From positions 62,001 through 126,000 of the forward strand of contig PGZZ01000003.1 of NCBI GenBank assembly GCA_002841545.1: a stretch of DNA of 64,000 bases, read 5' to 3'. Position numbers and translations under genes: made by a program. Below, in pieces: positions 1-64,000 of this stretch; positions within the stretch are counted from its first letter, which is position 1, and each line of letters begins with the position of its first letter. Below the pieces are notes generated by a model, which saw only the letters and a list, made by a program, of their open reading frames with translations, made no database searches and had not been told where the DNA came from. This DNA is from Firmicutes bacterium HGW-Firmicutes-16 (GTDB lineage: Bacteria > Bacillota > Clostridia > Oscillospirales > Oscillospiraceae).

Positions 1-844
1 TCTCGACCGCGTGGCACTTATAGGCTTTCTGGTTGAATGCCATGTGAACGACGCGGAAATCATCCGGTACCTCGAGAAGTGGTATTGCGACGAGATCATT
101 GAACTGACGTATGCTTGGAGTTTGCAGAATTACGGCGACGCTGTTTGAAATAGACGCGATACCGCTCATATCCAACTCGTTTGAATACTGGTGAGCGGCC
201 TTGAGCCCGTGCTCCTCCAGAAGTTTCGCGATCTTTTTCCCAATTGGCTGCTCAGTATGGTAAGAAAGCAGCTCATAGCCGTGCAGTTGTGTGAACTTCA
301 GATGGGGTTCCTTTGCAAGCTGATGATTCTTGCTTACGACTACCACCAGAGGCTGCTGGAGTACCGGCACGAAAAACAGGTCGGGGGCGTCTTCAACCGG
401 CGAGCAGAACCCGATGTCCCAGACACCGCTCTGAATGGCGGAAACTATTGCGTTGGTCTGCTCCTGATGGATGATGAACTTCACGTTACTGCCCTTCTCG
501 GAGATAAATGAGCGAATTACCATGGGCAGATAATCTCCCTGAATGGTAGAAATACTGCCGATATCCACAGTTCCGCTCAATGCCCCGGCGTGCTCTTTTG
601 CCACCTCGATGCCTCTTTCGAGAAACTGCAGAGAATTGCAGACGTACTGGTAAAACTCCTTGCCGTATTTGGTCAGATACACGTTCCTGCCGCGCTTTTC
701 AAACAGAGACATCCCCAGTTCGTCCTCCAAATTGGCGATTGCCCCGCTGAGACTGGGCTGAGTGATATAGAGTTCCTGAGACGCCTGCGTGTAATGCTGA
801 AGCTCGGCGAGCTTGCGGAAATAGTAGAGCTGTGAGAGATTCAT
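1..844 (-). CDS. LysR-family transcriptional regulator (C-terminus cut by window edge)
   Basis: An open frame of 281 codons runs from an ATG at 844 to the left edge without a stop. The first ~60 residues are a LysR winged helix (LYYFRKLAEL, SQPSL-like YITQPSLSGAI, LFEKRGR), followed by a LysR substrate-binding domain (GTVDIGSIST, WDIGFCSPVEDAPDLFF, PLVVVVSKNHQLA). A GGAGG-like ribosome site lies just upstream (about 852-856). It is divergent from the acyl-CoA dehydrogenase operon at 1194, so it probably controls that operon from the shared 349-bp spacer. The ligand cannot be read from the sequence. Only the last ~20 residues of the family length are missing. Confidence 0.93.
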   Translation of the reverse strand, partial: MNLSQLYYFRKLAELQHYTQASQELYITQPSLSGAIANLEDELGMSLFEKRGRNVYLTKYGKEFYQYVCNSLQFLERGIEVAKEHAGALSGTVDIGSISTIQGDYLPMVIRSFISEKGSNVKFIIHQEQTNAIVSAIQSGVWDIGFCSPVEDAPDLFFVPVLQQPLVVVVSKNHQLAKEPHLKFTQLHGYELLSYHTEQPIGKKIAKLLEEHGLKAAHQYSNELDMSGIASISNSVAVILQTPSIRQFNDLVAIPLLEVPDDFRVVHMAFNQKAYKCHAVE

Positions 845-1193
845 GTTTTCACCTCCGAGGTCTTAAATCGCTTATAATGATTATCCGTACAACCAACACC
901 AGATAAATATATCGTTCTTTTTTGAGTATAAAGATACTTTGCCCGGAATGTCAATCCCCTATGGCCTTATTCCCATAAATTAGATTAGGAAAAATGGAGA
1001 TTTATAGGCTGTACCTATTAATTCTGCAAAGAATGTTAAATTAATTGCAATTGGACAGTTAATCCTGCGGAGACTACACTGATACTTGGAACTGACTAGA
1101 TAGAACAGTTTTTTTATTCCAATAACTACAGCAATATCGCTAATTTGCAGTGTATTTGATTGGTAATATTACATGAAATAAGGAGTGCTAACA
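845..1193. promoter_or_regulatory. Divergent intergenic region between lysR and acyl-CoA dehydrogenase genes
   Basis: This 349-bp AT-rich spacer holds no convincing gene. It must contain the promoters of the LysR gene (minus) and the CoA-ester operon (plus). An AGGAG site at 1181-1185 sits 8 nt before the ATG at 1194. I could not single out a confident T-N11-A LysR box or a -35/-10 pair. Confidence 0.5.
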
Positions 1194-2369
1194 ATGAAAA
1201 TGACTAAACAGGAATTCAATAACTATTTGCTGAAGATTCGCGCACTTGCCGAAGGTCCCTTTGACGAGATGCAGAAGGAAATTGAAGTAACAAATACCTT
1301 CCCTGCGGAATTCTATAAGCTCGCCATAGAGAATGACCTTTACCGCTTTGCTCTTCCGGAGAAATACGGCGGATTCGGACTTTCCGAAAAGCAGATACTA
1401 ATGGTTCAGGAAGAGTTCAGCCGTGGCCCCGGCGGAATGCGTATGCACCTCCATCACGCGGCAGACCTTGACTGGCGTATTCTCGATGATTTCGGTAGCG
1501 AAGAACTGAAGTCTCAGTATATGGACAAGTTCCAGGACAAGACCCTATATTCAAACTTTGCACTCACCGAAGCCTCTGGCGGCACGGGAGCCGACATTCA
1601 CACAACCGCTGTCAAGGATGGCGATTATTATGTGATTAACGGCGAAAAGACACTCATCTCCCACACCGACTGCTCTGACTTCACGTATCTTATAGTCTCC
1701 ACGGACCCTACCTCCGAAAAGGACAGCCGTCTTTCTGCGTTCTTTGTAGACGTTAACACTCCCGGCTATGAAATTGTTCCAATGTCCCACATGATGGGTT
1801 GCCGCGGTGCGGGTCACGCGGGACTTAAGTTCACCAACATGAGAGTACACAAGAATTTCCTTCTCGGCAAGGAAGGCATGGGCCTTGAGATCGCAATGCA
1901 TTCTCTGGCAGTTTCACGCGCTCACATAGCAGTTTCAAACCTCGGTATGGCACAGCGCATGCTCGAAATGACCATTCGCCGCGCAAAAGACCGTGTAACC
2001 TTCGGCAAGCCACTATCTAAGCGTCAGGCAATCCAGCAGACTATTGCCGATATGGGCACCGAAATCAATGCACTCCGCCTTATGATTTGGGACTTCGCAA
2101 AGGACTACGATGCAGGCAAGAAAATTGACATGAAGGCCTCAATGTGCAAGCTGCATTCCATAAACACTGTCCGTACCGTTTCCGACTCTATGCTTGAAAT
2201 CTTTGGCGGCATCGGCTACTTCGAGGACTGCGAGTACGGCCCCGTCGAGCGCCTTTACCGAGACTGCCGCGCAATGTGGCTTGAAGAAGGCCCCCGCACA
2301 GTTCAGCGCCTGACCGCTTACCGCGGACTGGAAGCGTGCGGCGGCGCAATCGAATATATCGACGACTAA
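1194..2369 (+). CDS. Acyl-CoA dehydrogenase, crotonobetainyl-CoA reductase (CaiA)-like
   Basis: A 391-residue FAD flavoprotein of the acyl-CoA dehydrogenase family. The N-terminal helical domain is followed by the middle beta domain (FALTEASGGTGADI, then YVINGEKTLISHT) and the C-terminal helical domain (RVTFGKPLSKRQAIQQTIADM and EIFGGIGYFEDCEYGPVERL). The segment WLEEGPRTVQRL aligns with the family's YEGT segment, so a catalytic Glu is present. The ATG at 1194 is preferred to the upstream GTG at 1185 because AGGAG at 1181-1185 is correctly spaced for it. The downstream CoA-transferase and MFS carrier suggest a CaiA/CaiB-like pathway acting on a CoA-activated carnitine-like or other enoyl acid. 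The exact substrate is unknown. Confidence 0.9.
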   Translation: MKMTKQEFNNYLLKIRALAEGPFDEMQKEIEVTNTFPAEFYKLAIENDLYRFALPEKYGGFGLSEKQILMVQEEFSRGPGGMRMHLHHAADLDWRILDDFGSEELKSQYMDKFQDKTLYSNFALTEASGGTGADIHTTAVKDGDYYVINGEKTLISHTDCSDFTYLIVSTDPTSEKDSRLSAFFVDVNTPGYEIVPMSHMMGCRGAGHAGLKFTNMRVHKNFLLGKEGMGLEIAMHSLAVSRAHIAVSNLGMAQRMLEMTIRRAKDRVTFGKPLSKRQAIQQTIADMGTEINALRLMIWDFAKDYDAGKKIDMKASMCKLHSINTVRTVSDSMLEIFGGIGYFEDCEYGPVERLYRDCRAMWLEEGPRTVQRLTAYRGLEACGGAIEYIDD

Positions 2370-2451
2370 TAGCTTTTTAACTTTAAACTGCCCGCCGGGT
2401 CTGCGGTAATATAGCAAAACTCGGCGGGAAATCATTTTAGAGAATGGATGA

Positions 2452-3678
2452 ATGACTATGAAACCCTTAGAAGGAATTAAGGTAGTTGACCTCACAACGT
2501 TCCTTGCCGCACCCACAATGGCGCGTGTTTTGGGCGAGTGGGGCGCGCAAGTCATCAAAGTCGAGTCCCCTTCCGGAGATCCGGGACGAACGCAGGGAGC
2601 TGTTTTCGGAATGCCCTATGAGGATGATGAAAACCTCGGCTTTGACATGTCCAACATGAACAAGCGCTTTGTAACCCTTAACCTTAAAAGCGAAAGCGGT
2701 CTTGAGGTGCTTTATAAGTTGCTTTCCGACGCTGACGTCTTTGTTACGAATATCCGCACAAAATCGCTTGTCAAGCTCGGTCTTGATTATGACTCTCTCA
2801 AAGAAAAATATCCTAAGCTTATTTTTGCTCATTGTCTAGGCTACGGCGAAAACGGACCCGAAAAAGACACTGCAGGCTTTGATGTAACCTGCTACATGGC
2901 TCGCGGCGGTGTTTTCGGCACAACCGTCAACAAAGGCGATTCTCCGATGATTCCGACAAACGGCTTCGGTGACTTTCAGGTTTCCATGTGCATGGCTTCG
3001 GGCGTTTGCGCGGCTCTCTTTAACCGCGGACGCACCGGCTTGGGCGATAAGATTAGCGTAAGCCTGCACCATGCGGCGATATTCATGCTCTCAACAGGCG
3101 TAGTTTCCGCTCAGTACGGCAACAAATATCCTAAAAGCCGCACCGAGGTTATCTGCCCGACAAATAATGTGTTCCGCACTAAGGACGAAAAATGGGTCGC
3201 GCTGTGCGCACCGCAGTATGACAGGGATTACAACAAGATTATGTCCCTCATCGGATGTAACGACCTTGTCGACAACGAAAACTACTGCAACTGTGACCGT
3301 CTAAACGATTTCAAGCTCAACAGCGAAATTATCGCAATTCTTGATGAAGCTATCGCGAAATTCACAAGAGCCGAGATTTTGAAGATTTTCAAGGACAATG
3401 ATCTGCCCTGCGAAGCCTGCTACGAGCCTAGCGACATGTACGAAGACGAACAGGTTTGGGCAAATGGAATAATGACAAAGCTCGATTGTCCGTCCGGAAA
3501 AAGAAATATCGCAACAAATCCCGTGAAATTTCAATCTTATCCCGAACCGACTTATAAGGTGAGCTCCGCTCAGGGATCTCATACAGAGGAAATAATGCGT
3601 GAGCTCGGCTATGACGAGGGCACCATTAAAAATTATTTGGATTCCGGCGCAGTAGTTGGCAAAAAAGCGCTGAAATAG
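2452..3678 (+). CDS. Class III CoA-transferase (CaiB/BaiF family)
   Basis: A 408-residue protein with the family III CoA-transferase pattern: an N-terminal KPLEGIKVVDLTTFLAAP start, GAQVIKVESPSGDPGR, and GFGDFQVSMCMASG, where Asp174 occupies the place of the catalytic aspartate that forms the acyl anhydride. The C-terminal part (VWANGIMTKLDCPSG, GSHTEEIMRELGYDEG) is also typical. It would move CoA between acyl donors and an acid substrate, feeding the acyl-CoA dehydrogenase 82 bp upstream. An alternative ATG lies two codons in (2458); no strong ribosome site separates the two. Family is certain, substrate is not. Confidence 0.92.
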   Translation: MTMKPLEGIKVVDLTTFLAAPTMARVLGEWGAQVIKVESPSGDPGRTQGAVFGMPYEDDENLGFDMSNMNKRFVTLNLKSESGLEVLYKLLSDADVFVTNIRTKSLVKLGLDYDSLKEKYPKLIFAHCLGYGENGPEKDTAGFDVTCYMARGGVFGTTVNKGDSPMIPTNGFGDFQVSMCMASGVCAALFNRGRTGLGDKISVSLHHAAIFMLSTGVVSAQYGNKYPKSRTEVICPTNNVFRTKDEKWVALCAPQYDRDYNKIMSLIGCNDLVDNENYCNCDRLNDFKLNSEIIAILDEAIAKFTRAEILKIFKDNDLPCEACYEPSDMYEDEQVWANGIMTKLDCPSGKRNIATNPVKFQSYPEPTYKVSSAQGSHTEEIMRELGYDEGTIKNYLDSGAVVGKKALK

Positions 3679-3709
3679 AGAAACAAAACAGAGAGGAAGG
3701 ATTTTACTA

Positions 3710-5014
3710 ATGAGAGGTAAAAAGTATCTTTGGACTCTTGCCGCCGTCTACATGGCATATTTGACTCATGGTATTCAGGCGATTATTATTTCGCAGAACC
3801 TTGATCAGTTTGTTGTGCAGTGGGGCACAGATGCCGCGGGCGTTTACAAAATAATCGCTTACACAGGACTTGCTAAGTTCGTCAGTGTATGGATTTGCGG
3901 TGAATTGTCCGACAAAATCGGGCGCAAGCTCATGATAGCCATCGGCGCAGTCATGTACATAGGATTCTTTGCTGGGTTGCTTACAACAACAAGCTTTGCA
4001 GTTGCGGGCGTATGTGCATTTATGGCAGGCCTTGCAACATCGTTCTTCGACGGCGCTTGCTATCCCGCAGCACAGGAGAGCTGGAACAAGGCTCCAAGCT
4101 CCGCAGTTATACTCATCAAGGGCGTTATCTCCGTATCCGGACTTGTGTATCCGCTTCTCCTCGTTTCTTTGAAAGCTGCAGGAAATTGGCAGGTCGGCAT
4201 CATCATCCCTATCGTTATGTCTGTTCTTATTTTTGCTCTGGCTATACTCGCTCCCTATTCCTACGACAAGGAACTTAAGGAAAAGCGCGCTAAGACAAAA
4301 GAACTGAAGGCAGCCGGCAAGACGGCTGATAAGCTCACTAAGGAAGAGAAGCTCGACGCGGACGCTCAGCGAGCCGCCGCACGTTTCGTTAAAAAGCCAC
4401 CCCTTGGTGTTACTATTGGCTGTGCTCTATACGGTTTCATAGCAATGGCCACAATGTACTCCGCTCAGCAGCTGCTCAAGCGTTACGGTCTTACAGTTAT
4501 CGGTATGGACGAGCTCACAGCAGCCTCTCTCACAAGTCTTTACACCTTCGGCAGCATTGCTGCAGTTCTTACTTGGGCATTCATGATGGCAAAGCTTCGC
4601 TGGAGAACTCTCAAGGTTCTTCTCATCGACCTCGCTGGCTCAATACTTGCGTACATTCTGGTTTGCACGGTTAAATCCGCCGTCGTTGTTCAGATAGCTT
4701 CCGCAGCAATCGGCTTCTTTGCAGCCGGCGGCGCTCTGCAGTGTGGTGTTTCCCTCATTCAGGAATTCCACCCCGGAAACAAGGGCAGAAACCTTGGCAT
4801 CTACTACACCTTCATGGGACTTGCGTCCTATGCAATGCCCCAGATCCAGTCCTGGTTCACCGCTGACGTCGGAGAAGGACAGGCTATCGTCAACAGTATG
4901 CTCCTAAACCTCGGACTTGCTGTTGTCGGAGCTTGCTTCATGGTATATCTCGCACTCAACTACAAGAAGTGGTTCGGTGTAAGCGTCTTCAGCAAAAAAG
5001 GCGAGGACGAATAA
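3710..5014 (+). CDS. MFS transporter
   Basis: A 434-residue membrane protein with about twelve hydrophobic segments in two groups of six. The loop between TM2 and TM3 carries the MFS signature (GELSDKIGRKLM). A charged cytoplasmic loop of ~45 residues, rich in Lys and Glu (around residues 185-230), joins the halves. A GAGGAAGG ribosome site lies ~10 nt before the ATG. It is the third gene of the CoA-ester operon, 31 bp after the CoA-transferase, so it likely imports the acid handled by the two enzymes or exchanges substrate for product. No substrate-defining motif is visible. Confidence 0.88.
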   Translation: MRGKKYLWTLAAVYMAYLTHGIQAIIISQNLDQFVVQWGTDAAGVYKIIAYTGLAKFVSVWICGELSDKIGRKLMIAIGAVMYIGFFAGLLTTTSFAVAGVCAFMAGLATSFFDGACYPAAQESWNKAPSSAVILIKGVISVSGLVYPLLLVSLKAAGNWQVGIIIPIVMSVLIFALAILAPYSYDKELKEKRAKTKELKAAGKTADKLTKEEKLDADAQRAAARFVKKPPLGVTIGCALYGFIAMATMYSAQQLLKRYGLTVIGMDELTAASLTSLYTFGSIAAVLTWAFMMAKLRWRTLKVLLIDLAGSILAYILVCTVKSAVVVQIASAAIGFFAAGGALQCGVSLIQEFHPGNKGRNLGIYYTFMGLASYAMPQIQSWFTADVGEGQAIVNSMLLNLGLAVVGACFMVYLALNYKKWFGVSVFSKKGEDE

Positions 5015-5027
5015 GAAAAAACCGCTT

Positions 5028-5083
5028 AACAGGCGGGTGTGCCGACAGTTATCTACACGTCGCACGCCTGCCTGTTTAGTGTT
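5028..5083 (+). terminator. Imperfect hairpin after the MFS gene
   Basis: AACAGGC at 5028-5034 pairs with GCCTGTT ending at 5076. The stem continues about 15 bp with two wobble pairs and a bulge. Only a weak T-rich tail follows. It may be a leaky terminator separating the CoA-ester operon from the YczE-like gene. Confidence 0.35.
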
Positions 5084-5120
5084 TGCCCGTCAGAGACCCT
5101 GACAGATCAAGAAAGATGGG

Positions 5121-5807
5121 GTGCTCCCTATTATCACAAATATCAAAAGATCGATAACCGAAACCCATATCATCAGACGGCTTGCAATTTATATTGTCGG
5201 TCTTTTCATCCTCTCCGTCGGTCTTGCGTTTTTCCTTCAGGCGGGTCTCGGGCTCCCAGTGAACTCGTCTGTCGCCTATGTTCTTAGCCGCATTATATCC
5301 GTCAGATACAGCGTTTGCGTTGTATTGGTGAATGTCGTGCTCGTATTCATTCAATTTGCTGTTTTGCAAAAGGAGTTCCGTCCCATTCAGCTTTTGCAGA
5401 TACCGCTTTCAGTTTTGTTCGGCTTCTTCGTAGATTTTACCTGCAGGCTAACGGAGAAGATTCAACCGTCAGGCTATATCGCAAATCTTGTGGTGATGTT
5501 TCTGGGAATAACATTTTTAGGTCTCGGGCTTTCCCTGTATGTAAAGATGAATCTCATCCCCCTCCCATTGGAAGGCCTTGCGCTAGCGGTCACGGAAAAA
5601 CTCGGGCGCTTCCATCTCTATGCCGTTAAACGAGCTCTGGATGTAGGTCTTTTACTGCTTTCGGTGAGCCTCTCCCTCATTTTCCTTCATAATCTAGAGG
5701 CCGTAAGGGAGGGTACGGCGGTCGCTGCCCTGTTCGCAGGCAGGCTCATGGGATTTTTCAGCAGATTCGTTCACTTTTCTTCAGCGGATTTTCGATATAA
5801 GCATTAA
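5121..5807 (+). CDS. YczE/YyaS/YitT-like integral membrane protein (DUF6198 type)
   Basis: A 228-residue hydrophobic protein with five or six membrane segments. It begins with a basic stretch followed by IYIVGLFILSVGLAFFLQAGL, then GLPVNSSVAYVLS, and a second similar repeat (FLGITFLGLGLSLYVKMNL). This matches the YczE/DUF6198 group of predicted transporters. The start is a GTG at 5121. It follows the MFS gene on the same strand after 106 bp and ends just before a strong terminator. The function of the family is not established. Confidence 0.75.
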   Translation: MLPIITNIKRSITETHIIRRLAIYIVGLFILSVGLAFFLQAGLGLPVNSSVAYVLSRIISVRYSVCVVLVNVVLVFIQFAVLQKEFRPIQLLQIPLSVLFGFFVDFTCRLTEKIQPSGYIANLVVMFLGITFLGLGLSLYVKMNLIPLPLEGLALAVTEKLGRFHLYAVKRALDVGLLLLSVSLSLIFLHNLEAVREGTAVAALFAGRLMGFFSRFVHFSSADFRYKH

Positions 5808-5844
5808 ATATACGCAAAAAAGAGAATACTGCAAACAAGCATTT

Positions 5845-5877
5845 GCCCGTCCGGGTTTGTCCGGACGGGCTTTTTTT
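5845..5877 (+). terminator. Rho-independent terminator
   Basis: A perfect 10-bp GC-rich stem (GCCCGTCCGG at 5845-5854 with CCGGACGGGC at 5861-5870) has a 6-nt loop and is followed by seven T residues. It ends the plus-strand transcript of the YczE-like gene and faces the convergent ABC permease gene that stops at 5879. Confidence 0.93.
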
Positions 5878-5878
5878 G

Positions 5879-6847
5879 CTATGCCTTATCCTGTATGCGT
5901 CTCAGATTCAGAGCATCAATTAGTACCGCAATGAAAATAATGAAGCCCTGTGCGAACTGCGACCAAAAAGGCGAAATGTTTAGAAGATTCAGGCCATTAT
6001 TCAAAACGCCGATAATCAGAACGCCTATTAATGTACCAAACATATTGCCTTTGCCCCCGCTCAATGAACCGCCGCCGATTACAATTGCGGATATTGCACT
6101 GAATTCCAGCCCCACCGCCGCTGTAGGCAAGGCGGCTGCAAGACGACCTGTAAGAACGAGCGCGGCAACGGCGGTGAGCCCTCCGGCAATTAGATATGTT
6201 GTCAGTTCAATACGCTTTACGTTAATACCCGCGAGATAAGCTGCCTCGCGGTTTCCTCCGACGGCATACACCTGATGTCCGAATACTGTTTTTGATAAAA
6301 CGTAATGCGCTAAAATAAAAAGGAAAATTAGCAGAATTACCGGAAAAGGAATGCCCCATAGCTTTCCTCCTCCTATAAAATTAAAACTGTCAGGCATCCC
6401 GGAAATCGTAGTACCCATTGAATATACGTTGCCCAGGCCCCTCAGCATCGACTGCATTGCCAATGTTACAATAAACGGAGACATCCTGAGCCTGGTCACG
6501 CTAAGACCGTTAACAAATCCAAGCACAATGCCCATAATAATTCCCAGCACAATCGCAATAGGAACGGGAAAGCCGTTATCAACACAAAAGCCGGCCATAA
6601 ACAGACCCAGTATGGCGCTCATTGACCCCGAGGATAAATCGATACCGCCTGTAAGGATAACAAACATTCCGCCGATAGCTACAATTCCGACGTTTGATAC
6701 CTGCAGGAGTATATTGATAAAATTACTTGCAGATAGAAATTTGCTGGAGGCAATACTGAAAAATATGCATAATACTACTAATCCCATCAGGATTGACAGA
6801 TTGCCTTTCATCTCAAATTTTATTTTATTCTTTTTTGCGGCATCCAT
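5879..6847 (-). CDS. Sugar ABC transporter permease (RbsC-like)
   Basis: A 322-residue permease of the CUT2/BPD_transp_2 family, with 8-10 hydrophobic segments. The diagnostic segments are GGIDLSSGSMSAILGLF and FSAISAIVIGGGSLSGGKG, with GQAYAVGGN-like HQVYAVGGNREAAYLAGINV between them. It starts 2 nt after the stop of the ATPase gene, so translation is probably coupled. It is the last gene of a binding protein-ATPase-permease operon that imports a monosaccharide. Two copies are expected to form the channel. Confidence 0.92.
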   Translation of the reverse strand: MDAAKKNKIKFEMKGNLSILMGLVVLCIFFSIASSKFLSASNFINILLQVSNVGIVAIGGMFVILTGGIDLSSGSMSAILGLFMAGFCVDNGFPVPIAIVLGIIMGIVLGFVNGLSVTRLRMSPFIVTLAMQSMLRGLGNVYSMGTTISGMPDSFNFIGGGKLWGIPFPVILLIFLFILAHYVLSKTVFGHQVYAVGGNREAAYLAGINVKRIELTTYLIAGGLTAVAALVLTGRLAAALPTAAVGLEFSAISAIVIGGGSLSGGKGNMFGTLIGVLIIGVLNNGLNLLNISPFWSQFAQGFIIFIAVLIDALNLRRIQDKA

Positions 6848-6849
6848 TT

Positions 6850-8340
6850 CTATTTGCCCCCTGTAGCATAATCCATGATAATTTTGGAATCAGCGTCCTT
6901 TGTATTCACTTCCACAACTATTGTGCCTTCCTTCATTACTAGAACCCGATCCGTCAGCCCCAGAATTTCCAAAATATCCGAAGACACAATTATTATGGCA
7001 GTACCTTTTTCGGCAAAATCCATGATTTTATTATATATTTCAACCTTTGACCCGATATCAATGCCTCGGGTAGGTTCATCCAGCAACAGGATTCTTGGAT
7101 TCGTTTCAGCAATCCTTGCAAAAACTATCTTCTGCTGGTTTCCGCCGCTCAGTTTTATTACCTTCTGGTTTCTCGAAGAGGTTCTGATATCAAAATACTT
7201 TACCGCATAATCGGTGATTTTGTTAATTGTATTCACGCTTATAAAAGTAAATCTGGAAATTTTTTTAAGCACTGACATAACAACGTTTTCCTTGACCGTA
7301 CTCTCTAGTACCAACCCTTCCGCCTTGCGGTTTTCGGGCACTAAGGCTATACCGTGTTTCAGCGCGCTTTGTGGTGAGTCAATTCTGCATTGTTTGCCAT
7401 CAATTTGAATATTACCTTTTTTCAAACGGTAAACGCCATAAATTGTTTTTACAAGTTCAGACCTGCCGGATCCCATCAAGCCCGAGATTCCGACAATCTC
7501 TCCTGCCCGTATTGAAAAGCTTATATCGTGTATTAGCTTGTTCTCCAAATTTGTAGTGGTAAGTACTTTTTCACCTATTGGAACCTCGCGCTTAGGGTAA
7601 AACTGGTCTATTTTTCTGTTGACCATCGCAAAAACCAGTGAGTCCATATCCCATGTTTTTGTCGGACGGGTTTCAATTATTTCGCCATCCCGAAGGACGG
7701 TTATGTGGTCCGTAACACCGAATAACTCATTAAGACGATGAGAAATAAATATGATACCATAACCCTTTTGCTTCAGGTTTTTCATTGTTAGGAAAAGGCG
7801 TTCAGCGTCTTCTCTGCCGAGAGAAGAGGTTGGCTCGTCCATAATCAGGATCTTTGCGTCTCTGACCAGAGCTTTTCCGATTTCAACAAGTTGCTGAATG
7901 CTTATGCCAAGACCGCCAACTTTTGTTTTGGGGCTAATATCAAGTCCCAAAATGTTCAGAATTTCCCTGCTGTTTTCGTAAAGCGTCTTAAAATCTATCC
8001 TACCCGCCTGCTTTTTCGGTAAAGCTCCGAGATATAGGTTCTCTGCAACGCTAAGCTCCGGTACAAGACTAAGCTCTTGATAAATGATACTGATACCCAT
8101 TTCGATGGCGGCATGTGAGTTCTGGATTTCCGTCTGTTTGCCGTACAGCTCAATGCTTCCTTCATCCGGCTGATGAACACCGCCCAAAATTTTTATAAGC
8201 GTTGACTTTCCGGCTCCGTTTTCACCCGCCAATCCGAGAATTTCATTTGTGTTCAGCGTCAGATTGACATTTTTCAGGGCGTTTACACCAGGAAATCTTT
8301 TTGAAACATTCGTTAGTTCCAATATTGGTGTGGAATTCAT
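6850..8340 (-). CDS. Sugar ABC transporter ATP-binding protein (RbsA-like, tandem ABC domains)
   Basis: About 496 residues with two ABC domains in tandem, as in RbsA. The first domain has Walker A GENGAGKST and Walker B LIMDEPTSSL. The second has a degenerate loop (GLMGSGRSE), signature LSGGNQQK and LLLDEPTRGID. I place the start at the ATG at 8340, giving the usual beginning (ILELTNVSKRFPGV) with GGGAGATGGG upstream. A further in-frame ATG at 8352 directly abuts a GGGAG and is less likely. It energises the permease encoded 2 nt downstream. Confidence 0.92.
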   Translation of the reverse strand: MNSTPILELTNVSKRFPGVNALKNVNLTLNTNEILGLAGENGAGKSTLIKILGGVHQPDEGSIELYGKQTEIQNSHAAIEMGISIIYQELSLVPELSVAENLYLGALPKKQAGRIDFKTLYENSREILNILGLDISPKTKVGGLGISIQQLVEIGKALVRDAKILIMDEPTSSLGREDAERLFLTMKNLKQKGYGIIFISHRLNELFGVTDHITVLRDGEIIETRPTKTWDMDSLVFAMVNRKIDQFYPKREVPIGEKVLTTTNLENKLIHDISFSIRAGEIVGISGLMGSGRSELVKTIYGVYRLKKGNIQIDGKQCRIDSPQSALKHGIALVPENRKAEGLVLESTVKENVVMSVLKKISRFTFISVNTINKITDYAVKYFDIRTSSRNQKVIKLSGGNQQKIVFARIAETNPRILLLDEPTRGIDIGSKVEIYNKIMDFAEKGTAIIIVSSDILEILGLTDRVLVMKEGTIVVEVNTKDADSKIIMDYATGGK

Positions 8341-8375
8341 AGCAGGTCCCATCTCCCGTCTACATCTATATATAG

Positions 8376-9407
8376 TTAGCTTCCGGTACGTGACCTCAGC
8401 AGATCAGCCCATAGACCAAATTGCTGTACTTCCTGAGAATCTATATTAGCTTTCGTAATCATCATTTGGAGTGACTCTGTGTTTGCCTCCGGTGCTGTTC
8501 CGTTTTTAACATAGTCATAAACCATTTGAATTGTATTGGCAGACATTGAAATCGGGTTTTGAGAGATGGTTGCATCAAGTCTGCCTTCGCGTATTGCCTG
8601 AACACCTTCAGGGTTACCGTCTATACCAACTACATAAATATGCTTCGAGTCTCCCTGAGAATAAAAACGGTTTGCCTGTTCAATTGCTTTTATTGCTCCA
8701 AGAGCCGTGTTGTCGTTAGCCGCAAAAACAGCGTCAACCGTTTCGTTTGCCTGCAGAGCGTTCATCATTGCATTCATTGATTTTTCCTGATCAAACGCAC
8801 AGTCCTGTCTGAATACCACCTTAATATCCGGATAGTTTGCTATTTCATCCATAAAGCCTTTATCTCTATCGTAACCCGAGGCCTGGCTGATTGTTCCTGC
8901 CAAATTAACCACAGTTCCCCTATATTCGCCATTTTTTTCTTTTAATTTTTCAGCAATATAATCTGCTGCAGTTTTGCCTGCTTTTATGTTATTCGTAGCA
9001 TTTCTATTTACAATTTCCCCGCCGTCGGCATTCGTATCAATAATGAATACCGGGATTCCTTTTAAATTTGCAAGCTCAATTGAAGGAATAATACCCTTGC
9101 TGTCGATCGGGTTTATAACTATCGCGCTGACACCCTGAGTAATGTAATTCTGCATATTGTCAGCCTGCACACTGGCATCGCCGTTAGCATTTGAAACATT
9201 TACGGTAATTCCCAGTTCCTTGCCTTTATCTGTAACGGCCTGATTAACTGCAGTCATAAATCCGGCGTGGAATGAGCTAAGGCAAACACCAACAGTAATG
9301 TTGTTGTCGGTTGAACTCGGCCCCCCCGATTTGCTGCATCCCGTTACCAAAAGCATAAAAGAAAGAAAAGCCACCAGTAGTTTTAAACTCCTGAGAAATC
9401 CTCTCAT
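8376..9407 (-). CDS. Sugar-binding lipoprotein (RbsB-like, Peripla_BP_4)
   Basis: A 343-residue solute-binding protein. A signal peptide ends in LVTGC (lipidated Cys24). The mature part is a type I periplasmic-binding fold: ITVGVCLSSFHAGFMTAVNQA, INPIDSKGIIPSIELA, GIPVFIIDTNADG, DAVFAANDNTALGAIKA, VGIDGNPEGVQAIREG. It is first in the operon, with a GAGGAG ribosome site, and would deliver a pentose or hexose to the permease. The exact sugar is not readable. No catabolic enzyme accompanies this operon. Confidence 0.92.
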   Translation of the reverse strand: MRGFLRSLKLLVAFLSFMLLVTGCSKSGGPSSTDNNITVGVCLSSFHAGFMTAVNQAVTDKGKELGITVNVSNANGDASVQADNMQNYITQGVSAIVINPIDSKGIIPSIELANLKGIPVFIIDTNADGGEIVNRNATNNIKAGKTAADYIAEKLKEKNGEYRGTVVNLAGTISQASGYDRDKGFMDEIANYPDIKVVFRQDCAFDQEKSMNAMMNALQANETVDAVFAANDNTALGAIKAIEQANRFYSQGDSKHIYVVGIDGNPEGVQAIREGRLDATISQNPISMSANTIQMVYDYVKNGTAPEANTESLQMMITKANIDSQEVQQFGLWADLLRSRTGS

Positions 9408-9830
9408 TTTTTCACTCCTCGCAAAAATTATTACCCCAAACCATATTTATATATAATACTAATCTATACAACTTTAACGAATGAATCAAGCATTAACATA
9501 TAGAAAACTTCTATTAATATCCGCTATATGTCTTATAAAAAACTATACAACACGGAAGATTAGTTGAAGTGCACAATATGTTGCCTAATATTAAAACAAA
9601 CTAGCTTAACTTATACTTATATACGTTTGCTTTGGCTTATTTTGCATCAAACAGGGTCTATCCTGATACAACTGAAATCAGGATAGACCCTGTTAAACTA
9701 AGATTGAGGCAGCAAAGAAGTACGCGTTAAGCAATACCACTCGCTCAAGCGCCACAAATTATAAAATGCAGAAAGCAGATCTAATGCATTAGTTTTTGCA
9801 AAGCCCTGACGACCATGGTTTCGTTTTCAT
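9408..9830. promoter_or_regulatory. Intergenic region upstream of the RbsB-like operon
   Basis: 423 bp with no gene seen. It holds the promoter of the minus-strand sugar ABC operon, a perfect 18-bp inverted repeat at 9650-9694, and the sequence ATACAACTTT at 9466-9475. The same ten bases also occur twice upstream of the arabinose transporter (30802-30811 and 30832-30841). Confidence 0.5.
9650..9694. repeat. Perfect 18-bp inverted repeat (stem-loop)
   Basis: AACAGGGTCTATCCTGAT at 9650-9667 is the exact complement of 9677-9694, with a 9-nt loop. No T-run follows on either strand, so it is not a textbook terminator. It lies downstream of the rhodanese gene on the minus strand and may end or stabilise that transcript. 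Confidence 0.7.
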
Positions 9831-10355
9831 TTATGTTACTATATCATACGGCCAGTCAATAATTCCGCCGAAGTCATAGACATTTGTATATCCGATTGAA
9901 AGCAGTTTTTTTGCGGCCTGCGCACTGCGGTTTCCTGAACGGCAGTAAATCAAGATTTCGGCCTCGAGGTCTGGCAATAAATCCGGCATTTTGTCGGTTA
10001 TAGTCTCATTCGACATCAAAACTGCATTTGTAATGTGTCCAGAAGTATACTCCTCTTCAGTACGCACATCGAGTATGATTATTTCGTCCCCGCTGTCGAG
10101 TCTAGCTTTGGCTTCTTCCGGTGTAATCTTCTTATACTCTATTGCGGGGATTTGAGTTGTGTCCTCTGAATTAGCTGTTCTAGCCGGTGATGCTATTACT
10201 CCTGCAAGGAGAACTCCCAATACTATTCCATATATTGTAGATAAATATGGATTCGCGGTAATAGGACAGCTCCCGTTCGAACATCCAATTAGCTTATAAA
10301 ACACAAAATATCCAACAACACCGCCTATCAACGCTCCAATTAAATATTTTATCAT
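9831..10355 (-). CDS. DUF6132-like membrane anchor fused to a rhodanese domain
   Basis: A 174-residue protein. Residues 1-58 contain two membrane segments separated by GCSNGSCPITANPYLSTIYG, the pattern of DUF6132 proteins. Residues 72-174 are a rhodanese domain: ITPEEAKARLDSGDEIIILD, EEYTSGHI, and the active-site loop YCRSGNRSAQ with Cys138. The product would be a membrane-tethered sulfur carrier or transferase whose catalytic domain faces one side of the membrane. The two Cys residues in the anchor (25 and 30) could take part in thiol exchange. It is monocistronic and does not adjoin other sulfur genes. Confidence 0.85.
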   Translation of the reverse strand: MIKYLIGALIGGVVGYFVFYKLIGCSNGSCPITANPYLSTIYGIVLGVLLAGVIASPARTANSEDTTQIPAIEYKKITPEEAKARLDSGDEIIILDVRTEEEYTSGHITNAVLMSNETITDKMPDLLPDLEAEILIYCRSGNRSAQAAKKLLSIGYTNVYDFGGIIDWPYDIVT

Positions 10356-10920
10356 AATACTCTGTCTCCTCCAGCATGATTGTTTAACTTATACTTTTCA
10401 ATCATTCTACAGCAAACCACTATAATCTACTGTAACTTCATCACTTAGGAGATAGACATAGGACACGGTCAACCGGCTGTTCAAGCTTGACCGAAACTGG
10501 AAGGTGTACTAATAAGCTACAGAAAAATGTTAATAGACATTTAGATATACCTGTTAGCAATTTACATCCTTGTGGCGGCTACCGTCCTGCGTGAAGTTTT
10601 AATCACAACAAGCTGCTCGATCTGCGTGTAGTAGAAAAAGCGAGAAGAGCAATTAGCTAGTGTTTGTGTAAATTGCCATTATTATACATTAACACTCTTG
10701 TATTTTTGTAATTTCGTATAATACATTCATTGTGGTTAAAAAATTTCGCAAATTTCTATTGTTAGATTGACACTAGGTGAGAGTGGAAAAACCTGTTTTG
10801 TTGGGGACGCAGGAAACGTAGATGTAATCAAAGAACACTTCGAATAAGTTCTTCAAAAGAAAACGCTCACTGGGAAAATTACAAAAAAGACAAAATCCAG
10901 TCTTTATGGAGGTAGTATTT
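10356..10920. promoter_or_regulatory. Long leader region of the chemoreceptor gene
   Basis: 565 bp without a gene. A -10-like TATAAT lies at 10718-10723, which would give the chemoreceptor a leader of about 190 nt. That leader contains GGGACGCA (10804-10811) and a short hairpin AAGAAC/GTTCTT (10831-10853). The GGGACGCA core recalls cyclic-di-GMP riboswitches, but the flanking bases do not match well. The rest shows nothing recognisable. Confidence 0.4.
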
Positions 10921-12648
10921 ATGAAAAGTCTAAAAGTAAAACTAACGGTAATAATTCTTATTATGGTTATTATTTCATCTATGTCAACACTGATAATCGG
11001 GCTTAATAAGAGCTTCAATATGACGAAAAACATCATACAAACGCAGACAACTAGTGAGCTGAGCAGCGCCAGCAATATGTTGTCAACTTATTTAGAAAGT
11101 CAGTTAGGTTCGCTTGATTTAAACAGTGATGGGAACTTATGTGACCAGAACGGTAAGCCCATTGAAGGTAACTATGAGGCTATCGATAAGTTTTGCACGG
11201 ATATGAATGTAGTTGCAACGGTATTTGAAAAACAAGGAGACAATTTTATCAGGATCATCACCACAATAAAGGATGACACTGGCGCAAGGGCAGTCGGAAC
11301 CGCGCTAGATTCAGCAGGAAAGGCATATGCGGAAATAGCAAAAGGAAATTCGTATATTGGCAAAAACGAAATACTCGGCGTTCAGTATATGACCCAGTAT
11401 GTCCCAATGTATAATGCTGATCATCAGGAAATCGGGTTATACTTTGTTGGGGTTCCAATGTCGGCAGTAAATGCGATATACGACAACGGGACGTCGGCCA
11501 CCATTAGGACACTGGCAATAATCATCGCTCTACTGCTCCTTGTAGCGGCAGCAGTGACAATCTTTTTAAGTGGCACAATCGTAAATCCAATTAAGAAAGT
11601 CACCGATGTTGCTCAGAGAATTGCTGACGGCAACTTTGACGTCTCACTCAGCATAAACTCTAAGGATGAGGTTGGTCAGCTTGCAGGTGCATTTAACCTT
11701 ACAATTGAAAAGCTTATTAACTATCAGGGATATATTGACGAAATATCCGACACACTACATAATCTCTCTCTAGGCAACCTGAGAGTTAAGCTAACTAGGG
11801 AATATACCGGTCAGTTCAAGAAACTTAAAGACAATATGTTGAATCTGCTCAGTAATCTCAATACTACTATGATTCAGATCAATCAGTCCATGATTCAGGT
11901 TGACAGCGGTTCTGCACAGGTATCAAACGGAGCTCAATCGCTTGCACAGGGAGCAACCGAACAGGCAAGTGCTATTGAGGAGCTTTCGGCCTCTATTGCT
12001 GATGTCAGCCAGCAGATTAAGCTTAATGCGGATAACGCTAAGTCGGCACTTGACAAATCGGCTTATGCGGGAGAGGAGCTTAGTAATAGTGCCACCCAAA
12101 TGCAGGATATGATTAGCGCGATGCAGAAAATTACAGCCAAATCCTCTGAAATTTCGAAAATAATAAAAATAATAGATGATATTGCATTTCAGACCAACAT
12201 TCTTGCACTTAATGCGGCGGTTGAAGCAGCTCGTGCCGGTGCGGCTGGAAAAGGATTTGCGGTGGTCGCCGATGAGGTTAGGAATCTCGCCGGTAAATCT
12301 GCTGAGGCCGCTAAGAACACAGCCGTGCTGATTGAAGAAACCATAAAAGCCGTTGACGCGGGATCTAATATTGCCGACAGGACTTCGGGTTCGTTGGCCA
12401 AGACAAGCGCGGTCACAAATGAGGCTGTCGTTCTTATCGACAGGATTGCGCAGGCTACTGAGGATCAGGCAGTGTCTATTTCTCAGATCAACCAGGGTGT
12501 TGAACAGATTTCCTCAGTTGTTCAGACAAATGCCGCTACTGCCGAAGAAAGCGCGGCGGCAAGCGAGGAGCTGTCAGAACAGGCCAATATCCTTAAGCAA
12601 CTTATCAACAAATTCGAACTTGCAGATGTAAGCAGCGCAAAGAGTTAA
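10921..12648 (+). CDS. Methyl-accepting chemotaxis protein with Cache sensor
   Basis: A 575-residue receptor. TM1 covers about residues 7-27. The extracellular sensor (about 30-190) looks like a single Cache domain (NFIRIITTIKDDTGARAVGT, YIGKNEILGVQYMTQYVPMY, EIGLYFVGVPMS). TM2 is about 191-215, then HAMP (NPIKKVTDVAQRIADGNFDV), then the MCP signalling domain with the conserved hairpin tip IAFQTNILALNAAVEAARAG near residue 420. The ATG at 10921 is chosen because GGAGGT at 10908-10913 is 7 nt upstream. No C-terminal CheR pentapeptide is visible. The ligand is unknown; nearby sugar transporters make a sugar or organic acid possible. Confidence 0.95.
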   Translation: MKSLKVKLTVIILIMVIISSMSTLIIGLNKSFNMTKNIIQTQTTSELSSASNMLSTYLESQLGSLDLNSDGNLCDQNGKPIEGNYEAIDKFCTDMNVVATVFEKQGDNFIRIITTIKDDTGARAVGTALDSAGKAYAEIAKGNSYIGKNEILGVQYMTQYVPMYNADHQEIGLYFVGVPMSAVNAIYDNGTSATIRTLAIIIALLLLVAAAVTIFLSGTIVNPIKKVTDVAQRIADGNFDVSLSINSKDEVGQLAGAFNLTIEKLINYQGYIDEISDTLHNLSLGNLRVKLTREYTGQFKKLKDNMLNLLSNLNTTMIQINQSMIQVDSGSAQVSNGAQSLAQGATEQASAIEELSASIADVSQQIKLNADNAKSALDKSAYAGEELSNSATQMQDMISAMQKITAKSSEISKIIKIIDDIAFQTNILALNAAVEAARAGAAGKGFAVVADEVRNLAGKSAEAAKNTAVLIEETIKAVDAGSNIADRTSGSLAKTSAVTNEAVVLIDRIAQATEDQAVSISQINQGVEQISSVVQTNAATAEESAAASEELSEQANILKQLINKFELADVSSAKS

Positions 12649-12921
12649 ATTGTCCGGTACATGTGGGGCTCATGTCAAAACACTCTCGGGCTTTCGTTTT
12701 CGCAATAGATTTGGCAACCATTTTGCCCTCGTGGACACCATAATAAAGCAAACCGATGCCAATAACGCATTTCAGCAGTTTTATAGCCTTTCGAGCTGGG
12801 GGAAGCCCCAATTCGTCCGGATTTCTGTGAATAAGTATGCCTGGGTATGGAATACTTATTCCGAGGAAACAGATTATGTTCGGGGCCCGAACGCCGAACC
12901 ACAAAACGAGAGGTAAACACT

Positions 12922-13050
12922 ATGCCGAAAGGTCAGCAGAATAATAAACCCAGAATTGATAGATCGATTGAAAAAATCCCGATAGCGCGGGAAAAACAAA
13001 ATTCAAACAAAAGCGTTAATAAGCAGTCCGTGAAGAACAAGAACGTTTAA
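12922..13050 (+). CDS. Small basic protein, 42 residues, function unknown
   Basis: The reading frame starts at an ATG at 12922 with GAGAGGT 8 nt upstream and encodes 42 residues (starting MPKGQQNNKPRIDRSIEKIP) rich in Lys, Asn, Gln and Ser. There are no hydrophobic segments or Cys, and it is likely disordered. A 16-bp perfect hairpin follows the stop within 14 nt, as expected of a real short transcription unit. I do not recognise the family. The 273 bp between the chemoreceptor and this gene show no other convincing gene. Confidence 0.5.
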   Translation: MPKGQQNNKPRIDRSIEKIPIAREKQNSNKSVNKQSVKNKNV

Positions 13051-13063
13051 GATTCGATACAGA

Positions 13064-13103
13064 GGTGCGCCGCAAAACACAGCTAAATGTTTTGCGGCGC
13101 ACC
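13064..13103 (+). terminator. Strong stem-loop after the 42-residue gene
   Basis: GGTGCGCCGCAAAACA at 13064-13079 pairs perfectly with 13088-13103 across an 8-nt loop. It is GC-rich but lacks a T-run, so it may terminate inefficiently or protect the 3' end of the small mRNA. Confidence 0.6.
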
Positions 13104-13252
13104 CATTAGGTTGGAAGCCTTTCCGAATACTTCGGACTAACCAAAGATGAGGCAAGAAGACCGATATTAAAGCACTAGGATGGCTCAATTTATCTGGCCG
13201 TTTTTGGCTCGAAATACTTGACCGTTTTTTATCATTTCTATTAGGCCTTGTT

Positions 13253-14563
13253 TTATCCAAAAAGGATGTTGTTGAAAACAGTTTCGAGATATTCCTGTCT
13301 GCCGCTTTCGACTGACACGTCGGTAAGATTCATGGCGTAGTCGGATAGTTCCTCAAAAGCGGTTGTGCCCTCTACTATCTTTTTGCCTATGCCTTCCCGA
13401 TAGCTGCGGTAACGGTTATCCACAAAGGCGTCTATCCGGCCGTCTTCAATGATCTTTAACGCGGTACGCAGGCCGAGTGCAAAGGAATCCATGCCTGCGA
13501 TATAGGCAAGCAGAATATCCTCAAGAGTGTTTGAGGGACGGCGCGTCTTTGCGTCGAAATTTAAACCGCCATTTGTAAATCCGCCAGCCTTGAATACCTC
13601 GAGCATACACAGCGTTGTATCATACACATTGGTCGGGAACTGGTCGGTATCCCAGCCGAGAAGCATATCGCCCTGATTGGCATCAATTGAGCCGAAAGCA
13701 TCATTGACGGCTGCCATGCGCAATTCATGCTGGAATGTATGTCCCGCAAGAGTTGCGTGGTTAGCTTCGATATTCATTTTGAAGTCGCCAGTCAGATTGT
13801 ACTTACGAAGGAAATTCAGGCAAGTCGCGGCGTCAAAATCGTACTGGTGCTTTGTGGGCTCTTTCGGCTTTGGTTCAATGTAGAAATCTCCCGTAAAGCC
13901 GTTCTTGCGTCCGTAATCACGGGCCATAGTGAGGAATCTCGCCATATTGTCAAGCTCGAGCGCGACATCGGTGTTGAGTAGGGTCTCATAGCCCTCGCGT
14001 CCGCCCCAGAAAACATAGCCCATACCGCCTAGCTTGATCGTTGCGTCGATACAGGACTTGACTTTCGCCGCTGCGACAGCAAAAACGTCCGCGCTGCAGG
14101 AGGTTGCAGCACCCGCCATAAATTTTTTATCGCCGAAATTGTTGGCCGTTGCCCATAGCAGCTTCTTGTTGTGCCTCTTCTGGAGACCACAAATGTAGTC
14201 CACCATGACTTCGAAGTTTTCGAGGCTCTCTCTGACGGTCCTTCCCTCGGGAGCGACATCCGCGTCATGGAAGCAATAATACTCAATGCCGAGCTTGTCC
14301 ATTAGCTCAAAAGCGAAATCCGCCTTTGCTCTGTACATTTCCATGGGGTCAATCTTTCCGAATTTCTTATCCATGGACGGGCCGCCAAACATATCAACGC
14401 CTTCGGCGTCAATCGTATGCCAGTAGCTCATTGAGAATTTCAGATGTTCCTTCATTGTTTTTCCGGCAATGACTTCTTCGGGGTTATAGTATTTGAACGC
14501 GAAGGGCTCGCGGCTGTCTTTTCCTTCGTAACGGATGCCGGTGATTTCACCGTAATTTTTCAT
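13253..14563 (-). CDS. xylA: Xylose isomerase
   Basis: A 436-residue enzyme of the long (class II) XylA type, converting D-xylose to D-xylulose with divalent metal ions. The sequence shows the active-site segment [13 protein letters not shown] (His99, Asp102) and the metal/base segment [18 protein letters not shown] (Glu230, Lys232), plus [18 protein letters not shown]. The ATG at 14563 has AGGAG 8 nt upstream; the 7 codons of open frame before it lack support. It is the last gene of the XylFGH-like operon. No xylulokinase gene is adjacent; the FGGY kinase of the arabinose locus could serve. Confidence 0.97.
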
Positions 14564-14602
14564 ATGTCCATCTCCTTTTAGCAATAAGTCTTCGCATACA
14601 TT

Positions 14603-15622
14603 TTATATTGTTTTCGGTTTTCTGATTCTTTCGCGGATTGCCGGAACAACTATTTGTGCGAACACCGCGATTAGTAAAATGGAACCCTTGATCGTGTCGT
14701 TGATGAGTGCGTCGAATCCAAGCGAAGCTATTATTTTGTCAATGATTGTATAAGACATTGCGCCGAACAGAACTCCGAGCAAACGACCCTTGCCGCCGCT
14801 CATGCTGATTCCGCCGATAACGACCGCAGCAATAGCGTACATCTCGTAGCTTTTGCCTATCGTCGCGGGGTCAACAGAACCATTCATTCCCAACCACAGG
14901 AACGAACTGAGGCCGCAAAGCAGTCCCGTTATCACGAAAACAAGAACTCTGGTTCTTTTTACACTGATACCGGCAAGCTGCGCCGCTTTTTCATTGGACC
15001 CGACCGCAAAAACAGTCTTACCGAATTTCGTCATCGTGGAAACATAGACCATTATCGCCGTGATGGCGATGAGAACGACGCCGACGACTGGAACTGTCAG
15101 CCATTTTGCCTGCCCGAAGCCGTAAAACGCGTCATAGCTTGAGAGCGTGCCTTCCATGTTATAAATGGACTGTCCCATCGTTCTCAGGTAGTATTGCGCA
15201 ATTGAGCGGTAAATAAGCATTGTAGATAGCGTTACGATAAACGCAGGCATTTTGGCAATACCGACGAAAACGCCGTTTATCAGTCCGCAGAAAATGCCGG
15301 CTCCCAGCGCGAATATCAGAGTAATGATGGGGCTGTTTGTCGAGTTGAACACGACAACGGAAAGTCCACCAATAAGGGACAGCATCGAGCCGACAGAAAG
15401 GTCAATACCGCCGGTAATGATAACAAGGCCCATACCGAAGGCAAGAACGCCGACGACCGCCGAGTGACGCAAAATGTTCATGACGCCACTCCATGTGGTC
15501 GCTCCGCCGTTTATCAGCAGGAAAGCAATAAGTATCACGAGGAAAATCAGTATAAAGCTGTAGTTGCCCAGGGTTTTTGTAATCGAAGTGCCTGTTTTGG
15601 GCTTTAGTTTGGTTTCGTTCAT
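14603..15622 (-). CDS. Sugar ABC transporter permease (XylH/RbsC-like)
   Basis: A 339-residue CUT2 permease with signature segments GGIDLSVGSMLSLIGGLSVV and AIAAVVIGGISMSGGKGRLL. The start at 15622 (MNETKLKPKTG) directly follows the ATPase stop. A GGAGGT site lies within the upstream gene's end, so translation is coupled. It partners the ATPase and binding protein upstream. The presence of xylA 40 bp downstream makes D-xylose the leading substrate. Confidence 0.92.
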   Translation of the reverse strand: MNETKLKPKTGTSITKTLGNYSFILIFLVILIAFLLINGGATTWSGVMNILRHSAVVGVLAFGMGLVIITGGIDLSVGSMLSLIGGLSVVVFNSTNSPIITLIFALGAGIFCGLINGVFVGIAKMPAFIVTLSTMLIYRSIAQYYLRTMGQSIYNMEGTLSSYDAFYGFGQAKWLTVPVVGVVLIAITAIMVYVSTMTKFGKTVFAVGSNEKAAQLAGISVKRTRVLVFVITGLLCGLSSFLWLGMNGSVDPATIGKSYEMYAIAAVVIGGISMSGGKGRLLGVLFGAMSYTIIDKIIASLGFDALINDTIKGSILLIAVFAQIVVPAIRERIRKPKTI

Positions 15623-15623
15623 G

Positions 15624-17126
15624 TTATTTAGCCACCTCCAAAGAATTGATAGCGTTAGTCGCCCACAGCATAACGGTCTCCTCCGACATATCATCACGGC
15701 TCAATTCAGTCTGCAGATGTCCATGATAGAATACTACGCAGCGATCCGCAACCTGCTGGAGTTCCGGTATTTCCAGAGTGTTGACCAAAATGGTCTTTCC
15801 CTCTTTTGCCAGTTGGTTTATGAGCTTATATATCTCCGCTTTTGCACCAACATCAATTCCCTGTGTGGGATTGTCCATAAGCAGGATATCTGCCTTTGTG
15901 TTCAGCCATCGGGCAAGAATGACTTTCTGCTGATTACCGCCAGACAGCGAGGTTATCATATCCCCGGGTGAATTTGACTTGATATTAAGAACCTTTTCGA
16001 GCTTGCAGAACTTTTTGTTTTCTTTTCTACTGAATATGTGCTGAATTTTATGTGAAAGCGTATGCTCAGAAACATAGCAATTTTCAAGCAGAGTAAAGTC
16101 CTGAATAACCGAGTTTTCCTTGCGGTTGGAAGGAATCATGGAAACTCTTTTTTTCATTGCGTTGTGTATGGAATGCATCGAAACCGCGGAGTCCCTGATT
16201 TTTAACGTTCCGCCGGTAATCGGAAGCACGCCGAAAATCGTCTGGAACATTTCACTCACTCCGGAACCGACAAGCCCCGTAAAGCCAATGACCTCGCCCT
16301 TATTGATTGAAAGGCTTACGTCTGAAAAACCATGACCCGAAAGATGGCCGAGTTCAAGAACTGGCTCTCCGCACTCGCGAGTCTCATAGGCTTCCTGCTC
16401 GCAGTACTTACTGCCGACCATCATTCTGGTAACTTCATGTGGGTTCGTCTCCGTGATTTTCCCTGTATTTATAAACTCGCCGTTGCGCAGAACCGTGTAT
16501 TGATCTGCAATGGTGAATATTTCTGTCATCTTGTGTGAAATGAACACGAAGGATTTCCCCTGTTCTTTCAGCTTTCGGATAATGGTAAACAGGTGGCCGA
16601 TTTCTTCATTGTTCAGCGCTGTGGTCGGTTCATCCAAAATGAACAGCTTTGCATTTGCATATAGCGCTTTTGCTATTTCCAAAAGCTGTTTTTTACCGGT
16701 CTCAAGCTCGGAAACCATCATGGTCGGCTCAATTTCAACACCAAGGCTTTCGAACAGTTCCCCAGCCTTTTTTATCATAGCCTTCTTGTCAAGCATCCCT
16801 GATTTTTTCGTTATTTCTTTGCACAGAAAAATGTTCTCGAATGCTTTAAGGTCGTTAAACAGGTTCAGCTCCTGATGCACGAAGGCTATGCCCACTGCGT
16901 CAGAAGATTTAACCGTCGTATGCTCAAGTTTTTCACCGTTAAACAATACCGTACCTGAGTCCCGTGTATAGACTCCCGCCAGAATATTCATCAGCGTAGA
17001 CTTTCCCGCTCCGTTTTCGCCCAGAAGAGCGTGGACTTCTCCCTGCTCGACACTGAAATCAACGTGCTTCAGGACAGGCACGCCGAAAAACGATTTTGAG
17101 ATGTCAGTCATTTTCAGCATTTCCAC
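15624..17126 (-). CDS. Sugar ABC transporter ATP-binding protein (XylG/RbsA-like)
   Basis: A 500-residue tandem ABC ATPase. The first domain has GENGAGKST and LFILDEPTTAL. The second has the degenerate loop GLVGSGVSE, LSGGNQQKV and LLMDNPTQGID, in which the Walker B-adjacent Glu is replaced by Asn (MDNP rather than MDEP). The start is a GTG at 17126, ~10 nt after GGAGG; an ATG two codons later is possible. A hairpin at 17159-17190 separates it from the binding-protein gene. Confidence 0.92.
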   Translation of the reverse strand: MEMLKMTDISKSFFGVPVLKHVDFSVEQGEVHALLGENGAGKSTLMNILAGVYTRDSGTVLFNGEKLEHTTVKSSDAVGIAFVHQELNLFNDLKAFENIFLCKEITKKSGMLDKKAMIKKAGELFESLGVEIEPTMMVSELETGKKQLLEIAKALYANAKLFILDEPTTALNNEEIGHLFTIIRKLKEQGKSFVFISHKMTEIFTIADQYTVLRNGEFINTGKITETNPHEVTRMMVGSKYCEQEAYETRECGEPVLELGHLSGHGFSDVSLSINKGEVIGFTGLVGSGVSEMFQTIFGVLPITGGTLKIRDSAVSMHSIHNAMKKRVSMIPSNRKENSVIQDFTLLENCYVSEHTLSHKIQHIFSRKENKKFCKLEKVLNIKSNSPGDMITSLSGGNQQKVILARWLNTKADILLMDNPTQGIDVGAKAEIYKLINQLAKEGKTILVNTLEIPELQQVADRCVVFYHGHLQTELSRDDMSEETVMLWATNAINSLEVAK

Positions 17127-17158
17127 TGCCGTGTCTCCTCCTTCATGGAGTTTCTCAA

Positions 17159-17190
17159 TGCCCGCAGGAGTAATAATACTCCCGCGGGCA
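17159..17190 (-). other. Intergenic hairpin between binding-protein and ATPase genes
   Basis: TGCCCGCAGGAGT (17159-17171) pairs with ACTCCCGCGGGCA (17178-17190) with one mismatch and a 6-nt loop. No T-run follows, so read-through is expected. Such hairpins often protect the 3' end of the binding-protein message and raise its level over the downstream transporter genes. Confidence 0.7.
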
Positions 17191-17208
17191 AATTTTGTTT
17201 TGTTGAGC

Positions 17209-18297
17209 TTACTTAGAAACTGCGTCGCCGAAGCCCTGGAAGTCGGCTACATTTGTTGCGTCAACAACGGATACGGGAACAACGTGATCCTGAGCAACTT
17301 CTTTGCCGTCGAGGCTGTCAGCCATGTCCTGAATAGCAATCTTGATCATGCCGGGATCATAGGTTACGGAGAAGAGGTCTGCGAGCTTTGCAACTTCTGC
17401 CGTATAGTCCTTCTGGTGAATGCCCTTAAGTACGCTGTACATTTCGTTGAGGCCGGAGGAGGTACCGAGGTTTACGCCTGCATTGAGGAACGCATCCTTC
17501 TTGGCCTGGTCGATATCGGAGCCCTTGAGAGCTTCAAGGATGCCCATTGCGATTTCGTCGTCGTGCGTGAAGATCCATTTTGTAGCAGTGATTTCATCAA
17601 CTGTGGAGGTTTCGAGCCACTCGGTGAAGAGCTTCTTGCCTTCGCTGCGGGACCAGCCGGTGTATGCTGTGGACTTAATGGCGTCAACCTGCTCCTGTGT
17701 CCAGCCGTTTGCGAGGAGAGTATCAAAGAAGCCCTTGTTTCTCATTTCGGGAACGGAGGAGTTATCTCCGGGCATGATGAGGATTTTGTCACCGGGCTTC
17801 ATGCCGTTTGCAATAAAACGCTCTGCGGTTGCGATGCCGATGCCTTGGTTGTCGCCCTTAACACTGGCAACTGCCTGAGATGCAACTGAGTCGATAACGC
17901 GGTCAAACATTACGAAGGGGATGCCGCTGTTGGCAAGCTTCTTCATTGTTGCTTCGAGAGTATTATCCTGTGGCAGGATTACGACTGCGTCGGCGGATTT
18001 GTTCTCGATAAGGTCCTCGACCTGGGAAATCTGGTTTGCGGGATCGGTGGAGGTGATAACCTTTGCGTTGTAGGTTCCAGCTGCGGTGATTTCGTCAGCT
18101 TTTTCCTGCGCATAAGTCATAACAGCTCCGGTCCAACCGTGGTCAGCGTTGGGAACGAGGATAACTAAGTTTTTCACTGTAGCAGCGGGCTCTTCTGATG
18201 CCGCGGGTGCTGCAGATTCGGTCGTTGCGCCGCCGCCGCAAGCGGCAAGGCCCAGTGCAAGAGTGAGCGCCAGAAGCAATGCTAGAATCTTTTTCAT
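17209..18297 (-). CDS. Sugar-binding lipoprotein (XylF/RbsB-like)
   Basis: A 362-residue solute-binding protein. The signal peptide ends in GLAACGGG (lipobox), followed by an Ala/Glu/Pro-rich linker and a Peripla_BP_4 fold: NLVILVPNADHGWTGAVMTY, ADAVVILPQDNTLE, GIPFVMFDRVIDS, GDKILIMPGDNSS, WIFTHDDEIAMGILEAL. The ATG at 18297 has GGAGG ~8 nt upstream. It sits upstream of the ATPase and permease and downstream of two sugar-modifying enzymes. Xylose is likely by association with xylA, but not proven. Confidence 0.92.
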   Translation of the reverse strand: MKKILALLLALTLALGLAACGGGATTESAAPAASEEPAATVKNLVILVPNADHGWTGAVMTYAQEKADEITAAGTYNAKVITSTDPANQISQVEDLIENKSADAVVILPQDNTLEATMKKLANSGIPFVMFDRVIDSVASQAVASVKGDNQGIGIATAERFIANGMKPGDKILIMPGDNSSVPEMRNKGFFDTLLANGWTQEQVDAIKSTAYTGWSRSEGKKLFTEWLETSTVDEITATKWIFTHDDEIAMGILEALKGSDIDQAKKDAFLNAGVNLGTSSGLNEMYSVLKGIHQKDYTAEVAKLADLFSVTYDPGMIKIAIQDMADSLDGKEVAQDHVVPVSVVDATNVADFQGFGDAVSK

Positions 18298-18357
18298 CAA
18301 TTGTTCCTCCTAAAAAATTTGTTGTCTATAATGATGTCCTTGCGGACCTTCATTTGA

Positions 18358-19500
18358 TTATAGTTCCATCCAAGAGGAGTTGTTCTTTGCGCTGCCGATA
18401 ACAGCGTGGATAAATTTAACGCCGGAAAGACCGTCCGAAACCGTGGGGAAATCTGCGCCGGAAACATCCTTGCCGTTCTTTTTGTCGATAAGCGCCGAAA
18501 TGAAGTTTCTGTATATGTTTGCAAACGCGATATAGAGTCCCTCGGGATGTCCGACGGGGATGCGGCTTGATGCTCCCGCCTTTTCTTTGATATAACCATC
18601 TCCGCGAGAGAGCATTTGGGGCGCTCCGCCCTTTGGCGTAAAGCGCAGATAGTCGGGATGCTCCTGCTGCCACTCAAGAGAGCCGAGCTCACCGAATACG
18701 CGGACAACAAGCCCATTCAAGTGACCCATTGCGATCTGCGAGCACCAGTAGGCACCGTTAACGCCGTTTTCGTATTCGACTATAATGTTGGAGTTGAGGT
18801 CAAGTGCGTGACCGTAGGTGTTTGCTGTGGCTAGAAGACGCTTGATTTTAAGCCCTGTAACATAGTGGACATAGTTCTCGATGTGAGTGCCAATATCGCC
18901 CACGCAGTTGGAAATGCCGGAATACTTCGGGTCCTTTCTCCAAACCGATAGGTTTTCCTGTGCACCCTCGACCGGCGAAAGCTCGTTTATGAGCCAATCC
19001 TGAGCATACTCGGCGCTGACGGAGGCGATTTTGCCAATCTTTCCTTCGGCGATCATCTCCTTCATTACCTTTGTCATCGTGTATCCCGTATATGTATATG
19101 TGATTCCGAAAAGAAGTCCCTTATCCTTCGCAAGTTTCACAAGCTCCTCGCCCTGCTCAATTTCGAAGCAGAGAGGCTTTTCGCAGACGACGTTGATGCC
19201 GTGAGAGAGGAATTCCTTTGCCACTTCGTAATGCAGAAAGTTGGGTGTTGCTATGGAAACAAAGTCTATACCGTCCTCTCTGGCGGATTCCTTGGCAGCC
19301 ATTTCCTTGTAGTCATCGTATACACGGGATCCATTTACGCAATAAGCCTCGGCGGTTTCAACATTATATTCGGGAATGTTGCTGAAGCAGCCGGCAACCA
19401 ACTCCGCGCGGGTGTCAAAGTTTATCGCTTTGCGGTGAACCTCGCCGATAAAGGCGTGAAGGTCACCGCCCACCATACCATATCGAATTTGTTTTGCCAT
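18358..19500 (-). CDS. Gfo/Idh/MocA-family oxidoreductase
   Basis: A 380-residue NAD(P)-dependent sugar or cyclitol dehydrogenase. The N-terminal Rossmann segment is IRYGMVGGDLHAFIGEVHR, an unusual loop with GGD in place of the common GGG. The catalytic Lys lies in NVVCEKPLCFEIE, and the C-terminal domain has DIGTHIENYVHYVTG. The ATG at 19500 has AAGGAGG upstream. It is 13 nt after the TIM-barrel isomerase gene, forming an enzyme pair often seen with CUT2 transporters that handle inositols or keto-sugars. The substrate cannot be assigned. Confidence 0.9.
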   Translation of the reverse strand: MAKQIRYGMVGGDLHAFIGEVHRKAINFDTRAELVAGCFSNIPEYNVETAEAYCVNGSRVYDDYKEMAAKESAREDGIDFVSIATPNFLHYEVAKEFLSHGINVVCEKPLCFEIEQGEELVKLAKDKGLLFGITYTYTGYTMTKVMKEMIAEGKIGKIASVSAEYAQDWLINELSPVEGAQENLSVWRKDPKYSGISNCVGDIGTHIENYVHYVTGLKIKRLLATANTYGHALDLNSNIIVEYENGVNGAYWCSQIAMGHLNGLVVRVFGELGSLEWQQEHPDYLRFTPKGGAPQMLSRGDGYIKEKAGASSRIPVGHPEGLYIAFANIYRNFISALIDKKNGKDVSGADFPTVSDGLSGVKFIHAVIGSAKNNSSWMEL

Positions 19501-19513
19501 TTTGCGCGCCTCC

Positions 19514-20506
19514 TTAGTTTGAGATAGCGTCGTCAAATTTAAAGTCGGACGCCTTAAAGTCTATTTTTTTGACAAATGCGCAGGCTTCGGTCGCGCCGTC
19601 GATGCGATCCATGCCACTGTCCTCCCATTCGACTGAGAGAGGTCCGTCATAGCCCATATCGTTGAGAACACGGATGATATCCTCGAAGTTTACGCTGCCG
19701 TGGCCGAGACTGCGGAAATTCCAGCCGCGCTTCATGCTGCCGAAGTCAATGTGCGAGCCCAGAAGACCCGTGCGCCCGTCAAGCGTGACCGCAGCATCCT
19801 TCATGTGGACGTGATAAATACGTTCGCGAAAATCGGAAAGAAAAAGATGCGGCGTCATACCCTGCCAGATGAGGTGGCTGGGGTCAAAGTTTATACCAAA
19901 TTCGGGACGATCTGCAAATTTCTCAAGCAGTTTTTTAGTGGAATAGTAGTCAAAGGCAATTTCGCCTGGATGTACTTCGAGCGCAAACTTGACGTCGTTT
20001 TTGCTGAACTCGTCCAGAATCGGAGACCACAGCCTTACGATTTCGTCAAAACCATCTTCCACCATTTGTTCAGTGGTTTGCGGGAAGGAATAGAGGTATT
20101 TCCAAATAGGCGAACCGGTAAAGCCGGTGACTATGTTAACACCGAGTTTTTTTGCGACTACCGCCGACTTCTTCATGGTTTCGATACCCCATGCTCGGAT
20201 TTCTTCGGGTTTGTTGGCACATGACGCAGGGGCAAAGTTGTTGAGACGGGGGTCAGGAGCGTCGCCGACGCACTGTCCGATAATATGTGTTGCTATCGCG
20301 CGGCAGACAAGCCCGTGCTTTTTGAGCGTATCCAACACATATTGGACATAGCTGTCGTCGCTATAGGCTTTGTCCAAGTCCAGATTGTTGCCCCAGCATG
20401 CGAGCTCAAGCCCGTCATAACCCATTTTTTTCGCCAGAGCGCACAGGTCGTCGAGCGGCAAATCTGCCCACTGACAAGTGCACAAAGTAACCAGTCTTTT
20501 ACCCAT
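19514..20506 (-). CDS. Sugar phosphate isomerase/epimerase-like TIM-barrel protein (AP endonuclease 2 family)
   Basis: A 330-residue TIM-barrel protein. Segments such as MGYDGLELACWGNNLD, FALEVHPGEIAFDYYST, GINFDPSHLIWQGM, IYHVHMKDAAV and GPLSVEWEDSGMDR carry the Glu, His and Asp residues expected to bind a metal in this family (as in IolE-type proteins). AAGGAGG lies upstream of the ATG. First gene of the operon with the Gfo/Idh/MocA enzyme and the XylFGH-like transporter. Probably isomerises or dehydrates the keto-sugar made by the oxidoreductase. Confidence 0.88.
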   Translation of the reverse strand: MGKRLVTLCTCQWADLPLDDLCALAKKMGYDGLELACWGNNLDLDKAYSDDSYVQYVLDTLKKHGLVCRAIATHIIGQCVGDAPDPRLNNFAPASCANKPEEIRAWGIETMKKSAVVAKKLGVNIVTGFTGSPIWKYLYSFPQTTEQMVEDGFDEIVRLWSPILDEFSKNDVKFALEVHPGEIAFDYYSTKKLLEKFADRPEFGINFDPSHLIWQGMTPHLFLSDFRERIYHVHMKDAAVTLDGRTGLLGSHIDFGSMKRGWNFRSLGHGSVNFEDIIRVLNDMGYDGPLSVEWEDSGMDRIDGATEACAFVKKIDFKASDFKFDDAISN

Positions 20507-20596
20507 TTAGTTTTTCCTCCTTGTAATTGTTTTTTATATTCACCCTTCTATTACACTACTTTTCATTTGACTTATGAAAGCGTATTTTGTATATTA

Positions 20597-21595
20597 CTAT
20601 TTCGAATTCCTCAATTTTACCTGATTTTCAGTATAATTGTATCTTTCACGAGGCGGTTTTTTGCTTGAAAGGTAGTTATACAGGATTTTGATTGTCAATA
20701 CGCCTTGTATATAGGGTTGCTGCGTAACGGTTGCTGAGATAACACCCTTATCCAAATATTCTCGTGTAGGTGTCGTTTCATCAACAGTAATGATTTGGAT
20801 ATTTTCATTGCTGTCGAGTACCGCTTCGACACCGCCTTTAACACCTGCGGCACCAAAATAGATTAGGTCGGGGTGGTGCTCGGATATAAGCTCTTTTGTC
20901 ACCTCATAGGAACGCGAATCATCATCGGCGTTTTCTACGCAAGCTACGATGTTCATATTTTCGTTTGTATTCACGCTGTCTGTAAAGCCGGAAATTCGGA
21001 GTTTGTGTCCTTGCATCATAAAGCTTCCGATGACTATGCCGATTTTGCCGCCTCGAGAACCCATGATGAGCTTTGCAATATCTCCGCTGAGTCCTCCGCT
21101 ATTATAGTAATCACAGCCCACGAATGCGAGCTTGTCCATTTGTATATCTGTATTGAACATAACGATCGGTATTTTCAGAGATTTTAGTTTTTCTCTAACC
21201 TCAGGTAAATCAAGCGGCATTATCGCCAGTGCGTCAACATCGTGTTCGAGAACCATATCTATAGCGCTGATTTGTTCATTGCCGTCATAGCCCTTGATTT
21301 CTTTTACAATAATGCTGAAACCGGAGCTTAGGTATTTCTGGGCTCTGTCGTGTATTCCGCGCAGAACGTCATCAAAAAACTCGTTTCCTAGCGAGTTTAT
21401 TACAACACCAATAGTCATATGTTTGCGGGATTTAATAAGTGCTTGTGCGTGTTGGTTTGGCTGATAGTTGTTCTGGGTTGCTATACTAATAATTCTGTCT
21501 GCAAGCTCTGAATTTACGTTTCCTCTTCCGTTTAGAACGCGGTCAACAGTACCTCTGCTGGTTCCCGCCAAAGCGGCAATTTCTTTTATCGTCAT
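20597..21595 (-). CDS. LacI-family transcriptional regulator
   Basis: A 332-residue repressor. The N-terminal LacI helix-turn-helix is TIKEIAALAGTSRGTVDRVL, followed by a hinge helix and a Peripla_BP ligand domain (MTIGVVINSLGNEFFDDVLR, DALAIMPLDLPEVREKLK, IPIVMFNTDI, DLIYFGAAGVKGGVEAVL). It lies 90 bp upstream of, and parallel to, the isomerase-oxidoreductase-transporter operon, so it likely controls that operon and itself. A perfect 18-bp palindrome lies 57 bp before its start. The effector is probably the sugar or a derivative. Confidence 0.93.
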   Translation of the reverse strand: MTIKEIAALAGTSRGTVDRVLNGRGNVNSELADRIISIATQNNYQPNQHAQALIKSRKHMTIGVVINSLGNEFFDDVLRGIHDRAQKYLSSGFSIIVKEIKGYDGNEQISAIDMVLEHDVDALAIMPLDLPEVREKLKSLKIPIVMFNTDIQMDKLAFVGCDYYNSGGLSGDIAKLIMGSRGGKIGIVIGSFMMQGHKLRISGFTDSVNTNENMNIVACVENADDDSRSYEVTKELISEHHPDLIYFGAAGVKGGVEAVLDSNENIQIITVDETTPTREYLDKGVISATVTQQPYIQGVLTIKILYNYLSSKKPPRERYNYTENQVKLRNSK

Positions 21596-21651
21596 TTGGT
21601 ATCCCCATAATTTGTATTGTTGAAGAGTCCCGAGTCTTTTGAGCTTAATAT

Positions 21652-21669
21652 ACTGTGCTCGAGCACAGT
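21652..21669. promoter_or_regulatory. Candidate LacI-family operator
   Basis: ACTGTGCTCGAGCACAGT is a perfect 18-bp palindrome with the central CG common in LacI-type operators. It sits 57 bp upstream of the LacI-family gene, in its likely promoter. I saw no second copy in the window. Confidence 0.6.
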
Positions 21670-21819
21670 GCTAGACTACCACAAACGTCATCAACTTGTC
21701 AATATGTATTAAATGCGGCTGGCAATATCGTCGCATATTTGTGATTTAAGCTACATTGGGTGGCGCATTTTTGTAAATCAACGTATAGGAAATAAACTTG
21801 TTTTAAATATTTGCCGTGT

Positions 21820-21855
21820 TTTAAGGCTCCCCGATAATACTCGAGGAGCCTTAAA
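21820..21855. terminator. Stem-loop between araD and the lacI-like gene
   Basis: TTTAAGGCTCC at 21820-21830 pairs perfectly with GGAGCCTTAAA at 21845-21855 with a 14-nt loop. T-runs are short, so it may be a weak terminator for the arabinose operon, whose last gene ends ~185 bp away on the minus strand. The remaining bases between 21596 and 22038 hold the regulator's promoter and no further gene. Confidence 0.5.
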
Positions 21856-22038
21856 TTGTTTAATGTAGGCTCACCTTTTTTTGATAATTCTCTACTTTTG
21901 AAGTAAGCGCTGAACCATGACAGCAACCTCACCTGCCCTTGAATATGCCTCAAACGGCCTTTTCTGTATGGTGACATGGTATTTCGCGTTGATTACCGGA
22001 ATGGGAAGCATCGGAGTTTTTGGCTGTTTGACGGGGGC

Positions 22039-22728
22039 TTACCCTTGCCCGTAATATGCGTTCTTACCATGCTTGCGGAGGTAGTGCTTGTCCAAAAGCG
22101 TCTGTTGCATTCTGTCGAGCGCGGGGTTTATCATCATGGCGTGCCAATCCATGAAGGCCACTTCTTCCATAACGACCGCATTGTGAACTGCGTTAATGGC
22201 GTCCGTGCCCCACGCGAAGGGTCCGTGGCTGTATACCACCACGCCGGGGATGGCGGCAGGGTCTTTATCCTTAAAGGTCTCAATAATGACCGTGCCGGTC
22301 TCCTTCTCGTACCTGCCGTGTATTTCTGCATAAGTCATGGGCCTAGTGCATGGGATAGCTCCGTAGAAATAGTCCGCGTGAGTGGTCCCCATTGCCGGTA
22401 TATCCATGCCCGCCTGTGCAAAGGTGGTTGCCCAGCGGGAGTGGGTGTGAACTATTCCCCCGATTGTGGGAAACGCCTTGTATAGCTCCAGATGGGTAGG
22501 CGTGTCGGATGAGGGCTTATATTTGCCCTCGACTACATTGCCGTCCAGATCGACAACGACCATATCCTCAACTGTCATCCCCTCATAAGATACTCCGGAT
22601 GGCTTAATGACCACCAGCCCGGATTCCCTGTCTATGCCGGATACATTGCCCCATGTAAAGGTTACAAGGCCATGTTTCGGTAGTAGGAGATTTGCCTCCA
22701 AGACCTGTTGTTTCAGTTTTTCAAGCAT
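22039..22728 (-). CDS. araD: L-ribulose-5-phosphate 4-epimerase
   Basis: A 229-residue class II aldolase-fold enzyme, converting L-ribulose 5-phosphate to D-xylulose 5-phosphate. Visible residues include [37 protein letters not shown], the zinc motif [15 protein letters not shown], and [16 protein letters not shown]. The end [14 protein letters not shown] is typical of AraD. Last gene of the arabinose operon, 8 bp after the kinase. Confidence 0.96.
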
Positions 22729-22736
22729 ATCTTACC

Positions 22737-24305
22737 TCACATAGTTTTGACTGCTGTTCGCTCAACTTCAAAGGCGTCCTTGTATTTTTCGAGGAATACA
22801 TTGAAGCCTTCTATTTCGAAAACATCCGCGCTTAGCGTTGAATATTCAGCATCCTTGAAAACCTTGTTGTCAAGATAATCTTCTAGCGATTCGTTCTCAT
22901 CCTTCCACAACATGTACGTACACAGCAAAGCCATGCCGAAGGGGCCACCCTCGCCCGCGGTCACCATCACAGACACCGGAGCGCCGACGGCTGCCGACAG
23001 AAGCTTCTGTCCCACTACCGGAGTTTTAAAGAACCCCCCGTGACCATATAGCTTGTCAACCTGTACGTTCTCTTCCTTCGTGAGAATATCCAGACCGATT
23101 TTTAGTGTTGCAAGTGCCGACAGCAAATGAGAGCGCATGAAGTTTGCAAGGCTGAAATTGCAGTTTGGGAATCTTGCAAACACCGGCCTGCCCTCGTTCA
23201 GATCGGTGACGCCCTCGCCGGAGAAGTAGTTGTAGGAGAGCAGTCCGCCACAGTCCGCGTCGCCTTCAAGGGCTTTGTTAAAGAGCAAAGTAAAGAGAGC
23301 TCCCTTATCCTGCGGTTCGCCTATGGCATCGGCGAACTGGGAAAAAAGATTCACCCATGCGTTAATGTCCGAGGTGCAGTTGTTGCAGTGTACCATCGCA
23401 ACTGGTAAGCCTGTGGGAGTGGTAACCATATCAATCTCACGGTGTACGCCAAGATCGTGATCGGACACCAGCATTGCAAAGTCCGAAGTCCCGGCGGATA
23501 CATTGCCTGTTCTAACACGCACCGAGTTCGTCGCTACCATACCTGTTCCAGCGTCGCCCTCACAGGGCGCGACGGGAACACCGGGCTTCAATGTACCTGT
23601 TGGGTCAAGAAACAATGCGCCCGCGTCTATGAGCATTCCGCCGCTGACTCCTGCGGGCAAGACTTTCGGCAGAACATCCCGTAGCTTCCATGGGAACGGC
23701 TGATTACAAATCAGCTGGTCAAACTGCTCTACCATGCACTGATTGAAAGAAAGCCTTGCACTGTCTATTGGAAACATGCCAGAGGCTTCGCCAATGCCAA
23801 TGACCTTCTCGCCGGTGAGCTGCCAGTGGACATATCCTGCCAGTGTCGTCAGGAAAGAGATGTCTTCTACGTGCGCTTCGCCGTTTAAGATGGCCTGATA
23901 CAGGTGCGCAATGCTCCAGCGCTGGGGGATGTTGAAGCCGAACAAGGTAGATAGCTTCTCAGCTGCTTCGCCAGTGATGGTGTTGCGCCATGTGCGAAAC
24001 TCCGCAAGCTGTTTTCCATCCCGGTCGAAGGGCAGATAGCCATGCATCATTGCGGAGACACCTATTGCGCCCACGGTGGTCAGCTCCATATTGAACTTCG
24101 CTCTCACGTCACATGCAAGTTCTGCATAGCAGGCGTGAAGGCCCTTGTGAACCTCATCCATGGCGTAAGTCCATACGCCGTTAACGAAATGGTTTTCCCA
24201 CTCATAGTTGCCGGAGGCAACGGGTATGTGCCGCTCGTCCAGCAGCACGGCCTTTATTCTGGTAGAGCCCAGTTCTATTCCGATTACAGACTTTTCAAGT
24301 TCCAT
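22737..24305 (-). CDS. FGGY-family carbohydrate kinase, probable ribulokinase
   Basis: A 522-residue ATP-dependent sugar kinase. The N-terminal FGGY phosphate segment is VIGIELGSTRIKAVLLD, and the C-terminal half has RTGNVSAGTSDFAMLV and DKLYGHGGFFKTPVVGQKLL. It is placed between araA and araD, where AraB is expected, so L-ribulose is the likely substrate. The sequence resembles the xylulokinase-like FGGY branch rather than classical AraB, so it may accept D-xylulose too and cover the missing kinase for the xylose operon. Confidence 0.9.
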   Translation of the reverse strand: MELEKSVIGIELGSTRIKAVLLDERHIPVASGNYEWENHFVNGVWTYAMDEVHKGLHACYAELACDVRAKFNMELTTVGAIGVSAMMHGYLPFDRDGKQLAEFRTWRNTITGEAAEKLSTLFGFNIPQRWSIAHLYQAILNGEAHVEDISFLTTLAGYVHWQLTGEKVIGIGEASGMFPIDSARLSFNQCMVEQFDQLICNQPFPWKLRDVLPKVLPAGVSGGMLIDAGALFLDPTGTLKPGVPVAPCEGDAGTGMVATNSVRVRTGNVSAGTSDFAMLVSDHDLGVHREIDMVTTPTGLPVAMVHCNNCTSDINAWVNLFSQFADAIGEPQDKGALFTLLFNKALEGDADCGGLLSYNYFSGEGVTDLNEGRPVFARFPNCNFSLANFMRSHLLSALATLKIGLDILTKEENVQVDKLYGHGGFFKTPVVGQKLLSAAVGAPVSVMVTAGEGGPFGMALLCTYMLWKDENESLEDYLDNKVFKDAEYSTLSADVFEIEGFNVFLEKYKDAFEVERTAVKTM

Positions 24306-24314
24306 ATGTTCACC

Positions 24315-25781
24315 TTATTTCAGCTTCCAAATTAGGTCTTTTATTAGCAGATTTTCTTCCAATTTTTCAGGTGTAGTGTCCTTGCTTATATGGACGAATT
24401 CAATATCCATCATTCTTGCCCAGTCGCACATCTGTTCTGCGTTAACGTCGTAGGACAGCACCGTATGATGGGCTCCGCCCGCGGTGATCCAGCATTCAAC
24501 GCCTGTGGTCAGATCTGGCATGGCTCTCCACATCACTCTTGCGACAGGGAGATTAGGCATGGGCATGATGGGCTTTACGCACTCGATGTCCTGAACAATA
24601 AGCCGCAGTCTTCCGCCCATGTCTATAAGGCTTACAACTATGGCTTTTCCAGCCTTTCCCTCAAATACCAGACGGGCAGGGTCTTTTTCATTCATGCCAA
24701 TACCAAGACGATGGGTTTCGATGCGGGGCTTATCTGCCGCAAGCGACGGACAGACCTCCAGCATATGAGCGCCGAGGGAATACTCCTGTCCTTCAGCAAG
24801 ATGATATGTATAATCCTCCATAAATGCAGAAGAGCCGTTTCCGTTCTTGCCCATGGCTTTCATTATGGCGGTCATTGCGGAGACCTTCCAGTCGCCTTCG
24901 CCGCCGTAGCCGTAGCCCTGTGCCATAAGATGCTGTGAGGCGAGGCCGGGCAACTGCTCCATACCGTATAGATCCTGGAAGGTGTTGGAGAAGGCAATGC
25001 AGCCCTCGCGTTCCATCATCTTTCTGATGGCTGTCTCTTCCTTCGCCTGGTAGCGGATGGCATCCAAATTGTCTGTGTTGACATCATAGGCATTAAGATA
25101 CTCAGCGACTAATGCGTCAATATCAGCATCAGAGACGGCGTTCATTTCCTTGACCAGATCGCCCACGGCCCAGGTGTTTACCTGCCAGCCAAGCTTCCGC
25201 TGGACTTCAACCTTATCGCCCTCGGTGACGGCCACTTCGCGCATATTGTCGCCGAAGCGCATGACGCACATCTTTTTGGAGACTGCAACACCAACAGCGA
25301 CCTTCATCCAGTCCGAAAGGCGCTTATGCACCTTCTCATCGTTCCAGTATCCTGCGATAATCTTTCGGGGCATGCGGAGCCGCGCTCCTATGAAGCCGTG
25401 TTCTCTGTCACCGTGAGCGGCCTGATTGAGATTCATGAAGTCCATGTCGATCTCTTCGTTGGGAATCTCTTTGTTATATTGTGTGGCCAGATGGCAGTAA
25501 GGCTTCTGCAATGCCGCAAGACCGTTAATCCACATTTTAGAAGGCGAGAAAGTGTGGCACCAAGTGATAATACCGCTGCACTCATCGGAAAAGTTTGCCT
25601 CTTTGACCACATCGGTGATCTCTTTATTGGTCTTGGCTGTTACCTTGTACACCAGAGGGTAAGGCAGTACCTTGCTTAATTCTGCCGCCATTTTTTCAGC
25701 TCTGGCGGCAACTGTTTCCAAAACCTCTGAGCCATATAAAAACTGTGAGCCCACTACAAACCAAAATTCACGATTTTCCAT
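24315..25781 (-). CDS. araA: L-arabinose isomerase
   Basis: A 488-residue enzyme converting L-arabinose to L-ribulose with Mn2+. It begins ENREFWFVVGSQFLYGSEVL, with ITWCHTFSPSKMWINGL, QYNKEIPNEEIDMDFMNLNQ and HGDREHGFIGARLR in the N-terminal half, and GEGDWKVSAMTAIMKAM, AEGQEYSLGAHMLEVCP, GGAHHTVLSYD in the catalytic part. The ATG at 25781 has AGGAGGT upstream; the ORF's earlier start inside the permease tail is unlikely. It follows four transporter genes and precedes the kinase by 9 bp. Confidence 0.97.
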   Translation of the reverse strand: MENREFWFVVGSQFLYGSEVLETVAARAEKMAAELSKVLPYPLVYKVTAKTNKEITDVVKEANFSDECSGIITWCHTFSPSKMWINGLAALQKPYCHLATQYNKEIPNEEIDMDFMNLNQAAHGDREHGFIGARLRMPRKIIAGYWNDEKVHKRLSDWMKVAVGVAVSKKMCVMRFGDNMREVAVTEGDKVEVQRKLGWQVNTWAVGDLVKEMNAVSDADIDALVAEYLNAYDVNTDNLDAIRYQAKEETAIRKMMEREGCIAFSNTFQDLYGMEQLPGLASQHLMAQGYGYGGEGDWKVSAMTAIMKAMGKNGNGSSAFMEDYTYHLAEGQEYSLGAHMLEVCPSLAADKPRIETHRLGIGMNEKDPARLVFEGKAGKAIVVSLIDMGGRLRLIVQDIECVKPIMPMPNLPVARVMWRAMPDLTTGVECWITAGGAHHTVLSYDVNAEQMCDWARMMDIEFVHISKDTTPEKLEENLLIKDLIWKLK

Positions 25782-25816
25782 ACTTGACCTCCTATGATCG
25801 ATTTCGACATCAGTAA

Positions 25817-26869
25817 TCATAGCTTATTCTTGTTCTTGCGCGACAGCACGACGCTCTGGATCAAGAGGAAGAGACAGATCATGGCTGCAACTGTGATATT
25901 GGTCCACCACGCCTCATCCAGCCCCAGTGAAGATACGATGTTTTTGATAGTGCTCAGCGACAGCACACCGAAGAAGGTGCCGATGATGTTACCGACGCCG
26001 CCAGTAAGCATCGTACCGCCGATGATCGACGATGCTATTGCATTCATTTCGGCGCCGCTTGCGTGGGAGGGAGAGCCTGAGCCTACATGGAGAAAGTACA
26101 CAAAACCGCCTATACCTGCCAGCAAGCCGCAGAGAATGTGTGCAAGAAACTTTGTACGCTTGACGTTAATGCCCAGCATGTTCGCGCTTTGACTGTTGCC
26201 GCCCACCGCATAGAAATTGCGGCCGAGCTTTGTCCAGCGAAGAACCATAAAAAGCACAACCACCGTGATTATAGCGACGATGACCCCGATTTCCACATAG
26301 GCCGGCACAACAATACCAAGCTTGTTGTATGAGCCCATTCCGGGGATGTTTATTCTGGTCGATTTCAGCTTCTGGAAGCCTTCATGCACAACATTGAACT
26401 GGGTAGAGTTGACTATGGTGGTCATTCCTTTTGCGAAAAACATACCTGCAAGAGTGACTATGAAGGGCTGGACCTCAAGATAAGCAACAAGGAAACCCTG
26501 AACCAGACCGAACATGAGCCCTACAAAAAGAGCAAGAAGGATTGCGGTCAGAACGCTTCCCCCGTTAAAGTCAAGGTTGACAGCGCAGCTCATGCATACA
26601 AGGGCTGTGACGGCACCCACGGATATGTCGATGCCTCCGGAGATCATTACTATACTCATTCCGCAGGAAAGGATGATGAGCGCCGCGTTTTCGTTTAGAA
26701 TGCTAAAAAAAGTTTGTGGCTTCAAAAACCCGGAACCTAGAAATATTATTGCTGCAGCATACATTACGACGAATACCGCAAAAGTGATGTACAATAGTAT
26801 ATTAGTGTCGGAGATGCTGTGACGATTCATGAGAGGATTTCTCTCTTTTGCGCTCTTCTGTAACAGCAT
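25817..26869 (-). CDS. Sugar ABC transporter permease (YjfF-like)
   Basis: A 350-residue CUT2 permease with GGIDISVGAVTALVCMSCAV and MNAIASSIIGGTMLTGGVGN. It starts 1 nt after the stop of the other permease, with GGAGG 9 nt before the ATG at 26869. Having two different permeases after one ATPase matches the YtfQRT-YjfF arrangement (known in E. coli for galactofuranose). With araA, the kinase and araD downstream, L-arabinose, perhaps as the furanose, is the likely cargo. Confidence 0.92.
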   Translation of the reverse strand: MLLQKSAKERNPLMNRHSISDTNILLYITFAVFVVMYAAAIIFLGSGFLKPQTFFSILNENAALIILSCGMSIVMISGGIDISVGAVTALVCMSCAVNLDFNGGSVLTAILLALFVGLMFGLVQGFLVAYLEVQPFIVTLAGMFFAKGMTTIVNSTQFNVVHEGFQKLKSTRINIPGMGSYNKLGIVVPAYVEIGVIVAIITVVVLFMVLRWTKLGRNFYAVGGNSQSANMLGINVKRTKFLAHILCGLLAGIGGFVYFLHVGSGSPSHASGAEMNAIASSIIGGTMLTGGVGNIIGTFFGVLSLSTIKNIVSSLGLDEAWWTNITVAAMICLFLLIQSVVLSRKNKNKL

Positions 26870-26870
26870 A

Positions 26871-27986
26871 CTAACTCGCCTCCTTTGCAATTTTTACAGG
26901 GGCGAGCTTCTTCCATGTTTCCGTAATCTTGTCCCTGACGATCGGTGCACTCAATACCACCAAAATTATTACGACGACTGCCTTATATGCTGGTAGCGCG
27001 CTGGATACGACGTTGAATTTATATAAGGTTGTGGTAAGAAACTGTATCACGTACGCGCCTAGAATGGATGCGCCCATGTTGAATTTACCGCCGTTGAGGG
27101 CGTTGCCGCCTAGAGCGACCGCCAGAATCGCGTCCATCTCGATGTCCTTTGCAATGACGGAGTAATTTATGGTCGAGAAGCGGCTGACCTTGATAAATCC
27201 GGCGACAGCAACACACAGACCCAGTATGACAAAGGTGATGAATTTTATAAGAGCGGGATCGATACCGTTGAGTCTGGACGAATTAGCGTTAATACCGACA
27301 GACTGCGTGTAAAGGCCAAGATTGGTGAATTTCAGCACCAACGCAATCAATATCATACAGGCAACGGCGATGAATATGGGTGTCGGGATCGGGATCCCCG
27401 GGATAAAGTTTCCGTAATAGCCAAAGGAAGCGTCACTGATGATGGGTAGCTCGTTTTTGTTTATCCATGCTGCTACGGAACGACCGGCGGTAAACAGGAT
27501 AAGGGTCGCGACCATAGGCTGGATCTTGAAAATGGCGACGAGCGTTCCGTTGAATGCGCCGAACAGCATTGCGACCACGCAGCAGACCAGGAATGCAACG
27601 ATAATGGGAGCCTGAAGAACTTCCGGGCGAGAGTTGGTCCCGCACAGCACGCGGAGCATAACGCTGCCGCTGATCGCTATCGCGGAGCCGACGCTAATAT
27701 CCTGGCCGCCGGAGGCCGCCGTTACAAGCGTCATGCCTATTGCTAGGATGACAAGCTCCGAAGCGTTATCCAGTATCGTTATCAGGTAGCCGGAAAACAC
27801 CGGATTACCTAAACTGTTTTGATCAAGAGATATCGCAAAAAACGACGGGTCGGCAATTAGGTTGAATATTACAAGAATCAGCAGCGCAGCGATGGGAATG
27901 AATATCTGGTGTTTGACCAGTTTGGCTAAAAAAGAACCAATCCTTTTTGCGGCAGATTCTTGGGATGCACTTTTAAAAGAAGCCAT
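26871..27986 (-). CDS. Sugar ABC transporter permease (YtfT-like)
   Basis: A 371-residue CUT2 permease. Signature segments are AASGGQDISVGSAIAISGSV (GGQD in place of the usual GGID) and MDAILAVALGGNALNGGKFN; both features are typical of YtfT. The ATG at 27986 overlaps the end of the ATPase gene, with GGAGGT 8 nt upstream. It likely forms a heterodimeric channel with the YjfF-like permease next to it. Confidence 0.92.
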   Translation of the reverse strand: MASFKSASQESAAKRIGSFLAKLVKHQIFIPIAALLILVIFNLIADPSFFAISLDQNSLGNPVFSGYLITILDNASELVILAIGMTLVTAASGGQDISVGSAIAISGSVMLRVLCGTNSRPEVLQAPIIVAFLVCCVVAMLFGAFNGTLVAIFKIQPMVATLILFTAGRSVAAWINKNELPIISDASFGYYGNFIPGIPIPTPIFIAVACMILIALVLKFTNLGLYTQSVGINANSSRLNGIDPALIKFITFVILGLCVAVAGFIKVSRFSTINYSVIAKDIEMDAILAVALGGNALNGGKFNMGASILGAYVIQFLTTTLYKFNVVSSALPAYKAVVVIILVVLSAPIVRDKITETWKKLAPVKIAKEAS

Positions 27987-27988
27987 AA

Positions 27989-29500
27989 TCAATCACCTCC
28001 GGCAATGGTTGCCATGATCTTGTTTTGGGTCAAATCTTCACCTCTCAGCTCGCCCACAACTCTGCGGTCGCGCATGACAATGAGCCGCGAGCAGGTGCGG
28101 TACATTTCATCTATCTCGGATGAGATGAAAGTTATACTCTTGCCTTCGGCCGCGAGTTTGAGCACCAGCTTCTGGATTTCGACCTTTGTGCCGATGTCAA
28201 TGCCACGGGTCGGTTCATCGAGAATCAGGTACACAGGATTTGACAAAAGCCAGCGGGCAAGTATGACCTTCTGCTGGTTTCCACCCGAAAGGGATTTGAT
28301 GGGCGTGTCGGAAGAAGCGGTCTTTATATCGAGGAGCTTTATGTACTCGTCCGCGAAAGCTTCCGCCTGGGCTCGGCTGAACGGGCGGAAAAATCCCTTC
28401 ATGACCTGTAGGGCTAGAATGATGTTCTCCCTTACGGAAAGATCCCCCACGATTCCGTCGCGCTTGCGGTCTTCGGGAAGGTAGCTGATGCCGTGCTTCA
28501 TTGCGTCGAGCGGCTTTGAAATCCTTGCCTTCTTCCCGTCTATCCTAATTGTGCCGCCTGTTGTCTTGTCAGCGCCGAAAATCGCTCGGACACACTCACT
28601 TCTGCCGGAGCCAAGAAGACCGGTAAATCCGTTCACCTCGCCTCTGTATATGGCAAAGTCAAAGGGCTTGATGTTGGCGGAGCTTTTAAGCTGAATGGCC
28701 TCGAACACGGGGACCTCCGTCCGGCCCACATATATCTCGTCGGCGTTCTTCTGAATGCCGGAAAGATCGTCTAGCTCCTTGCCTAGCATCTTTGAAACCA
28801 ACTGGACCTTGGGCAGATCTCCGATCACATACTCGCCCACAAGTTTACCGTCGCGAAGTACGGTTATCCTGTCGCAGACTTCGTAAACTTGATCGAGGAA
28901 GTGTGTCACAAAGATAATGCCCACGCCCTTGGCTTTCAGATCCAACATCAGCCTGAACAGCTTGGATACTTCCTGGTCATCCAGTGAGGATGTGGGTTCG
29001 TCAAGAATGAGGACCTTGCACTCCATGTCCACCGCTCGGGCAATGGCGACCATTTGCTGCACTGCAATGGAACAGCTTGACAGTTGCATGGTGGGACTTG
29101 CCGGTATTCCCAGCGAGTCAAGGAGTTTACCGGCCTCCGTGTTGATTTTCTTCCAGTGGGTAAGAGAGCCTTTTGTCCTGCCTATATACATATTCTCCGC
29201 GACCGTAAGGTTGGGGCAGAGAGTTATTTCCTGATATACTGTGCTTATGCCAATCTTTTGGGCATCCTCCGGTGATCTTATGGACACGGAGCCAGAACTG
29301 CCTTTAATACAAATTTGCCCCGCATCTTTCGAATAGACGCCAGTTAAAACCTTGATCAATGTTGATTTTCCCGCTCCGTTTTCGCCCATCAGAGCGTGGA
29401 TCTCACCCTCGTGTAGAGTAAAGTCCACATCATGAAGGGCGCGCACGCCGGGAAAATATTTGCTTATGCCACGCATTTCCAATATTGCGCCGTCTTGCAT
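27989..29500 (-). CDS. Sugar ABC transporter ATP-binding protein (YtfR-like)
   Basis: A 503-residue tandem ABC ATPase. Domain one has GENGAGKSTLIKVLTGVY and LILDEPTSSLDDQE. Domain two has GLLGSGRSECVRAIFGADKT, LSGGNQQKVILARWL and LILDEPTRGIDIG. GGGGAGG lies upstream of the ATG. Second gene of the arabinose transporter operon, 169 bp after the binding-protein gene with a hairpin in between. Confidence 0.94.
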   Translation of the reverse strand: MQDGAILEMRGISKYFPGVRALHDVDFTLHEGEIHALMGENGAGKSTLIKVLTGVYSKDAGQICIKGSSGSVSIRSPEDAQKIGISTVYQEITLCPNLTVAENMYIGRTKGSLTHWKKINTEAGKLLDSLGIPASPTMQLSSCSIAVQQMVAIARAVDMECKVLILDEPTSSLDDQEVSKLFRLMLDLKAKGVGIIFVTHFLDQVYEVCDRITVLRDGKLVGEYVIGDLPKVQLVSKMLGKELDDLSGIQKNADEIYVGRTEVPVFEAIQLKSSANIKPFDFAIYRGEVNGFTGLLGSGRSECVRAIFGADKTTGGTIRIDGKKARISKPLDAMKHGISYLPEDRKRDGIVGDLSVRENIILALQVMKGFFRPFSRAQAEAFADEYIKLLDIKTASSDTPIKSLSGGNQQKVILARWLLSNPVYLILDEPTRGIDIGTKVEIQKLVLKLAAEGKSITFISSEIDEMYRTCSRLIVMRDRRVVGELRGEDLTQNKIMATIAGGD

Positions 29501-29579
29501 AGTTTGTTCGCCTCCCCAAAAGTCGAGTCCCAGTTCCCTGGTAAAGCCGACAAGGACTAATTTTCTTTGTGATAAGAAT

Positions 29580-29631
29580 GCACGCGGTGCGGTTACAAGG
29601 ATATATCATCCATATATACCGTACCGCGTGC
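29580..29631 (-). other. Intergenic hairpin between binding-protein and ATPase genes
   Basis: GCACGCGGTGCGGT (29580-29593) pairs with ACCGTACCGCGTGC (29618-29631) with one mismatch; the loop is 24 nt. No T-run follows on the minus strand. It sits between a binding-protein gene and its ATPase gene, like the hairpin at 17159-17190, and probably sets a high ratio of binding protein to transporter. Confidence 0.65.
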
Positions 29632-29669
29632 CGCTTCTCACCTGATAGTCAGGCGAGAGTAATTATGTG

Positions 29670-30674
29670 TTAGATGCCGTACTTGTCGACGTCCTCCTGA
29701 GTAATGGTGCTTGCGTCAAAGCCCTTCTCCTGCATGATGACTACCTTCTTTGCGGGGGCCGTGCCTTTTTCAAGATCCTTGATGATGGTGTCTATGTAGG
29801 CGGCCTGGAAAGGATTGCACTGGCCGTCGTAGTTCCAGTTGCCTGCGAGCAGCTCTTCGAGCGCCCACTTGTTGCAGTCAAAGCCAATAACAATAACGTC
29901 CTTGCCAACGCCATGGGAGATGTTTGCCTTGTCAAGAGCTGCAACTGCGCCCTTTGCCATATCGTCGTTCTCAGCATAGATAACATTGAATTCTTTGCCG
30001 GAGTCTATAACAGCCTGAACGATTTGCTGTGCGGTCTCCGCATTCCATTCTGCGGTCTGCTGAGTTACCAGTTTCCATTTGTCGTTTGCTGCGACCATCT
30101 CATCGAGAGCGCCGGTGCGGCCGATTTGAGCGGAGGAGCCCATAACGCCCTGAATGTGGATGACGTTGTAAGTTTCGAGGTTCTGAGATGCAAGCCAATC
30201 AACTGCGGTCTTGCCTTCAAGAGCCATGTCGGAGACAATAGAGGCCTCGTAAAGACTTTCGTCAGCGTCGATGGTGCGATCGAACAGAATTACGCGGATG
30301 CCTGCTGCCTGTGCATCCTTCAGAACGGAATCCCAGCCGGAAGTGCCTGCTGCGGAGATGAGAAGGTAATCGACTTCATCCTGGATGAACTTCTGGGCTG
30401 CGGCTATCTGCTCATCATTCTTTAGGCTGTACGCAAAGGATGCCTCGTAGCCGCTTTCTTTGGTGAAGGTTGCCTTCATGTCTTTGTCGTTGGCGGTGCG
30501 GTAGCCGGATTCGTTGGGGTCGTTGTTGATGATGCCGACCTTAATCAGTTCGGCTGCGGGTTCAACTGAAGCTGCGGTAGCGTCTTTGCTGGCTTCAGGT
30601 GCTGCTTTCTGGCCGCATGCGCAAAGCGCAAACACCATGCACAGAGCAAGAACTAATGCTAAATACTTCTTCAT
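29670..30674 (-). CDS. Sugar-binding lipoprotein (YtfQ-like)
   Basis: A 334-residue solute-binding protein. The signal peptide ends in FALCACGQ (lipobox). The mature domain has the YtfQ pattern: IKVGIINNDPNESGYRTAND, YLLISAAGTSGWDSVLKDAQ, GIRVILFDRTIDADESLYEA, EFNVIYAENDDMAKGAVAAL, GFDCNKWALEELLAGNWNYD. First gene of the arabinose operon. It is clearly related to the sensor lipoprotein at 32461, sharing DESLY, the VDWL region and YxENDxMxxGAxxALD. Confidence 0.95.
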   Translation of the reverse strand: MKKYLALVLALCMVFALCACGQKAAPEASKDATAASVEPAAELIKVGIINNDPNESGYRTANDKDMKATFTKESGYEASFAYSLKNDEQIAAAQKFIQDEVDYLLISAAGTSGWDSVLKDAQAAGIRVILFDRTIDADESLYEASIVSDMALEGKTAVDWLASQNLETYNVIHIQGVMGSSAQIGRTGALDEMVAANDKWKLVTQQTAEWNAETAQQIVQAVIDSGKEFNVIYAENDDMAKGAVAALDKANISHGVGKDVIVIGFDCNKWALEELLAGNWNYDGQCNPFQAAYIDTIIKDLEKGTAPAKKVVIMQEKGFDASTITQEDVDKYGI

Positions 30675-30800
30675 AATCTTTCCTCTTTCATAAAAATTTT
30701 TAAACCGCCGTTTACTGAGTTGCTGGCATTATCAAATCATAAAAAAATGGCACAGTAAACTCTTTGTAAGCCCCTAAAACCAAAATCGTGATACTGAATA

Positions 30801-30843
30801 AATACAACTTTTGGCCGGTTTTTTGCAAATAATACAACTTTTT
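30801..30843 (-). repeat. Tandem regulatory direct repeats, 30-bp period
   Basis: AATACAACTTTT occurs at 30801-30812 and again at 30831-30842, exactly 30 bp apart, about three helical turns. Read on the minus strand (AAAAGTTGTATT) both copies point toward the arabinose transporter start ~130-170 bp away. Direct, phased half-sites are what AraC-type response regulators bind, so the YesN-like protein at 34861 is a candidate. Confidence 0.55.
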
Positions 30844-30991
30844 AGAAGAGTACCAATTTCCGTATTTTTGCTGAATATTTACGATAAAATGTTTGAAATA
30901 TTAATGCCCGCTTATTTTAAGATATAACTTTCTGTTATGAAATATGCCGTCTGAGTTCTTCGGATTCGGATTATTTAATGATAAAGAAAAT

Positions 30992-31035
30992 AAACTGCGT
31001 TAAATTTTTGTTGAATCAAAAACTTAACGCAGTTT
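30992..31035. repeat. Long inverted repeat upstream of the araR-like gene
   Basis: AAACTGCGTTAA (30992-31003) pairs with 31024-31035, and the inner TTTTTG pairs with CAAAAA, giving 18 of 19 bp and a 6-nt loop. On the minus strand a T-rich stretch follows, so it could terminate a short antisense RNA. As DNA it could be a repressor site. Confidence 0.6.
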
Positions 31036-31146
31036 GAGAATAATTTTGCTATAAAAGATGCGAAATTATCTGTCATTAATAGAATTGTAAGTATTATTTT
31101 ACATGCTATTCTAAATATGTATAAAGCTCTAAGGCGGTATTGCGAT

Positions 31147-32208
31147 ATGGCGGCAAAGTATATTAGCATAGCCAAAGATATTACAGAAGAAATGCGGACT
31201 ATGCAACAGTCCGGCACCAAAAAACTGCCGAGCGAAGCCCAATTTGCGGAAAAATACGGCTGCAGCCGGCAAACGGTACGCACCGCGCTGGCACTACTCG
31301 AAAAGAAGGGACTTGTCGTCAAGTGTCGGGGTAGCGGTTCATATCTCGCCGACACTGCAAATAACAGCAAGCTGGTGGCGGTCGTGCTACCGGATAAAAG
31401 TGAATACATATATCCGGGCATAGTACGAGACCTGCAAAACAACTTGTCAGCTAAAGGCTATTCGGTTTGCTGCCATAACACAAACGGGCGCGTGATCAAT
31501 GAGCGTGCTGTTCTTACCGCGCTCGTGGAAACTCCTCCCGCCGGCATCGTAATCGAAGCCTTGAACAATGTGCTGGCCAGTCCCAATATCGATCTGCTTG
31601 AACAGGTAGAGGCCGTAGGAGTACCGTTGGTCTACCTCCACTGCGGATATAACCGCCCGGTTTCCGCTGTTTGTATCAGCGAGGACGATTATACCGGAGC
31701 ATACAGCCTTGTAAAGTACCTTGCAGCCAAGGGCCATAAGAACATTGCCGGAATAATGAAAAGCGATGATTCGAGAGGCCTTGAGCGTTATCATGGCTGC
31801 GTTCAGGCAAGTCTGGACCTCGGTATGAACTTCAGCGAAAGTAATTATTACTGGTTATCATCCGAGAGCCGCAGACGTCTTTTAAACAACAATGACAGTA
31901 TTCTCCACAGCTTTATTAAAGATTATCTCAAGCCCTGTACGGCAGTTATCTGCTACAATGACGAGATTGCTTTTTATCTGATTCGGGCGCTGCGTCTGAA
32001 CAATATCGACGTGCCGGGAGAAGTATCAGTCGTAAGCTTTGACAACAGCTATTATGCAACTGCTAGGGCGATGGGCATCACCTCGCTGGGGCATGAGGCC
32101 CATGCAGTGGGTAAAGTAGCGGCGGAAGCACTGCTTGCACTTATGGCCGGCAGGACCGGCCGCTCCGCAGCCCTTTCGTGGAATCTGACTGAACGCGAAA
32201 GCGGCTGA
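31147..32208 (+). CDS. GntR/LacI hybrid regulator, AraR-like arabinose repressor
   Basis: A 353-residue protein. A GntR-type winged helix occupies the first ~75 residues (KLPSEAQFAEKYGCSRQTVR, ALLEKKGLVVKCRGSGSYLA), followed by a LacI-type effector domain (LVAVVLPDKSEYIYPGIVRD, GIVIEALNN, GHKNIAGIMKSDDSRGLERY, CYNDEIAFYLIRALRLNNID). This fusion is that of AraR, the L-arabinose repressor of Firmicutes. The ATG at 31147 has AAGGCGG upstream; an in-frame start 10 codons earlier lacks one. Divergent from the arabinose operon it presumably represses. Confidence 0.9.
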   Translation: MAAKYISIAKDITEEMRTMQQSGTKKLPSEAQFAEKYGCSRQTVRTALALLEKKGLVVKCRGSGSYLADTANNSKLVAVVLPDKSEYIYPGIVRDLQNNLSAKGYSVCCHNTNGRVINERAVLTALVETPPAGIVIEALNNVLASPNIDLLEQVEAVGVPLVYLHCGYNRPVSAVCISEDDYTGAYSLVKYLAAKGHKNIAGIMKSDDSRGLERYHGCVQASLDLGMNFSESNYYWLSSESRRRLLNNNDSILHSFIKDYLKPCTAVICYNDEIAFYLIRALRLNNIDVPGEVSVVSFDNSYYATARAMGITSLGHEAHAVGKVAAEALLALMAGRTGRSAALSWNLTERESG

Positions 32209-32247
32209 TGTTCGCGTAAAAATCGTTCTCACGTTCTCCTCTAAATC

Positions 32248-32281
32248 AAACACACAGCCGCTTTAATACGGCTGTGTGTTT
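32248..32281 (+). terminator. Stem-loop terminator after the araR-like gene
   Basis: AAACACACAGCCG (32248-32260) pairs perfectly with CGGCTGTGTGTTT (32269-32281) around an 8-nt loop, 40 bp after the stop codon. The stem ends in AAA/TTT, so it can work on both strands. Confidence 0.75.
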
Positions 32282-32402
32282 GACTAATCGGGTATTGGGC
32301 ACGCATTAATTCAGAGACCAACGCCCACACCGCCGTACGTATCGTAGAGTATACAGTTCCATAGTGTATGCTTTAACATTCTTTCTGTAACACTTATGAT
32401 TT

Positions 32403-32434
32403 GGCTATTGGCAATTCGCTAATAGCCTTTTTTT
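32403..32434 (+). terminator. Second terminator, hairpin plus seven T
   Basis: GGCTATT (32403-32409) pairs with AATAGCC (32421-32427), followed by seven T residues. It lies ~195 bp after the AraR-like stop and just before the convergent sensor lipoprotein gene. The stretch between the two terminators has no gene. Confidence 0.75.
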
Positions 32435-32460
32435 GTGTTCTCTGGGTCGAGTCCGTCTGT

Positions 32461-33450
32461 TTAATATTCTCTGTTGCAGATGATTTCCAGTGAAAGATTG
32501 GACCGCGTAAAATAGGTCTCTTCAACGTAAGTCTGCTTCGGTATCTCCGCACCTGACTCGTACTGCCTTATCAGCTCATCCACACGAGGCCCGTGCAGGG
32601 GGTTGCATTCTACGCACAGGTTTATCTTTCCCTCGAGGCAATACTCCAACGCTTCTCTGACTGCGTCAAAGGAGATGATGATCACGTCTCCGTTCTCGCC
32701 GTAACTAAGCCCCGCCTCGTCGAGCGCTCTCATCGCACCGAAAGTCATATTGTCGTTCTCGCTGTATATTACATCGATATCCTGATCGTTCTTAAGATAA
32801 TCTCTAACGACTTCATATCCCTTCGCCTCAGTAAAATCTCCCGAAAGCTGGGCAGAGATAGTCCAAAGACTTTGCCGGAGCACACCATCCTCTATCGCTT
32901 TCGTTCTCATAAGCTGCGCGGTTGCACCATCGGTGCCCTTGATATGTAGGATCTTTATTTCCTCGTCGTTCCGTCCCTGCCTTGCAAGTTCCTTTTCAAG
33001 CCAGTCGACCGCAAGTCTGCCTTCCTTCAGAAAATCCGATCCGACGCTGCTGAGATAAAGGCTTTCATCCTCGACTGATACCTCCCTGTCAACGATTATA
33101 ACGGGGATACCCGCAGCTTTAGCTTCAGAAAGTACATTGTCCCAGCCGGTTTCCGCATCGGGCGCGAGAACTATTATATCCACGCCCTGCAAAATGAAGT
33201 TGCGAACCGCTATAAGCTGGTTTTCCTGCTTCTGCTTTGCGTTATCAAACAGCAGCTCATAACCGTTTTCCTCGCTGAACGCCTGAGTCATGGACTGTGT
33301 GTTAGCAATGCGCCAGTCCGATTCAGACCCTAATTGAGAGAAGCCCACCACCAGAAGATCTTTCTCGTATGCGGATCCTTGTGAGCCGGCGCAACCGACC
33401 AATAAGCACAAAACCAGAAGGCAGCATGTTGTTTTAATCGTTCGCATCAT
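32461..33450 (-). CDS. Sensory sugar-binding lipoprotein of a three-component system (YtfQ/XylFII-like)
   Basis: A 329-residue binding protein. The signal peptide ends in LLVGCAGS (lipobox). The type I binding fold shows LLVVGFSQLGSESDWRIANT, DIIVLAPDAETGWDNVLSEA, GIPVIIVDREVSVEDESLYL, IDVIYSENDNMTFGAMRALD and ECNPLHGPRVDELI. The ATG at 33450 lies inside the end of the kinase gene (17-nt overlap) with GGAGG upstream; the longer ORF start is unsupported. No permease or ATPase adjoins it. It is a paralogue of the transport protein at 29670 and is expected to report sugar to the kinase rather than to feed a transporter. Confidence 0.88.
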   Translation of the reverse strand: MMRTIKTTCCLLVLCLLVGCAGSQGSAYEKDLLVVGFSQLGSESDWRIANTQSMTQAFSEENGYELLFDNAKQKQENQLIAVRNFILQGVDIIVLAPDAETGWDNVLSEAKAAGIPVIIVDREVSVEDESLYLSSVGSDFLKEGRLAVDWLEKELARQGRNDEEIKILHIKGTDGATAQLMRTKAIEDGVLRQSLWTISAQLSGDFTEAKGYEVVRDYLKNDQDIDVIYSENDNMTFGAMRALDEAGLSYGENGDVIIISFDAVREALEYCLEGKINLCVECNPLHGPRVDELIRQYESGAEIPKQTYVEETYFTRSNLSLEIICNREY

Positions 33451-34864
33451 TGGGCTCCTCCGTTTTATATGGAATACGGATGGTAATGGCGGTGCCTGCG
33501 TTGAGTTCGCTGTCGATGGTGAAGGTGTAATCGGATCCGTAAACAAGGCCGAGACGCTTATAAGCCGCCACAAGGCCGAAGCCGGAGGCGTCGCCGTTTG
33601 CCACCTGTTCCCGTAGCTTTTCCAGAGCCTCTTTGTCCATGCCTACTCCGGTGTCCTCGACCCTGATGGTAACGCTGCCGTAAGCAATGCTGCTGCTTAT
33701 GTAGATTGTGCCCTTTCCTCTCTTAGACTTGAGCCCGTGATATATCGCATTTTCAACCATCGGCTGAAGCGTCATCTTCGGTATAAGACATTTGTTTAGC
33801 GTCTCGTCCATTTTGATCTCATAATCCAGTACGTCCTTGTAACGTACCTGCTGAATCTCAAGATAGCTTCGGACATGCTGCGTCTCTTCGGAGAGGGTAA
33901 TTATATCCTTTCCGTGGCTGAGGGAAGATCTGAAATAGGTGGAAAGACTGGTGACCATCTCCTCCGCTTCCTGATTCTTTCCGGTTTCGATGAGCCACAC
34001 AATAGTGTCCAGAGTGTTATAAAGGAAATGAGGGTTCATCTGCGCTTGGATAAGAGACAATTCAATGCCGCGGAGCCTAATCTGCTCCTGCCGGTTTAGC
34101 TCAATCTGGCGGTCCAGCTTACCAGCCATCTGCTCGATGCCGTTGCTGAGGGATATGAGCTTAACGTCGTCCGCTTCTACAGGCGTTTTTTCTTCGAGAT
34201 CGCCTTTACCTATCTCCTCAACACGGGTGGAAAGAGCGTCTATTGGGTCTGTTATGCTCTTGCTAATGCTGAATGCGTTTTTTACCGAGGCGGTGGCAAT
34301 GATAATCATGAACAAGACTGCTACAATAATCTCGGTGGTGAGCCAGTATTTAAGGTTCTGTTGGAGAGAGGCAATTTCTCCCGCTTCATAGTAGAGGTAG
34401 GTGTATATATACTCCTCAATGAGCTCGGTAATAACATAAATGTTCGTTTCGAGCTGCTCCATCCGGTTGTCATAGCCCGTGGTGTTCTCTATTTTTTCGA
34501 TGCTGGCGTTCAGATTTTCACACAGATTTAAAACACTGCTGATTGCATTGCGGCTTTCACTGTTTTTTGTATTGGTCAATAGCGTCTCGGCCAACTCCTG
34601 TGCGGTCTGCACTTCTTCCCATGGGAGCACATCGCTGCTTCCGCTGACAAAATAGTACATTTTTAGATCCACATCGTTTTTAAAATTCTGATTGAACCCA
34701 GAGGCTTTGATGATATTGCTGCTGACGGATGAGTATTGTAGATAATATACGATTAACAGGAACAGAATGAACACTGACAGCGCAAGCATGGGCAAGAAGA
34801 TGTTCTTGATAAGGGTGTACATTCTTCCGCTGATTGACTTTTTGTCATAATGGGGCAGTTTCAT
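33434..34864 (-). CDS. Sensor histidine kinase, YesM/LytS type
   Basis: A 476-residue membrane kinase. TM1 covers about residues 23-43, the extracellular helical region 44-173, TM2 174-194, HAMP about 195-250. The His_kinase segment is LSLIQAQMNPHFLYNTLDTI with phospho-acceptor His279. The ATPase domain has LQPMVENAIYHGLK, VRVEDTGVGMD-like RVEDTGVGMD and GFGLVAAYKRL. Its ATG overlaps the stop of the regulator gene by 4 nt. It probably senses through the lipoprotein encoded downstream, as LytS does with XylFII in clostridia, and phosphorylates the regulator encoded upstream. Confidence 0.94.
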   Translation of the reverse strand: MKLPHYDKKSISGRMYTLIKNIFLPMLALSVFILFLLIVYYLQYSSVSSNIIKASGFNQNFKNDVDLKMYYFVSGSSDVLPWEEVQTAQELAETLLTNTKNSESRNAISSVLNLCENLNASIEKIENTTGYDNRMEQLETNIYVITELIEEYIYTYLYYEAGEIASLQQNLKYWLTTEIIVAVLFMIIIATASVKNAFSISKSITDPIDALSTRVEEIGKGDLEEKTPVEADDVKLISLSNGIEQMAGKLDRQIELNRQEQIRLRGIELSLIQAQMNPHFLYNTLDTIVWLIETGKNQEAEEMVTSLSTYFRSSLSHGKDIITLSEETQHVRSYLEIQQVRYKDVLDYEIKMDETLNKCLIPKMTLQPMVENAIYHGLKSKRGKGTIYISSSIAYGSVTIRVEDTGVGMDKEALEKLREQVANGDASGFGLVAAYKRLGLVYGSDYTFTIDSELNAGTAITIRIPYKTEEPNDAND

Positions 34865-36474
34865 TGCTTGTCCATCTCCCCTGTGCGGAAACTTCTGGGT
34901 GTGCAGCCCTGAGTCTTCTTGAATACAAACGAGAAGTATCTGGGGTCTTTATATCCCACTTCATATGCAATCTCTCCGGAGCGCTTATTGCTCCGTTGGA
35001 GTAGCTGTCTGGCCCGTGCCATGCGCTTTTGCGTCAGGTATTCCACAAAAGATATCCCCATTTTCTGGCTGAACAGAGCGCTGAGGTAGTTGGCACTGAT
35101 GTTTATAGCCTGCGCAACGTTGTTGAGAGAGATGTTCTCATCAGAGTAGTTCTTATCTATGTATTTTATGGCGCTATCGATAATGTCACTGTTTTGCCGT
35201 TGGGACGCTAGATCGCGCATATCCACCGCGGTCTTGAATACACTGATAAGATAGTCCTTGAGGTTTTCAACGGGCATGTTGAGTTCTGCCGGCGGAATTT
35301 GCCGGAGGTACTCTTCCTTGGTACAACCCATCTCCTGCAGGATAAGTTCCGCGTTGATCCTTGCGCTGATGATAAGGTAGTGCCTGAAAAGGACAGAGCG
35401 CTCCACCCCACCAAGATTGCTTATATACTCTTCAACAAAGGCTTCGGTCTCCTCGGATATGCCGGCCTGTATGAAATTCCGGATAACCATAGGGTCTACC
35501 TTTACCAGGTCCAATGCGTCCAGATTCTTTGCTGCGCCCTGTTCACGCTCGACTTTGAGCATTTCGGCCGTAAATATATGCTTTGTCGGCAGAAGATGGC
35601 GATAAGCCAGAACGTGATTGGTATCAGCGTAGCATCGCGGCAAACCGCTAAGACGATAGGTTGGGGAACCTACTGCCACATACCAGTTCAGCTGCGTTTC
35701 CGACTCGCAGCAGCGGTGCTGGATTATATCTATGCCGCGTTGGGTGAGCTCCGCCAGATTATCCGCATCGCCCTTTACGAGCAAGGCGTAAGAGAGCAGA
35801 TTGCAGCGGAAAAGTATATAATCCGGGTAGCGTAGGAAATAATTCAGTAGCTCATCCAGAATTACAGCAGCAGGCTCGGAATAAGCGGTCTCGTTGATGG
35901 CCTGAACCGTGAATATCACGAAATTGTAGCCGTCTGCGTTGAGATCGAGATGTAGCTTGTCTGCCTGCTCGTATATCTGCTGGACCGTCAGGGAGCCCTC
36001 CACCAGCGTCTCAAAGAAAGCGCGGCGGGAAAAGCTTTCATACTTTTTGCTTTCCTGTTCGTATCTGAGCAGAAAATCCTTTTGCTCCTGCTCCTCCTCG
36101 ATTTTTTGCCTTGTCTGCTCCAGCGCCTTTATCATCGCGGCTTTTGTGATTGGCTTGAGGAGATACTGGTCAACGTTCAGTTCGATAGCCTGCCTTGCAT
36201 ATTCAAAATCGCTGTAGCCGCTGATAATTATTATCTTCGTATCGGGAAGCTCACGACTGACGATATTGCTCAGCGAAAGACCGTCCATAAACGGCATCTT
36301 GATATCGGTGATCAGTACATCAGGCTTCAGCTTGCGGATCATCGGCAGCGCCATCTCGCCGTCAGGCGCATCTCCCACGAATTCAAAACCGTGCTTCTCC
36401 CATGGAATAATGTCGCGCAGTCCCTCGCGGACGATGCTCTCATCCTCGGTTATGAATACCTTTATCAAATCCAT
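34861..36474 (-). CDS. AraC-type response regulator, YesN type
   Basis: A 537-residue response regulator. The receiver domain covers residues 1-125, with Asp57 in VLITDIKMPFMDGL, Thr/Ser region IIIISGYSDFEYARQAI and Lys in YLLKPI. A long middle region follows. The C-terminal AraC domain has SLNNVAQAINISANYLSALF and GEIAYEVGYKDPRYFSFVFK. First gene of the regulator-kinase-lipoprotein operon, with a sigma-A promoter upstream. Likely targets are pentose transporter promoters in this window. Confidence 0.95.
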   Translation of the reverse strand: MDLIKVFITEDESIVREGLRDIIPWEKHGFEFVGDAPDGEMALPMIRKLKPDVLITDIKMPFMDGLSLSNIVSRELPDTKIIIISGYSDFEYARQAIELNVDQYLLKPITKAAMIKALEQTRQKIEEEQEQKDFLLRYEQESKKYESFSRRAFFETLVEGSLTVQQIYEQADKLHLDLNADGYNFVIFTVQAINETAYSEPAAVILDELLNYFLRYPDYILFRCNLLSYALLVKGDADNLAELTQRGIDIIQHRCCESETQLNWYVAVGSPTYRLSGLPRCYADTNHVLAYRHLLPTKHIFTAEMLKVEREQGAAKNLDALDLVKVDPMVIRNFIQAGISEETEAFVEEYISNLGGVERSVLFRHYLIISARINAELILQEMGCTKEEYLRQIPPAELNMPVENLKDYLISVFKTAVDMRDLASQRQNSDIIDSAIKYIDKNYSDENISLNNVAQAINISANYLSALFSQKMGISFVEYLTQKRMARARQLLQRSNKRSGEIAYEVGYKDPRYFSFVFKKTQGCTPRSFRTGEMDKQ

Positions 36475-36829
36475 GGCGCAACCCTCTTCCCAAACTATTC
36501 AAATGAATTATAGCATGGCAGAATCAGCGTTTTCAATGAATGCTGTTTTCAACAAAGGAAATTCGTAAAATATTCGGGTAAATTCTCTAAAAATAACACG
36601 TTTTACTCACTGACACCTTTGAAATCAACTATCTTCTAAATAGACCCGGATTTTTGCAGCAGGCACTGTATCACGACTGATTGTGAAGGTCGGCTCTAGT
36701 CAACAACGCAATTGGCGAAATTAGATAGCGCAGTATCCATGAAAAATCGCCGTTGCAATCATGATAGCCTAAGGATCTTAGAATCCATAAATATTGATAG
36801 CTGCTTTTTCAAAAACATCCCGCTGTGTA
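36475..36829. other. Intergenic region between yesN-like gene and DUF5698 gene
   Basis: 355 bp that contain the promoter at 36507-36536. The rest is unremarkable: the small plus-strand frame at 36712 has no ribosome site or family resemblance. I see nothing else. Confidence 0.4.
36507..36536 (-). promoter_or_regulatory. Sigma-A-type promoter of the yesN-like operon
   Basis: On the minus strand TTGAAA (36536-36531) and a perfect TATAAT (36512-36507) are 18 bp apart, placing the start ~25-30 nt before the ATG at 36474. Confidence 0.75.
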
Positions 36830-37378
36830 TTATTTGCGATTTCCATGTACTCCATATCCACCGAAGGATGCTCCGATATCTGAGCTTACAACAAAAACGT
36901 GAGTTGTGATATTATGTATATCTTTAATTATTTGTTTTTCTGCTTTGCGGGGAATCACGGTGTTTATTTTGTATTTCTTTCCTTCATAGCCAAAGCCCTC
37001 AAATGCGGTAAATCCTCTGCCACGTTTAATCAGATACTCAATTATCGTGTTCCCGTCGTCTTCATCAGTCATGAGCTGCAAATTTGTTTCGCCAAGCGCC
37101 AGCTTGTTTTCCAAGACAGAGCCCAAATATATTCCGGACGCAAACCCTACACAATAGGCAAGCAGCCAGTACATATTGTCCGCCAGAGTAGTTATAACAG
37201 CTGAGGCTACAAGCCCCCAAATTGCACATTCTAGGAACGCCAAAAGCGTTGAGGCTAACTTTTGACCTTTTACCTGCATTATAACTCTTATTGACTGTAC
37301 TGATATTTCGATTATTTTTACGCAGCAAATTAACAAGCAGGTTAAGATTTGCGGAAGGCTATTTAATAGTTCTGTCAT
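36830..37378 (-). CDS. DUF5698/DUF2179 membrane protein (UPF0316 type)
   Basis: About 182 residues. Three hydrophobic segments fill residues ~8-95 (ILTCLLICCVKIIEISVQSI, LLAFLECAIWGLVASAVITT, MYWLLAYCVGFASGIYLGSV), the DUF5698 pattern. A cytoplasmic DUF2179 domain follows (TIIEYLIKRGRGFTAFEGFG, KYKINTVIPRKAEKQIIKDI), ending in a Gly-rich tail (GASFGGYGVHGNRK). Start at ATG 37378; a TTG two codons upstream with AGGAG nearby is an alternative. The role is unknown; related domains bind small ligands. It is monocistronic. Confidence 0.85.
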   Translation of the reverse strand: MTELLNSLPQILTCLLICCVKIIEISVQSIRVIMQVKGQKLASTLLAFLECAIWGLVASAVITTLADNMYWLLAYCVGFASGIYLGSVLENKLALGETNLQLMTDEDDGNTIIEYLIKRGRGFTAFEGFGYEGKKYKINTVIPRKAEKQIIKDIHNITTHVFVVSSDIGASFGGYGVHGNRK

Positions 37379-37726
37379 TAGCAAAAGTTCTCCTTTAGGC
37401 TTTTATCGGTTAAAGATATGGACACGCTGCACTCGAATACAACCGTCTTAACTTCCCCAAGTGTAGCATATTTACTGCGGCAAGTACATTCCTTTTTCAT
37501 TGCGGCAAAAAAGCTGTCGTCTGAGCAGGAATATTAGCCCCTGGATCAACAACGCCTGAAACTCGTTGTCTGGCCAAGTGCGGGATACATGAAAGTCAAA
37601 GTACCGACGCTGCCCATCACCGCAGTCCGATCTTCAGTTTATATATTTTACTGTAATAATGTTGTATGAAATCTTCGCAAATGATATAATTTAGGTAGTT
37701 TCGATTATGAAGGAATGACGGCTGTT
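37379..37726. promoter_or_regulatory. Divergent spacer before the UPF0597 gene
   Basis: About 350 bp without a gene. It contains the sigma-A promoter at 37662-37690 for the plus-strand gene; the promoter of the DUF5698 gene (minus) must also be here but was not identified. Confidence 0.45.
37662..37690 (+). promoter_or_regulatory. Sigma-A-type promoter of the UPF0597 gene
   Basis: TTGTAT (37662-37667) and a perfect TATAAT (37685-37690) are separated by 17 bp, ~37 bp before the start codon. Confidence 0.85.
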
Positions 37727-39010
37727 ATGGACAAGAAAGATAATAAATATTCTGAATATATCAAAATACTTAAAGAAGAACTAATACCTGCAACGGGGTG
37801 TACCGAGCCGATTGCGTTAGCTTATGCTGCGGCAAAAGCCAGAGAGGTTCTAGGCGTCCTCCCTGAAAAATGCAGGGTCGAAGTCAGCGGCAATATTATT
37901 AAAAACGTTAAAAGCGTTATAGTGCCTAACACGAACGGCCTGAAGGGAATCGAAGCCACCCTCGCCGCCGGCATAACAGTCGGTGACCCGTTGAAAATGC
38001 TTGAGGTGTTATCAGAGATTCGAGAAGAGGATAAGTCGAAAATTGCACAATACCAGAAGCAACATGAAATAAGCGTCGTTCCGTACGAAGGCGACGCGGT
38101 TTTCTATATTGATGTAACACTATACGAGGGCGACGCGTATTCCAAAGTTGTAATTGAAAGTTATCATACAAATATAGTTCTCATTGAAAAAAATGGCGAA
38201 ACGCTATTTAAAGCCGGGTCAAAGAACGAAGGCACTATTGGCGTTACCGACCGAAGTCTGCTCAATGTACAGGATATAGTTGATTTTGCGGATACGGTTG
38301 AGCTGTCTGATATTCAAGAAGTTATCGAGCGTCAGCTAAAGTATAACAGCGCAATCGCCGCCGAAGGAATGACGAAAGATTGGGGCGCGAACATCGGCAA
38401 AACGCTGATTGATACATATGGTTCCGATATAAAAGTCCGCGCAAGAGCAAGCGCGGCAGCAGGGTCGGATGCCAGAATGGGTGGCTGCGAGATGCCAGTC
38501 ATCATTCTATCAGGGAGTGGTAATCAAAGCCTGACCGCTTCTCTTCCTGTTATCGAATTTGCTTCCGAGCTCATGGTATCTCACGAAAAGCTCATTCGAG
38601 CGGTCGCGCTATCCGATCTTATCGCCATCCATCAGAAAACGAGCATAGGACGTCTGTCCGCATTTTGTGGAGCAATCAGCGCGGGCTGTGCTGCAGGCGC
38701 AGGAATCGCCTATCTCAACGGCGGCGATTATGAGGCGGTTTCGCATACTGTTGTCAATGCGCTCGCCGTCGTTTCCGGAATTGTCTGCGATGGAGCAAAG
38801 GCCTCCTGTGCCGCCAAAATCGCTATGGCGGTTGACGCCGGAATACTCGGCTACAGTATGTATCAGAACGGACAACAGTTTTTCAGCGGTGACGGAATAG
38901 TTTCCAAGGGTGTAGACAATACGATTGCCAACATTGGAAGAATGGCAAGCAAGGGAATGCGCGAAACGGATAGAGAAATCCTGAATATCATGGTAGGCAG
39001 AAACTGCTAG
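37727..39010 (+). CDS. UPF0597 family, probable L-cysteine desulfidase (CyuA/CdsB-like)
   Basis: A 427-residue enzyme of the L-serine dehydratase-related UPF0597 family. It begins EYIKILKEELIPATGCTEPI with Cys25, a ligand of the expected [4Fe-4S] cluster. Further conserved segments are VEVSGNIIKNVKSVIVPNT, ASAAAGSDARMGGCEMPVI, LSAFCGAISAGCAAGAGIAY and VVSGIVCDGAKASCAAKIAM. It would split L-cysteine to sulfide, pyruvate and ammonia. AGGA at 37711-37714 abuts the first ATG (37715), so I prefer the ATG at 37727. Transcribed alone from a good promoter. Confidence 0.88.
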   Translation: MDKKDNKYSEYIKILKEELIPATGCTEPIALAYAAAKAREVLGVLPEKCRVEVSGNIIKNVKSVIVPNTNGLKGIEATLAAGITVGDPLKMLEVLSEIREEDKSKIAQYQKQHEISVVPYEGDAVFYIDVTLYEGDAYSKVVIESYHTNIVLIEKNGETLFKAGSKNEGTIGVTDRSLLNVQDIVDFADTVELSDIQEVIERQLKYNSAIAAEGMTKDWGANIGKTLIDTYGSDIKVRARASAAAGSDARMGGCEMPVIILSGSGNQSLTASLPVIEFASELMVSHEKLIRAVALSDLIAIHQKTSIGRLSAFCGAISAGCAAGAGIAYLNGGDYEAVSHTVVNALAVVSGIVCDGAKASCAAKIAMAVDAGILGYSMYQNGQQFFSGDGIVSKGVDNTIANIGRMASKGMRETDREILNIMVGRNC

Positions 39011-39066
39011 GAATAAACCAAACTATCGGAAGTGTAACTTTCATATTCGTTTTTGACAATAGAGTA

Positions 39067-39095
39067 GGCTCGATGCTGTTTGCCGGCATCGAGCC
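39067..39095 (+). terminator. Stem-loop terminator between convergent genes
   Basis: GGCTCGATGC (39067-39076) pairs perfectly with GCATCGAGCC (39086-39095), 57 bp after the UPF0597 stop and ~50 bp before the end of the convergent permease. T-richness is moderate. Confidence 0.65.
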
Positions 39096-39146
39096 TTACT
39101 ACTATATAACCTTCTTATGTCCTTGTTTTATTCAGATTGATTCATT

Positions 39147-39665
39147 TCATATAACTCTTTTTGGTGTTCGGGTTTTTAACAATTTTTCGGTTATACCCGC
39201 TATGATAATGATGCCTATTATACTTAGTGCCAGTCTGGTCAATGTGAACGCAATGCCCAAATTAGCAGCCTCGAAAGTCAGCATTGGGATTTTAGTCGTT
39301 GACCATGCGCCAATAAAAATTAAAACGTTAAACAAACTGCTGCCCTTCTTAAGCATTACTCCGGCGACGGGAAATGCGGCATATAAAGGACCGGCAGCTG
39401 CAGACCCAAGAACAAAGGCTATTAAAACGCCTTTAAAACCAGACCCTTTGCCGGTATACTTCATCATGGTGGCACGATCTACCCATACGTCCAACAGCCC
39501 CAACAATATAAAAATCGGGGGAATTATTGAGATCATCTCAATTAAGTTTTGCTTTGTTATATTAACAGACTTCAGCCCGACTTCCGGCATGACAAATCCG
39601 ATTGCTGCATTTATTATAATTAGCAGCAAAAATACTTTGTACCTTTTGAGGAAATCTTTCATCAT
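39147..39665 (-). CDS. ArsP-like permease, second half of a split pair
   Basis: A 172-residue hydrophobic protein with about five membrane segments (VFLLLIIINAAIGFVMPEVG, MISIIPPIFILLGLLDVWVD, FVLGSAAAGPLYAAFPVAGV, IFIGAWSTTKIPMLTFEA). It resembles one half of ArsP/YraQ permeases (DUF318). It overlaps the neighbouring permease half by 4 nt (ATGA), so both are made together and probably form one transporter. The substrate is unknown. Confidence 0.78.
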   Translation of the reverse strand: MMKDFLKRYKVFLLLIIINAAIGFVMPEVGLKSVNITKQNLIEMISIIPPIFILLGLLDVWVDRATMMKYTGKGSGFKGVLIAFVLGSAAAGPLYAAFPVAGVMLKKGSSLFNVLIFIGAWSTTKIPMLTFEAANLGIAFTLTRLALSIIGIIIIAGITEKLLKTRTPKRVI

Positions 39666-40138
39666 AACACCATCCCAATAACAAAAGCTGAAACCAGAGA
39701 AAATACAAAAGCCAAAGCGTTACGTATTATAGTTGCGCGTTTTCCAAAGGTTTTAATTTCAAGCGGCATTGTCACAATTCCAACCATCATTAGAGTGGAA
39801 ACAAAAGCCGTAATCTGCATATAACCGGCACCATTTTTCAAAAGTGCGGCAGCAAGAGGAAAAGCGATGAACCCGGGTATTAGGGTTATTGATCCAATAA
39901 CAGAAGCCGCTGCCACACCCCATATGCCGGAGTTTGTCCCGAGCAGTTTTGTGATTGTTTCCGGACTCAAAATGGCCAGCGCGAGCCCTATAATAATCAA
40001 AATGGATAGGAACTGAGGAAGAATGTTCTCAAAAGATTTCCATGCCTTTTTAAGCGCCATTATAGTCTTATTTCTATCCTTGAAAAACGACACCGCCAGT
40101 CCAGTACCGGCAAGTCCGTACAAAACATAAGTAAACAT
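39662..40138 (-). CDS. ArsP-like permease, first half of a split pair
   Basis: A 158-residue membrane protein with about four segments (ILPQFLSILIIIGLALAILS, AASVIGSITLIPGFIAFPLA, AFVSTLMMVGIVTMPLEIKT). It has the same GxxxPxxAxFPLAxxL pattern seen in its partner, as expected for the two homologous halves of ArsP/YraQ-type permeases. GAGGT lies before the ATG. Upstream of the second half with a 4-nt overlap. Confidence 0.78.
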   Translation of the reverse strand: MFTYVLYGLAGTGLAVSFFKDRNKTIMALKKAWKSFENILPQFLSILIIIGLALAILSPETITKLLGTNSGIWGVAAASVIGSITLIPGFIAFPLAAALLKNGAGYMQITAFVSTLMMVGIVTMPLEIKTFGKRATIIRNALAFVFSLVSAFVIGMVL

Positions 40139-40213
40139 AGTTATACCTCATCATTTGAATACCCCCAGAAAAGATTCAGTATTCTTATCGGGAGATGAAT
40201 ATAAAGGATATGC

Positions 40214-40591
40214 TCAGCAATGTCGCTGTAATTGATTCAGTTTTTCAACATACTGGAGCCTGACAGCAACAAATTGTTGGCACATTTCTTCGCAGCTTGG
40301 AGCTGTTTGTTCAATCTTAATTACTCTGAATTCTTTTTGCATATTGTTGCGCTTGCTGCGGAATTCTTCTCTAAGTATTTCGGCGGCTTCCTTAGTGATT
40401 ATATTATTCAAAACAGTATGTTCAATTCTATACTCATTAACACTTAAAGCGTTTGACCCCTCCGAAAAATCGTAATTATCATATTGAACGATGTTAACAA
40501 CCCAATTACAAAACGGGCATTCTTCAAGGCTGTCAAATTCCTGAAAATAGTATTTGCCACAAATCGGGCATTCAAATCCAACTTCTCTCAT
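40214..40591 (-). CDS. CPCC-like cysteine-rich zinc protein
   Basis: A 125-residue protein. The first 35 residues hold two Cys pairs (CPICGKYYF and CPFCNW), followed by SNALSVNEYR, an arrangement close to the CPCC family of cysteine-rich proteins. The second half is helical and charged (ITKEAAEILREEFRSKRNN). A GGCGGAG site precedes the ATG. The protein may bind zinc; its function is unknown. Same strand as the split permease, 75 bp upstream of it. Confidence 0.65.
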   Translation of the reverse strand: MREVGFECPICGKYYFQEFDSLEECPFCNWVVNIVQYDNYDFSEGSNALSVNEYRIEHTVLNNIITKEAAEILREEFRSKRNNMQKEFRVIKIEQTAPSCEEMCQQFVAVRLQYVEKLNQLQRHC

Positions 40592-40619
40592 CTTTACTCC
40601 GCCTCGTCATTTGTTTTAT

Positions 40620-40657
40620 AAAAATAAGGCTTGGCCACTTCGAGGAAATGGCCAAGC
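40620..40657 (-). terminator. Rho-independent terminator of the Fe-S cluster operon
   Basis: GCTTGGCCA (40629-40637) pairs perfectly with TGGCCAAGC (40649-40657). On the minus strand the stem is followed by CTTATTTTTAT. It ends the operon that runs from the DUF134 gene through the flavodoxin and the remnant at 40672. Confidence 0.8.
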
Positions 40658-40671
40658 GCTATTGTTACACC

Positions 40672-40815
40672 TTAGTACCCGCCGAACATTCCGCTGCTGA
40701 TGATGACATTAACACCGCGATCTGCAAGATAATTGGGCAGGAATCCCGGCCTTTGTTCTTGATAAGGCAATGATTCTTCAAAATTTGTGAAACGGGTCAA
40801 TCCAGAGGCCTTCAT
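40672..40815 (-). pseudogene. Truncated duplicate of the Mrp-NifX gene
   Basis: The minus strand reads an open frame of 47 codons whose middle, RPGFLPNYLADRGVNVIIS, repeats residues of the NifX-like domain of the gene at 41403 (KPGFLPNYLADRGVNVIIS). About 60 bp (40691-40751) are nearly identical to 41567-41627, with only a few differences. The copy then ends early in SGMFGGY and a stop. The segment before it (NFEESLPYQEQ) also matches VKEESLPNPGH loosely. There is no ribosome site before its ATG. It looks like a recent partial duplication left at the operon's 3' end. Confidence 0.75.
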
Positions 40816-40831
40816 CAAGAACTACGTTTCT

Positions 40832-41371
40832 TTAGCAATAATTCTCGAGAACTAGTTTCTTTGCTTTTTCCTGCAATTCCTTGAAGTCCCGCTCCGTCGG
40901 AAGCCCCCTGATGTCGCCCATGCGTCCCTGCGTGCTCATTTCCTCGGAGCCTATGAATTCGCTCAGGATATACCATTTGTCCAGTACATCGAAGCCCATG
41001 TGGTCGAAAAACTGCCCCATGTAGAGTCCCGTCGGGATAGCTTCGTCGATTCCGGTGTGTGGTCCGGAATAGGTGCAGAAGATAAGTGCCGCTTCCCCAA
41101 CACGGGGACTGTTCGGAACAATTTTTCCTATGCTTTTATAGTAAGCGAACTTCTTCTTCAGAAATTCATTGACAGGATGAGGAGCGCTCCAGTTGTAGCT
41201 TGGCGCTCCGACGCATACAAGGTCGTAATTGAAATAATCAATACCTTCCGCCTCCTGAAACTTCATAAGCGTCGTCTCCATTCCGCCTTCTTTAAGTCCG
41301 GCGTCAATGGCTTTTGCGACCTTTTCGGTATTCCCGGTGAAGGAACAGTACAAAATAATAGCTTTCTTCAT
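40832..41371 (-). CDS. Flavodoxin-family protein
   Basis: A 179-residue flavodoxin-like protein. The FMN phosphate loop is YCSFTGNTEKVAKAI at the N-terminus; later loops are VCVGAPSYNWSAPHPV and FCTYSGPHTGIDEA. No other domain is present. It follows the Mrp-NifX gene on the same strand and may supply electrons for the Fe-S or cofactor chemistry of this cluster. Confidence 0.88.
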   Translation of the reverse strand: MKKAIILYCSFTGNTEKVAKAIDAGLKEGGMETTLMKFQEAEGIDYFNYDLVCVGAPSYNWSAPHPVNEFLKKKFAYYKSIGKIVPNSPRVGEAALIFCTYSGPHTGIDEAIPTGLYMGQFFDHMGFDVLDKWYILSEFIGSEEMSTQGRMGDIRGLPTERDFKELQEKAKKLVLENYC

Positions 41372-41402
41372 AAAAGTCGCCCTCGTTTTTTATTATTACG
41401 CC

Positions 41403-42602
41403 TTAGTGCCCACATTCATCATGATGCTGGTGCTCATGGCAAATTGAGCCGGTGGTTTTCAATTCGCCTCTAAGATATTTTTCGACCGCCACTTTCGCAT
41501 TGCCGGAAGCACCAACGATAACTTCGACATTTCTTTCGTTAAAGATGTCTACAGCACCGCCCCCCATTCCGCCGCTGATGATGACATTAACACCGCGATC
41601 TGCGAGATAATTGGGCAGGAATCCCGGCTTGTGCCCAGGATTGGGCAACGATTCTTCCTTGACAATTATGCCGTCTTCAACATCAAAGACAAGGAATACC
41701 TCACAGTGTCCAAAGTGCTCCGTAACATTTTTGCCTTCGCCGGCAATTGCAATTCTTAACATTTCTTTTTCCTCCGAATTTTTTAATATTTGTGCAATAG
41801 GATCAAGCCAGTCACCCTCAAACAGTTCTATCAAACCTTTATCACAGGCCGCTGAAATTCTGGAATCGATAGGTAATTTGGCTAGAACTTTCAAGTTGTG
41901 TTTTTCTGCGATCTCGTCTATATGGCTTTCACCGAACACCTTGTATTCTTTATCGTTGTCCGGGCATTTGAAATAAGACATATTTTCGACCAGCCCTACA
42001 ATAGGGATGTTCATCATCTCGGCCATTTTTACCGCTTTAGTTACGATCATTGAAACGAGCTCCTGAGGGGATGTAACGACGATAATGCCATCTACTGGAA
42101 TTGATTGGAAAACGGTAAGCGGAACGTCGCCTGTACCCGGTGGCATATCCACAAACATGAAGTCAATGTCGCCCCATATTACATCTGTCCAGAACTGTTT
42201 TACGGTATTTGCAATAATCGGGCCTCTCCATACAACCGGATCGGTATCGTTTGGCAGAAGCAGATTTACCGACATCACATCTATTCCTGTCATGCTTTTG
42301 ATGGGATATATTCCAAGTTCGCTGCCCGTAGCTTTTTCATTAATGCCGAATGCTTTGGGTATAGAGGGGCCTGTAATATCCGCATCAAGAATTGCAGTAT
42401 GGTAGCCCAGCCTGTTCATCATTACCGCGAGCATCGATGTGACCAAAGATTTACCTACGCCGCCTTTGCCGCTGACTACTCCGAACACTTTCTTGATTGA
42501 GCTGAGCTCGTGCGGTTTTTCGAAAAGACCAGTCTTTTCTTCTTTTCTGTCTGCGCAGTCTTCTTCACAGCTATCGCAGCATTTGTTGCAGTTTTCACTC
42601 AT
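41403..42602 (-). CDS. Mrp/NBP35-type Fe-S carrier ATPase fused to a NifX-like domain
   Basis: A 399-residue protein. A Cys-rich N-terminus (CNKCCDSCEEDC) leads into the Mrp ATPase domain (about 35-275): Walker A SGKGGVGKSLV, ILDADITGPSIP, DFMFVDMPPGTGDVPLTVFQ and ENMSYFKCP. Residues ~282-385 are a dinitrogenase iron-molybdenum cofactor (NifX/NafY-like) domain (RIAIAGEGKNVTEHFGHCEV, GGMGGGAVDIFNERNVEVIV). The tail is His-rich (HEHQHHDECGH), a likely metal site. It probably builds or carries Fe-S clusters, with the NifX domain holding a metal cluster or cofactor intermediate. Confidence 0.94.
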   Translation of the reverse strand: MSENCNKCCDSCEEDCADRKEEKTGLFEKPHELSSIKKVFGVVSGKGGVGKSLVTSMLAVMMNRLGYHTAILDADITGPSIPKAFGINEKATGSELGIYPIKSMTGIDVMSVNLLLPNDTDPVVWRGPIIANTVKQFWTDVIWGDIDFMFVDMPPGTGDVPLTVFQSIPVDGIIVVTSPQELVSMIVTKAVKMAEMMNIPIVGLVENMSYFKCPDNDKEYKVFGESHIDEIAEKHNLKVLAKLPIDSRISAACDKGLIELFEGDWLDPIAQILKNSEEKEMLRIAIAGEGKNVTEHFGHCEVFLVFDVEDGIIVKEESLPNPGHKPGFLPNYLADRGVNVIISGGMGGGAVDIFNERNVEVIVGASGNAKVAVEKYLRGELKTTGSICHEHQHHDECGH

Positions 42603-42615
42603 TATGTTTGACTCC

Positions 42616-43488
42616 TTACGTTTGATCTGAAAACACCGTCATTGTGTTATTGAAAACCTGTTTCACCGCTTCCCCGGATGGGCATTCGACGTCAGCAATT
42701 GTCAGTCCAATGTTTATCGCCTTCGCCGCTTCCGGATCGAAGGGGATTTTTCCCACGAAGGAAAGTCTTTTTGACTGACAGAATTCTTCGATTTTTTTTG
42801 TGTTTATTAAATTCGTATCATACTTGTTTATGCATACAGCAATCTGAGGTCCGAACATATAAGAAGTTTTTATAATACGTTCCATGTCACTGATTCCCGA
42901 AACTGAGGGTTCTGCGACTATTAAAACCAAATCGACTCCGCTGAGAGACGCTATAACGGGGCAGCCAATCCCTGGCGAGCCGTCTATGATTGCAAAATTC
43001 GCTTTGCCCGCGTTGTCTCTCATCTGCCTTTTCACTTCTGTGACCAGTTTGCCAGAATGACCGCTTCCCATTTTCAGCTGCGCTGTTGAGAAAACTCTAT
43101 CGTCATCATTAAAAAGCATTAGCTCGCCGGCTTTTGCTGGTTCTGATGATATGGCACCTGCAGGGCAGGCATACTCGCACAAGCCGCAGCCCTCGCAGTC
43201 GAATAGTTTGACCTTATATAAACCGTCCTCAACAGAAATTGCGTTAAATCGGCAGAGCTCGATGCACTTTCCGCAGTTTATGCACTTATCAGTGTCGATT
43301 TCGGCTTTCGGATTTCCGAAATAGTCCGTTTTCTTCGGCAAGGAGCTATGCTCTATAACGAGGTGCAGATTAGGAGCATCCACGTCACAGTCTGCAAAGG
43401 CTTTGGCGTTGGACAGCTTTATGAAAGCGCTTGCCATCGTCGTTTTTCCCGTTCCGCCCTTACCGCTAAGGATTAACAGCTGGTTCAT
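42616..43488 (-). CDS. MinD-type P-loop ATPase with ferredoxin insert
   Basis: A 290-residue protein. It begins LLILSGKGGTGKTTMA (deviant Walker A) with DCDVDAPNLHLV. A two-cluster ferredoxin insert lies at about 65-115: CINCGKCIELC and CEGCGLCEYACPAG. The rest is MinD-like: IIDGSPGIGCPVIASLSGVD, EPSVSGISDMERI. It starts inside the end of the related gene upstream (23-nt overlap), so the two ATPases are likely made together and may act as a heterodimer. Confidence 0.93.
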   Translation of the reverse strand: MNQLLILSGKGGTGKTTMASAFIKLSNAKAFADCDVDAPNLHLVIEHSSLPKKTDYFGNPKAEIDTDKCINCGKCIELCRFNAISVEDGLYKVKLFDCEGCGLCEYACPAGAISSEPAKAGELMLFNDDDRVFSTAQLKMGSGHSGKLVTEVKRQMRDNAGKANFAIIDGSPGIGCPVIASLSGVDLVLIVAEPSVSGISDMERIIKTSYMFGPQIAVCINKYDTNLINTKKIEEFCQSKRLSFVGKIPFDPEAAKAINIGLTIADVECPSGEAVKQVFNNTMTVFSDQT

Positions 43489-44344
43489 GCTGCACCTCCT
43501 CTATCACCTTTTGAAGCAAGGATGAGAATAAATCTTTAAATTCCTGACTCCCCCTGGATACTATGGCTCCGTTTGAATTCAATCTTCCAAGCTCCGAGTC
43601 AAATGGAATCCGACCCAAAATGGGTATGTTGTGTTCTGAACAAAACTTCTCGGAAGGATTTTCTCCTTCGAGGCATTTGTTAAGCACCACACCGTAAGGC
43701 TTGTTAAACAGCTGTACCAATTCATATACCATGTTCAGGTTGTGGACGCCAAACACGGTCGGTTCAGCTACCAGCACGCAATAATCTGCGTCCTTTATAC
43801 TCTCCATCACAACGCAGTTGCTTCCCGGAGGACAGTCTATTATTTTCAGGAGATCTTCGTCATTTCTGCTCTCAAGAAGCTTTTTGATTATCGGGACACC
43901 TGATTCTTCACCGGTATATAAAAACCCTGTATAGACAGTTACGGTATCGGATACACCTTTTTGAATTTCGCCAATAATCCTGTCCGCTTCCAAAATGGCT
44001 TTTTCTGAACACACAAATGCACATCCACCGCAGGGATGACAGACGTCTTCAAAAATCATTGGCTTTTCGCCTATGAAGGCAAGCGCGTTGAATCTGCAAA
44101 AATCAACGCATTTCCGGCATCCGCTGCACAGTGAGTAGTCTATCTCGGGCATTTTCACGGTCACGTCCGCATATTCGACGTCCTCAGGCTCGAAAAACAA
44201 GTGCCCATTTGGCTCCTCAACGTCGCAGTCTATATAGACGGCTTTATCTGCGACCGAAGCCAAGTTGACGGATACCAATGTTTTTCCCGTACCACCCTTG
44301 CCGCTTAAAATAGCAATTTTGATACCTTTACTTTTCATGTCCAT
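43466..44344 (-). CDS. MinD-type P-loop ATPase with ferredoxin insert
   Basis: A 292-residue paralogue of the next gene. Walker A is AILSGKGGTGKTLVSVNLAS, then YIDCDVEEPNGHLFF. The ferredoxin insert has CSGCRKCVDFC and CHPCGGCAFVC. Later segments are IIDCPPGSNCVVMESIKDAD and AEPTVFGVHNLNMVYELV. The ATG at 44344 is chosen over the longer ORF because AAGGG lies 7 nt upstream and the family begins here; it overlaps the NifX gene's end by 17 nt. Function inferred as ATP-driven Fe-S or cofactor handling. Confidence 0.92.
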   Translation of the reverse strand: MDMKSKGIKIAILSGKGGTGKTLVSVNLASVADKAVYIDCDVEEPNGHLFFEPEDVEYADVTVKMPEIDYSLCSGCRKCVDFCRFNALAFIGEKPMIFEDVCHPCGGCAFVCSEKAILEADRIIGEIQKGVSDTVTVYTGFLYTGEESGVPIIKKLLESRNDEDLLKIIDCPPGSNCVVMESIKDADYCVLVAEPTVFGVHNLNMVYELVQLFNKPYGVVLNKCLEGENPSEKFCSEHNIPILGRIPFDSELGRLNSNGAIVSRGSQEFKDLFSSLLQKVIEEVQHEPAVNP

Positions 44345-44693
44345 GAAATCCCTTGTGAAAATCGCTAAGCAAAACAAGCTCCTCGGATGCAAGTGCATCA
44401 ATATTTTGCTGTACAGTACCGGGTATTGTCTTATATATCAGCACCTCAGATTTACTTAAGACTACTTCCGCATTTTCGCCGCAGCGGGGGGTTAATAGTA
44501 CCTTGACACCATGATCCGCAATTACCTGTGCAGCTTTGATACCAGCCCCGCCTTGGCTGGCAATGGCGCTGTTATCAAGGTAATAGCTTTCTTTTGTGAT
44601 CATATTATAAAAGAGAAAATATGGTGCACGCCCAAAGGACGGGCAAACGTTTGATTCTAGACTTTTATCATCTACCGGTATCGCTATTTTCAT
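44328..44693 (-). CDS. NifX/NifB-type dinitrogenase iron-molybdenum cofactor domain protein
   Basis: A 121-residue single-domain protein: MKIAIPVDDKSLESNVCPSF, GRAPYFLFYNM, GGAGIKAAQVIADHGVKVLL, TPRCGENAEVVL, with an HGHEK tail. The family binds iron-molybdenum type or other Fe-S clusters, but no nitrogenase genes are present here. Second gene of the DUF134-led operon. Related to the C-terminal domain of the Mrp-NifX fusion. Confidence 0.92.
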   Translation of the reverse strand: MKIAIPVDDKSLESNVCPSFGRAPYFLFYNMITKESYYLDNSAIASQGGAGIKAAQVIADHGVKVLLTPRCGENAEVVLSKSEVLIYKTIPGTVQQNIDALASEELVLLSDFHKGFHGHEK

Positions 44694-44711
44694 AATACAT
44701 CTCCATTTTGT

Positions 44712-45104
44712 TTACATTTTCTGATTATTGTCAATATCCGAAACGACTAAAAGCTCTCTGCCACATCTGTGCTTCCAGCACCCGCCACAACGACAGCGCT
44801 CCTCTTGGCCTTCACAGAGTCTGTATTCGCCACCTTCAATTAGCAACATTTTGCCGTTAACCAAAGAGTCCGCCACTTTTTTCCTTGCTTCGGTGTATAT
44901 TCCTTGTACCGTTGTGCGGGCAACGTTCATTTGACCTGCGCATTCTTCTTGTGTATATTCTTCAAGGTCAATTAGCCTAATAGTCTCATATTCATCAACC
45001 GTCATTTTTACAATATTGTCCACATCTGACGGCGAGTCCAAAGAGCCAAATCGTTTGCTTTCTGGTAGGCAACAAACCTTTCTCCATTTTATTGGTCTTG
45101 GCAT
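44712..45104 (-). CDS. DUF134 family DNA-binding protein
   Basis: A 130-residue protein. It begins [20 protein letters not shown], with the helix-turn-helix [20 protein letters not shown] and [20 protein letters not shown]. The C-terminus has a Cys-rich patch ([19 protein letters not shown]) that could hold a metal or Fe-S cluster. AAGGAGGTGA precedes the ATG. First gene of the Fe-S operon; two identical palindromes flank its promoter, so it probably regulates itself in response to cluster or redox state. Confidence 0.93.
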
Positions 45105-45128
45105 TTATTTCACCTCCTTGTAGTTTGT

Positions 45129-45177
45129 GACATATGTCGCTTACTATTCGTAGTATACACCATTAACGACATATGTC
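45129..45177. promoter_or_regulatory. Twin GACATATGTC operators
   Basis: GACATATGTC occurs at 45129-45138 and 45168-45177. The extended sites TGACATATGTCG(C/T)TTA face each other as an inverted pair, 39 bp apart. One overlaps the -35 of the DUF134 promoter and the other lies just downstream of its start, the layout of a repressed promoter. Confidence 0.75.
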
Positions 45178-45179
45178 AA
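45152..45179 (-). promoter_or_regulatory. Sigma-A-type promoter of the DUF134 operon
   Basis: On the minus strand a perfect TTGACA (45179-45174) and TATACT (45157-45152) are separated by 16 bp, ~48 bp before the ATG at 45104. Confidence 0.85.
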
Positions 45180-45250
45180 TATCTATTTTAGAATCACAGG
45201 CTTAACCGGCAATCATCATGGTGAGCATAATTGCAAAATGCAAAAAACGG

Positions 45251-45297
45251 ATAATGACGCGTCTCTCGGAAGCCTTAATCGAGAGACGCGTCATTAT
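45251..45297. repeat. Perfect 18-bp inverted repeat
   Basis: ATAATGACGCGTCTCTCG (45251-45268) pairs exactly with 45280-45297 around an 11-nt loop. On the minus strand CCG and six T follow, as in a terminator, yet no minus-strand gene lies upstream of it. It may block antisense transcription into the DUF134 promoter or mark an unannotated small RNA. Confidence 0.7.
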
Positions 45298-45370
45298 ACC
45301 CTTGTATTTGATTTTTTAGCTTACCATCAAGCGCTTTCGCCTTCAAGCCCCCGGGAGGGATGATAAAGCG

Positions 45371-45408
45371 ATAAAATCCCTAAAGTTTTTAGGGATTTTA
45401 TATTTTTG
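45371..45408 (+). terminator. Hairpin with T-run in the fmdE-like leader
   Basis: ATAAAATCCCTAAA (45371-45384) pairs with TTTAGGGATTTTAT (45388-45401), followed by ATTTTTG. It is ~140 bp upstream of the fmdE-like gene on the same strand and could be an attenuator or the end of a short transcript. Confidence 0.6.
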
Positions 45409-45548
45409 TAAAAATCGCTCTCATACCTTGTCTGAAATATGTCGGATTTTGCGTCCCCCTCAGGGGCTTGCGCGTAATAGATACAATAGTAAAATTGTAA
45501 TTAAGTCTGGAAAGACAAGGAAAATCTGAAAAGGGACGGTTAAAAAGG

Positions 45549-46073
45549 ATGTACGATATTGAAAAATGGGAAAAAGCAGCTGCGTTCCACGGTCACAAAT
45601 GCGGTGGGCTCGCAATAGGCTTCAAGGCTGTTGAGGCTCTCATGCAGCATATTACGACCGGTGCCGCCGAGGATGAGCAGATAGTCTGCATCACTGAGAA
45701 CGATGCCTGCGGTGTAGACGCAATACAGGCTTTACTCAGCTGCACAATAGGAAAAGGAAACATGATATATAAACCGCTTGGGAAGATGGCCTTCAACTTC
45801 TACTTCCGTGAAAAGGGCGAAGCTCTGCGCCTGTATTTCAAGGCGGCAAAAGCTGAGGATATGCCCCACGACGAGTGGCTGGAGTACATACTCAACGCGC
45901 CAGCCGAGGAGCTTTTCGATTACTCAAAGCCCTCGTTCGAGCTACCTGAAAGGGCGCGTTTGTTCCGCTCGGAGACCTGCTCAATATGCGGGGAAAGAGC
46001 TCGCGAGGACAAATTCCGTCTCAAGGACGGCAAACCTGTCTGCCTGGGCTGCTTTAATGAATACGACAGATAA
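45549..46073 (+). CDS. FmdE-family protein with C-terminal zinc finger
   Basis: A 174-residue protein. The FmdE domain shows AAFHGHKCGGLAIGFKAVEA, ENDACGVDAIQALLSCTIGK and KMAFNFYFREKGEALRLYF. The C-terminus is a four-Cys zinc ribbon (CSICGERA ... CLGCF, about residues 144-170). FmdE was named from the methanogen formylmethanofuran dehydrogenase locus; in bacteria it commonly sits by molybdenum or tungsten genes and its role is unclear. Here it leads an operon with a metal- or oxyanion-type ABC transporter. Confidence 0.9.
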   Translation: MYDIEKWEKAAAFHGHKCGGLAIGFKAVEALMQHITTGAAEDEQIVCITENDACGVDAIQALLSCTIGKGNMIYKPLGKMAFNFYFREKGEALRLYFKAAKAEDMPHDEWLEYILNAPAEELFDYSKPSFELPERARLFRSETCSICGERAREDKFRLKDGKPVCLGCFNEYDR

Positions 46074-46089
46074 AATAAGGGGTAATAAT

Positions 46090-47232
46090 ATGAAAACAAA
46101 AAAGATTTCGGCACTTTTGCTTGCAATGACCCTTTTACTCGCGCTTTTTGCAGGATGCTCGTCCAAAGCAGGAAAAGCTTCGGCTGAGCCTTCCACTTCA
46201 CCCGATCAGACCGCAACAGCAACAACCCGCACAATAACAGACATGGTTGGCCGTACAGTTGAAATACCATCAACTGTTGGAAAAATAGTTCCTCTTGGCA
46301 ACACGCCACGAATGATTACATATCTGGGACTTGCGGACAAAGTAGTAGGAGTAGGGGGTATGGCGGCGGATAAGATATCTCCTGTAACAGCCTATGCTTA
46401 CGCCAACAAGGACCTGTGGGCAAATGTACCCATCGTCGGCACTGATGCGGCTGGCGCGACAGATTATTATCCGGAACAAATTATCGCTGTTCATCCCGAT
46501 GTAATACTTTGCTCATATACTGCAGAGCTGGCGGATGAAATCCAGACGAAAACCAGCATTCCGACAGTTGTAGTAGCTATGGGAACACTGTTTGGCGATG
46601 ACTACAACGAAGCTCTTCGGATTCTTGGTGATGTTTGCGGAGTAAAAGACAGAGCGGAGGAAGTTATCTCCTACATAGACGAATGTCTCAACGATCTCGC
46701 AACCAGAACGGCAGAGATTCCCGATGAGGATAAGCCCACCGTTCTTGGCGCTGCCGCAACTTTTAAAGGCGCACACGGCATAGAGGGCGTGTATTCCAAA
46801 TATGCTGTGTTCCAAGCGATAGCCGCAAACGATGTCACCGATGGCATCTCCGACACAATTGGCGGAGTTCTGGTTGACAAGGAACAAATCCTTGGCTGGA
46901 ATCCCCAAATTATCTTCTTTGATTTTGGCGGGGTAGCGCTTGTCAAGACAGATTATGCAGAAAACCCAGACTTTTATGCGCAGCTGACAGCCGTAAAAGA
47001 CGGAAATCTTTATCAGTACCCTAGCTCTACTTCATATTATTCGAATGTCGAGATTCCGATTGTCAATAGCTATTATGTTGCAAGTTTGTTATATCCCGAG
47101 CAGTTCAAAGATATCGTGTTCGAAGAAAATTCAAATGAAATATTTAAATTTTTCCTTGGAACAGACGATTATCTGAGTAAGCTTGAGGCTGCCGGTGCAG
47201 GCTACGGCAAAGTTGAGCTTGGTGCAAAATAA
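46090..47232 (+). CDS. ABC transporter substrate-binding lipoprotein (BtuF/FepB type)
   Basis: A 380-residue protein. The signal peptide ends in ALFAGCSS (lipobox), with a Ser/Thr-rich linker. The mature part is a class III binding protein: ITDMVGRTVEIPSTVGKIVP, NTPRMITYLGLADKVVGVGG, EQIIAVHPDVILCSYTAEL, VDKEQILGWNPQIIFFDFGG. The true start is the ATG at 46090 after AAGGGG; a longer overlapping frame into the FmdE gene is spurious. Usual cargo is a siderophore, cobalamin or molybdate/tungstate; the neighbouring FmdE and MobA/ModE-like genes favour Mo or W. Confidence 0.92.
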   Translation: MKTKKISALLLAMTLLLALFAGCSSKAGKASAEPSTSPDQTATATTRTITDMVGRTVEIPSTVGKIVPLGNTPRMITYLGLADKVVGVGGMAADKISPVTAYAYANKDLWANVPIVGTDAAGATDYYPEQIIAVHPDVILCSYTAELADEIQTKTSIPTVVVAMGTLFGDDYNEALRILGDVCGVKDRAEEVISYIDECLNDLATRTAEIPDEDKPTVLGAAATFKGAHGIEGVYSKYAVFQAIAANDVTDGISDTIGGVLVDKEQILGWNPQIIFFDFGGVALVKTDYAENPDFYAQLTAVKDGNLYQYPSSTSYYSNVEIPIVNSYYVASLLYPEQFKDIVFEENSNEIFKFFLGTDDYLSKLEAAGAGYGKVELGAK

Positions 47233-48311
47233 TGTCAAACGACCGCATTACTCAGCTACAGCTATACGACGCTTTTATCAGACGGAAAAAGCTTACGTTT
47301 GCAATATCTGTGGTTGCGACTATAGTGATCGCACTCTTTGCTGTTAGCGCAGGCTCTCTGGATATCCCCATACCTGAAGTAATAAAAAGTCTATTCGGTA
47401 AAGGAGAGCCCCAATCCCAGATAGCCGTTATGGGGATAAGGCTGCCACGCGTCGTAGCGGCTATCATTGTAGGTGCGACCCTGGCTGTATCCGGTGCCGT
47501 AATGCAGTGCGTGCTGCAAAACCCACTCGCTTCGGCATCAACAATTGGGGTATCTCAGGGTGCCGCTTTTGGTGCCGCTTTGGGAATTATAGTGTTTGGC
47601 GGCGGAGTCGTTAATTCCGACTCTGCCGCCACGGCGGTTTCCATTAATAATCCTTACATAGTTACTATATGCGCTTTTGTGTGCGGCTCGTTGTCTACTG
47701 GAGTAGTTATTCTTCTATCCCAGTTTAAAAAGGATTTGGGGCCCGGAGGGCTTATTTTGGCTGGCGTTGCTTTAAGCTCCCTATTTACCGGCTGCAGTAC
47801 TTTGCTTCAATATTTTGCGGATGAAACAAAAATCAGCGCTGTTGTGTTCTGGACTTTTGGAAATTTAGGCTCGGCAGGCTGGACGGAGCTGCTCATTCTT
47901 GCGGTTGTGCTTTTCGCTTCACTGGCGTATTTCCTGCTGAACCGCTGGAACTATAACGCGATGGAAAGCGGAGCCGATACCGCAAAGAGCCTCGGCGTCA
48001 ACACAAGAGCCGTAATCCTGATTAGCATGGCTATTTGCTCTCTTGCTGCCGCCGTGGCTGTATCTTTTGTTGGGATAATCAGCTTCGTCGGACTTGTGGC
48101 TCCGCATATAATGCGCAGATTTGTCGGCAACGACTACAGATATCTTATACCGTGCTCCGCAGTTGCCGGAGCGCTGCTTCTTATTCTGGCCGACACCTTC
48201 GGCAGACTGATAATCGCGCCCGTCATACTTCCAATCGGAGCCATTACTTCCTTCCTAGGGGCGCCCTTGTTCCTCTATCTTCTGTTTAGGGGGTTCAAGA
48301 GCAATGGTTGA
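47232..48311 (+). CDS. ABC transporter permease (BtuC/FecCD type)
   Basis: A 359-residue permease with about ten membrane segments and the FecCD pattern: VMGIRLPRVVAAIIVGATLA, GAVMQCVLQNPLASASTIGV, GGLILAGVALSSLFTG, VSFVGIISFVGLVAPHIMRR. Its ATG overlaps the stop of the binding-protein gene by one base (TAATG). Homodimer expected, working with the ATPase gene that overlaps its end by 8 nt. Confidence 0.94.
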   Translation: MSNDRITQLQLYDAFIRRKKLTFAISVVATIVIALFAVSAGSLDIPIPEVIKSLFGKGEPQSQIAVMGIRLPRVVAAIIVGATLAVSGAVMQCVLQNPLASASTIGVSQGAAFGAALGIIVFGGGVVNSDSAATAVSINNPYIVTICAFVCGSLSTGVVILLSQFKKDLGPGGLILAGVALSSLFTGCSTLLQYFADETKISAVVFWTFGNLGSAGWTELLILAVVLFASLAYFLLNRWNYNAMESGADTAKSLGVNTRAVILISMAICSLAAAVAVSFVGIISFVGLVAPHIMRRFVGNDYRYLIPCSAVAGALLLILADTFGRLIIAPVILPIGAITSFLGAPLFLYLLFRGFKSNG

Positions 48312-49137
48312 AGTAAGAAATATGACATTCGCTTATGATAAGACCACGAGAAACATCCTCGAGGATGTAAGCTTTGATATACAGCGAAATGAATGTATCG
48401 CCATTCTCGGAAATAACGGAGCCGGTAAAAGTACGTTGCTGAAATGCATCGACCGAATCTGCCCTGCCGAAAAGGGTGTAGTGCTTGTTGATAGTCAAAA
48501 CGCGTACAAAATGAGCAGAACCGAAATGGCGCAGAATATTGCATATGTGCCGCAGATCAGCACATACGCAAACATGACCGTTTTCGATTCGATACTACTT
48601 GGCAGGAAGCCGTATATCAAGTGGGACGCAACCACAGAGGACAGAGAGATTGTATCCGATATCATCCATAAGATGAAGCTGGATTCTTTCGCTCTTCGAA
48701 CCGTATCGCAGCTCTCAGGCGGTGAGGCACAGAAGGTAATGCTGGCACGCGCACTGGCACAGCAGCCGAAGCTCCTGCTCTTGGACGAGCCTACGAGTAA
48801 CCTTGACCCGCGCAATCAGCACGAGGTTCTTCAGACAGTAAAGAAAATCGCGCAGGAGAATAACATCTGCGTCGCAATTATTATTCACGATCTTAATCTT
48901 GCAATCCGTTATTGCGACCGCTTTGTGTTTCTCAAGGATTCGCGTGTTTTCTCCTATGGCGGGCTGGATACAATGACGCCGGAAAACATTGAAGCGGTAT
49001 ACCAAATGCATGTTCACATCATCGATTATATGGGGATCCCGGTCATCGTTCCTTTCCCTGACGAGAAAGTGACGGTGAAATCAGGCGAAACGAACAGTCC
49101 TGAAAATTTATGCGGAATTATGGCTAGAGTCCGGTAG
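48304..49137 (+). CDS. ABC transporter ATP-binding protein (BtuD/FepC type)
   Basis: A 277-residue ATPase: Walker A GNNGAGKSTLLKCIDRI, signature QLSGGEAQKVMLARALA, Walker B LLLLDEPTSNLDPRNQ and switch His in IIIHDLNLAIRYCDR. The C-terminus carries ~25 extra polar residues (SGETNSPENLCGIM). Third part of the importer for a metal chelate or Mo/W oxyanion. Confidence 0.94.
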   Translation: MVEVRNMTFAYDKTTRNILEDVSFDIQRNECIAILGNNGAGKSTLLKCIDRICPAEKGVVLVDSQNAYKMSRTEMAQNIAYVPQISTYANMTVFDSILLGRKPYIKWDATTEDREIVSDIIHKMKLDSFALRTVSQLSGGEAQKVMLARALAQQPKLLLLDEPTSNLDPRNQHEVLQTVKKIAQENNICVAIIIHDLNLAIRYCDRFVFLKDSRVFSYGGLDTMTPENIEAVYQMHVHIIDYMGIPVIVPFPDEKVTVKSGETNSPENLCGIMARVR

Positions 49138-49161
49138 ATAAAGCTATCGCTAACGGTTAAG

Positions 49162-49794
49162 GTGTTTCCGTCGGGGCGTCGGCAACTAATTGTCCCTGTT
49201 CATGATTCGCAAATTACGGCGAATTATTTTTCTCGCTGTTCCGGCGGTTACATATTATGCCCCTCGCACGGTCTGTTGCAGGCTGCGAGGGGCGCGTTGC
49301 GGTTGCTCGTATCCACCCTGCAGCAGGCCGGTGCCGAGCCTATTGTCGTAGTGACAGGAAATCAAGCTGATGCTCTCGAAAAAGAGCTTTCAAAGAGCGG
49401 AGTCGTATTCCTGCACAACAAAGATTATATGACCTCTCAAATGTTCGATTCAGTGAAGCTCGGTTTGAGCTATATAAATGACAAGTGTGATCGCGTTCTG
49501 TTTACCATTAGCGATGCCCCACTGTTTACTATGCAGACCATTGCGGAGCTTTTTCGCAGCGACGCAGACATTGCTATCCCTGTCTTCACGGGCAGAAAAG
49601 GACATCCTTTGCTTATAAAGACCACGGTTATTCCGCGGATACTTGAGACTGAAAGCGACAACGGACTTCGCGGCGCAATAAGAGCATCCGGAGTGGAAAC
49701 GGAGCTCGTTACCGTCGAGGACGAGGGCGTTCTCTTCTATACGAGCTCGTCGAGCAGCACAACCGCCAGCTTTTTCGGCCGGTGTACGCGCTGA
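49162..49794 (+). pseudogene. MobA-like nucleotidyltransferase domain, N-terminus degenerate and frame-broken
   Basis: From about residue 45 the frame reads as a MobA/MocA-type NTP transferase: LLVSTLQQAGAEPIVVVTGN, MFDSVKLGLSYINDKCDRVL, ISDAPLFTMQTIAELF, GRKGHPLLIKTTVIPRILE. The family's N-terminal nucleotide loop (LAAGxSxRMG) is missing; the region before it (49162-49300) reads as nonsense and includes a hairpin (GCCCCTCGCA/TGCGAGGGGC, 49259-49293). The end turns into a Ser-rich tail, whereas the next frame continues naturally (YELVEQHNRQLFRPVYAL) into the helix-turn-helix protein at 49782. It appears to be a broken MobA-HTH fusion gene. Confidence 0.6.
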
Positions 49795-50105
49795 GACTTG
49801 CGCGTGAAGACATATTTTTCGGTCCGGAGGAAGCGAGACTTCTAGGACTTGTTCGCGATACGGGTTCTGTAAAGCTTGCCTGCGCCCAACTTAGCCTCTC
49901 ATACAGCAAGGGCTGGTACATTCTCAAAAGAATCAATCTCGGAGTCGGAACCCCGGTGGTGGAGAGCATTCAGGGCGGCACAGGCGGTGGCTACACCGTT
50001 CTAACTGAAAAAGGGCGGTGGCTGCTTGATAGGTTCGCAGCCTTCGAAGCCGATTGCCGCGAATATGCGAAAAAGAGCTTTCAGACGCATTTTTCTGAAG
50101 GCTGA
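49782..50105 (+). CDS. ModE-like winged-helix protein (probably the 3' part of a broken fusion)
   Basis: A 107-residue frame from a GTG at 49782: FFGPEEARLLGLVRDTGSVK, LACAQLSLSYSKGWYILKRI, GVGTPVVESIQGGTGGGYTV, LTEKGRWLLDRFAAFEADCR. This is the N-terminal DNA-binding domain of ModE (LysR-type winged helix), the molybdate-responsive regulator, without a molybdate-binding domain. The open frame extends upstream of 49782 into sequence that fits the end of the MobA-like domain, so it was probably fused to it. It may still be translated by coupling from the overlapping frame. Confidence 0.75.
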   Translation: MYALRLAREDIFFGPEEARLLGLVRDTGSVKLACAQLSLSYSKGWYILKRINLGVGTPVVESIQGGTGGGYTVLTEKGRWLLDRFAAFEADCREYAKKSFQTHFSEG

Positions 50106-50150
50106 GACTAAAGGAATATTTGCTGTTCACAATTCAAATAAACCAAAGCG

Positions 50151-50193
50151 GAGCCGAAGTGACTTCTTTTGAAGTCACGTTGGCTCTGTTTTT
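50151..50193 (+). terminator. Rho-independent terminator of the fmdE-transporter operon
   Basis: A two-part stem (GAGCC with GGCTC, and GTGACTTC with GAAGTCAC around a TTTT loop) is followed by TGTTTTT. It lies 45 bp after the ModE-like stop. The bases from 50194 to 50374 hold no recognisable gene. Confidence 0.88.
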
Positions 50194-50374
50194 GTACCGT
50201 TTTGCTATTTATAGATATTTCGGCCAAGATATCTGATTTAACGCACACTTAACGCATTTGCATAAAGAATACATCATTTTAGAAAGTTCGGAAGGCTATG
50301 CAATTTATACTTTTATATAACGGACTGCGGAGGAGAATTGGACTACGGGGATGTGTTCAGATTAGGTTCAATTA

Positions 50375-50818
50375 TTATGGTGCAATACCCTGTTTGTCGG
50401 CGCACAAAATACCTAGAGCATCCAGATATCCCTCAAGTCCGCGTCCTTTTATCGTGGCAATGCAAGCAGAACGGATATAGGAGACTTTTCGGAAATTTTC
50501 TCGCTTATCGGGGTCTGATATGTGCACCTCCACGGCAGGAATTCCAACGGCTTTTACCGCGTCAAGCAAGGCTATACTCGTGTGAGTGTAAGCCGCCGGA
50601 TTGATAATGATGCCTTCGAATGTGCCGTATGCTCCCTGAATAGCGTCCACCAGCGCTCCCTCGTGATTCGACTGAAAGAACTCCACCGAAACGCCGAGCT
50701 TATCCGCTTCCCCGCAAAGCATTGACTTAAGGTCCTCATAAGTTCGGCTTCCGTAAAGCTCGGGTTCACGAACACCCAGCATATTTATATTAGGCCCGTT
50801 TATCACTAATATTTTCAT
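50375..50818 (-). CDS. aroQ: 3-dehydroquinate dehydratase, type II
   Basis: A 147-residue enzyme making 3-dehydroshikimate from 3-dehydroquinate. It shows MKILVINGPNINMLGVREPE, the flexible-loop Tyr in LYGSRTYEDLK, EFFQSNHEGALVDAIQ, INPAAYTHTSIALLDA and VEVHISDPDKRENFRKVSYI, all typical of AroQ. The ATG at 50818 has GGAGGG upstream and lies within the aroE-aroK gene's end (29-nt overlap). Last gene of the aromatic operon. Confidence 0.97.
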   Translation of the reverse strand: MKILVINGPNINMLGVREPELYGSRTYEDLKSMLCGEADKLGVSVEFFQSNHEGALVDAIQGAYGTFEGIIINPAAYTHTSIALLDAVKAVGIPAVEVHISDPDKRENFRKVSYIRSACIATIKGRGLEGYLDALGILCADKQGIAP

Positions 50819-52043
50819 TAAATTCCCTCCAGATAACTGCTGCGGTGTCTTCAGGTGTGAGACGGGTTTCAACACAGACGTCGCGGAAGCGTAGATAAGC
50901 CGTAAGCCGCTCGCTGTACATTTCCGAAAGATTGGTTCCTTGTGACAGCGGCCGCCCATCTCGCGAAAGCAGCGACAAGTCCCGCTCAAGATAATAGACA
51001 CGTCCGTTTTGGCGCAGCGGAATATAGTTGCGTTCGTCTTTTACAGCGCCGCCGCCGACAGAGATGATTTTTCCGGTCAACAGTCCTAGCTTCGCAATCA
51101 TTTCGCGCTCAAGCTCTCGAAATCCATCTTCGCCATTTTTTGCAAAAATGTCGGATATTGTACAGCCGGTAATTTTCTCGATTTCCGCGTCTGTATCTAT
51201 CAGGTCTCTTCCCGTAATCTTTGCCAAAGCGGCGCCGACTGTGCTTTTTCCGCATCCCGGCATACCGATAAGAACGATATTGTCAGTTTCACGGCGAAGC
51301 TTTTCGTATGTTTTCAAATTCTCGGAGTCGTCTATGTTGATGCCGAAAAACAGTTCTTCCGCAGCCTTGGCCTGAGCGACCAGCATTGGTAGTCCGTTAA
51401 TGTTCGAAATTCCAAGCTCATCCGCCTGCATAAGAAACGCTGTGCGCGCCGGATTGAAAATAAGCTCAATCGCACCTTCGCATTTTGTGAAAACATGTAA
51501 ATCAACAGGAGCTCTGCCGACCGCTGGATACATGCCGACAGGAGTTGCGTTTACAACTATCTCGGCGTTGCTGTGCCTGTTCAAATTATCGTAGTTGTTC
51601 TCGCCATTTCTGGAAACGACGACGACTTCTGATGCGCCAAGCTTTTTTGCCACATACGCAACTGTAAGCGACGCGCCGCCGCTGCCGAGTACCACTGTTT
51701 TCTTTCCCTTGAAGTCAATACCAGACAGTTTGACCTGAAACTCAAAGCCATAGGCGTCGGTGTTGAAGCCGTATAGCAAACCGTCAGACTTGCGGACTAT
51801 GGTGTTTACGCTGCCAATAGCCTGCGCAACGGGTGACAAAACGTCGCAGTATTTCATTACCTCTAGCTTGTATGGAATAGTCACATTTAGTCCGCCGATA
51901 TCGTCCCGACGGAAGAAATCGTCCAGTTGCTCGGGCTCAAGTTCAAAGAGGCTGTAGTTGCAGTTTCCGAGCTCGCGGTGGATCGCAACGGAATAGCTGT
52001 GACCCAGCTTTCTGCCGATTAGGCCATAAAGTCTATCTTCCAT
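50790..52043 (-). CDS. Bifunctional shikimate dehydrogenase / shikimate kinase
   Basis: A 417-residue fusion. Residues 1-245 are AroE: YGLIGRKLGHSYSVAIHREL, NVTIPYKLEVM (catalytic Lys59), YGFNTDAYGF (Asp96), NAD(P) loop VVLGSGGAS. Residues ~253-417 are AroK: Walker A IGMPGCGKST (260-268 region), DTDAEIE, SVGGGAV and the lid RDGRPLSQ. It performs reduction of 3-dehydroshikimate and phosphorylation of shikimate in one chain. The GSGGAS loop lacks the usual following R (GAGGAxRA), which may alter NADPH preference. Lies 2 bp after pheA. Confidence 0.95.
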   Translation of the reverse strand: MEDRLYGLIGRKLGHSYSVAIHRELGNCNYSLFELEPEQLDDFFRRDDIGGLNVTIPYKLEVMKYCDVLSPVAQAIGSVNTIVRKSDGLLYGFNTDAYGFEFQVKLSGIDFKGKKTVVLGSGGASLTVAYVAKKLGASEVVVVSRNGENNYDNLNRHSNAEIVVNATPVGMYPAVGRAPVDLHVFTKCEGAIELIFNPARTAFLMQADELGISNINGLPMLVAQAKAAEELFFGINIDDSENLKTYEKLRRETDNIVLIGMPGCGKSTVGAALAKITGRDLIDTDAEIEKITGCTISDIFAKNGEDGFRELEREMIAKLGLLTGKIISVGGGAVKDERNYIPLRQNGRVYYLERDLSLLSRDGRPLSQGTNLSEMYSERLTAYLRFRDVCVETRLTPEDTAAVIWREFNENISDKRA

Positions 52044-52045
52044 AT

Positions 52046-53182
52046 TTACACTTCTTCATAATTCCCGAGAAATACGAAGGTTTCACAGCTGCGCTCAAGA
52101 TCCTCCAGCATTGACATGACAAGCGGTTCGCGCACGGATGCGTCGAGATCCAGGAAGAAAACAAACTCAAAATTTCGACCTGAGACAGGACAGCTTTCCA
52201 GCTTGTTCATATTAATCCCGAGGATTGCCGGCTTTGATATTATATCATATAGTGCTCCCGGCTTGTTGTCGCAGACAAATATCATGCTAAGTTTGTTTGC
52301 GCCATCGTAAATCTTAGGCTCTTTTGTGATACAAATAAAACGTGTATAGTTATTTTCACTGTCCTGCACGGAGTCGGATACGACAGTTAGTCCGTACAGC
52401 TCGGCGCAGGCGTGTGAAGAAAGGGCCGCAATGTGAGGATTATTTGATTCGGAAATCATTTTTGCGGCCAAAGCGGTGTTCCCACAGGGAATGACCTTGA
52501 CATCTTTGAGGGAAGAAAGGAATTTACCGCACTGATTTATAGCCTGCTCGTGCGAATAGATTTCTTTGATGTCTGAGAGCGCAGCTCCGGGCTTTGCCAG
52601 AAGCTCGTGACGGATACACAGCTTTGTGCTGCGCACAACAGAAAAATTCCTGTTCTGAAGCAGTTTGTATATCGACCGAACAGAGCCGCTTGAGCTGTTC
52701 TCTATTGGAAGAACGCCGAATGCGCACAGACCGGAATCAACCGCGTCAAAAACCGCTTCAAAGGTCTTTACATACACGATATTTGCTCGTGTAAGCAGCT
52801 TCTCGCAAGCAGCCTGAGAGTTTGAACCCTCAATGCCCTGACAGGCAACGGTACCGCTGCGGGGAAAAACCGCTTCGCTGGCTGAGAGGGCCCGCTCAAT
52901 CTGCGTCCTTACATTTGACGATACGGAGAGAAGTTCGTTTTGGCGGGACTTGGAAAGCTTGAACAAGGTGGAAAAAAGGTTAAATGCGTAAGGCTCCATA
53001 TTCCCGGATTTCTCCGAGACTTTAGCCAGAATTTCCCGCTCCCGCTCTCTGTCAAATGTCGGGAGACCGAGATTTTTTTTGGCTGCGCCCATCTCGTCGG
53101 CCAGCTCCATTCTTTTTAGAAAAAGTGACAGCATACTGTCGTCGACCTCGTCGATTTGTTTTCTGATTTCAGTTTTATCCAT
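52046..53182 (-). CDS. pheA: Bifunctional chorismate mutase / prephenate dehydratase
   Basis: A 378-residue P-protein. Residues 1-~85 are an AroQ-type chorismate mutase (KTEIRKQIDEVDDSMLSLFL, REREREILAKV). Prephenate dehydratase follows from ~105 (VACQGIEGSNSQAACEKL, GVLPIENSSSGSVRSIYKLL, HEQAINQCGKFL, NNYTRFICI). A C-terminal ACT domain (~290-370) has GALYDIISKPAILGINMNKL and then ESCP in place of the usual ESRP phenylalanine-binding motif, so feedback inhibition may differ. The ATG at 53182 has GAGGAGG upstream. Confidence 0.95.
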   Translation of the reverse strand: MDKTEIRKQIDEVDDSMLSLFLKRMELADEMGAAKKNLGLPTFDREREREILAKVSEKSGNMEPYAFNLFSTLFKLSKSRQNELLSVSSNVRTQIERALSASEAVFPRSGTVACQGIEGSNSQAACEKLLTRANIVYVKTFEAVFDAVDSGLCAFGVLPIENSSSGSVRSIYKLLQNRNFSVVRSTKLCIRHELLAKPGAALSDIKEIYSHEQAINQCGKFLSSLKDVKVIPCGNTALAAKMISESNNPHIAALSSHACAELYGLTVVSDSVQDSENNYTRFICITKEPKIYDGANKLSMIFVCDNKPGALYDIISKPAILGINMNKLESCPVSGRNFEFVFFLDLDASVREPLVMSMLEDLERSCETFVFLGNYEEV

Positions 53183-53183
53183 A

Positions 53184-54269
53184 TCACATGCCCTCCTCAA
53201 GCAATAAATCCAAAATAACAATGGCAGTCACAGCTTCTAGCACCGGAACCGCACGGTGAGCGATGCAGGGATCATGCCGTCCTTTGATTACAATCTGCGT
53301 CTGTTCCATTCGTGACAAGCTTACCGTTTTTTGTTCGCGCCCGATGGACGGTGTCGGCTTGATTGCAACACGGAATACCAAGGGCATTGAGTTTGATATA
53401 CCGCCAAGAATTCCCCCGCTGTTGTTGGTTTCCGTGGCAATAGCGCCGCGTTCGTCAATGCAGAACGGGTCGTTGCATTCCGAGCCTTTCATAGCGGTAC
53501 AGGCAAAGCCTGCGCCAAATTCGATGCCCTTTACAGCAGGAATTCCGAAAACTGTGGCGGCAATTCGGTTTTCAATACCATCGAACATAGGCTCGCCCAG
53601 TCCGACCGGTAAGCCGACAGCGGCACATTCAATAGTTCCGCCAACAGAATCGGACGATGCAGCCGCCTCCAATATAGCTTCCTGCATCAATCGTCCCTTC
53701 TCATCTTCGATGACAGGAAAGGCTTTGAGGGCGATTTCGTCAAAGAGCTGTTTTTCCGGTCGGAGCGGGAACAAAGAGTCGGAAACGGTACCCACAGAGG
53801 CGAGATGTGCTCCGATAAATATACCGCGACGGTTAAGAATTTGTTTTGCGATACCGCCCGCTATGCAGAGCGGAGCGGTCATACGACCGGAAAAATGTCC
53901 GCCGCCGCGCATATCAGCCGCCCCTCCCCACTTCACACGGGCTGTGTAGTCCGCATGGGATGGACGAGGAGTATCGTAAAGCTCGAAATAGTCTGCGGAA
54001 CGGGTATCATTATTTTCAATTATTGCGCAGAGCGGGCTTGCGCAGGTTAATCCGTCATGGAGTCCCGAAAGAAAAATCGGCACGTCCGTCTCGCGCCTTG
54101 CGGATGAAACTGCGTCTTTTCCCGGACGGCGCCGTTCCATGAAGCGCATGAGCTCTTCCATATCGATTGGCTCTCCTGACGGAAGCCCGTCAATGTTCAC
54201 GCCGATTGCTTTGCCATGTGACTGTCCGAAAACCGAAATCTTAAGGCGTTTTCCTATTTCAGATGACAT
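53184..54269 (-). CDS. aroC: Chorismate synthase
   Basis: A 361-residue FMN-dependent lyase making chorismate from EPSP. Family segments present: ISVFGQSHGKAIGVNIDGLP, RRRPGKDAVSSARRETD, RPSHADYTARVKWG, DMRGGGHFSGRMTAPLCIAG, IGAHLASVG, TNNSGGILGGISNSMPLVFR and RHDPCIAHRAVPVLEAVTAI. Overlaps the end of aroA by 11 nt; 1 nt before pheA. Confidence 0.98.
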   Translation of the reverse strand: MSSEIGKRLKISVFGQSHGKAIGVNIDGLPSGEPIDMEELMRFMERRRPGKDAVSSARRETDVPIFLSGLHDGLTCASPLCAIIENNDTRSADYFELYDTPRPSHADYTARVKWGGAADMRGGGHFSGRMTAPLCIAGGIAKQILNRRGIFIGAHLASVGTVSDSLFPLRPEKQLFDEIALKAFPVIEDEKGRLMQEAILEAAASSDSVGGTIECAAVGLPVGLGEPMFDGIENRIAATVFGIPAVKGIEFGAGFACTAMKGSECNDPFCIDERGAIATETNNSGGILGGISNSMPLVFRVAIKPTPSIGREQKTVSLSRMEQTQIVIKGRHDPCIAHRAVPVLEAVTAIVILDLLLEEGM

Positions 54270-55512
54270 CCGCTTTGCCTCCCAGTTTCACATAGTCGCT
54301 GAAAAAAGCTGGGTGCGACTTGTTTACGGCCTCCGCTCCTGTAATGGTAACCGGACCGGAGCAAGCGCTGCCGGCGATAGCCGCCGCCATTGCGATCCTG
54401 TGGTCGTTAAAGCTGGATACGGTTCCGCCGGAAAGGGCTCCGCCGAAGACCGTCAGAGCGTCTGAGTACGCTTGCGCTTTGCCGCCCATCGCATTAATCA
54501 TCGAGGCGGTTGAAGCGAGCCTGTCACTTTCTTTATACCTTAAATGTGCACCGTTCACGAAGTTCGTCTCACCTTCCGCATATGCCGCGACAACTGAAAG
54601 CGCGGGCAGAAGATCAGGCACTTCGGACAGATCGATTTCGCAGCCGCGAAGCCTACCCGGTTTAACCGTGAACTGCGTTCCTTCGGACGAAACCTCCGCT
54701 CCGAATCGTTGCAGCAGAGCGACGATGGCCTTATCTCCCTGAGGCGAACTCGAATCCAGGCCCGTTACCGTCACCGGAACTCCAATGGCTCCTGCCGCGA
54801 GGAAAAACGCGGCATTGGACCAGTCACCGTCCACCGATAGACGTTCGGGAGAGCGGAATTTATTGCTTCCGGATATTTGATATTCGTTTTCGGAGCGTTT
54901 TACCTTAACACCGAAACGCTCAAGGGCTAAAAGAGTAATATCAACATATGCGGAAGAAACAAGTTTTGACGATAATTTAATCGAGCTGTCCTCCTCCAAA
55001 GAAGGCAGGGCCAGCAAAAGACCGGTGAGGTACTGAGAGCTGACGCCGCCTGAAATGATGAATTCTCCTCCGGTTAGTCTGCCGTTCATTTCATAAGGAA
55101 GTTTATCCGAACTAAATGAAACGCCGTGCCGCTTCATAGCGTCAGAAAGCTCCGTTATCGGTCTCTCAGGTAAGCGCCCGCCGCCCGTAAAGCTGACATG
55201 CTCACAGAGCGCCGCGGCTACCGGAAGCATGAATCGGAGAGTAGAGCCGCTCTCGCGGCAGTCTAAAACTGGATTTTCGGGAACTTCTCCGATTGGCGTT
55301 ATAGTGACGGTGTCATCCTCTCTTTCAATAACCGCGCCCAGAGCTTTAAGAGCGCCTATCGTCGCATCTATATCGTCCGAGGAGGAAGGAAGAACCAAAG
55401 AGGTCGGCTTATCTGCCAGTGCCGCACAGATGAGAAGGCGGTGCGCCACAGACTTTGAAGGAATCGACGAAACGCTGCCCGACAGCTTTGACGGAGTAAC
55501 AATAACATCCAT
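54259..55512 (-). CDS. aroA: 3-phosphoshikimate 1-carboxyvinyltransferase (EPSP synthase)
   Basis: A 417-residue two-domain enzyme joining shikimate 3-phosphate and phosphoenolpyruvate. It shows PSKSVAHRLLICAALA (Lys20, Ser21), LDCRESGSTLRFMLPVAAAL, RLPERPITELSDAMKRHGV, GGVSSQYLTGLLLALP, LSVDGDWSNAAFFLAAGAIG, LRYKESDRLASTASMINAMG and SFNDHRIAMAAAIAG. The usual GNAGT loop reads ESGST, as in the class II-like EPSP synthases. Its ATG shares one base with the aroB stop. Confidence 0.97.
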   Translation of the reverse strand: MDVIVTPSKLSGSVSSIPSKSVAHRLLICAALADKPTSLVLPSSSDDIDATIGALKALGAVIEREDDTVTITPIGEVPENPVLDCRESGSTLRFMLPVAAALCEHVSFTGGGRLPERPITELSDAMKRHGVSFSSDKLPYEMNGRLTGGEFIISGGVSSQYLTGLLLALPSLEEDSSIKLSSKLVSSAYVDITLLALERFGVKVKRSENEYQISGSNKFRSPERLSVDGDWSNAAFFLAAGAIGVPVTVTGLDSSSPQGDKAIVALLQRFGAEVSSEGTQFTVKPGRLRGCEIDLSEVPDLLPALSVVAAYAEGETNFVNGAHLRYKESDRLASTASMINAMGGKAQAYSDALTVFGGALSGGTVSSFNDHRIAMAAAIAGSACSGPVTITGAEAVNKSHPAFFSDYVKLGGKADVI

Positions 55513-56579
55513 TATCGTTCCTCCAATCCCGCTTTAATTACGGAATTCAGCTCCGTGACGGGAATCGTTTTCAGATAACAAGAGCCGATGCCGCCCGGAA
55601 TGACCAAAGTTATTTCGTCTCCCGCGCGTTTTTTATCCGAAAGCGCGGCGGCGGTAAGCTCCTCCGCCGAAAAATCTGTATGAACGGTAAGCCCGTTTCT
55701 AATAAGAGCTTTTTCGATTCGCGGGGCAACAGGAGGATCGCTGAGCCCGAGTCTGTCCGCGGCGCGGGCGATAACCGCCATTCCTACGGCTACTGCGTGT
55801 CCGTGAGATATGGTGTAGTTGCTGCATTTCTCTATTGCATGACCAATAGTGTGACCGAGATTGAGCGTTTTGCGAAGCCCGTTTTCAAACTGATCGGTCT
55901 CCACGATACTACCCTTGAAGGCGACGCAGGTTTCAATAATTTTAGTCAGAGACGATTTGACGTCCCCGTTTTCAAAAAGGGAAAACAGCTGCTCGCCTGA
56001 AAGAATTCCGGTCTTGATTGCCTCAGCCGCACCGTCGGAAAAAACTTCGCCGGGAAGCTGTTCTAGGCAGTCGGTATCGCAAACGACAGCTTCAGGCTGA
56101 ATAAACATACCTGCCAGATTCTTGCCGACTCTTAGGTCAACGCCTGTTTTTCCTCCGACTGATGAATCAACAGCCGCTAGAAAGGTGGTTGGAATCTGCA
56201 CGTATCTTATTCCTCGAAGGTAACATCCGGCGGCAAAGCCTGCAATGTCGCCCACAACCCCGCCGCCCAGAGCAATCACGCAGTCTGTCCGGGTTAGGTG
56301 GTTTTCCGCGAGAAATTCAAGGATAGCGGAAAGCGTTTCAATCGTTTTCGACTGTTCGCCCGCAGGAAAGGAGAAAGCGCAAACGGTAAAACCTGCGTTT
56401 CTGAGGCTCTCCGCAACAGTCACGAGGAAAAGCTTTTCAACAGTCGAGTCGGTTATTATGGCTGCACGGCAGGGCTTGACGGCTTTTACTATGAGCTCGC
56501 CGCAGGAGCCAAGAAGGTTTTTCCCGATAGAAACGTCATAGCCTTTTCCAACGCTAATACGAACAGATTTAATTTCCAC
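55512..56579 (-). CDS. aroB: 3-dehydroquinate synthase
   Basis: A 355-residue NAD- and metal-dependent cyclase. Family segments: FPAGEQSKTIETLSAILEFL, DCVIALGGGVVGDIAGFAAG, GIRYVQIPTTFLAAVDSSVG, GKTGVDLRVGKNLAGMF, DGAAEAIKTGILSGEQLF, RKTLNLGHTIGHAIEKCSNY with the metal His residues, and SHGHAVAVGMA. Lies 1 bp after tyrA and abuts aroA. Confidence 0.98.
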   Translation of the reverse strand: MEIKSVRISVGKGYDVSIGKNLLGSCGELIVKAVKPCRAAIITDSTVEKLFLVTVAESLRNAGFTVCAFSFPAGEQSKTIETLSAILEFLAENHLTRTDCVIALGGGVVGDIAGFAAGCYLRGIRYVQIPTTFLAAVDSSVGGKTGVDLRVGKNLAGMFIQPEAVVCDTDCLEQLPGEVFSDGAAEAIKTGILSGEQLFSLFENGDVKSSLTKIIETCVAFKGSIVETDQFENGLRKTLNLGHTIGHAIEKCSNYTISHGHAVAVGMAVIARAADRLGLSDPPVAPRIEKALIRNGLTVHTDFSAEELTAAALSDKKRAGDEITLVIPGGIGSCYLKTIPVTELNSVIKAGLEER

Positions 56580-56580
56580 G

Positions 56581-57417
56581 CTAATTACCTCCTGCGGCGG
56601 TTTTCTTCTCCCTGCCGTCCCTCAGCAGAGCGCAGAGTTTTTCGGCATCATCTTTTCGCAGAGCTTCAAGATATTCATTCAAATGGTTGATTAATATATC
56701 AAGCTGATCTGTAAGATAGTCAGAGTTTGCCATCATCAGCTCCGTCCACATGTCTTCGTCCAGACGAGCCACACGTGTCATATCCTTGAAGCTGCCTGCG
56801 GAAAAGCCTCTCCTAAGCAGAGCATCCGGTGATCTGATGTAGGCGCTGGAGGTCAGATGAGCCAGCTGGGAGGTATAAGCGATTACCCTGTCATGCTCGT
56901 CAGGAGTTGTAAAGGTCAGTCCTGAAAAGCCGATGTCGGTAAAAAAGACCTTAAGCTTTTCCAACATGTTCATGTCGGTCTTTTCGTCGGGAGTCAGTAT
57001 CATAGGCGCGCCTGCAAAAAGATCGTCGGAAGAATTGACAAAGCCTCCGCGCTCCTTGCCAGCCATGGGATGCCCGCCGATATAAGAAAACCCGAATTGT
57101 TCAGCGAGAGGCGTGAGCTCTGAGCAGACAGCGCGTTTTATTCCGCACATATCCACAAGGATAGCTCGAGGCGAAATGCTTAAACCGTGTTCTTTGACCC
57201 AATCTATCGTTGATTTCGGACGAATGGCCGCGAGTATTAGGTCGCATTCGCCCAGATTATCGTCAGTCAACAGCTCGTCAATCGCGCCGCAGAGCCTTGC
57301 AAACATGATTGCTTCAGGATTGAGGTCAGTAGCGGCAACGGTGTACTGAGTTCGGGATTTTATGCTTTTTGCTAGAGAGCCGCCTATTAGTCCGAGGCCG
57401 ACGATGCCGATTTTCAT
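56581..57417 (-). CDS. tyrA: Prephenate dehydrogenase
   Basis: A 278-residue enzyme making 4-hydroxyphenylpyruvate for tyrosine. NAD loop IGIVGLGLIGGSLAKSIKS, then ATDLNPEAIMFARLCGAIDE, VDMCGIKRAVCSELTP, YIGGHPMAGKERGGFVNSSD (catalytic His and substrate-binding residues), and YTSQLAHLTSSAY. No C-terminal ACT domain, so control probably lies with transcription and DAHP synthase. Two bp after the DAHP synthase gene. Confidence 0.95.
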   Translation of the reverse strand: MKIGIVGLGLIGGSLAKSIKSRTQYTVAATDLNPEAIMFARLCGAIDELLTDDNLGECDLILAAIRPKSTIDWVKEHGLSISPRAILVDMCGIKRAVCSELTPLAEQFGFSYIGGHPMAGKERGGFVNSSDDLFAGAPMILTPDEKTDMNMLEKLKVFFTDIGFSGLTFTTPDEHDRVIAYTSQLAHLTSSAYIRSPDALLRRGFSAGSFKDMTRVARLDEDMWTELMMANSDYLTDQLDILINHLNEYLEALRKDDAEKLCALLRDGREKKTAAGGN

Positions 57418-57419
57418 GC

Positions 57420-58433
57420 CTAGTCCTCCTGTGCCTTGATAAATTGATGCAGAGCAAAGAGCCTTTTTGCAAGCTTATCGAAGGCTTCCGGTCTAAGTGA
57501 CTGTTTGCCGTCGCAAAGAGCGTGTTCGGGATCGTTATGCACTTCAATAATAAGCCCGTCAACACCACAGCCTACAGCCGCGTTTGAAAGCGGAGCCACG
57601 AGAGCCGCGTCGCCCGCGGAATGACTCGGATCGACTACAATTGGAAGGTGGGTGAGTCGGCGAAGAACAGGAATAGCGGAAATATCAAGAGTGTTGCGGG
57701 TGTATGTCTCAAAAGTCCGGATTCCGCGTTCGCAGAGAATGACGTTTTTATTGCCGCCAGCCATGACGTATTCGGCGCTCATGAGCCACTCCTCATAGGT
57801 GGTTGACATTCCGCGCTTAATCATTACGGGCTTATCCTGTGTGCCCAGAACCTTCAGAAGGTTAAAATTCTGAATATTTCGAGCTCCGACCTGAATGACG
57901 TCAACATCGTCGAATAAGGGTAGCTGCGAAATGTCCATAATTTCGGTAACTATTGGAAGACCTGTCTCCTTCTTTGCGAGAGAGAGAAGGCGAAGACCGT
58001 CATCCCCGAGACCTTGAAAGGCATATGGTGAGGTTCTGGGCTTGAATGCGCCGCCGCGCAGCATTGTCGCGCCGCTGGCTTTAACCGCCTTTGCGACGGC
58101 AACAATCTGCTCCTCCGTCTCGACCGAGCAGGGACCTGCCATGAGCGTCAGATTACCGCCGCCGATTGACGTGTTCCCGATGGTTATAACAGTATCGTCG
58201 GGGTGAAATTTCCGATTTGCATTTTTGTAAGGTTCCTGAACGCGCTTAACGTTATCAACGATGTCAAGGGCAGAAATAAGGTCTGTATCAAGAGTGGCCG
58301 TGTCGCCAACAAGCCCGAGAATGATACGGGAAGTCCCTTCGGAGATGTGCACCTGCAGCCCTTTATCCTCAAGCCACAGCAACAGGCTTTCAAGCTGGCT
58401 TTTATTCGGTTTTTCTTTCAGTACTATAATCAT
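57420..58433 (-). CDS. aroF: 3-deoxy-7-phosphoheptulonate (DAHP) synthase, class I beta type
   Basis: A 337-residue enzyme, the entry step of the pathway. Residues 1-~75 are the N-terminal ferredoxin-like regulatory domain (MIIVLKEKPNKSQLESLLLW), as in Thermotoga-type DAHP synthases inhibited by Tyr or Phe. The barrel shows LMAGPCSVETEEQIVAVAKA, LRGGAFKPRTSPYAFQGLG, VMIKRGMSTTYEEWLMSAEY, ILCERGIRTFETYTRNTLDI and PIVVDPSHSAGDAALVAPLS. AAGGGG precedes the ATG at 58433. First enzyme gene after the attenuator leader. Confidence 0.96.
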   Translation of the reverse strand: MIIVLKEKPNKSQLESLLLWLEDKGLQVHISEGTSRIILGLVGDTATLDTDLISALDIVDNVKRVQEPYKNANRKFHPDDTVITIGNTSIGGGNLTLMAGPCSVETEEQIVAVAKAVKASGATMLRGGAFKPRTSPYAFQGLGDDGLRLLSLAKKETGLPIVTEIMDISQLPLFDDVDVIQVGARNIQNFNLLKVLGTQDKPVMIKRGMSTTYEEWLMSAEYVMAGGNKNVILCERGIRTFETYTRNTLDISAIPVLRRLTHLPIVVDPSHSAGDAALVAPLSNAAVGCGVDGLIIEVHNDPEHALCDGKQSLRPEAFDKLAKRLFALHQFIKAQED

Positions 58434-58472
58434 TTTAATTTCCCCTTCTGAATTAAGTCCGGAATGCAAAAG

Positions 58473-58497
58473 GCCCGCAGTCGGTTTGACTGCGGGC
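58473..58497 (-). terminator. Attenuator terminator hairpin before the DAHP synthase gene
   Basis: GCCCGCAGTC (58473-58482) pairs perfectly with GACTGCGGGC (58488-58497), with a 5-nt loop; on the minus strand CTTTTGC follows. It lies between the Phe/Tyr leader peptide (ends 58526) and the DAHP synthase start (58433), exactly where an attenuator terminator is expected. The T-run is short. Confidence 0.75.
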
Positions 58498-58504
58498 TTA
58501 AACA

Positions 58505-58531
58505 CAATGAATTGGAATTAGGCTTTCATTG
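58505..58531 (-). other. Leader hairpin overlapping the leader-peptide stop codon
   Basis: CAATGAA (58505-58511) pairs with TTCATTG (58525-58531). It overlaps the stop codon of the leader peptide, so a ribosome at the end of the peptide would melt it. Confidence 0.5.
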
Positions 58532-58630
58532 CAAATCGCACGTTTTTGTCAAACCGAAATAAGCTTTACCAAAAAAATAATAGGTAAAGCTAAAGAAACG
58601 ATATTCAGCTGTGTAAATAGTGTTCGACAT
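58526..58630 (-). CDS. Phe/Tyr-rich leader peptide of the aromatic operon
   Basis: A 34-codon frame from an ATG at 58630 with GGAG 7 nt upstream. Its core RFFSFTYYFFGKAYFG holds six Phe and three Tyr in 16 residues, with two more Tyr just before it. It ends ~90 bp before the DAHP synthase gene and is followed by terminator-like hairpins. By analogy with PheL-type leaders, ribosome stalling when charged tRNA-Phe or tRNA-Tyr is scarce would prevent termination and switch on the operon that makes both amino acids. An in-frame ATG lies further upstream (58738), but the 58630 start has the ribosome site. Confidence 0.85.
   Translation of the reverse strand: MSNTIYTAEYRFFSFTYYFFGKAYFGLTKTCDLQ
58562..58591 (-). 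other. Leader hairpin inside the Phe/Tyr codons
   Basis: AGCTTTACC (58562-58570) pairs perfectly with GGTAAAGCT (58583-58591). It lies within the run of Phe/Tyr codons, the position of the pause hairpin in classic amino-acid attenuators. Confidence 0.55.
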
Positions 58631-58702
58631 AAATGTACTCCATTTTGAATAAAAGCGCAAATTGTTTTTATCAACATACCATGAAACAAATAATAAAGAA
58701 AG

Positions 58703-58784
58703 TGGAGAATAATACAAACTTACGAGGATAGTATGCACAGAACTTGTGCATATATATCTGCAAGGACGCCTCTATTATTCTCCA
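58703..58784. repeat. Nested inverted repeats between the aromatic and MMSDH loci
   Basis: The outer arms TGGAGAATAATA (58703-58714) and TATTATTCTCCA (58773-58784) are perfect complements. Inside them TATGCACA (58732-58739) and TGTGCATA (58745-58752) form a second perfect repeat with a 5-nt loop. The 82-bp unit could be a small mobile-element-like repeat, a double operator, or an RNA structure. No gene lies in it. Confidence 0.6.
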
Positions 58785-58878
58785 TCTTCCCTATTTTTAT
58801 AAATGTCAGACACTTTTCGATGCAACTATTTAATGTCGATAAGATATTCATGCCGTCAATCGACCAAGTGAAGCGGAT

Positions 58879-60399
58879 TTATGAGCCGCCGATCGACCCG
58901 TCCCATGTGTCGATTTTGGTATTTTTTATTTTGTTATCGTCAAACCATTTTGTAGTTACGGCTTTCGTTTCTGTGAAGAAACGGAGGCCGTCTTTTCCGA
59001 GGACGTGCAAGTCGCCGAAAAAGGACTGCTTGTGTCCGGTGAACGGGAATATGCTGACGGGCACGGGAATGCCGACATTTACTCCGACCATTCCGCCATG
59101 AGTGCGGGCGGCAAATTCGCGTGCGTAGTAGCCGCTGCTTGTATATATGACGGAGCCGTTGGCAAAGCAGTTTTTGTTCATCAGCTCTAAGCCCTCTTCA
59201 AAGCCGCGCACCCGCTTAATGCACAGTACCGGTCCGAAGACCTCCTCGTCGCCTATGCTCATTTCGGGAGTAACGTGGTCAAATATTGTGGGGCCCAGAT
59301 AAAAGCCCGATTCAAAGTCCTTAACAATTGTATTTCTGCCGTCCAAAACGAGCGTTGCGCCCTCGTCCTCGCCCTTTTTTATCCAGTCAAGCACGGATTT
59401 CCTGTGCGCCGCCGTAACGAGGGGCCCAAGCGAGCTTGTTTTGTCGTATGCCGGACCAATTACGAGTTCCGAAGCAAATTTGACGAGATATTGCAGCAAT
59501 TTATCAGCTATGCTTTCCTGAGCCACAATTGCTGGCAGCGCCATGCAGCGCTCTCCCGCGCAGCCGAAGGCAGAGTTGATGATGCCGCGCGCGGCTTGCT
59601 CCAAGGATGCGTCCTCAAGGACAAGGGCGTGGTTCTTCGCCTCGCAAAGCGCCTGTACACGCTTGCCGCTTGCCGCCGCTTTTGAGTATATATGCAGACC
59701 CACGGAAGTAGAGCCGACGAAGCTCACGCCTTTTACGTCGGGGTGCTCAAGGAAGATTTCTGCTTCGTTTCTGCTGCAGGTAACTATATTTAAAACACCG
59801 TCAGGCAGCCCGGCCTCAATAAACAGTTCCGCGCAGCGCATGGCGGTCATTGGTGTCATGGAAGCGGCTTTAATCACAAGAGTATTTCCCGCTGCGATAC
59901 AGAGCGGAGCCATCCAGCCCATAGGTATCATGCCGGGAAAGTTGAAAGGCACAATGCCTGCAAACACGCCCACGGGCTCACGGTATAAAACCGTGTCGTA
60001 GCCGTCGGAGGTGTTCATGAGCGCCTCACCCAGCATTAGGCTCGGCGTACCGCAGGCGAATTCGACTGCCTCCCTGACCTTCAATATGTCACCCTTTGCC
60101 TCGCTCCATACCTTTCCGTGTTCTCGAGCGACCAGCATAGTCAGCTCGTCCATGTGCTTCTCCAACAGAGCACGGAAGTTATACAGCACCTGAACGCGCC
60201 GCATAACCGGAGTTCCTGACCATGCCGGAAACGAATTCTTCGCGGCAGAAATCGCGCTCCGCACTTCATCTTTTGTGCAGCATGGCGTTTGAGCTATGAT
60301 TTCACCAAGGCTTGGGTCGAAAATATCCATGTACTTTTCCGCTTTTGAGTCAATCCATTCTCCGTTAATTAGACACTTAAGTCTTTGTATTTCACTCAT
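58879..60399 (-). CDS. Methylmalonate-semialdehyde dehydrogenase (CoA-acylating)
   Basis: A 506-residue aldehyde dehydrogenase of the MmsA/IolA group, which turns methylmalonate or malonate semialdehyde into propionyl- or acetyl-CoA with NAD+. It shows FNFPGMIPMGWMAPLCIAAG, GVSFVGSTSVGLHIY, LCEAKNHALVLEDA (Asn where most ALDHs use other residues) and FGCAGERCMALPA with catalytic Cys285. The ATG at 60399 has AAAGGAGTG upstream and overlaps the symporter gene by 8 nt. Last gene of the right-hand catabolic operon. A role in inositol- or polyol-like breakdown is inferred. Confidence 0.93.
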   Translation of the reverse strand: MSEIQRLKCLINGEWIDSKAEKYMDIFDPSLGEIIAQTPCCTKDEVRSAISAAKNSFPAWSGTPVMRRVQVLYNFRALLEKHMDELTMLVAREHGKVWSEAKGDILKVREAVEFACGTPSLMLGEALMNTSDGYDTVLYREPVGVFAGIVPFNFPGMIPMGWMAPLCIAAGNTLVIKAASMTPMTAMRCAELFIEAGLPDGVLNIVTCSRNEAEIFLEHPDVKGVSFVGSTSVGLHIYSKAAASGKRVQALCEAKNHALVLEDASLEQAARGIINSAFGCAGERCMALPAIVAQESIADKLLQYLVKFASELVIGPAYDKTSSLGPLVTAAHRKSVLDWIKKGEDEGATLVLDGRNTIVKDFESGFYLGPTIFDHVTPEMSIGDEEVFGPVLCIKRVRGFEEGLELMNKNCFANGSVIYTSSGYYAREFAARTHGGMVGVNVGIPVPVSIFPFTGHKQSFFGDLHVLGKDGLRFFTETKAVTTKWFDDNKIKNTKIDTWDGSIGGS

Positions 60400-61909
60400 G
60401 TGTAACACTCCTTTGCTTTTGGCTGATGCCGCCCCAAAGTCCGGCTTTCTCCGTGCCGGCGGCAATTAGAACATCTTCAAGTTCCTCCGGGGTCATACTA
60501 TCCAGCGTTCCGCCTTCTTTGAACGCGGCAACGCCTTTGAGCACCGCGTCAAATCTGCGCTTGTTTGTTTTATTGCGCTGTGCAAAAATGATGCAAGTCG
60601 TCAGCAAAACAAACGGTATAATAATGAACATCCACTTGATTCCCAAAACCACACCGCTCTGGGCGTAGGACGCTGGGTTAAAGTCGACGGTACTGGCTTT
60701 TAAGAGGGAGTACTCGTTTTGGTCAAAGCCCATTGCCCTCAGGCCATATCCGAGGAGAAGAACGGCGACGCCGCTGGCAAACTTGCGTAAAAAGGTCGTC
60801 AGGCCGCTATATATGCCTTCCCTGCGTTTACCGGTTCGTATTTCGTCAATGTCAAAAATGTCAGTCAGAAGAGACCATGTTGCCAGATTTCCCGCTGCGG
60901 AGCCGACTGCAATCAGTGCGGCCAGAATGAACAGGACGAAAACTGGCGTGCTCGCGTCTATCCAGATAAAAGCAAGAATTGAAAGAAGCCACGTCGGAAT
61001 GCCGATAAAGAGCGGGAATACTTTGCCTTTCTTTTTTGCTACCGATCCCATTACCACCATGAGGATAACTGAGCAAACGAGCATGGTTCCGACTATCATC
61101 TCGTAGCTTTCATATTTCAAAACTACAATGTCAATATAGAAAATAAACAGCGCAAGGACTAAGTCAACCGCAATCTGGAAGGACAGAAAGATGCCCAGAA
61201 AATTTCTGTACGCTGGGTTTGAGAAGACGGACGCATAGCTTTTAAGTTTAATATTCTCAACCGGCGGGAGGTTTTCCTGCTCTCGTGTCCCAAGAAACGT
61301 AATCAGCCAGCTGATGCCAAAGATTACACCCATCGCAATTGCCATGATGAGGTATCCGATTCTCTGCTCAGGGCCGTTCTCGCTTCCGCCGGCGGACTTT
61401 ATTATGATTCCTGGCACGACCGCCGCAATAAGCGAAGCTCCTCCTGAAAACACCATGCGCATTGTGGTAAAGCTCGTGCGCTCGTTATAGTCGGAGGTGA
61501 TATCTGAAAGTATGGCGTTATAGGGTATCATTACGATGGTGAACGCCGTCCCGAAGAACATGTACGCAAATACATAATATACGACTTTGGCTGTGACGCT
61601 CTCCAAGCCGAAGGAATAAAAGAGCATGACAAAGGACAGGAAAACCGGCACAATTCCTATCAGGAAAAAAATGCGACGCCGTCCGAAGCGCGTGCGGGTT
61701 CTGTCTGAAAGGGATCCAACTATGGGGTCGGTGATTGCGTCCCAAAGCTTGCCGATGAAAATGATGAGGGTAGCTGAGACAACAGGCAGGCCCTCCACCA
61801 ACACCAGAAAGTTCATAAACAGCAGACTGAAAACCATAAAGGCTCCACCGCCGTATATATCGCCGCAGGCATAGCTGAGCTTTTCCTTGAGCCGTCCTTT
61901 CATAAACAT
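60392..61909 (-). CDS. GPH-family sugar:cation symporter (MelB-like)
   Basis: A 505-residue carrier with twelve membrane segments and GPH features: LKEKLSYACGDIYGGGAF, GKLWDAITDPIVGSLSDRTR, TRFGRRRIFFLIG, MIPYNAILSDITSDYNERTS. The C-terminal tail (~50 residues) is cytoplasmic and acidic (MTPEELEDVLIAAGTEKAG). AAGGA lies upstream of two close ATGs (61909, 61903). It likely brings in a pentose, hexuronide or polyol used by the surrounding enzymes. Confidence 0.92.
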   Translation of the reverse strand: MFMKGRLKEKLSYACGDIYGGGAFMVFSLLFMNFLVLVEGLPVVSATLIIFIGKLWDAITDPIVGSLSDRTRTRFGRRRIFFLIGIVPVFLSFVMLFYSFGLESVTAKVVYYVFAYMFFGTAFTIVMIPYNAILSDITSDYNERTSFTTMRMVFSGGASLIAAVVPGIIIKSAGGSENGPEQRIGYLIMAIAMGVIFGISWLITFLGTREQENLPPVENIKLKSYASVFSNPAYRNFLGIFLSFQIAVDLVLALFIFYIDIVVLKYESYEMIVGTMLVCSVILMVVMGSVAKKKGKVFPLFIGIPTWLLSILAFIWIDASTPVFVLFILAALIAVGSAAGNLATWSLLTDIFDIDEIRTGKRREGIYSGLTTFLRKFASGVAVLLLGYGLRAMGFDQNEYSLLKASTVDFNPASYAQSGVVLGIKWMFIIIPFVLLTTCIIFAQRNKTNKRRFDAVLKGVAAFKEGGTLDSMTPEELEDVLIAAGTEKAGLWGGISQKQRSVTHE

Positions 61910-61919
61910 GCCATCCTTT

Positions 61920-62651
61920 CTAATTAATGATACTTGCCGCGGTTTTTAGCATAAGTGGGATAATCCGCTCTATCTTCTCTTGAGTCATCCGGCTCATTGC
62001 ACCGGACGCGCCAAGCGAATACCGACATGTGCCTTTCTCGTCTAGGATGGGAACGGCCACACACCTGACATGCTCGCTGAGCTCGCCGTTATCTATGGCC
62101 CAGCCCTGCGCACGGACGCGCTCAAGCTCAGAGTTAAACTCCTCGGCGCTGCAAATTGTCTTGTCTGTATGTGCCTCATAGGTGATGCCGGATAACATCT
62201 TTGCCCTATCTTCCTCAAGCGCAAACGCCACAAGGCACTTTCCGACAGCCGAGCAGTACAGCGGCTCAATGTCCCCGATTTTGGCGTTGACGACTAGGCG
62301 CGAATCAGACATGGTCTGCTCGATTACGACCGCTTTGCTATTCGCGCACACACAAAGATGCACGGATTCGCGGATTTCCACTGCGAGGCGGTCCATCAAG
62401 GGCTTTGCCGCGTCTATGACGCTGTAGTTCTTATAATACTGCTCGGAAAGCTTCAAAATAGCGGGGCCGAGCTTGTATTTCTGCGTGTGTTTTGCCTTTT
62501 CTACCATGTTGGCCTCAAGGAAAGTGTCGAGAATACGAAACGCGGTGCTCTTGTTTATATCCAATGCCTGGGCTAGCTCAGTTACGCCCACGCTCTTGCG
62601 CGAAGCCAGAAACAGCAGGGCTTCTATGCCCTTTTTCAGCGATTGGCTCAT
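61920..62651 (-). CDS. IclR-family transcriptional regulator
   Basis: A 243-residue regulator. The N-terminal winged helix has SVGVTELAQALDINKSTAFR and ILDTFLEANMVEKA, and the effector domain has IRESVHLCVCANSKAVVIEQ, YCSAVGKCLVAFALEEDRAK and GWAIDNGELSEHVRCVAVPI. It is inside the catabolic operon (10 bp before the symporter), so it probably controls that operon. Confidence 0.94.
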   Translation of the reverse strand: MSQSLKKGIEALLFLASRKSVGVTELAQALDINKSTAFRILDTFLEANMVEKAKHTQKYKLGPAILKLSEQYYKNYSVIDAAKPLMDRLAVEIRESVHLCVCANSKAVVIEQTMSDSRLVVNAKIGDIEPLYCSAVGKCLVAFALEEDRAKMLSGITYEAHTDKTICSAEEFNSELERVRAQGWAIDNGELSEHVRCVAVPILDEKGTCRYSLGASGAMSRMTQEKIERIIPLMLKTAASIIN

Positions 62652-62661
62652 AGCGCCCTCC

Positions 62662-63282
62662 TTATCTGTTCAGGATAATGTCCCTGATCTCCCCTTCGCT
62701 CCCGTAACTGCTTATAAAATCAGTAAAGGCTTTGTGACTGAGTACCGTTTCGAGAGTGCTTTTGTCGAGTCTCTCCAGAATGGAGGCAAAATCCATATGC
62801 GTTGTCCTACTGATGTCCTCCAAAAGCTTTCGGCTCTCCTGCTGGCTTTTGCTACGGTGCGGTGGATAGCCGCGGCCAGCTTCGTCGCAAAAAAGCTTTT
62901 CAAAGATATATTTAAGATTAATGTCAGCGGCCCAGCCAAAGCCCTTGTTCAGCGCCAGCGAGACGCAATTGCCGCCGTTTATCTGCGAAAACAGCCAAGC
63001 GTCCACAGGGTCGATAATAAGTCCGCAAAATACCTTCGGATACTGCATGACGGACATAAGAAAGCCCAGCCCCGTGCCGCAGCCGCCAATGACAAAGTCC
63101 GCCGCGCCCGTTTCCAGCGCGAGCGCCGCCATAAGGCCGGTGTGGATATATGTAAGCTCCGGCTCAAGGGTCCCGTCGGCCATGCCGATATTAAAAACCT
63201 CCGTGTTAATCTCCCGCAGGGCTTCGAGTATAAATGCGTTTTTATCCCTCGCGGAAACCTCACTAATGACGGCTATTCTCAT
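62662..63282 (-). CDS. RpiB/LacA/LacB-like sugar-phosphate isomerase
   Basis: A 206-residue protein. The first ~150 residues follow the RpiB fold: MRIAVISEVSARDKNAFILE, TGAADFVIGGCGTGLGFLMS (active-site loop), INGGNCVSLALNKGFGWAAD, with about 55 extra C-terminal residues. It is divergent from housekeeping RpiB and resembles isomerases found in polyol/sugar loci. It overlaps the end of the transketolase gene by 20 nt. The substrate is likely a pentose or tetrose phosphate. Confidence 0.85.
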   Translation of the reverse strand: MRIAVISEVSARDKNAFILEALREINTEVFNIGMADGTLEPELTYIHTGLMAALALETGAADFVIGGCGTGLGFLMSVMQYPKVFCGLIIDPVDAWLFSQINGGNCVSLALNKGFGWAADINLKYIFEKLFCDEAGRGYPPHRSKSQQESRKLLEDISRTTHMDFASILERLDKSTLETVLSHKAFTDFISSYGSEGEIRDIILNR

Positions 63283-64000
63283 TTTTCCTCCTTATGCACT
63301 TCTCGGCTTTTTCAGCTATATCGCGCGCAGTCAGATGAAAGCGCTCCTGTAAATAGTCCTGTGTGCCGACTTCGCCGAAGCTTTCAAAAACTGCCACGCG
63401 CTCAAGTGGCACGGGGTATTTTTCCGAAAGTACTTCAGAAACGGCGCTTCCCAACCCGCCGATGGCATTGTGGTTTTCCGCCGTCACAACCGCGCCGCAA
63501 TTCTGTGCGGCTTTGACAATGGCTTCCTCGTCCAGCGGCTTTATGGTGTGCATGTCGAGCACTGCCGCCGAAATCCCCTTTTCCAGGAGCATTTCGCGCG
63601 CACGAAGTGCCTCGAGCACCATAATTCCGCAGGCTACTATTGCGACATCGCAGCCTTCTTCAAGCAAGTTTGCCTTGCCTATAGTGAATTTCGCGCTGTC
63701 ACTGTATATGCGCGTGACCTTGCGGCGGCTTGAGCGCATGTAGAATACGCCGTATGTATCTGCCATAAGTTTAACCGCCGTTTCATACATGGCGGTGTCA
63801 GCGGGCTCGATCACTGTTGCGCCGGGTACGGCGCGCATCAAGGCCATATCCTCAAAGGGCATGTGCGTGCCGCCGTTTGCCGTCGCGGTAACGCCCGCGT
63901 CTCCGCCTATGATTTTCACGTTGAGCTTTTGATATGCGCAGGAAATGAAAATTTGGTCGAAAACGCGCCGTGTGGCAAATGTGCCGAACGCATGAAAAAA
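63263..64000 (-). CDS. Transketolase, C-terminal subunit (start beyond the window)
   Basis: The frame is open from the right edge (64000) to its stop, 245 codons. It begins mid-domain with FFHAFGTFATRRVFDQIFIS and KLNVKIIGGDAGVTATANGG, then GATVIEPADTAMYETAVKLM, VAIVACGIMVLEALRAREML, VLDMHTIKPLDEEAIVKAAQ and AENHNAIGGLGSAVSEVL. This is the pyrimidine-binding and C-terminal part of a two-subunit transketolase. The thiamine-pyrophosphate subunit is probably just outside the window. It suggests the operon's substrate enters the pentose phosphate pool. Confidence 0.93.
   Translation of the reverse strand, partial: FFHAFGTFATRRVFDQIFISCAYQKLNVKIIGGDAGVTATANGGTHMPFEDMALMRAVPGATVIEPADTAMYETAVKLMADTYGVFYMRSSRRKVTRIYSDSAKFTIGKANLLEEGCDVAIVACGIMVLEALRAREMLLEKGISAAVLDMHTIKPLDEEAIVKAAQNCGAVVTAENHNAIGGLGSAVSEVLSEKYPVPLERVAVFESFGEVGTQDYLQERFHLTARDIAEKAEKCIRRKNENSRH

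Follow-up and report, generated by a model that had tools for sequence, protein, structure and literature searches.

On the minus strand of the window (the whole stretch of DNA that was analysed, 64,000 nucleotides from Firmicutes bacterium HGW-Firmicutes-16) lies a cluster of eight genes for aromatic amino acid biosynthesis. The first structural gene encodes a DAHP synthase (57420-58433), which has a PF00793 domain and an N-terminal PF18152 domain. It is followed by tyrA (prephenate dehydrogenase, 56581-57417), aroB (55512-56579), aroA (EPSP synthase, 54259-55512), aroC (53184-54269), pheA (chorismate mutase-prephenate dehydratase, listed frame 52046-53221, with the true start probably inside it), an aroE-aroK fusion (50790-52043) and aroQ (type II dehydroquinase, listed frame 50375-51001, with the true start probably at about 50815). 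The eight genes, inferred to form one transcript, make up the full Phe and Tyr set from the common pathway, and both tyrA and pheA are present. The TrpE family (PF04715) had no match in the genome of the window, which was one of 30 without a match among the 39 genomes searched, and it was matched in all 14 control genomes. Provided that the genome is complete in this respect, the operon therefore probably supplies Phe and Tyr and not Trp. The genomes without a PF04715 match may belong to tryptophan auxotrophs, or may be incomplete.

The DAHP synthase gene is preceded on the same strand by a short leader frame (58526-58630), identified by its translation, ribosome site, aromatic ranking and alignment. 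The frame consists of 34 codons plus a TGA stop codon, and the translation of 58630-58526 is MSNTIYTAEYRFFSFTYYFFGKAYFGLTKTCDLQ. A ribosome-binding site, GGAG (58638-58641, minus strand), is located 7 nt before the ATG, and its stop codon is followed by 92 nt before the DAHP synthase ATG (58433) is reached. The peptide core, RFFSFTYYFFGKAYFG, contains nine aromatic residues out of 16, and the best 16-residue stretch of the leader contains 10. The aromatic codons are Tyr6, Tyr10, Phe12-13, Phe15, Tyr17-18, Phe19-20 and Tyr24-Phe25; there are no Trp codons, which agrees with the missing TrpE. When the 420 frames of 12-60 aa that are preceded by a ribosome-binding site on either strand of the window were ranked by aromatic residues, the leader came out on top with 10 per 16, the runner-up reaching 7. 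An earlier interpretation made without database searches (the sequence-only reading) had described a 34-codon frame with its own ribosome site, a core with nine aromatic residues out of 16 and a frame end about 90 bp before the DAHP synthase gene, and all three statements held. A promoter consensus scan gave sites no more numerous than in shuffled sequence, and no promoter was assigned.

Two features were observed further upstream. An inverted repeat with 26-nt arms (58689-58714 and 58773-58798), 81% complementary and 58 nt apart, lies between the leader and an aldehyde dehydrogenase gene; no convincing second copy of it was found in the same genome. The aldehyde dehydrogenase gene belongs to a gene set at 58879-63919, on the same strand as the operon, that also includes an MFS sugar transporter, an IclR regulator, an RpiB-like isomerase and the C-terminal part of a transketolase. 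This set resembles, possibly, a sugar or polyol catabolic cluster.

Conservation of the leader frame

DAHP synthase was searched in 98 genomes, including that of the window, and was present in 76; the upstream DNA of 90 loci was examined. Wherever the upstream DNA was 450 nt or longer (86 loci), frames preceded by a ribosome-binding site were scored, with paralogues counted separately and the locus of the window included. A frame with at least six aromatic residues per 16 was present upstream of DAHP synthase at 63 of the 86 loci and 23 fell below this threshold. The chance level was 2.4% in dinucleotide shuffles, and the reverse strand gave 1/86.

A set of named loci consisted of the best 80 of 569 confirmed ones, many of them from Oscillibacter, Dysosmobacter or Oscillospiraceae. 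The aromatic filter was passed by 76 of the 80, one of them (L116) with the wrong frame, and a leader was present in 79/80 after L116, L091, L098 and L104 had been judged by eye. For one locus of this set (L158) the upstream DNA was only 200 nt long. In Oscillibacter valericigenes Sjm18-20 the leader is located at about AP012044.1:3570149-3570247. The strict ribosome-site filter missed the true leaders of L091/L002, L098, L104, L116 and L036, which were recognised by eye. A class-level sample of Clostridia gave a frame with at least six aromatic residues per 16 at 59/88 loci (18/28 best-matching and 41/60 further ones), with 29/88 below. This count has no chance level of its own and not all lower-scoring DAHP synthase matches were included; one locus (L247) repeats L050, and both L247 and L279 belong to the order of the window.

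For alignment, 110 loci were reduced by 21 (duplicates, loci with no frame found and loci with no GK-like motif) to 89 of the leader type of the window. From these, 42 rows were picked by hand, with near-duplicates thinned and poorly alignable types omitted, leaving out 47. The start codon was ATG in 41 of the 42 rows and GTG in the remaining one. Seven core columns were 74-100% aromatic, and in six of the seven Phe and Tyr exchange for one another. Synonymous changes, which the sequence-only reading had proposed as a check, were mildly enriched in the leader frame, at 19%, compared with 8% and 16% for the two alternative frames. This is a weakly positive result, and the enrichment is weak because RNA pairing also constrains the sequence.

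The nearest relative (L091, the same contig stretch as L002) has a T-run indel in the aromatic core, approximately 210-95 nt upstream of DAHP synthase. The indel shifts the frame after YRYFSFTYYF, while region 2 and the terminator (described below) are kept. An assembly error may account for it; alternatively, the tail of the peptide may be unimportant.

Terminator, antiterminator and core hairpin

The terminator plus antiterminator region of the window, on which the sequence-only reading was silent, spans 58557-58463 on the minus strand, and all elements described below lie on this strand. An intrinsic terminator, GCCCGCAGUC-AAACC-GACUGCGGGC followed by CUUUUG (58473-58497), sits between the leader and DAHP synthase and is supported by pairing changes in the alignment. 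Region 3, GUCAAACCGA (58481-58490), comprises the end of the terminator 5' arm, the loop and the first bases of the 3' arm. It pairs with region 2, UCGGUUUGAC (58548-58557), which lies within the leader ORF at codons 25-28, and this pairing is the antiterminator. A core hairpin with the 5' arm AGCUUUACC (58583-58591) and the 3' arm GGUAAAGCU (58562-58570) holds the Tyr-Tyr-Phe-Phe codons in its loop. A candidate region 1, GUCGAAC (58622-58628), begins with the G of the start codon and, in the minimum-energy fold, is base-paired to region 2. Relatives have CAGCUGAAUACCG as region 1, and the window seems to have GUCGAAC in its place.

In the 42-row alignment 96.8% of the terminator (3:4) cells were paired, with two-sided changes in 8/9 pairs. 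For the core hairpin around the aromatic codons (AGCUUUACC/GGUAAGGCU) the values were 98.4% and 5/9 pairs, and for the antiterminator, in which the leader sequence CGGUUUGGCUG pairs with CAGCCRAACCG of the terminator, 92.1% and 5/11 pairs. The number of two-sided pairs was matched by 0/500 shuffles for both the terminator and the core hairpin and by 10/500 for the antiterminator. The anti-antiterminator (1:2) had 81.3% of cells paired, more than all 500 shuffles; its 3 two-sided pairs were not above chance, since 322/500 shuffles reached them.

Tests on single loci gave a mixed outcome. The terminator rule of the script identified a terminator at 61/68 loci with a leader. It missed that of the window, which was found by a separate scan, and the locus of the window was consequently absent from the complementarity test. 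Complementarity between leader and terminator exceeded that of shuffles (p<=0.05) at 31/61 loci and failed to do so at 30/61. A hairpin within the leader beat codon-order shuffles (p<=0.05) at 33/68 loci, the window included, and failed at 35/68. Examples from this second test are Tyr-branch leaders with the hairpin CCGCUAUU/AAUAGCGG and KVKV-type leaders, which have stems with ACUUUUAC/GUAAAAGU; subfamilies other than that of the window thus follow a similar plan with sequences of their own. Neither test was corrected for shared ancestry. For an antiterminator using either terminator arm, 9/10 Tyr-branch leaders failed at p 0.05, the exception being L041; L032 and L033 gave complementarity p values of 0.086 and 0.066. 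An antiterminator that excludes the terminator is thus supported for the subfamily of the window and not demonstrated for Tyr-branch leaders.

Modelled effect of ribosome position

A folding model was applied to six sequences. The ribosome was placed at each codon and the RNA downstream of it folded to the end of region 3, assuming a 12-nt downstream footprint and ignoring the RNA upstream of the ribosome. For the window the modelled probability of the 2:3 pairing was 0.98 with A-site codons 2-21, 0.89 at codon 22, 0.51 at codon 23 and 0 from codon 24 onward. With A-site codons 10-20 it was at least 0.95 in 6/6 sequences, and in the other five a value of about 0.9 fell to less than 0.3 over codons 21 to 24. 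The probability was also low at codons 2-3 in L010 and reduced at codons 2-4 in L105. The main aromatic run (codons 10-20) stops just short of the modelled switch point; Tyr24-Phe25 lie too far downstream, and a stall there would not help according to the model. The model predicts that a stall at the control codons frees region 2 and that later ribosome positions cover it. In the absence of a ribosome, modelled 2:3 pairing was low in 4/6 sequences (0.07 in the window) and high in two (L003 and L006), in which the antiterminator would form on the free RNA with no ribosome present.

Leader codons and operon content

Leader codon usage was compared with the content of the downstream operon at 60 long loci plus the window, 20 of the 60 having been added after their leaders were known. 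Fifty loci were classed and 11 set aside: nine had no frame with at least five aromatic residues per 16, and two (L220 and L230) had no recognised downstream genes. The median Tyr share, Y/(F+Y), was 0.75 for operons with only DAHP synthase and TyrA (n=12, range 0.33-1.0), 0.41 for joint operons with TyrA and AroB (n=20, prephenate dehydratase in 18) and 0.27 for operons with DAHP synthase and AroB and without TyrA (n=18, prephenate dehydratase in 16, the remaining two stopping at contig ends). One-sided Mann-Whitney tests, uncorrected for ancestry, gave p values of 8e-6 for Tyr over Phe operons, 5e-5 for Tyr over joint and 4e-4 for joint over Phe. Nine genomes had both split operon types with leaders. 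The leader of the TyrA operon was the Tyr-richer one in eight of them (e.g., Tyr shares of 1.0 vs 0.17 and 0.83 vs 0), and the ninth (G059), whose Tyr-branch leader is doubtful, was a tie. The Tyr share tracks the operon class, and the choice of codons therefore corresponds to the amino acid that the operon makes.

The Phe-branch leaders L049, L061, L062, L066, L063 and L070 have in common a W(A/T)RF...G motif that contains a single Trp codon. Trp sensing by the conserved Trp codon of such GWARF-type leaders was suspected at first and is not excluded. A short GCUGG/CCGGC hairpin surrounds this codon in some leaders; it is not above shuffles there.

Searches for T-box, TRAP and other known leaders

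At the gathering threshold no Rfam family was found in the window or at 20 DAHP synthase loci, that of the window included. A relaxed threshold gave 8 matches, all far below gathering scores and none to a family named as an amino-acid leader peptide. The T-box family (RF00230) was detected at 1/50 DAHP synthase loci tested, among them that of the window. This single case is a distant relative (L321) without a frame of six aromatic residues per 16. The identical search detected T-boxes before trpE at 3/10 loci (L263 in genome G005, L265 in G002 and L266 in G065), and no convincing W-rich leader was found before trpE at the 10 loci. In all three genomes aromatic leaders precede DAHP synthase (L022 and L031 in G005, L014 in G002 and L012 in G065). 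Control therefore appears to be split in these genomes, with T-boxes serving Trp and leader peptides serving Phe and Tyr. On the trpE contig of G005 a further DAHP synthase gene without an aromatic leader (L087/L185) was noted approximately 3.4 kb away; in this genome the Phe, Tyr and Trp branches may each own a DAHP synthase. TRAP-controlled leaders carry series of (G/U)AG triplets. In the 307 nt upstream of the DAHP synthase of the window only 2 such triplets were found, and they do not form a series.

Proposed mechanism and alternative explanations

We consider it very likely (probability about 0.9) that the leader controls transcription by ribosome-mediated attenuation, with charged tRNA-Phe and charged tRNA-Tyr as the signals sensed, a reading made without expression, ribosome-profiling or termination data. 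Sequence comparison supports it by a conserved frame with a ribosome site, aromatic codons, a core hairpin, an antiterminator, a terminator and the match between codons and operon content. In the proposed mechanism, the leader would be transcribed by RNA polymerase with a ribosome close behind. If Phe or Tyr is short, the ribosome would stall in the aromatic run at codons 10-20, and region 2 (codons 25-28) would remain free and pair with the emerging region 3. No terminator would then form and the eight-gene shikimate/Phe/Tyr operon would be transcribed. If both amino acids are plentiful, the ribosome would move over region 2, regions 3 and 4 would pair, and transcription would end ahead of DAHP synthase. 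Translation, stalling, termination and the starvation response in the cell are all inferred.

The sequence-only reading had proposed a Phe/Tyr leader peptide of an aromatic operon. This is supported, with translation, stalling and the starvation response still a matter of inference. Its further proposal of a joint Phe and Tyr sensor is supported by the presence of tyrA and pheA in the operon, by the exchange of Phe and Tyr in the alignment columns and by the branch-specific leaders. Two findings that, by its own account, would have refuted it were not made: the small aromatic frame is conserved at this place in relatives, and no T-box was matched there by a search that works at trpE.

Four alternative explanations were considered. 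The first is that the frame encodes a functional small protein, such as a hydrophobic membrane peptide, unrelated to attenuation. Short aromatic-rich frames can be membrane peptides, and the GKAYFGLAE tail is conserved in many of the named relatives. Against this, the subfamilies have very different peptides apart from the aromatic positions, the conserved residues fall on RNA-paired bases, and the leader composition tracks the downstream genes. In L091/L002, moreover, the frame changes after the aromatic codons, yet region 2 and the terminator stay. We regard this explanation as very improbable.

The second is arrest by the nascent peptide, in which the peptide in the exit tunnel would sense free Phe or Tyr, instead of ribosomes stalling for lack of charged tRNA. 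TnaC senses Trp as a peptide in the exit tunnel. Such arrest likewise depends on translation of a leader and on a switch downstream of it, and sequence alone cannot exclude it. However, the families differ greatly in peptide sequence, which is not the case for arrest peptides, and a biosynthetic operon has to be induced when its product is scarce and not when it is in excess. This explanation, too, has very little in its favour.

The third is that the operon is under the control of a T-box, TRAP or another riboswitch, with the small frame present only incidentally. T-box and TRAP control are the known rule for aromatic operons in Firmicutes, and a T-box does precede DAHP synthase in L321 and trpE in three relatives. 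However, the window has no Rfam match and no (G/U)AG series, the T-box was limited to one of the 50 DAHP synthase loci, and pairing ties the terminator to the leader, which leaves almost no room for this explanation. The fourth, that the leader passes ribosomes on by re-initiation and so raises DAHP synthase translation (a hypothesis of PMC4833913, which states that bacterial leader genes are abundant), can practically be ruled out, as the distance peak in Firmicutes is 15-16 bp (PMC4833913) against 92 nt and a terminator here, and as it leaves the aromatic codons unexplained.

The attenuator reading can be extended beyond the window. In a bolder form, leader-peptide attenuation would be common and old for DAHP synthase operons across Clostridia, and the codons would co-evolve with gene content, joint operons reading Phe and Tyr together and split operons reading them separately. 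The subfamilies would have rebuilt their RNA on one plan, with the aromatic codons in a hairpin upstream of the switch. We lean towards this form, with clearly less confidence than in the reading of the window itself. It would carry a textbook mechanism over to a large part of the Firmicutes, for which T-box control is the expectation, and would place it at the entry enzyme of the aromatic pathway. The joint, Phe-rich and Tyr-rich leaders constitute a natural experiment on how sensor specificity is rewritten when operons split. The attenuator reading also explains small F/Y-rich frames that are otherwise annotated as hypothetical or missed, and the leader could be used to assign a DAHP synthase paralogue to a branch of the pathway.

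Comparison with known systems

Leader-peptide attenuation is classic in Proteobacteria, and the enterobacterial pheL and trpL attenuators have control codons in the leader and 1:2, 2:3 and 3:4 hairpins. The system described here resembles them in having a leader with codons for the product, a terminator, a competing antiterminator and a stall-dependent switch point, the last from modelling. It differs in that the leader of the window matches no Rfam leader family, a single leader reads both Phe and Tyr, region 2 is located within the ORF ahead of the stop codon, and the operon comprises the whole shikimate/Phe/Tyr set. T-box leaders (RF00230) likewise sense the supply of charged tRNA by transcription antitermination. 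A T-box, however, binds the tRNA directly and involves no peptide, and no RF00230 match was found here.

A related prediction is the uORFC-13-1 motif upstream of aroF in Acholeplasma, in which a uORF containing one or more Phe codons precedes a terminator (PMC8632094). Both systems have a uORF with Phe codons, followed by a terminator and a DAHP synthase gene. However, uORFC-13-1 is limited to Acholeplasma and environmental sequences of unknown organism, with 24 representatives (PMC8632094), and the relevant section of that paper describes neither Tyr sensing nor a split of the operon nor a spread across a whole class. Within Firmicutes, His leader peptides have been proposed before hisS*/hisZ in bacilli and before hisZ in C. 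difficile (PMC2965389, PMC4833913). They share with the present leaders the control by a leader peptide in place of a T-box and differ in the amino acid, histidine, and in the genes.

For the Tyr branch, a Tyr-tRNA attenuation hypothesis exists for E. coli aroF-tyrA (Camakaris 1980, as cited in PMC8632094 and PMC2659441), and Shewanella aroF has been tabulated with an 'attenuator sensing tyr-tRNA' (PMC2659441). As in the E. coli hypothesis, a DAHP synthase-TyrA operon would be under the control of Tyr-tRNA supply, which we propose for the Tyr-branch leaders. The E. coli case remains a hypothesis only; no Tyr-rich leader is described in the sections of PMC8632094 and PMC2659441 that bear on it, and the motif of PMC8632094 is said to differ from that 5' UTR. 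To our knowledge no Tyr-specific attenuator has been demonstrated, though proposals exist. Attenuators with a terminator and antiterminator have been predicted at tyrA clusters in, e.g., Thermoanaerobacter, Streptococcus and Enterococcus (PMC1173090). There, as here, attenuation is proposed for aromatic supraoperons that make Phe and Tyr; the term leader peptide is absent from that text. A 2005 paper assigned attenuator control to phenylalanine operons and T-box control to tyrosine operons in other bacteria and reported no aminoacyl-tRNA-synthetase gene of Firmicutes under classical attenuation (PMC1262725).

A partial literature search revealed no paper whose title concerns aromatic leader peptides in Clostridia, and an earlier prediction (Lopatovskaya 2010, Panina 2003) is not excluded. 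Nor was a widespread joint Phe and Tyr sensor with branch-specific versions found in that literature. The class of mechanism is a known one, and what appears to be new is the taxon, the joint reading of Phe and Tyr and the existence of branch-specific versions.
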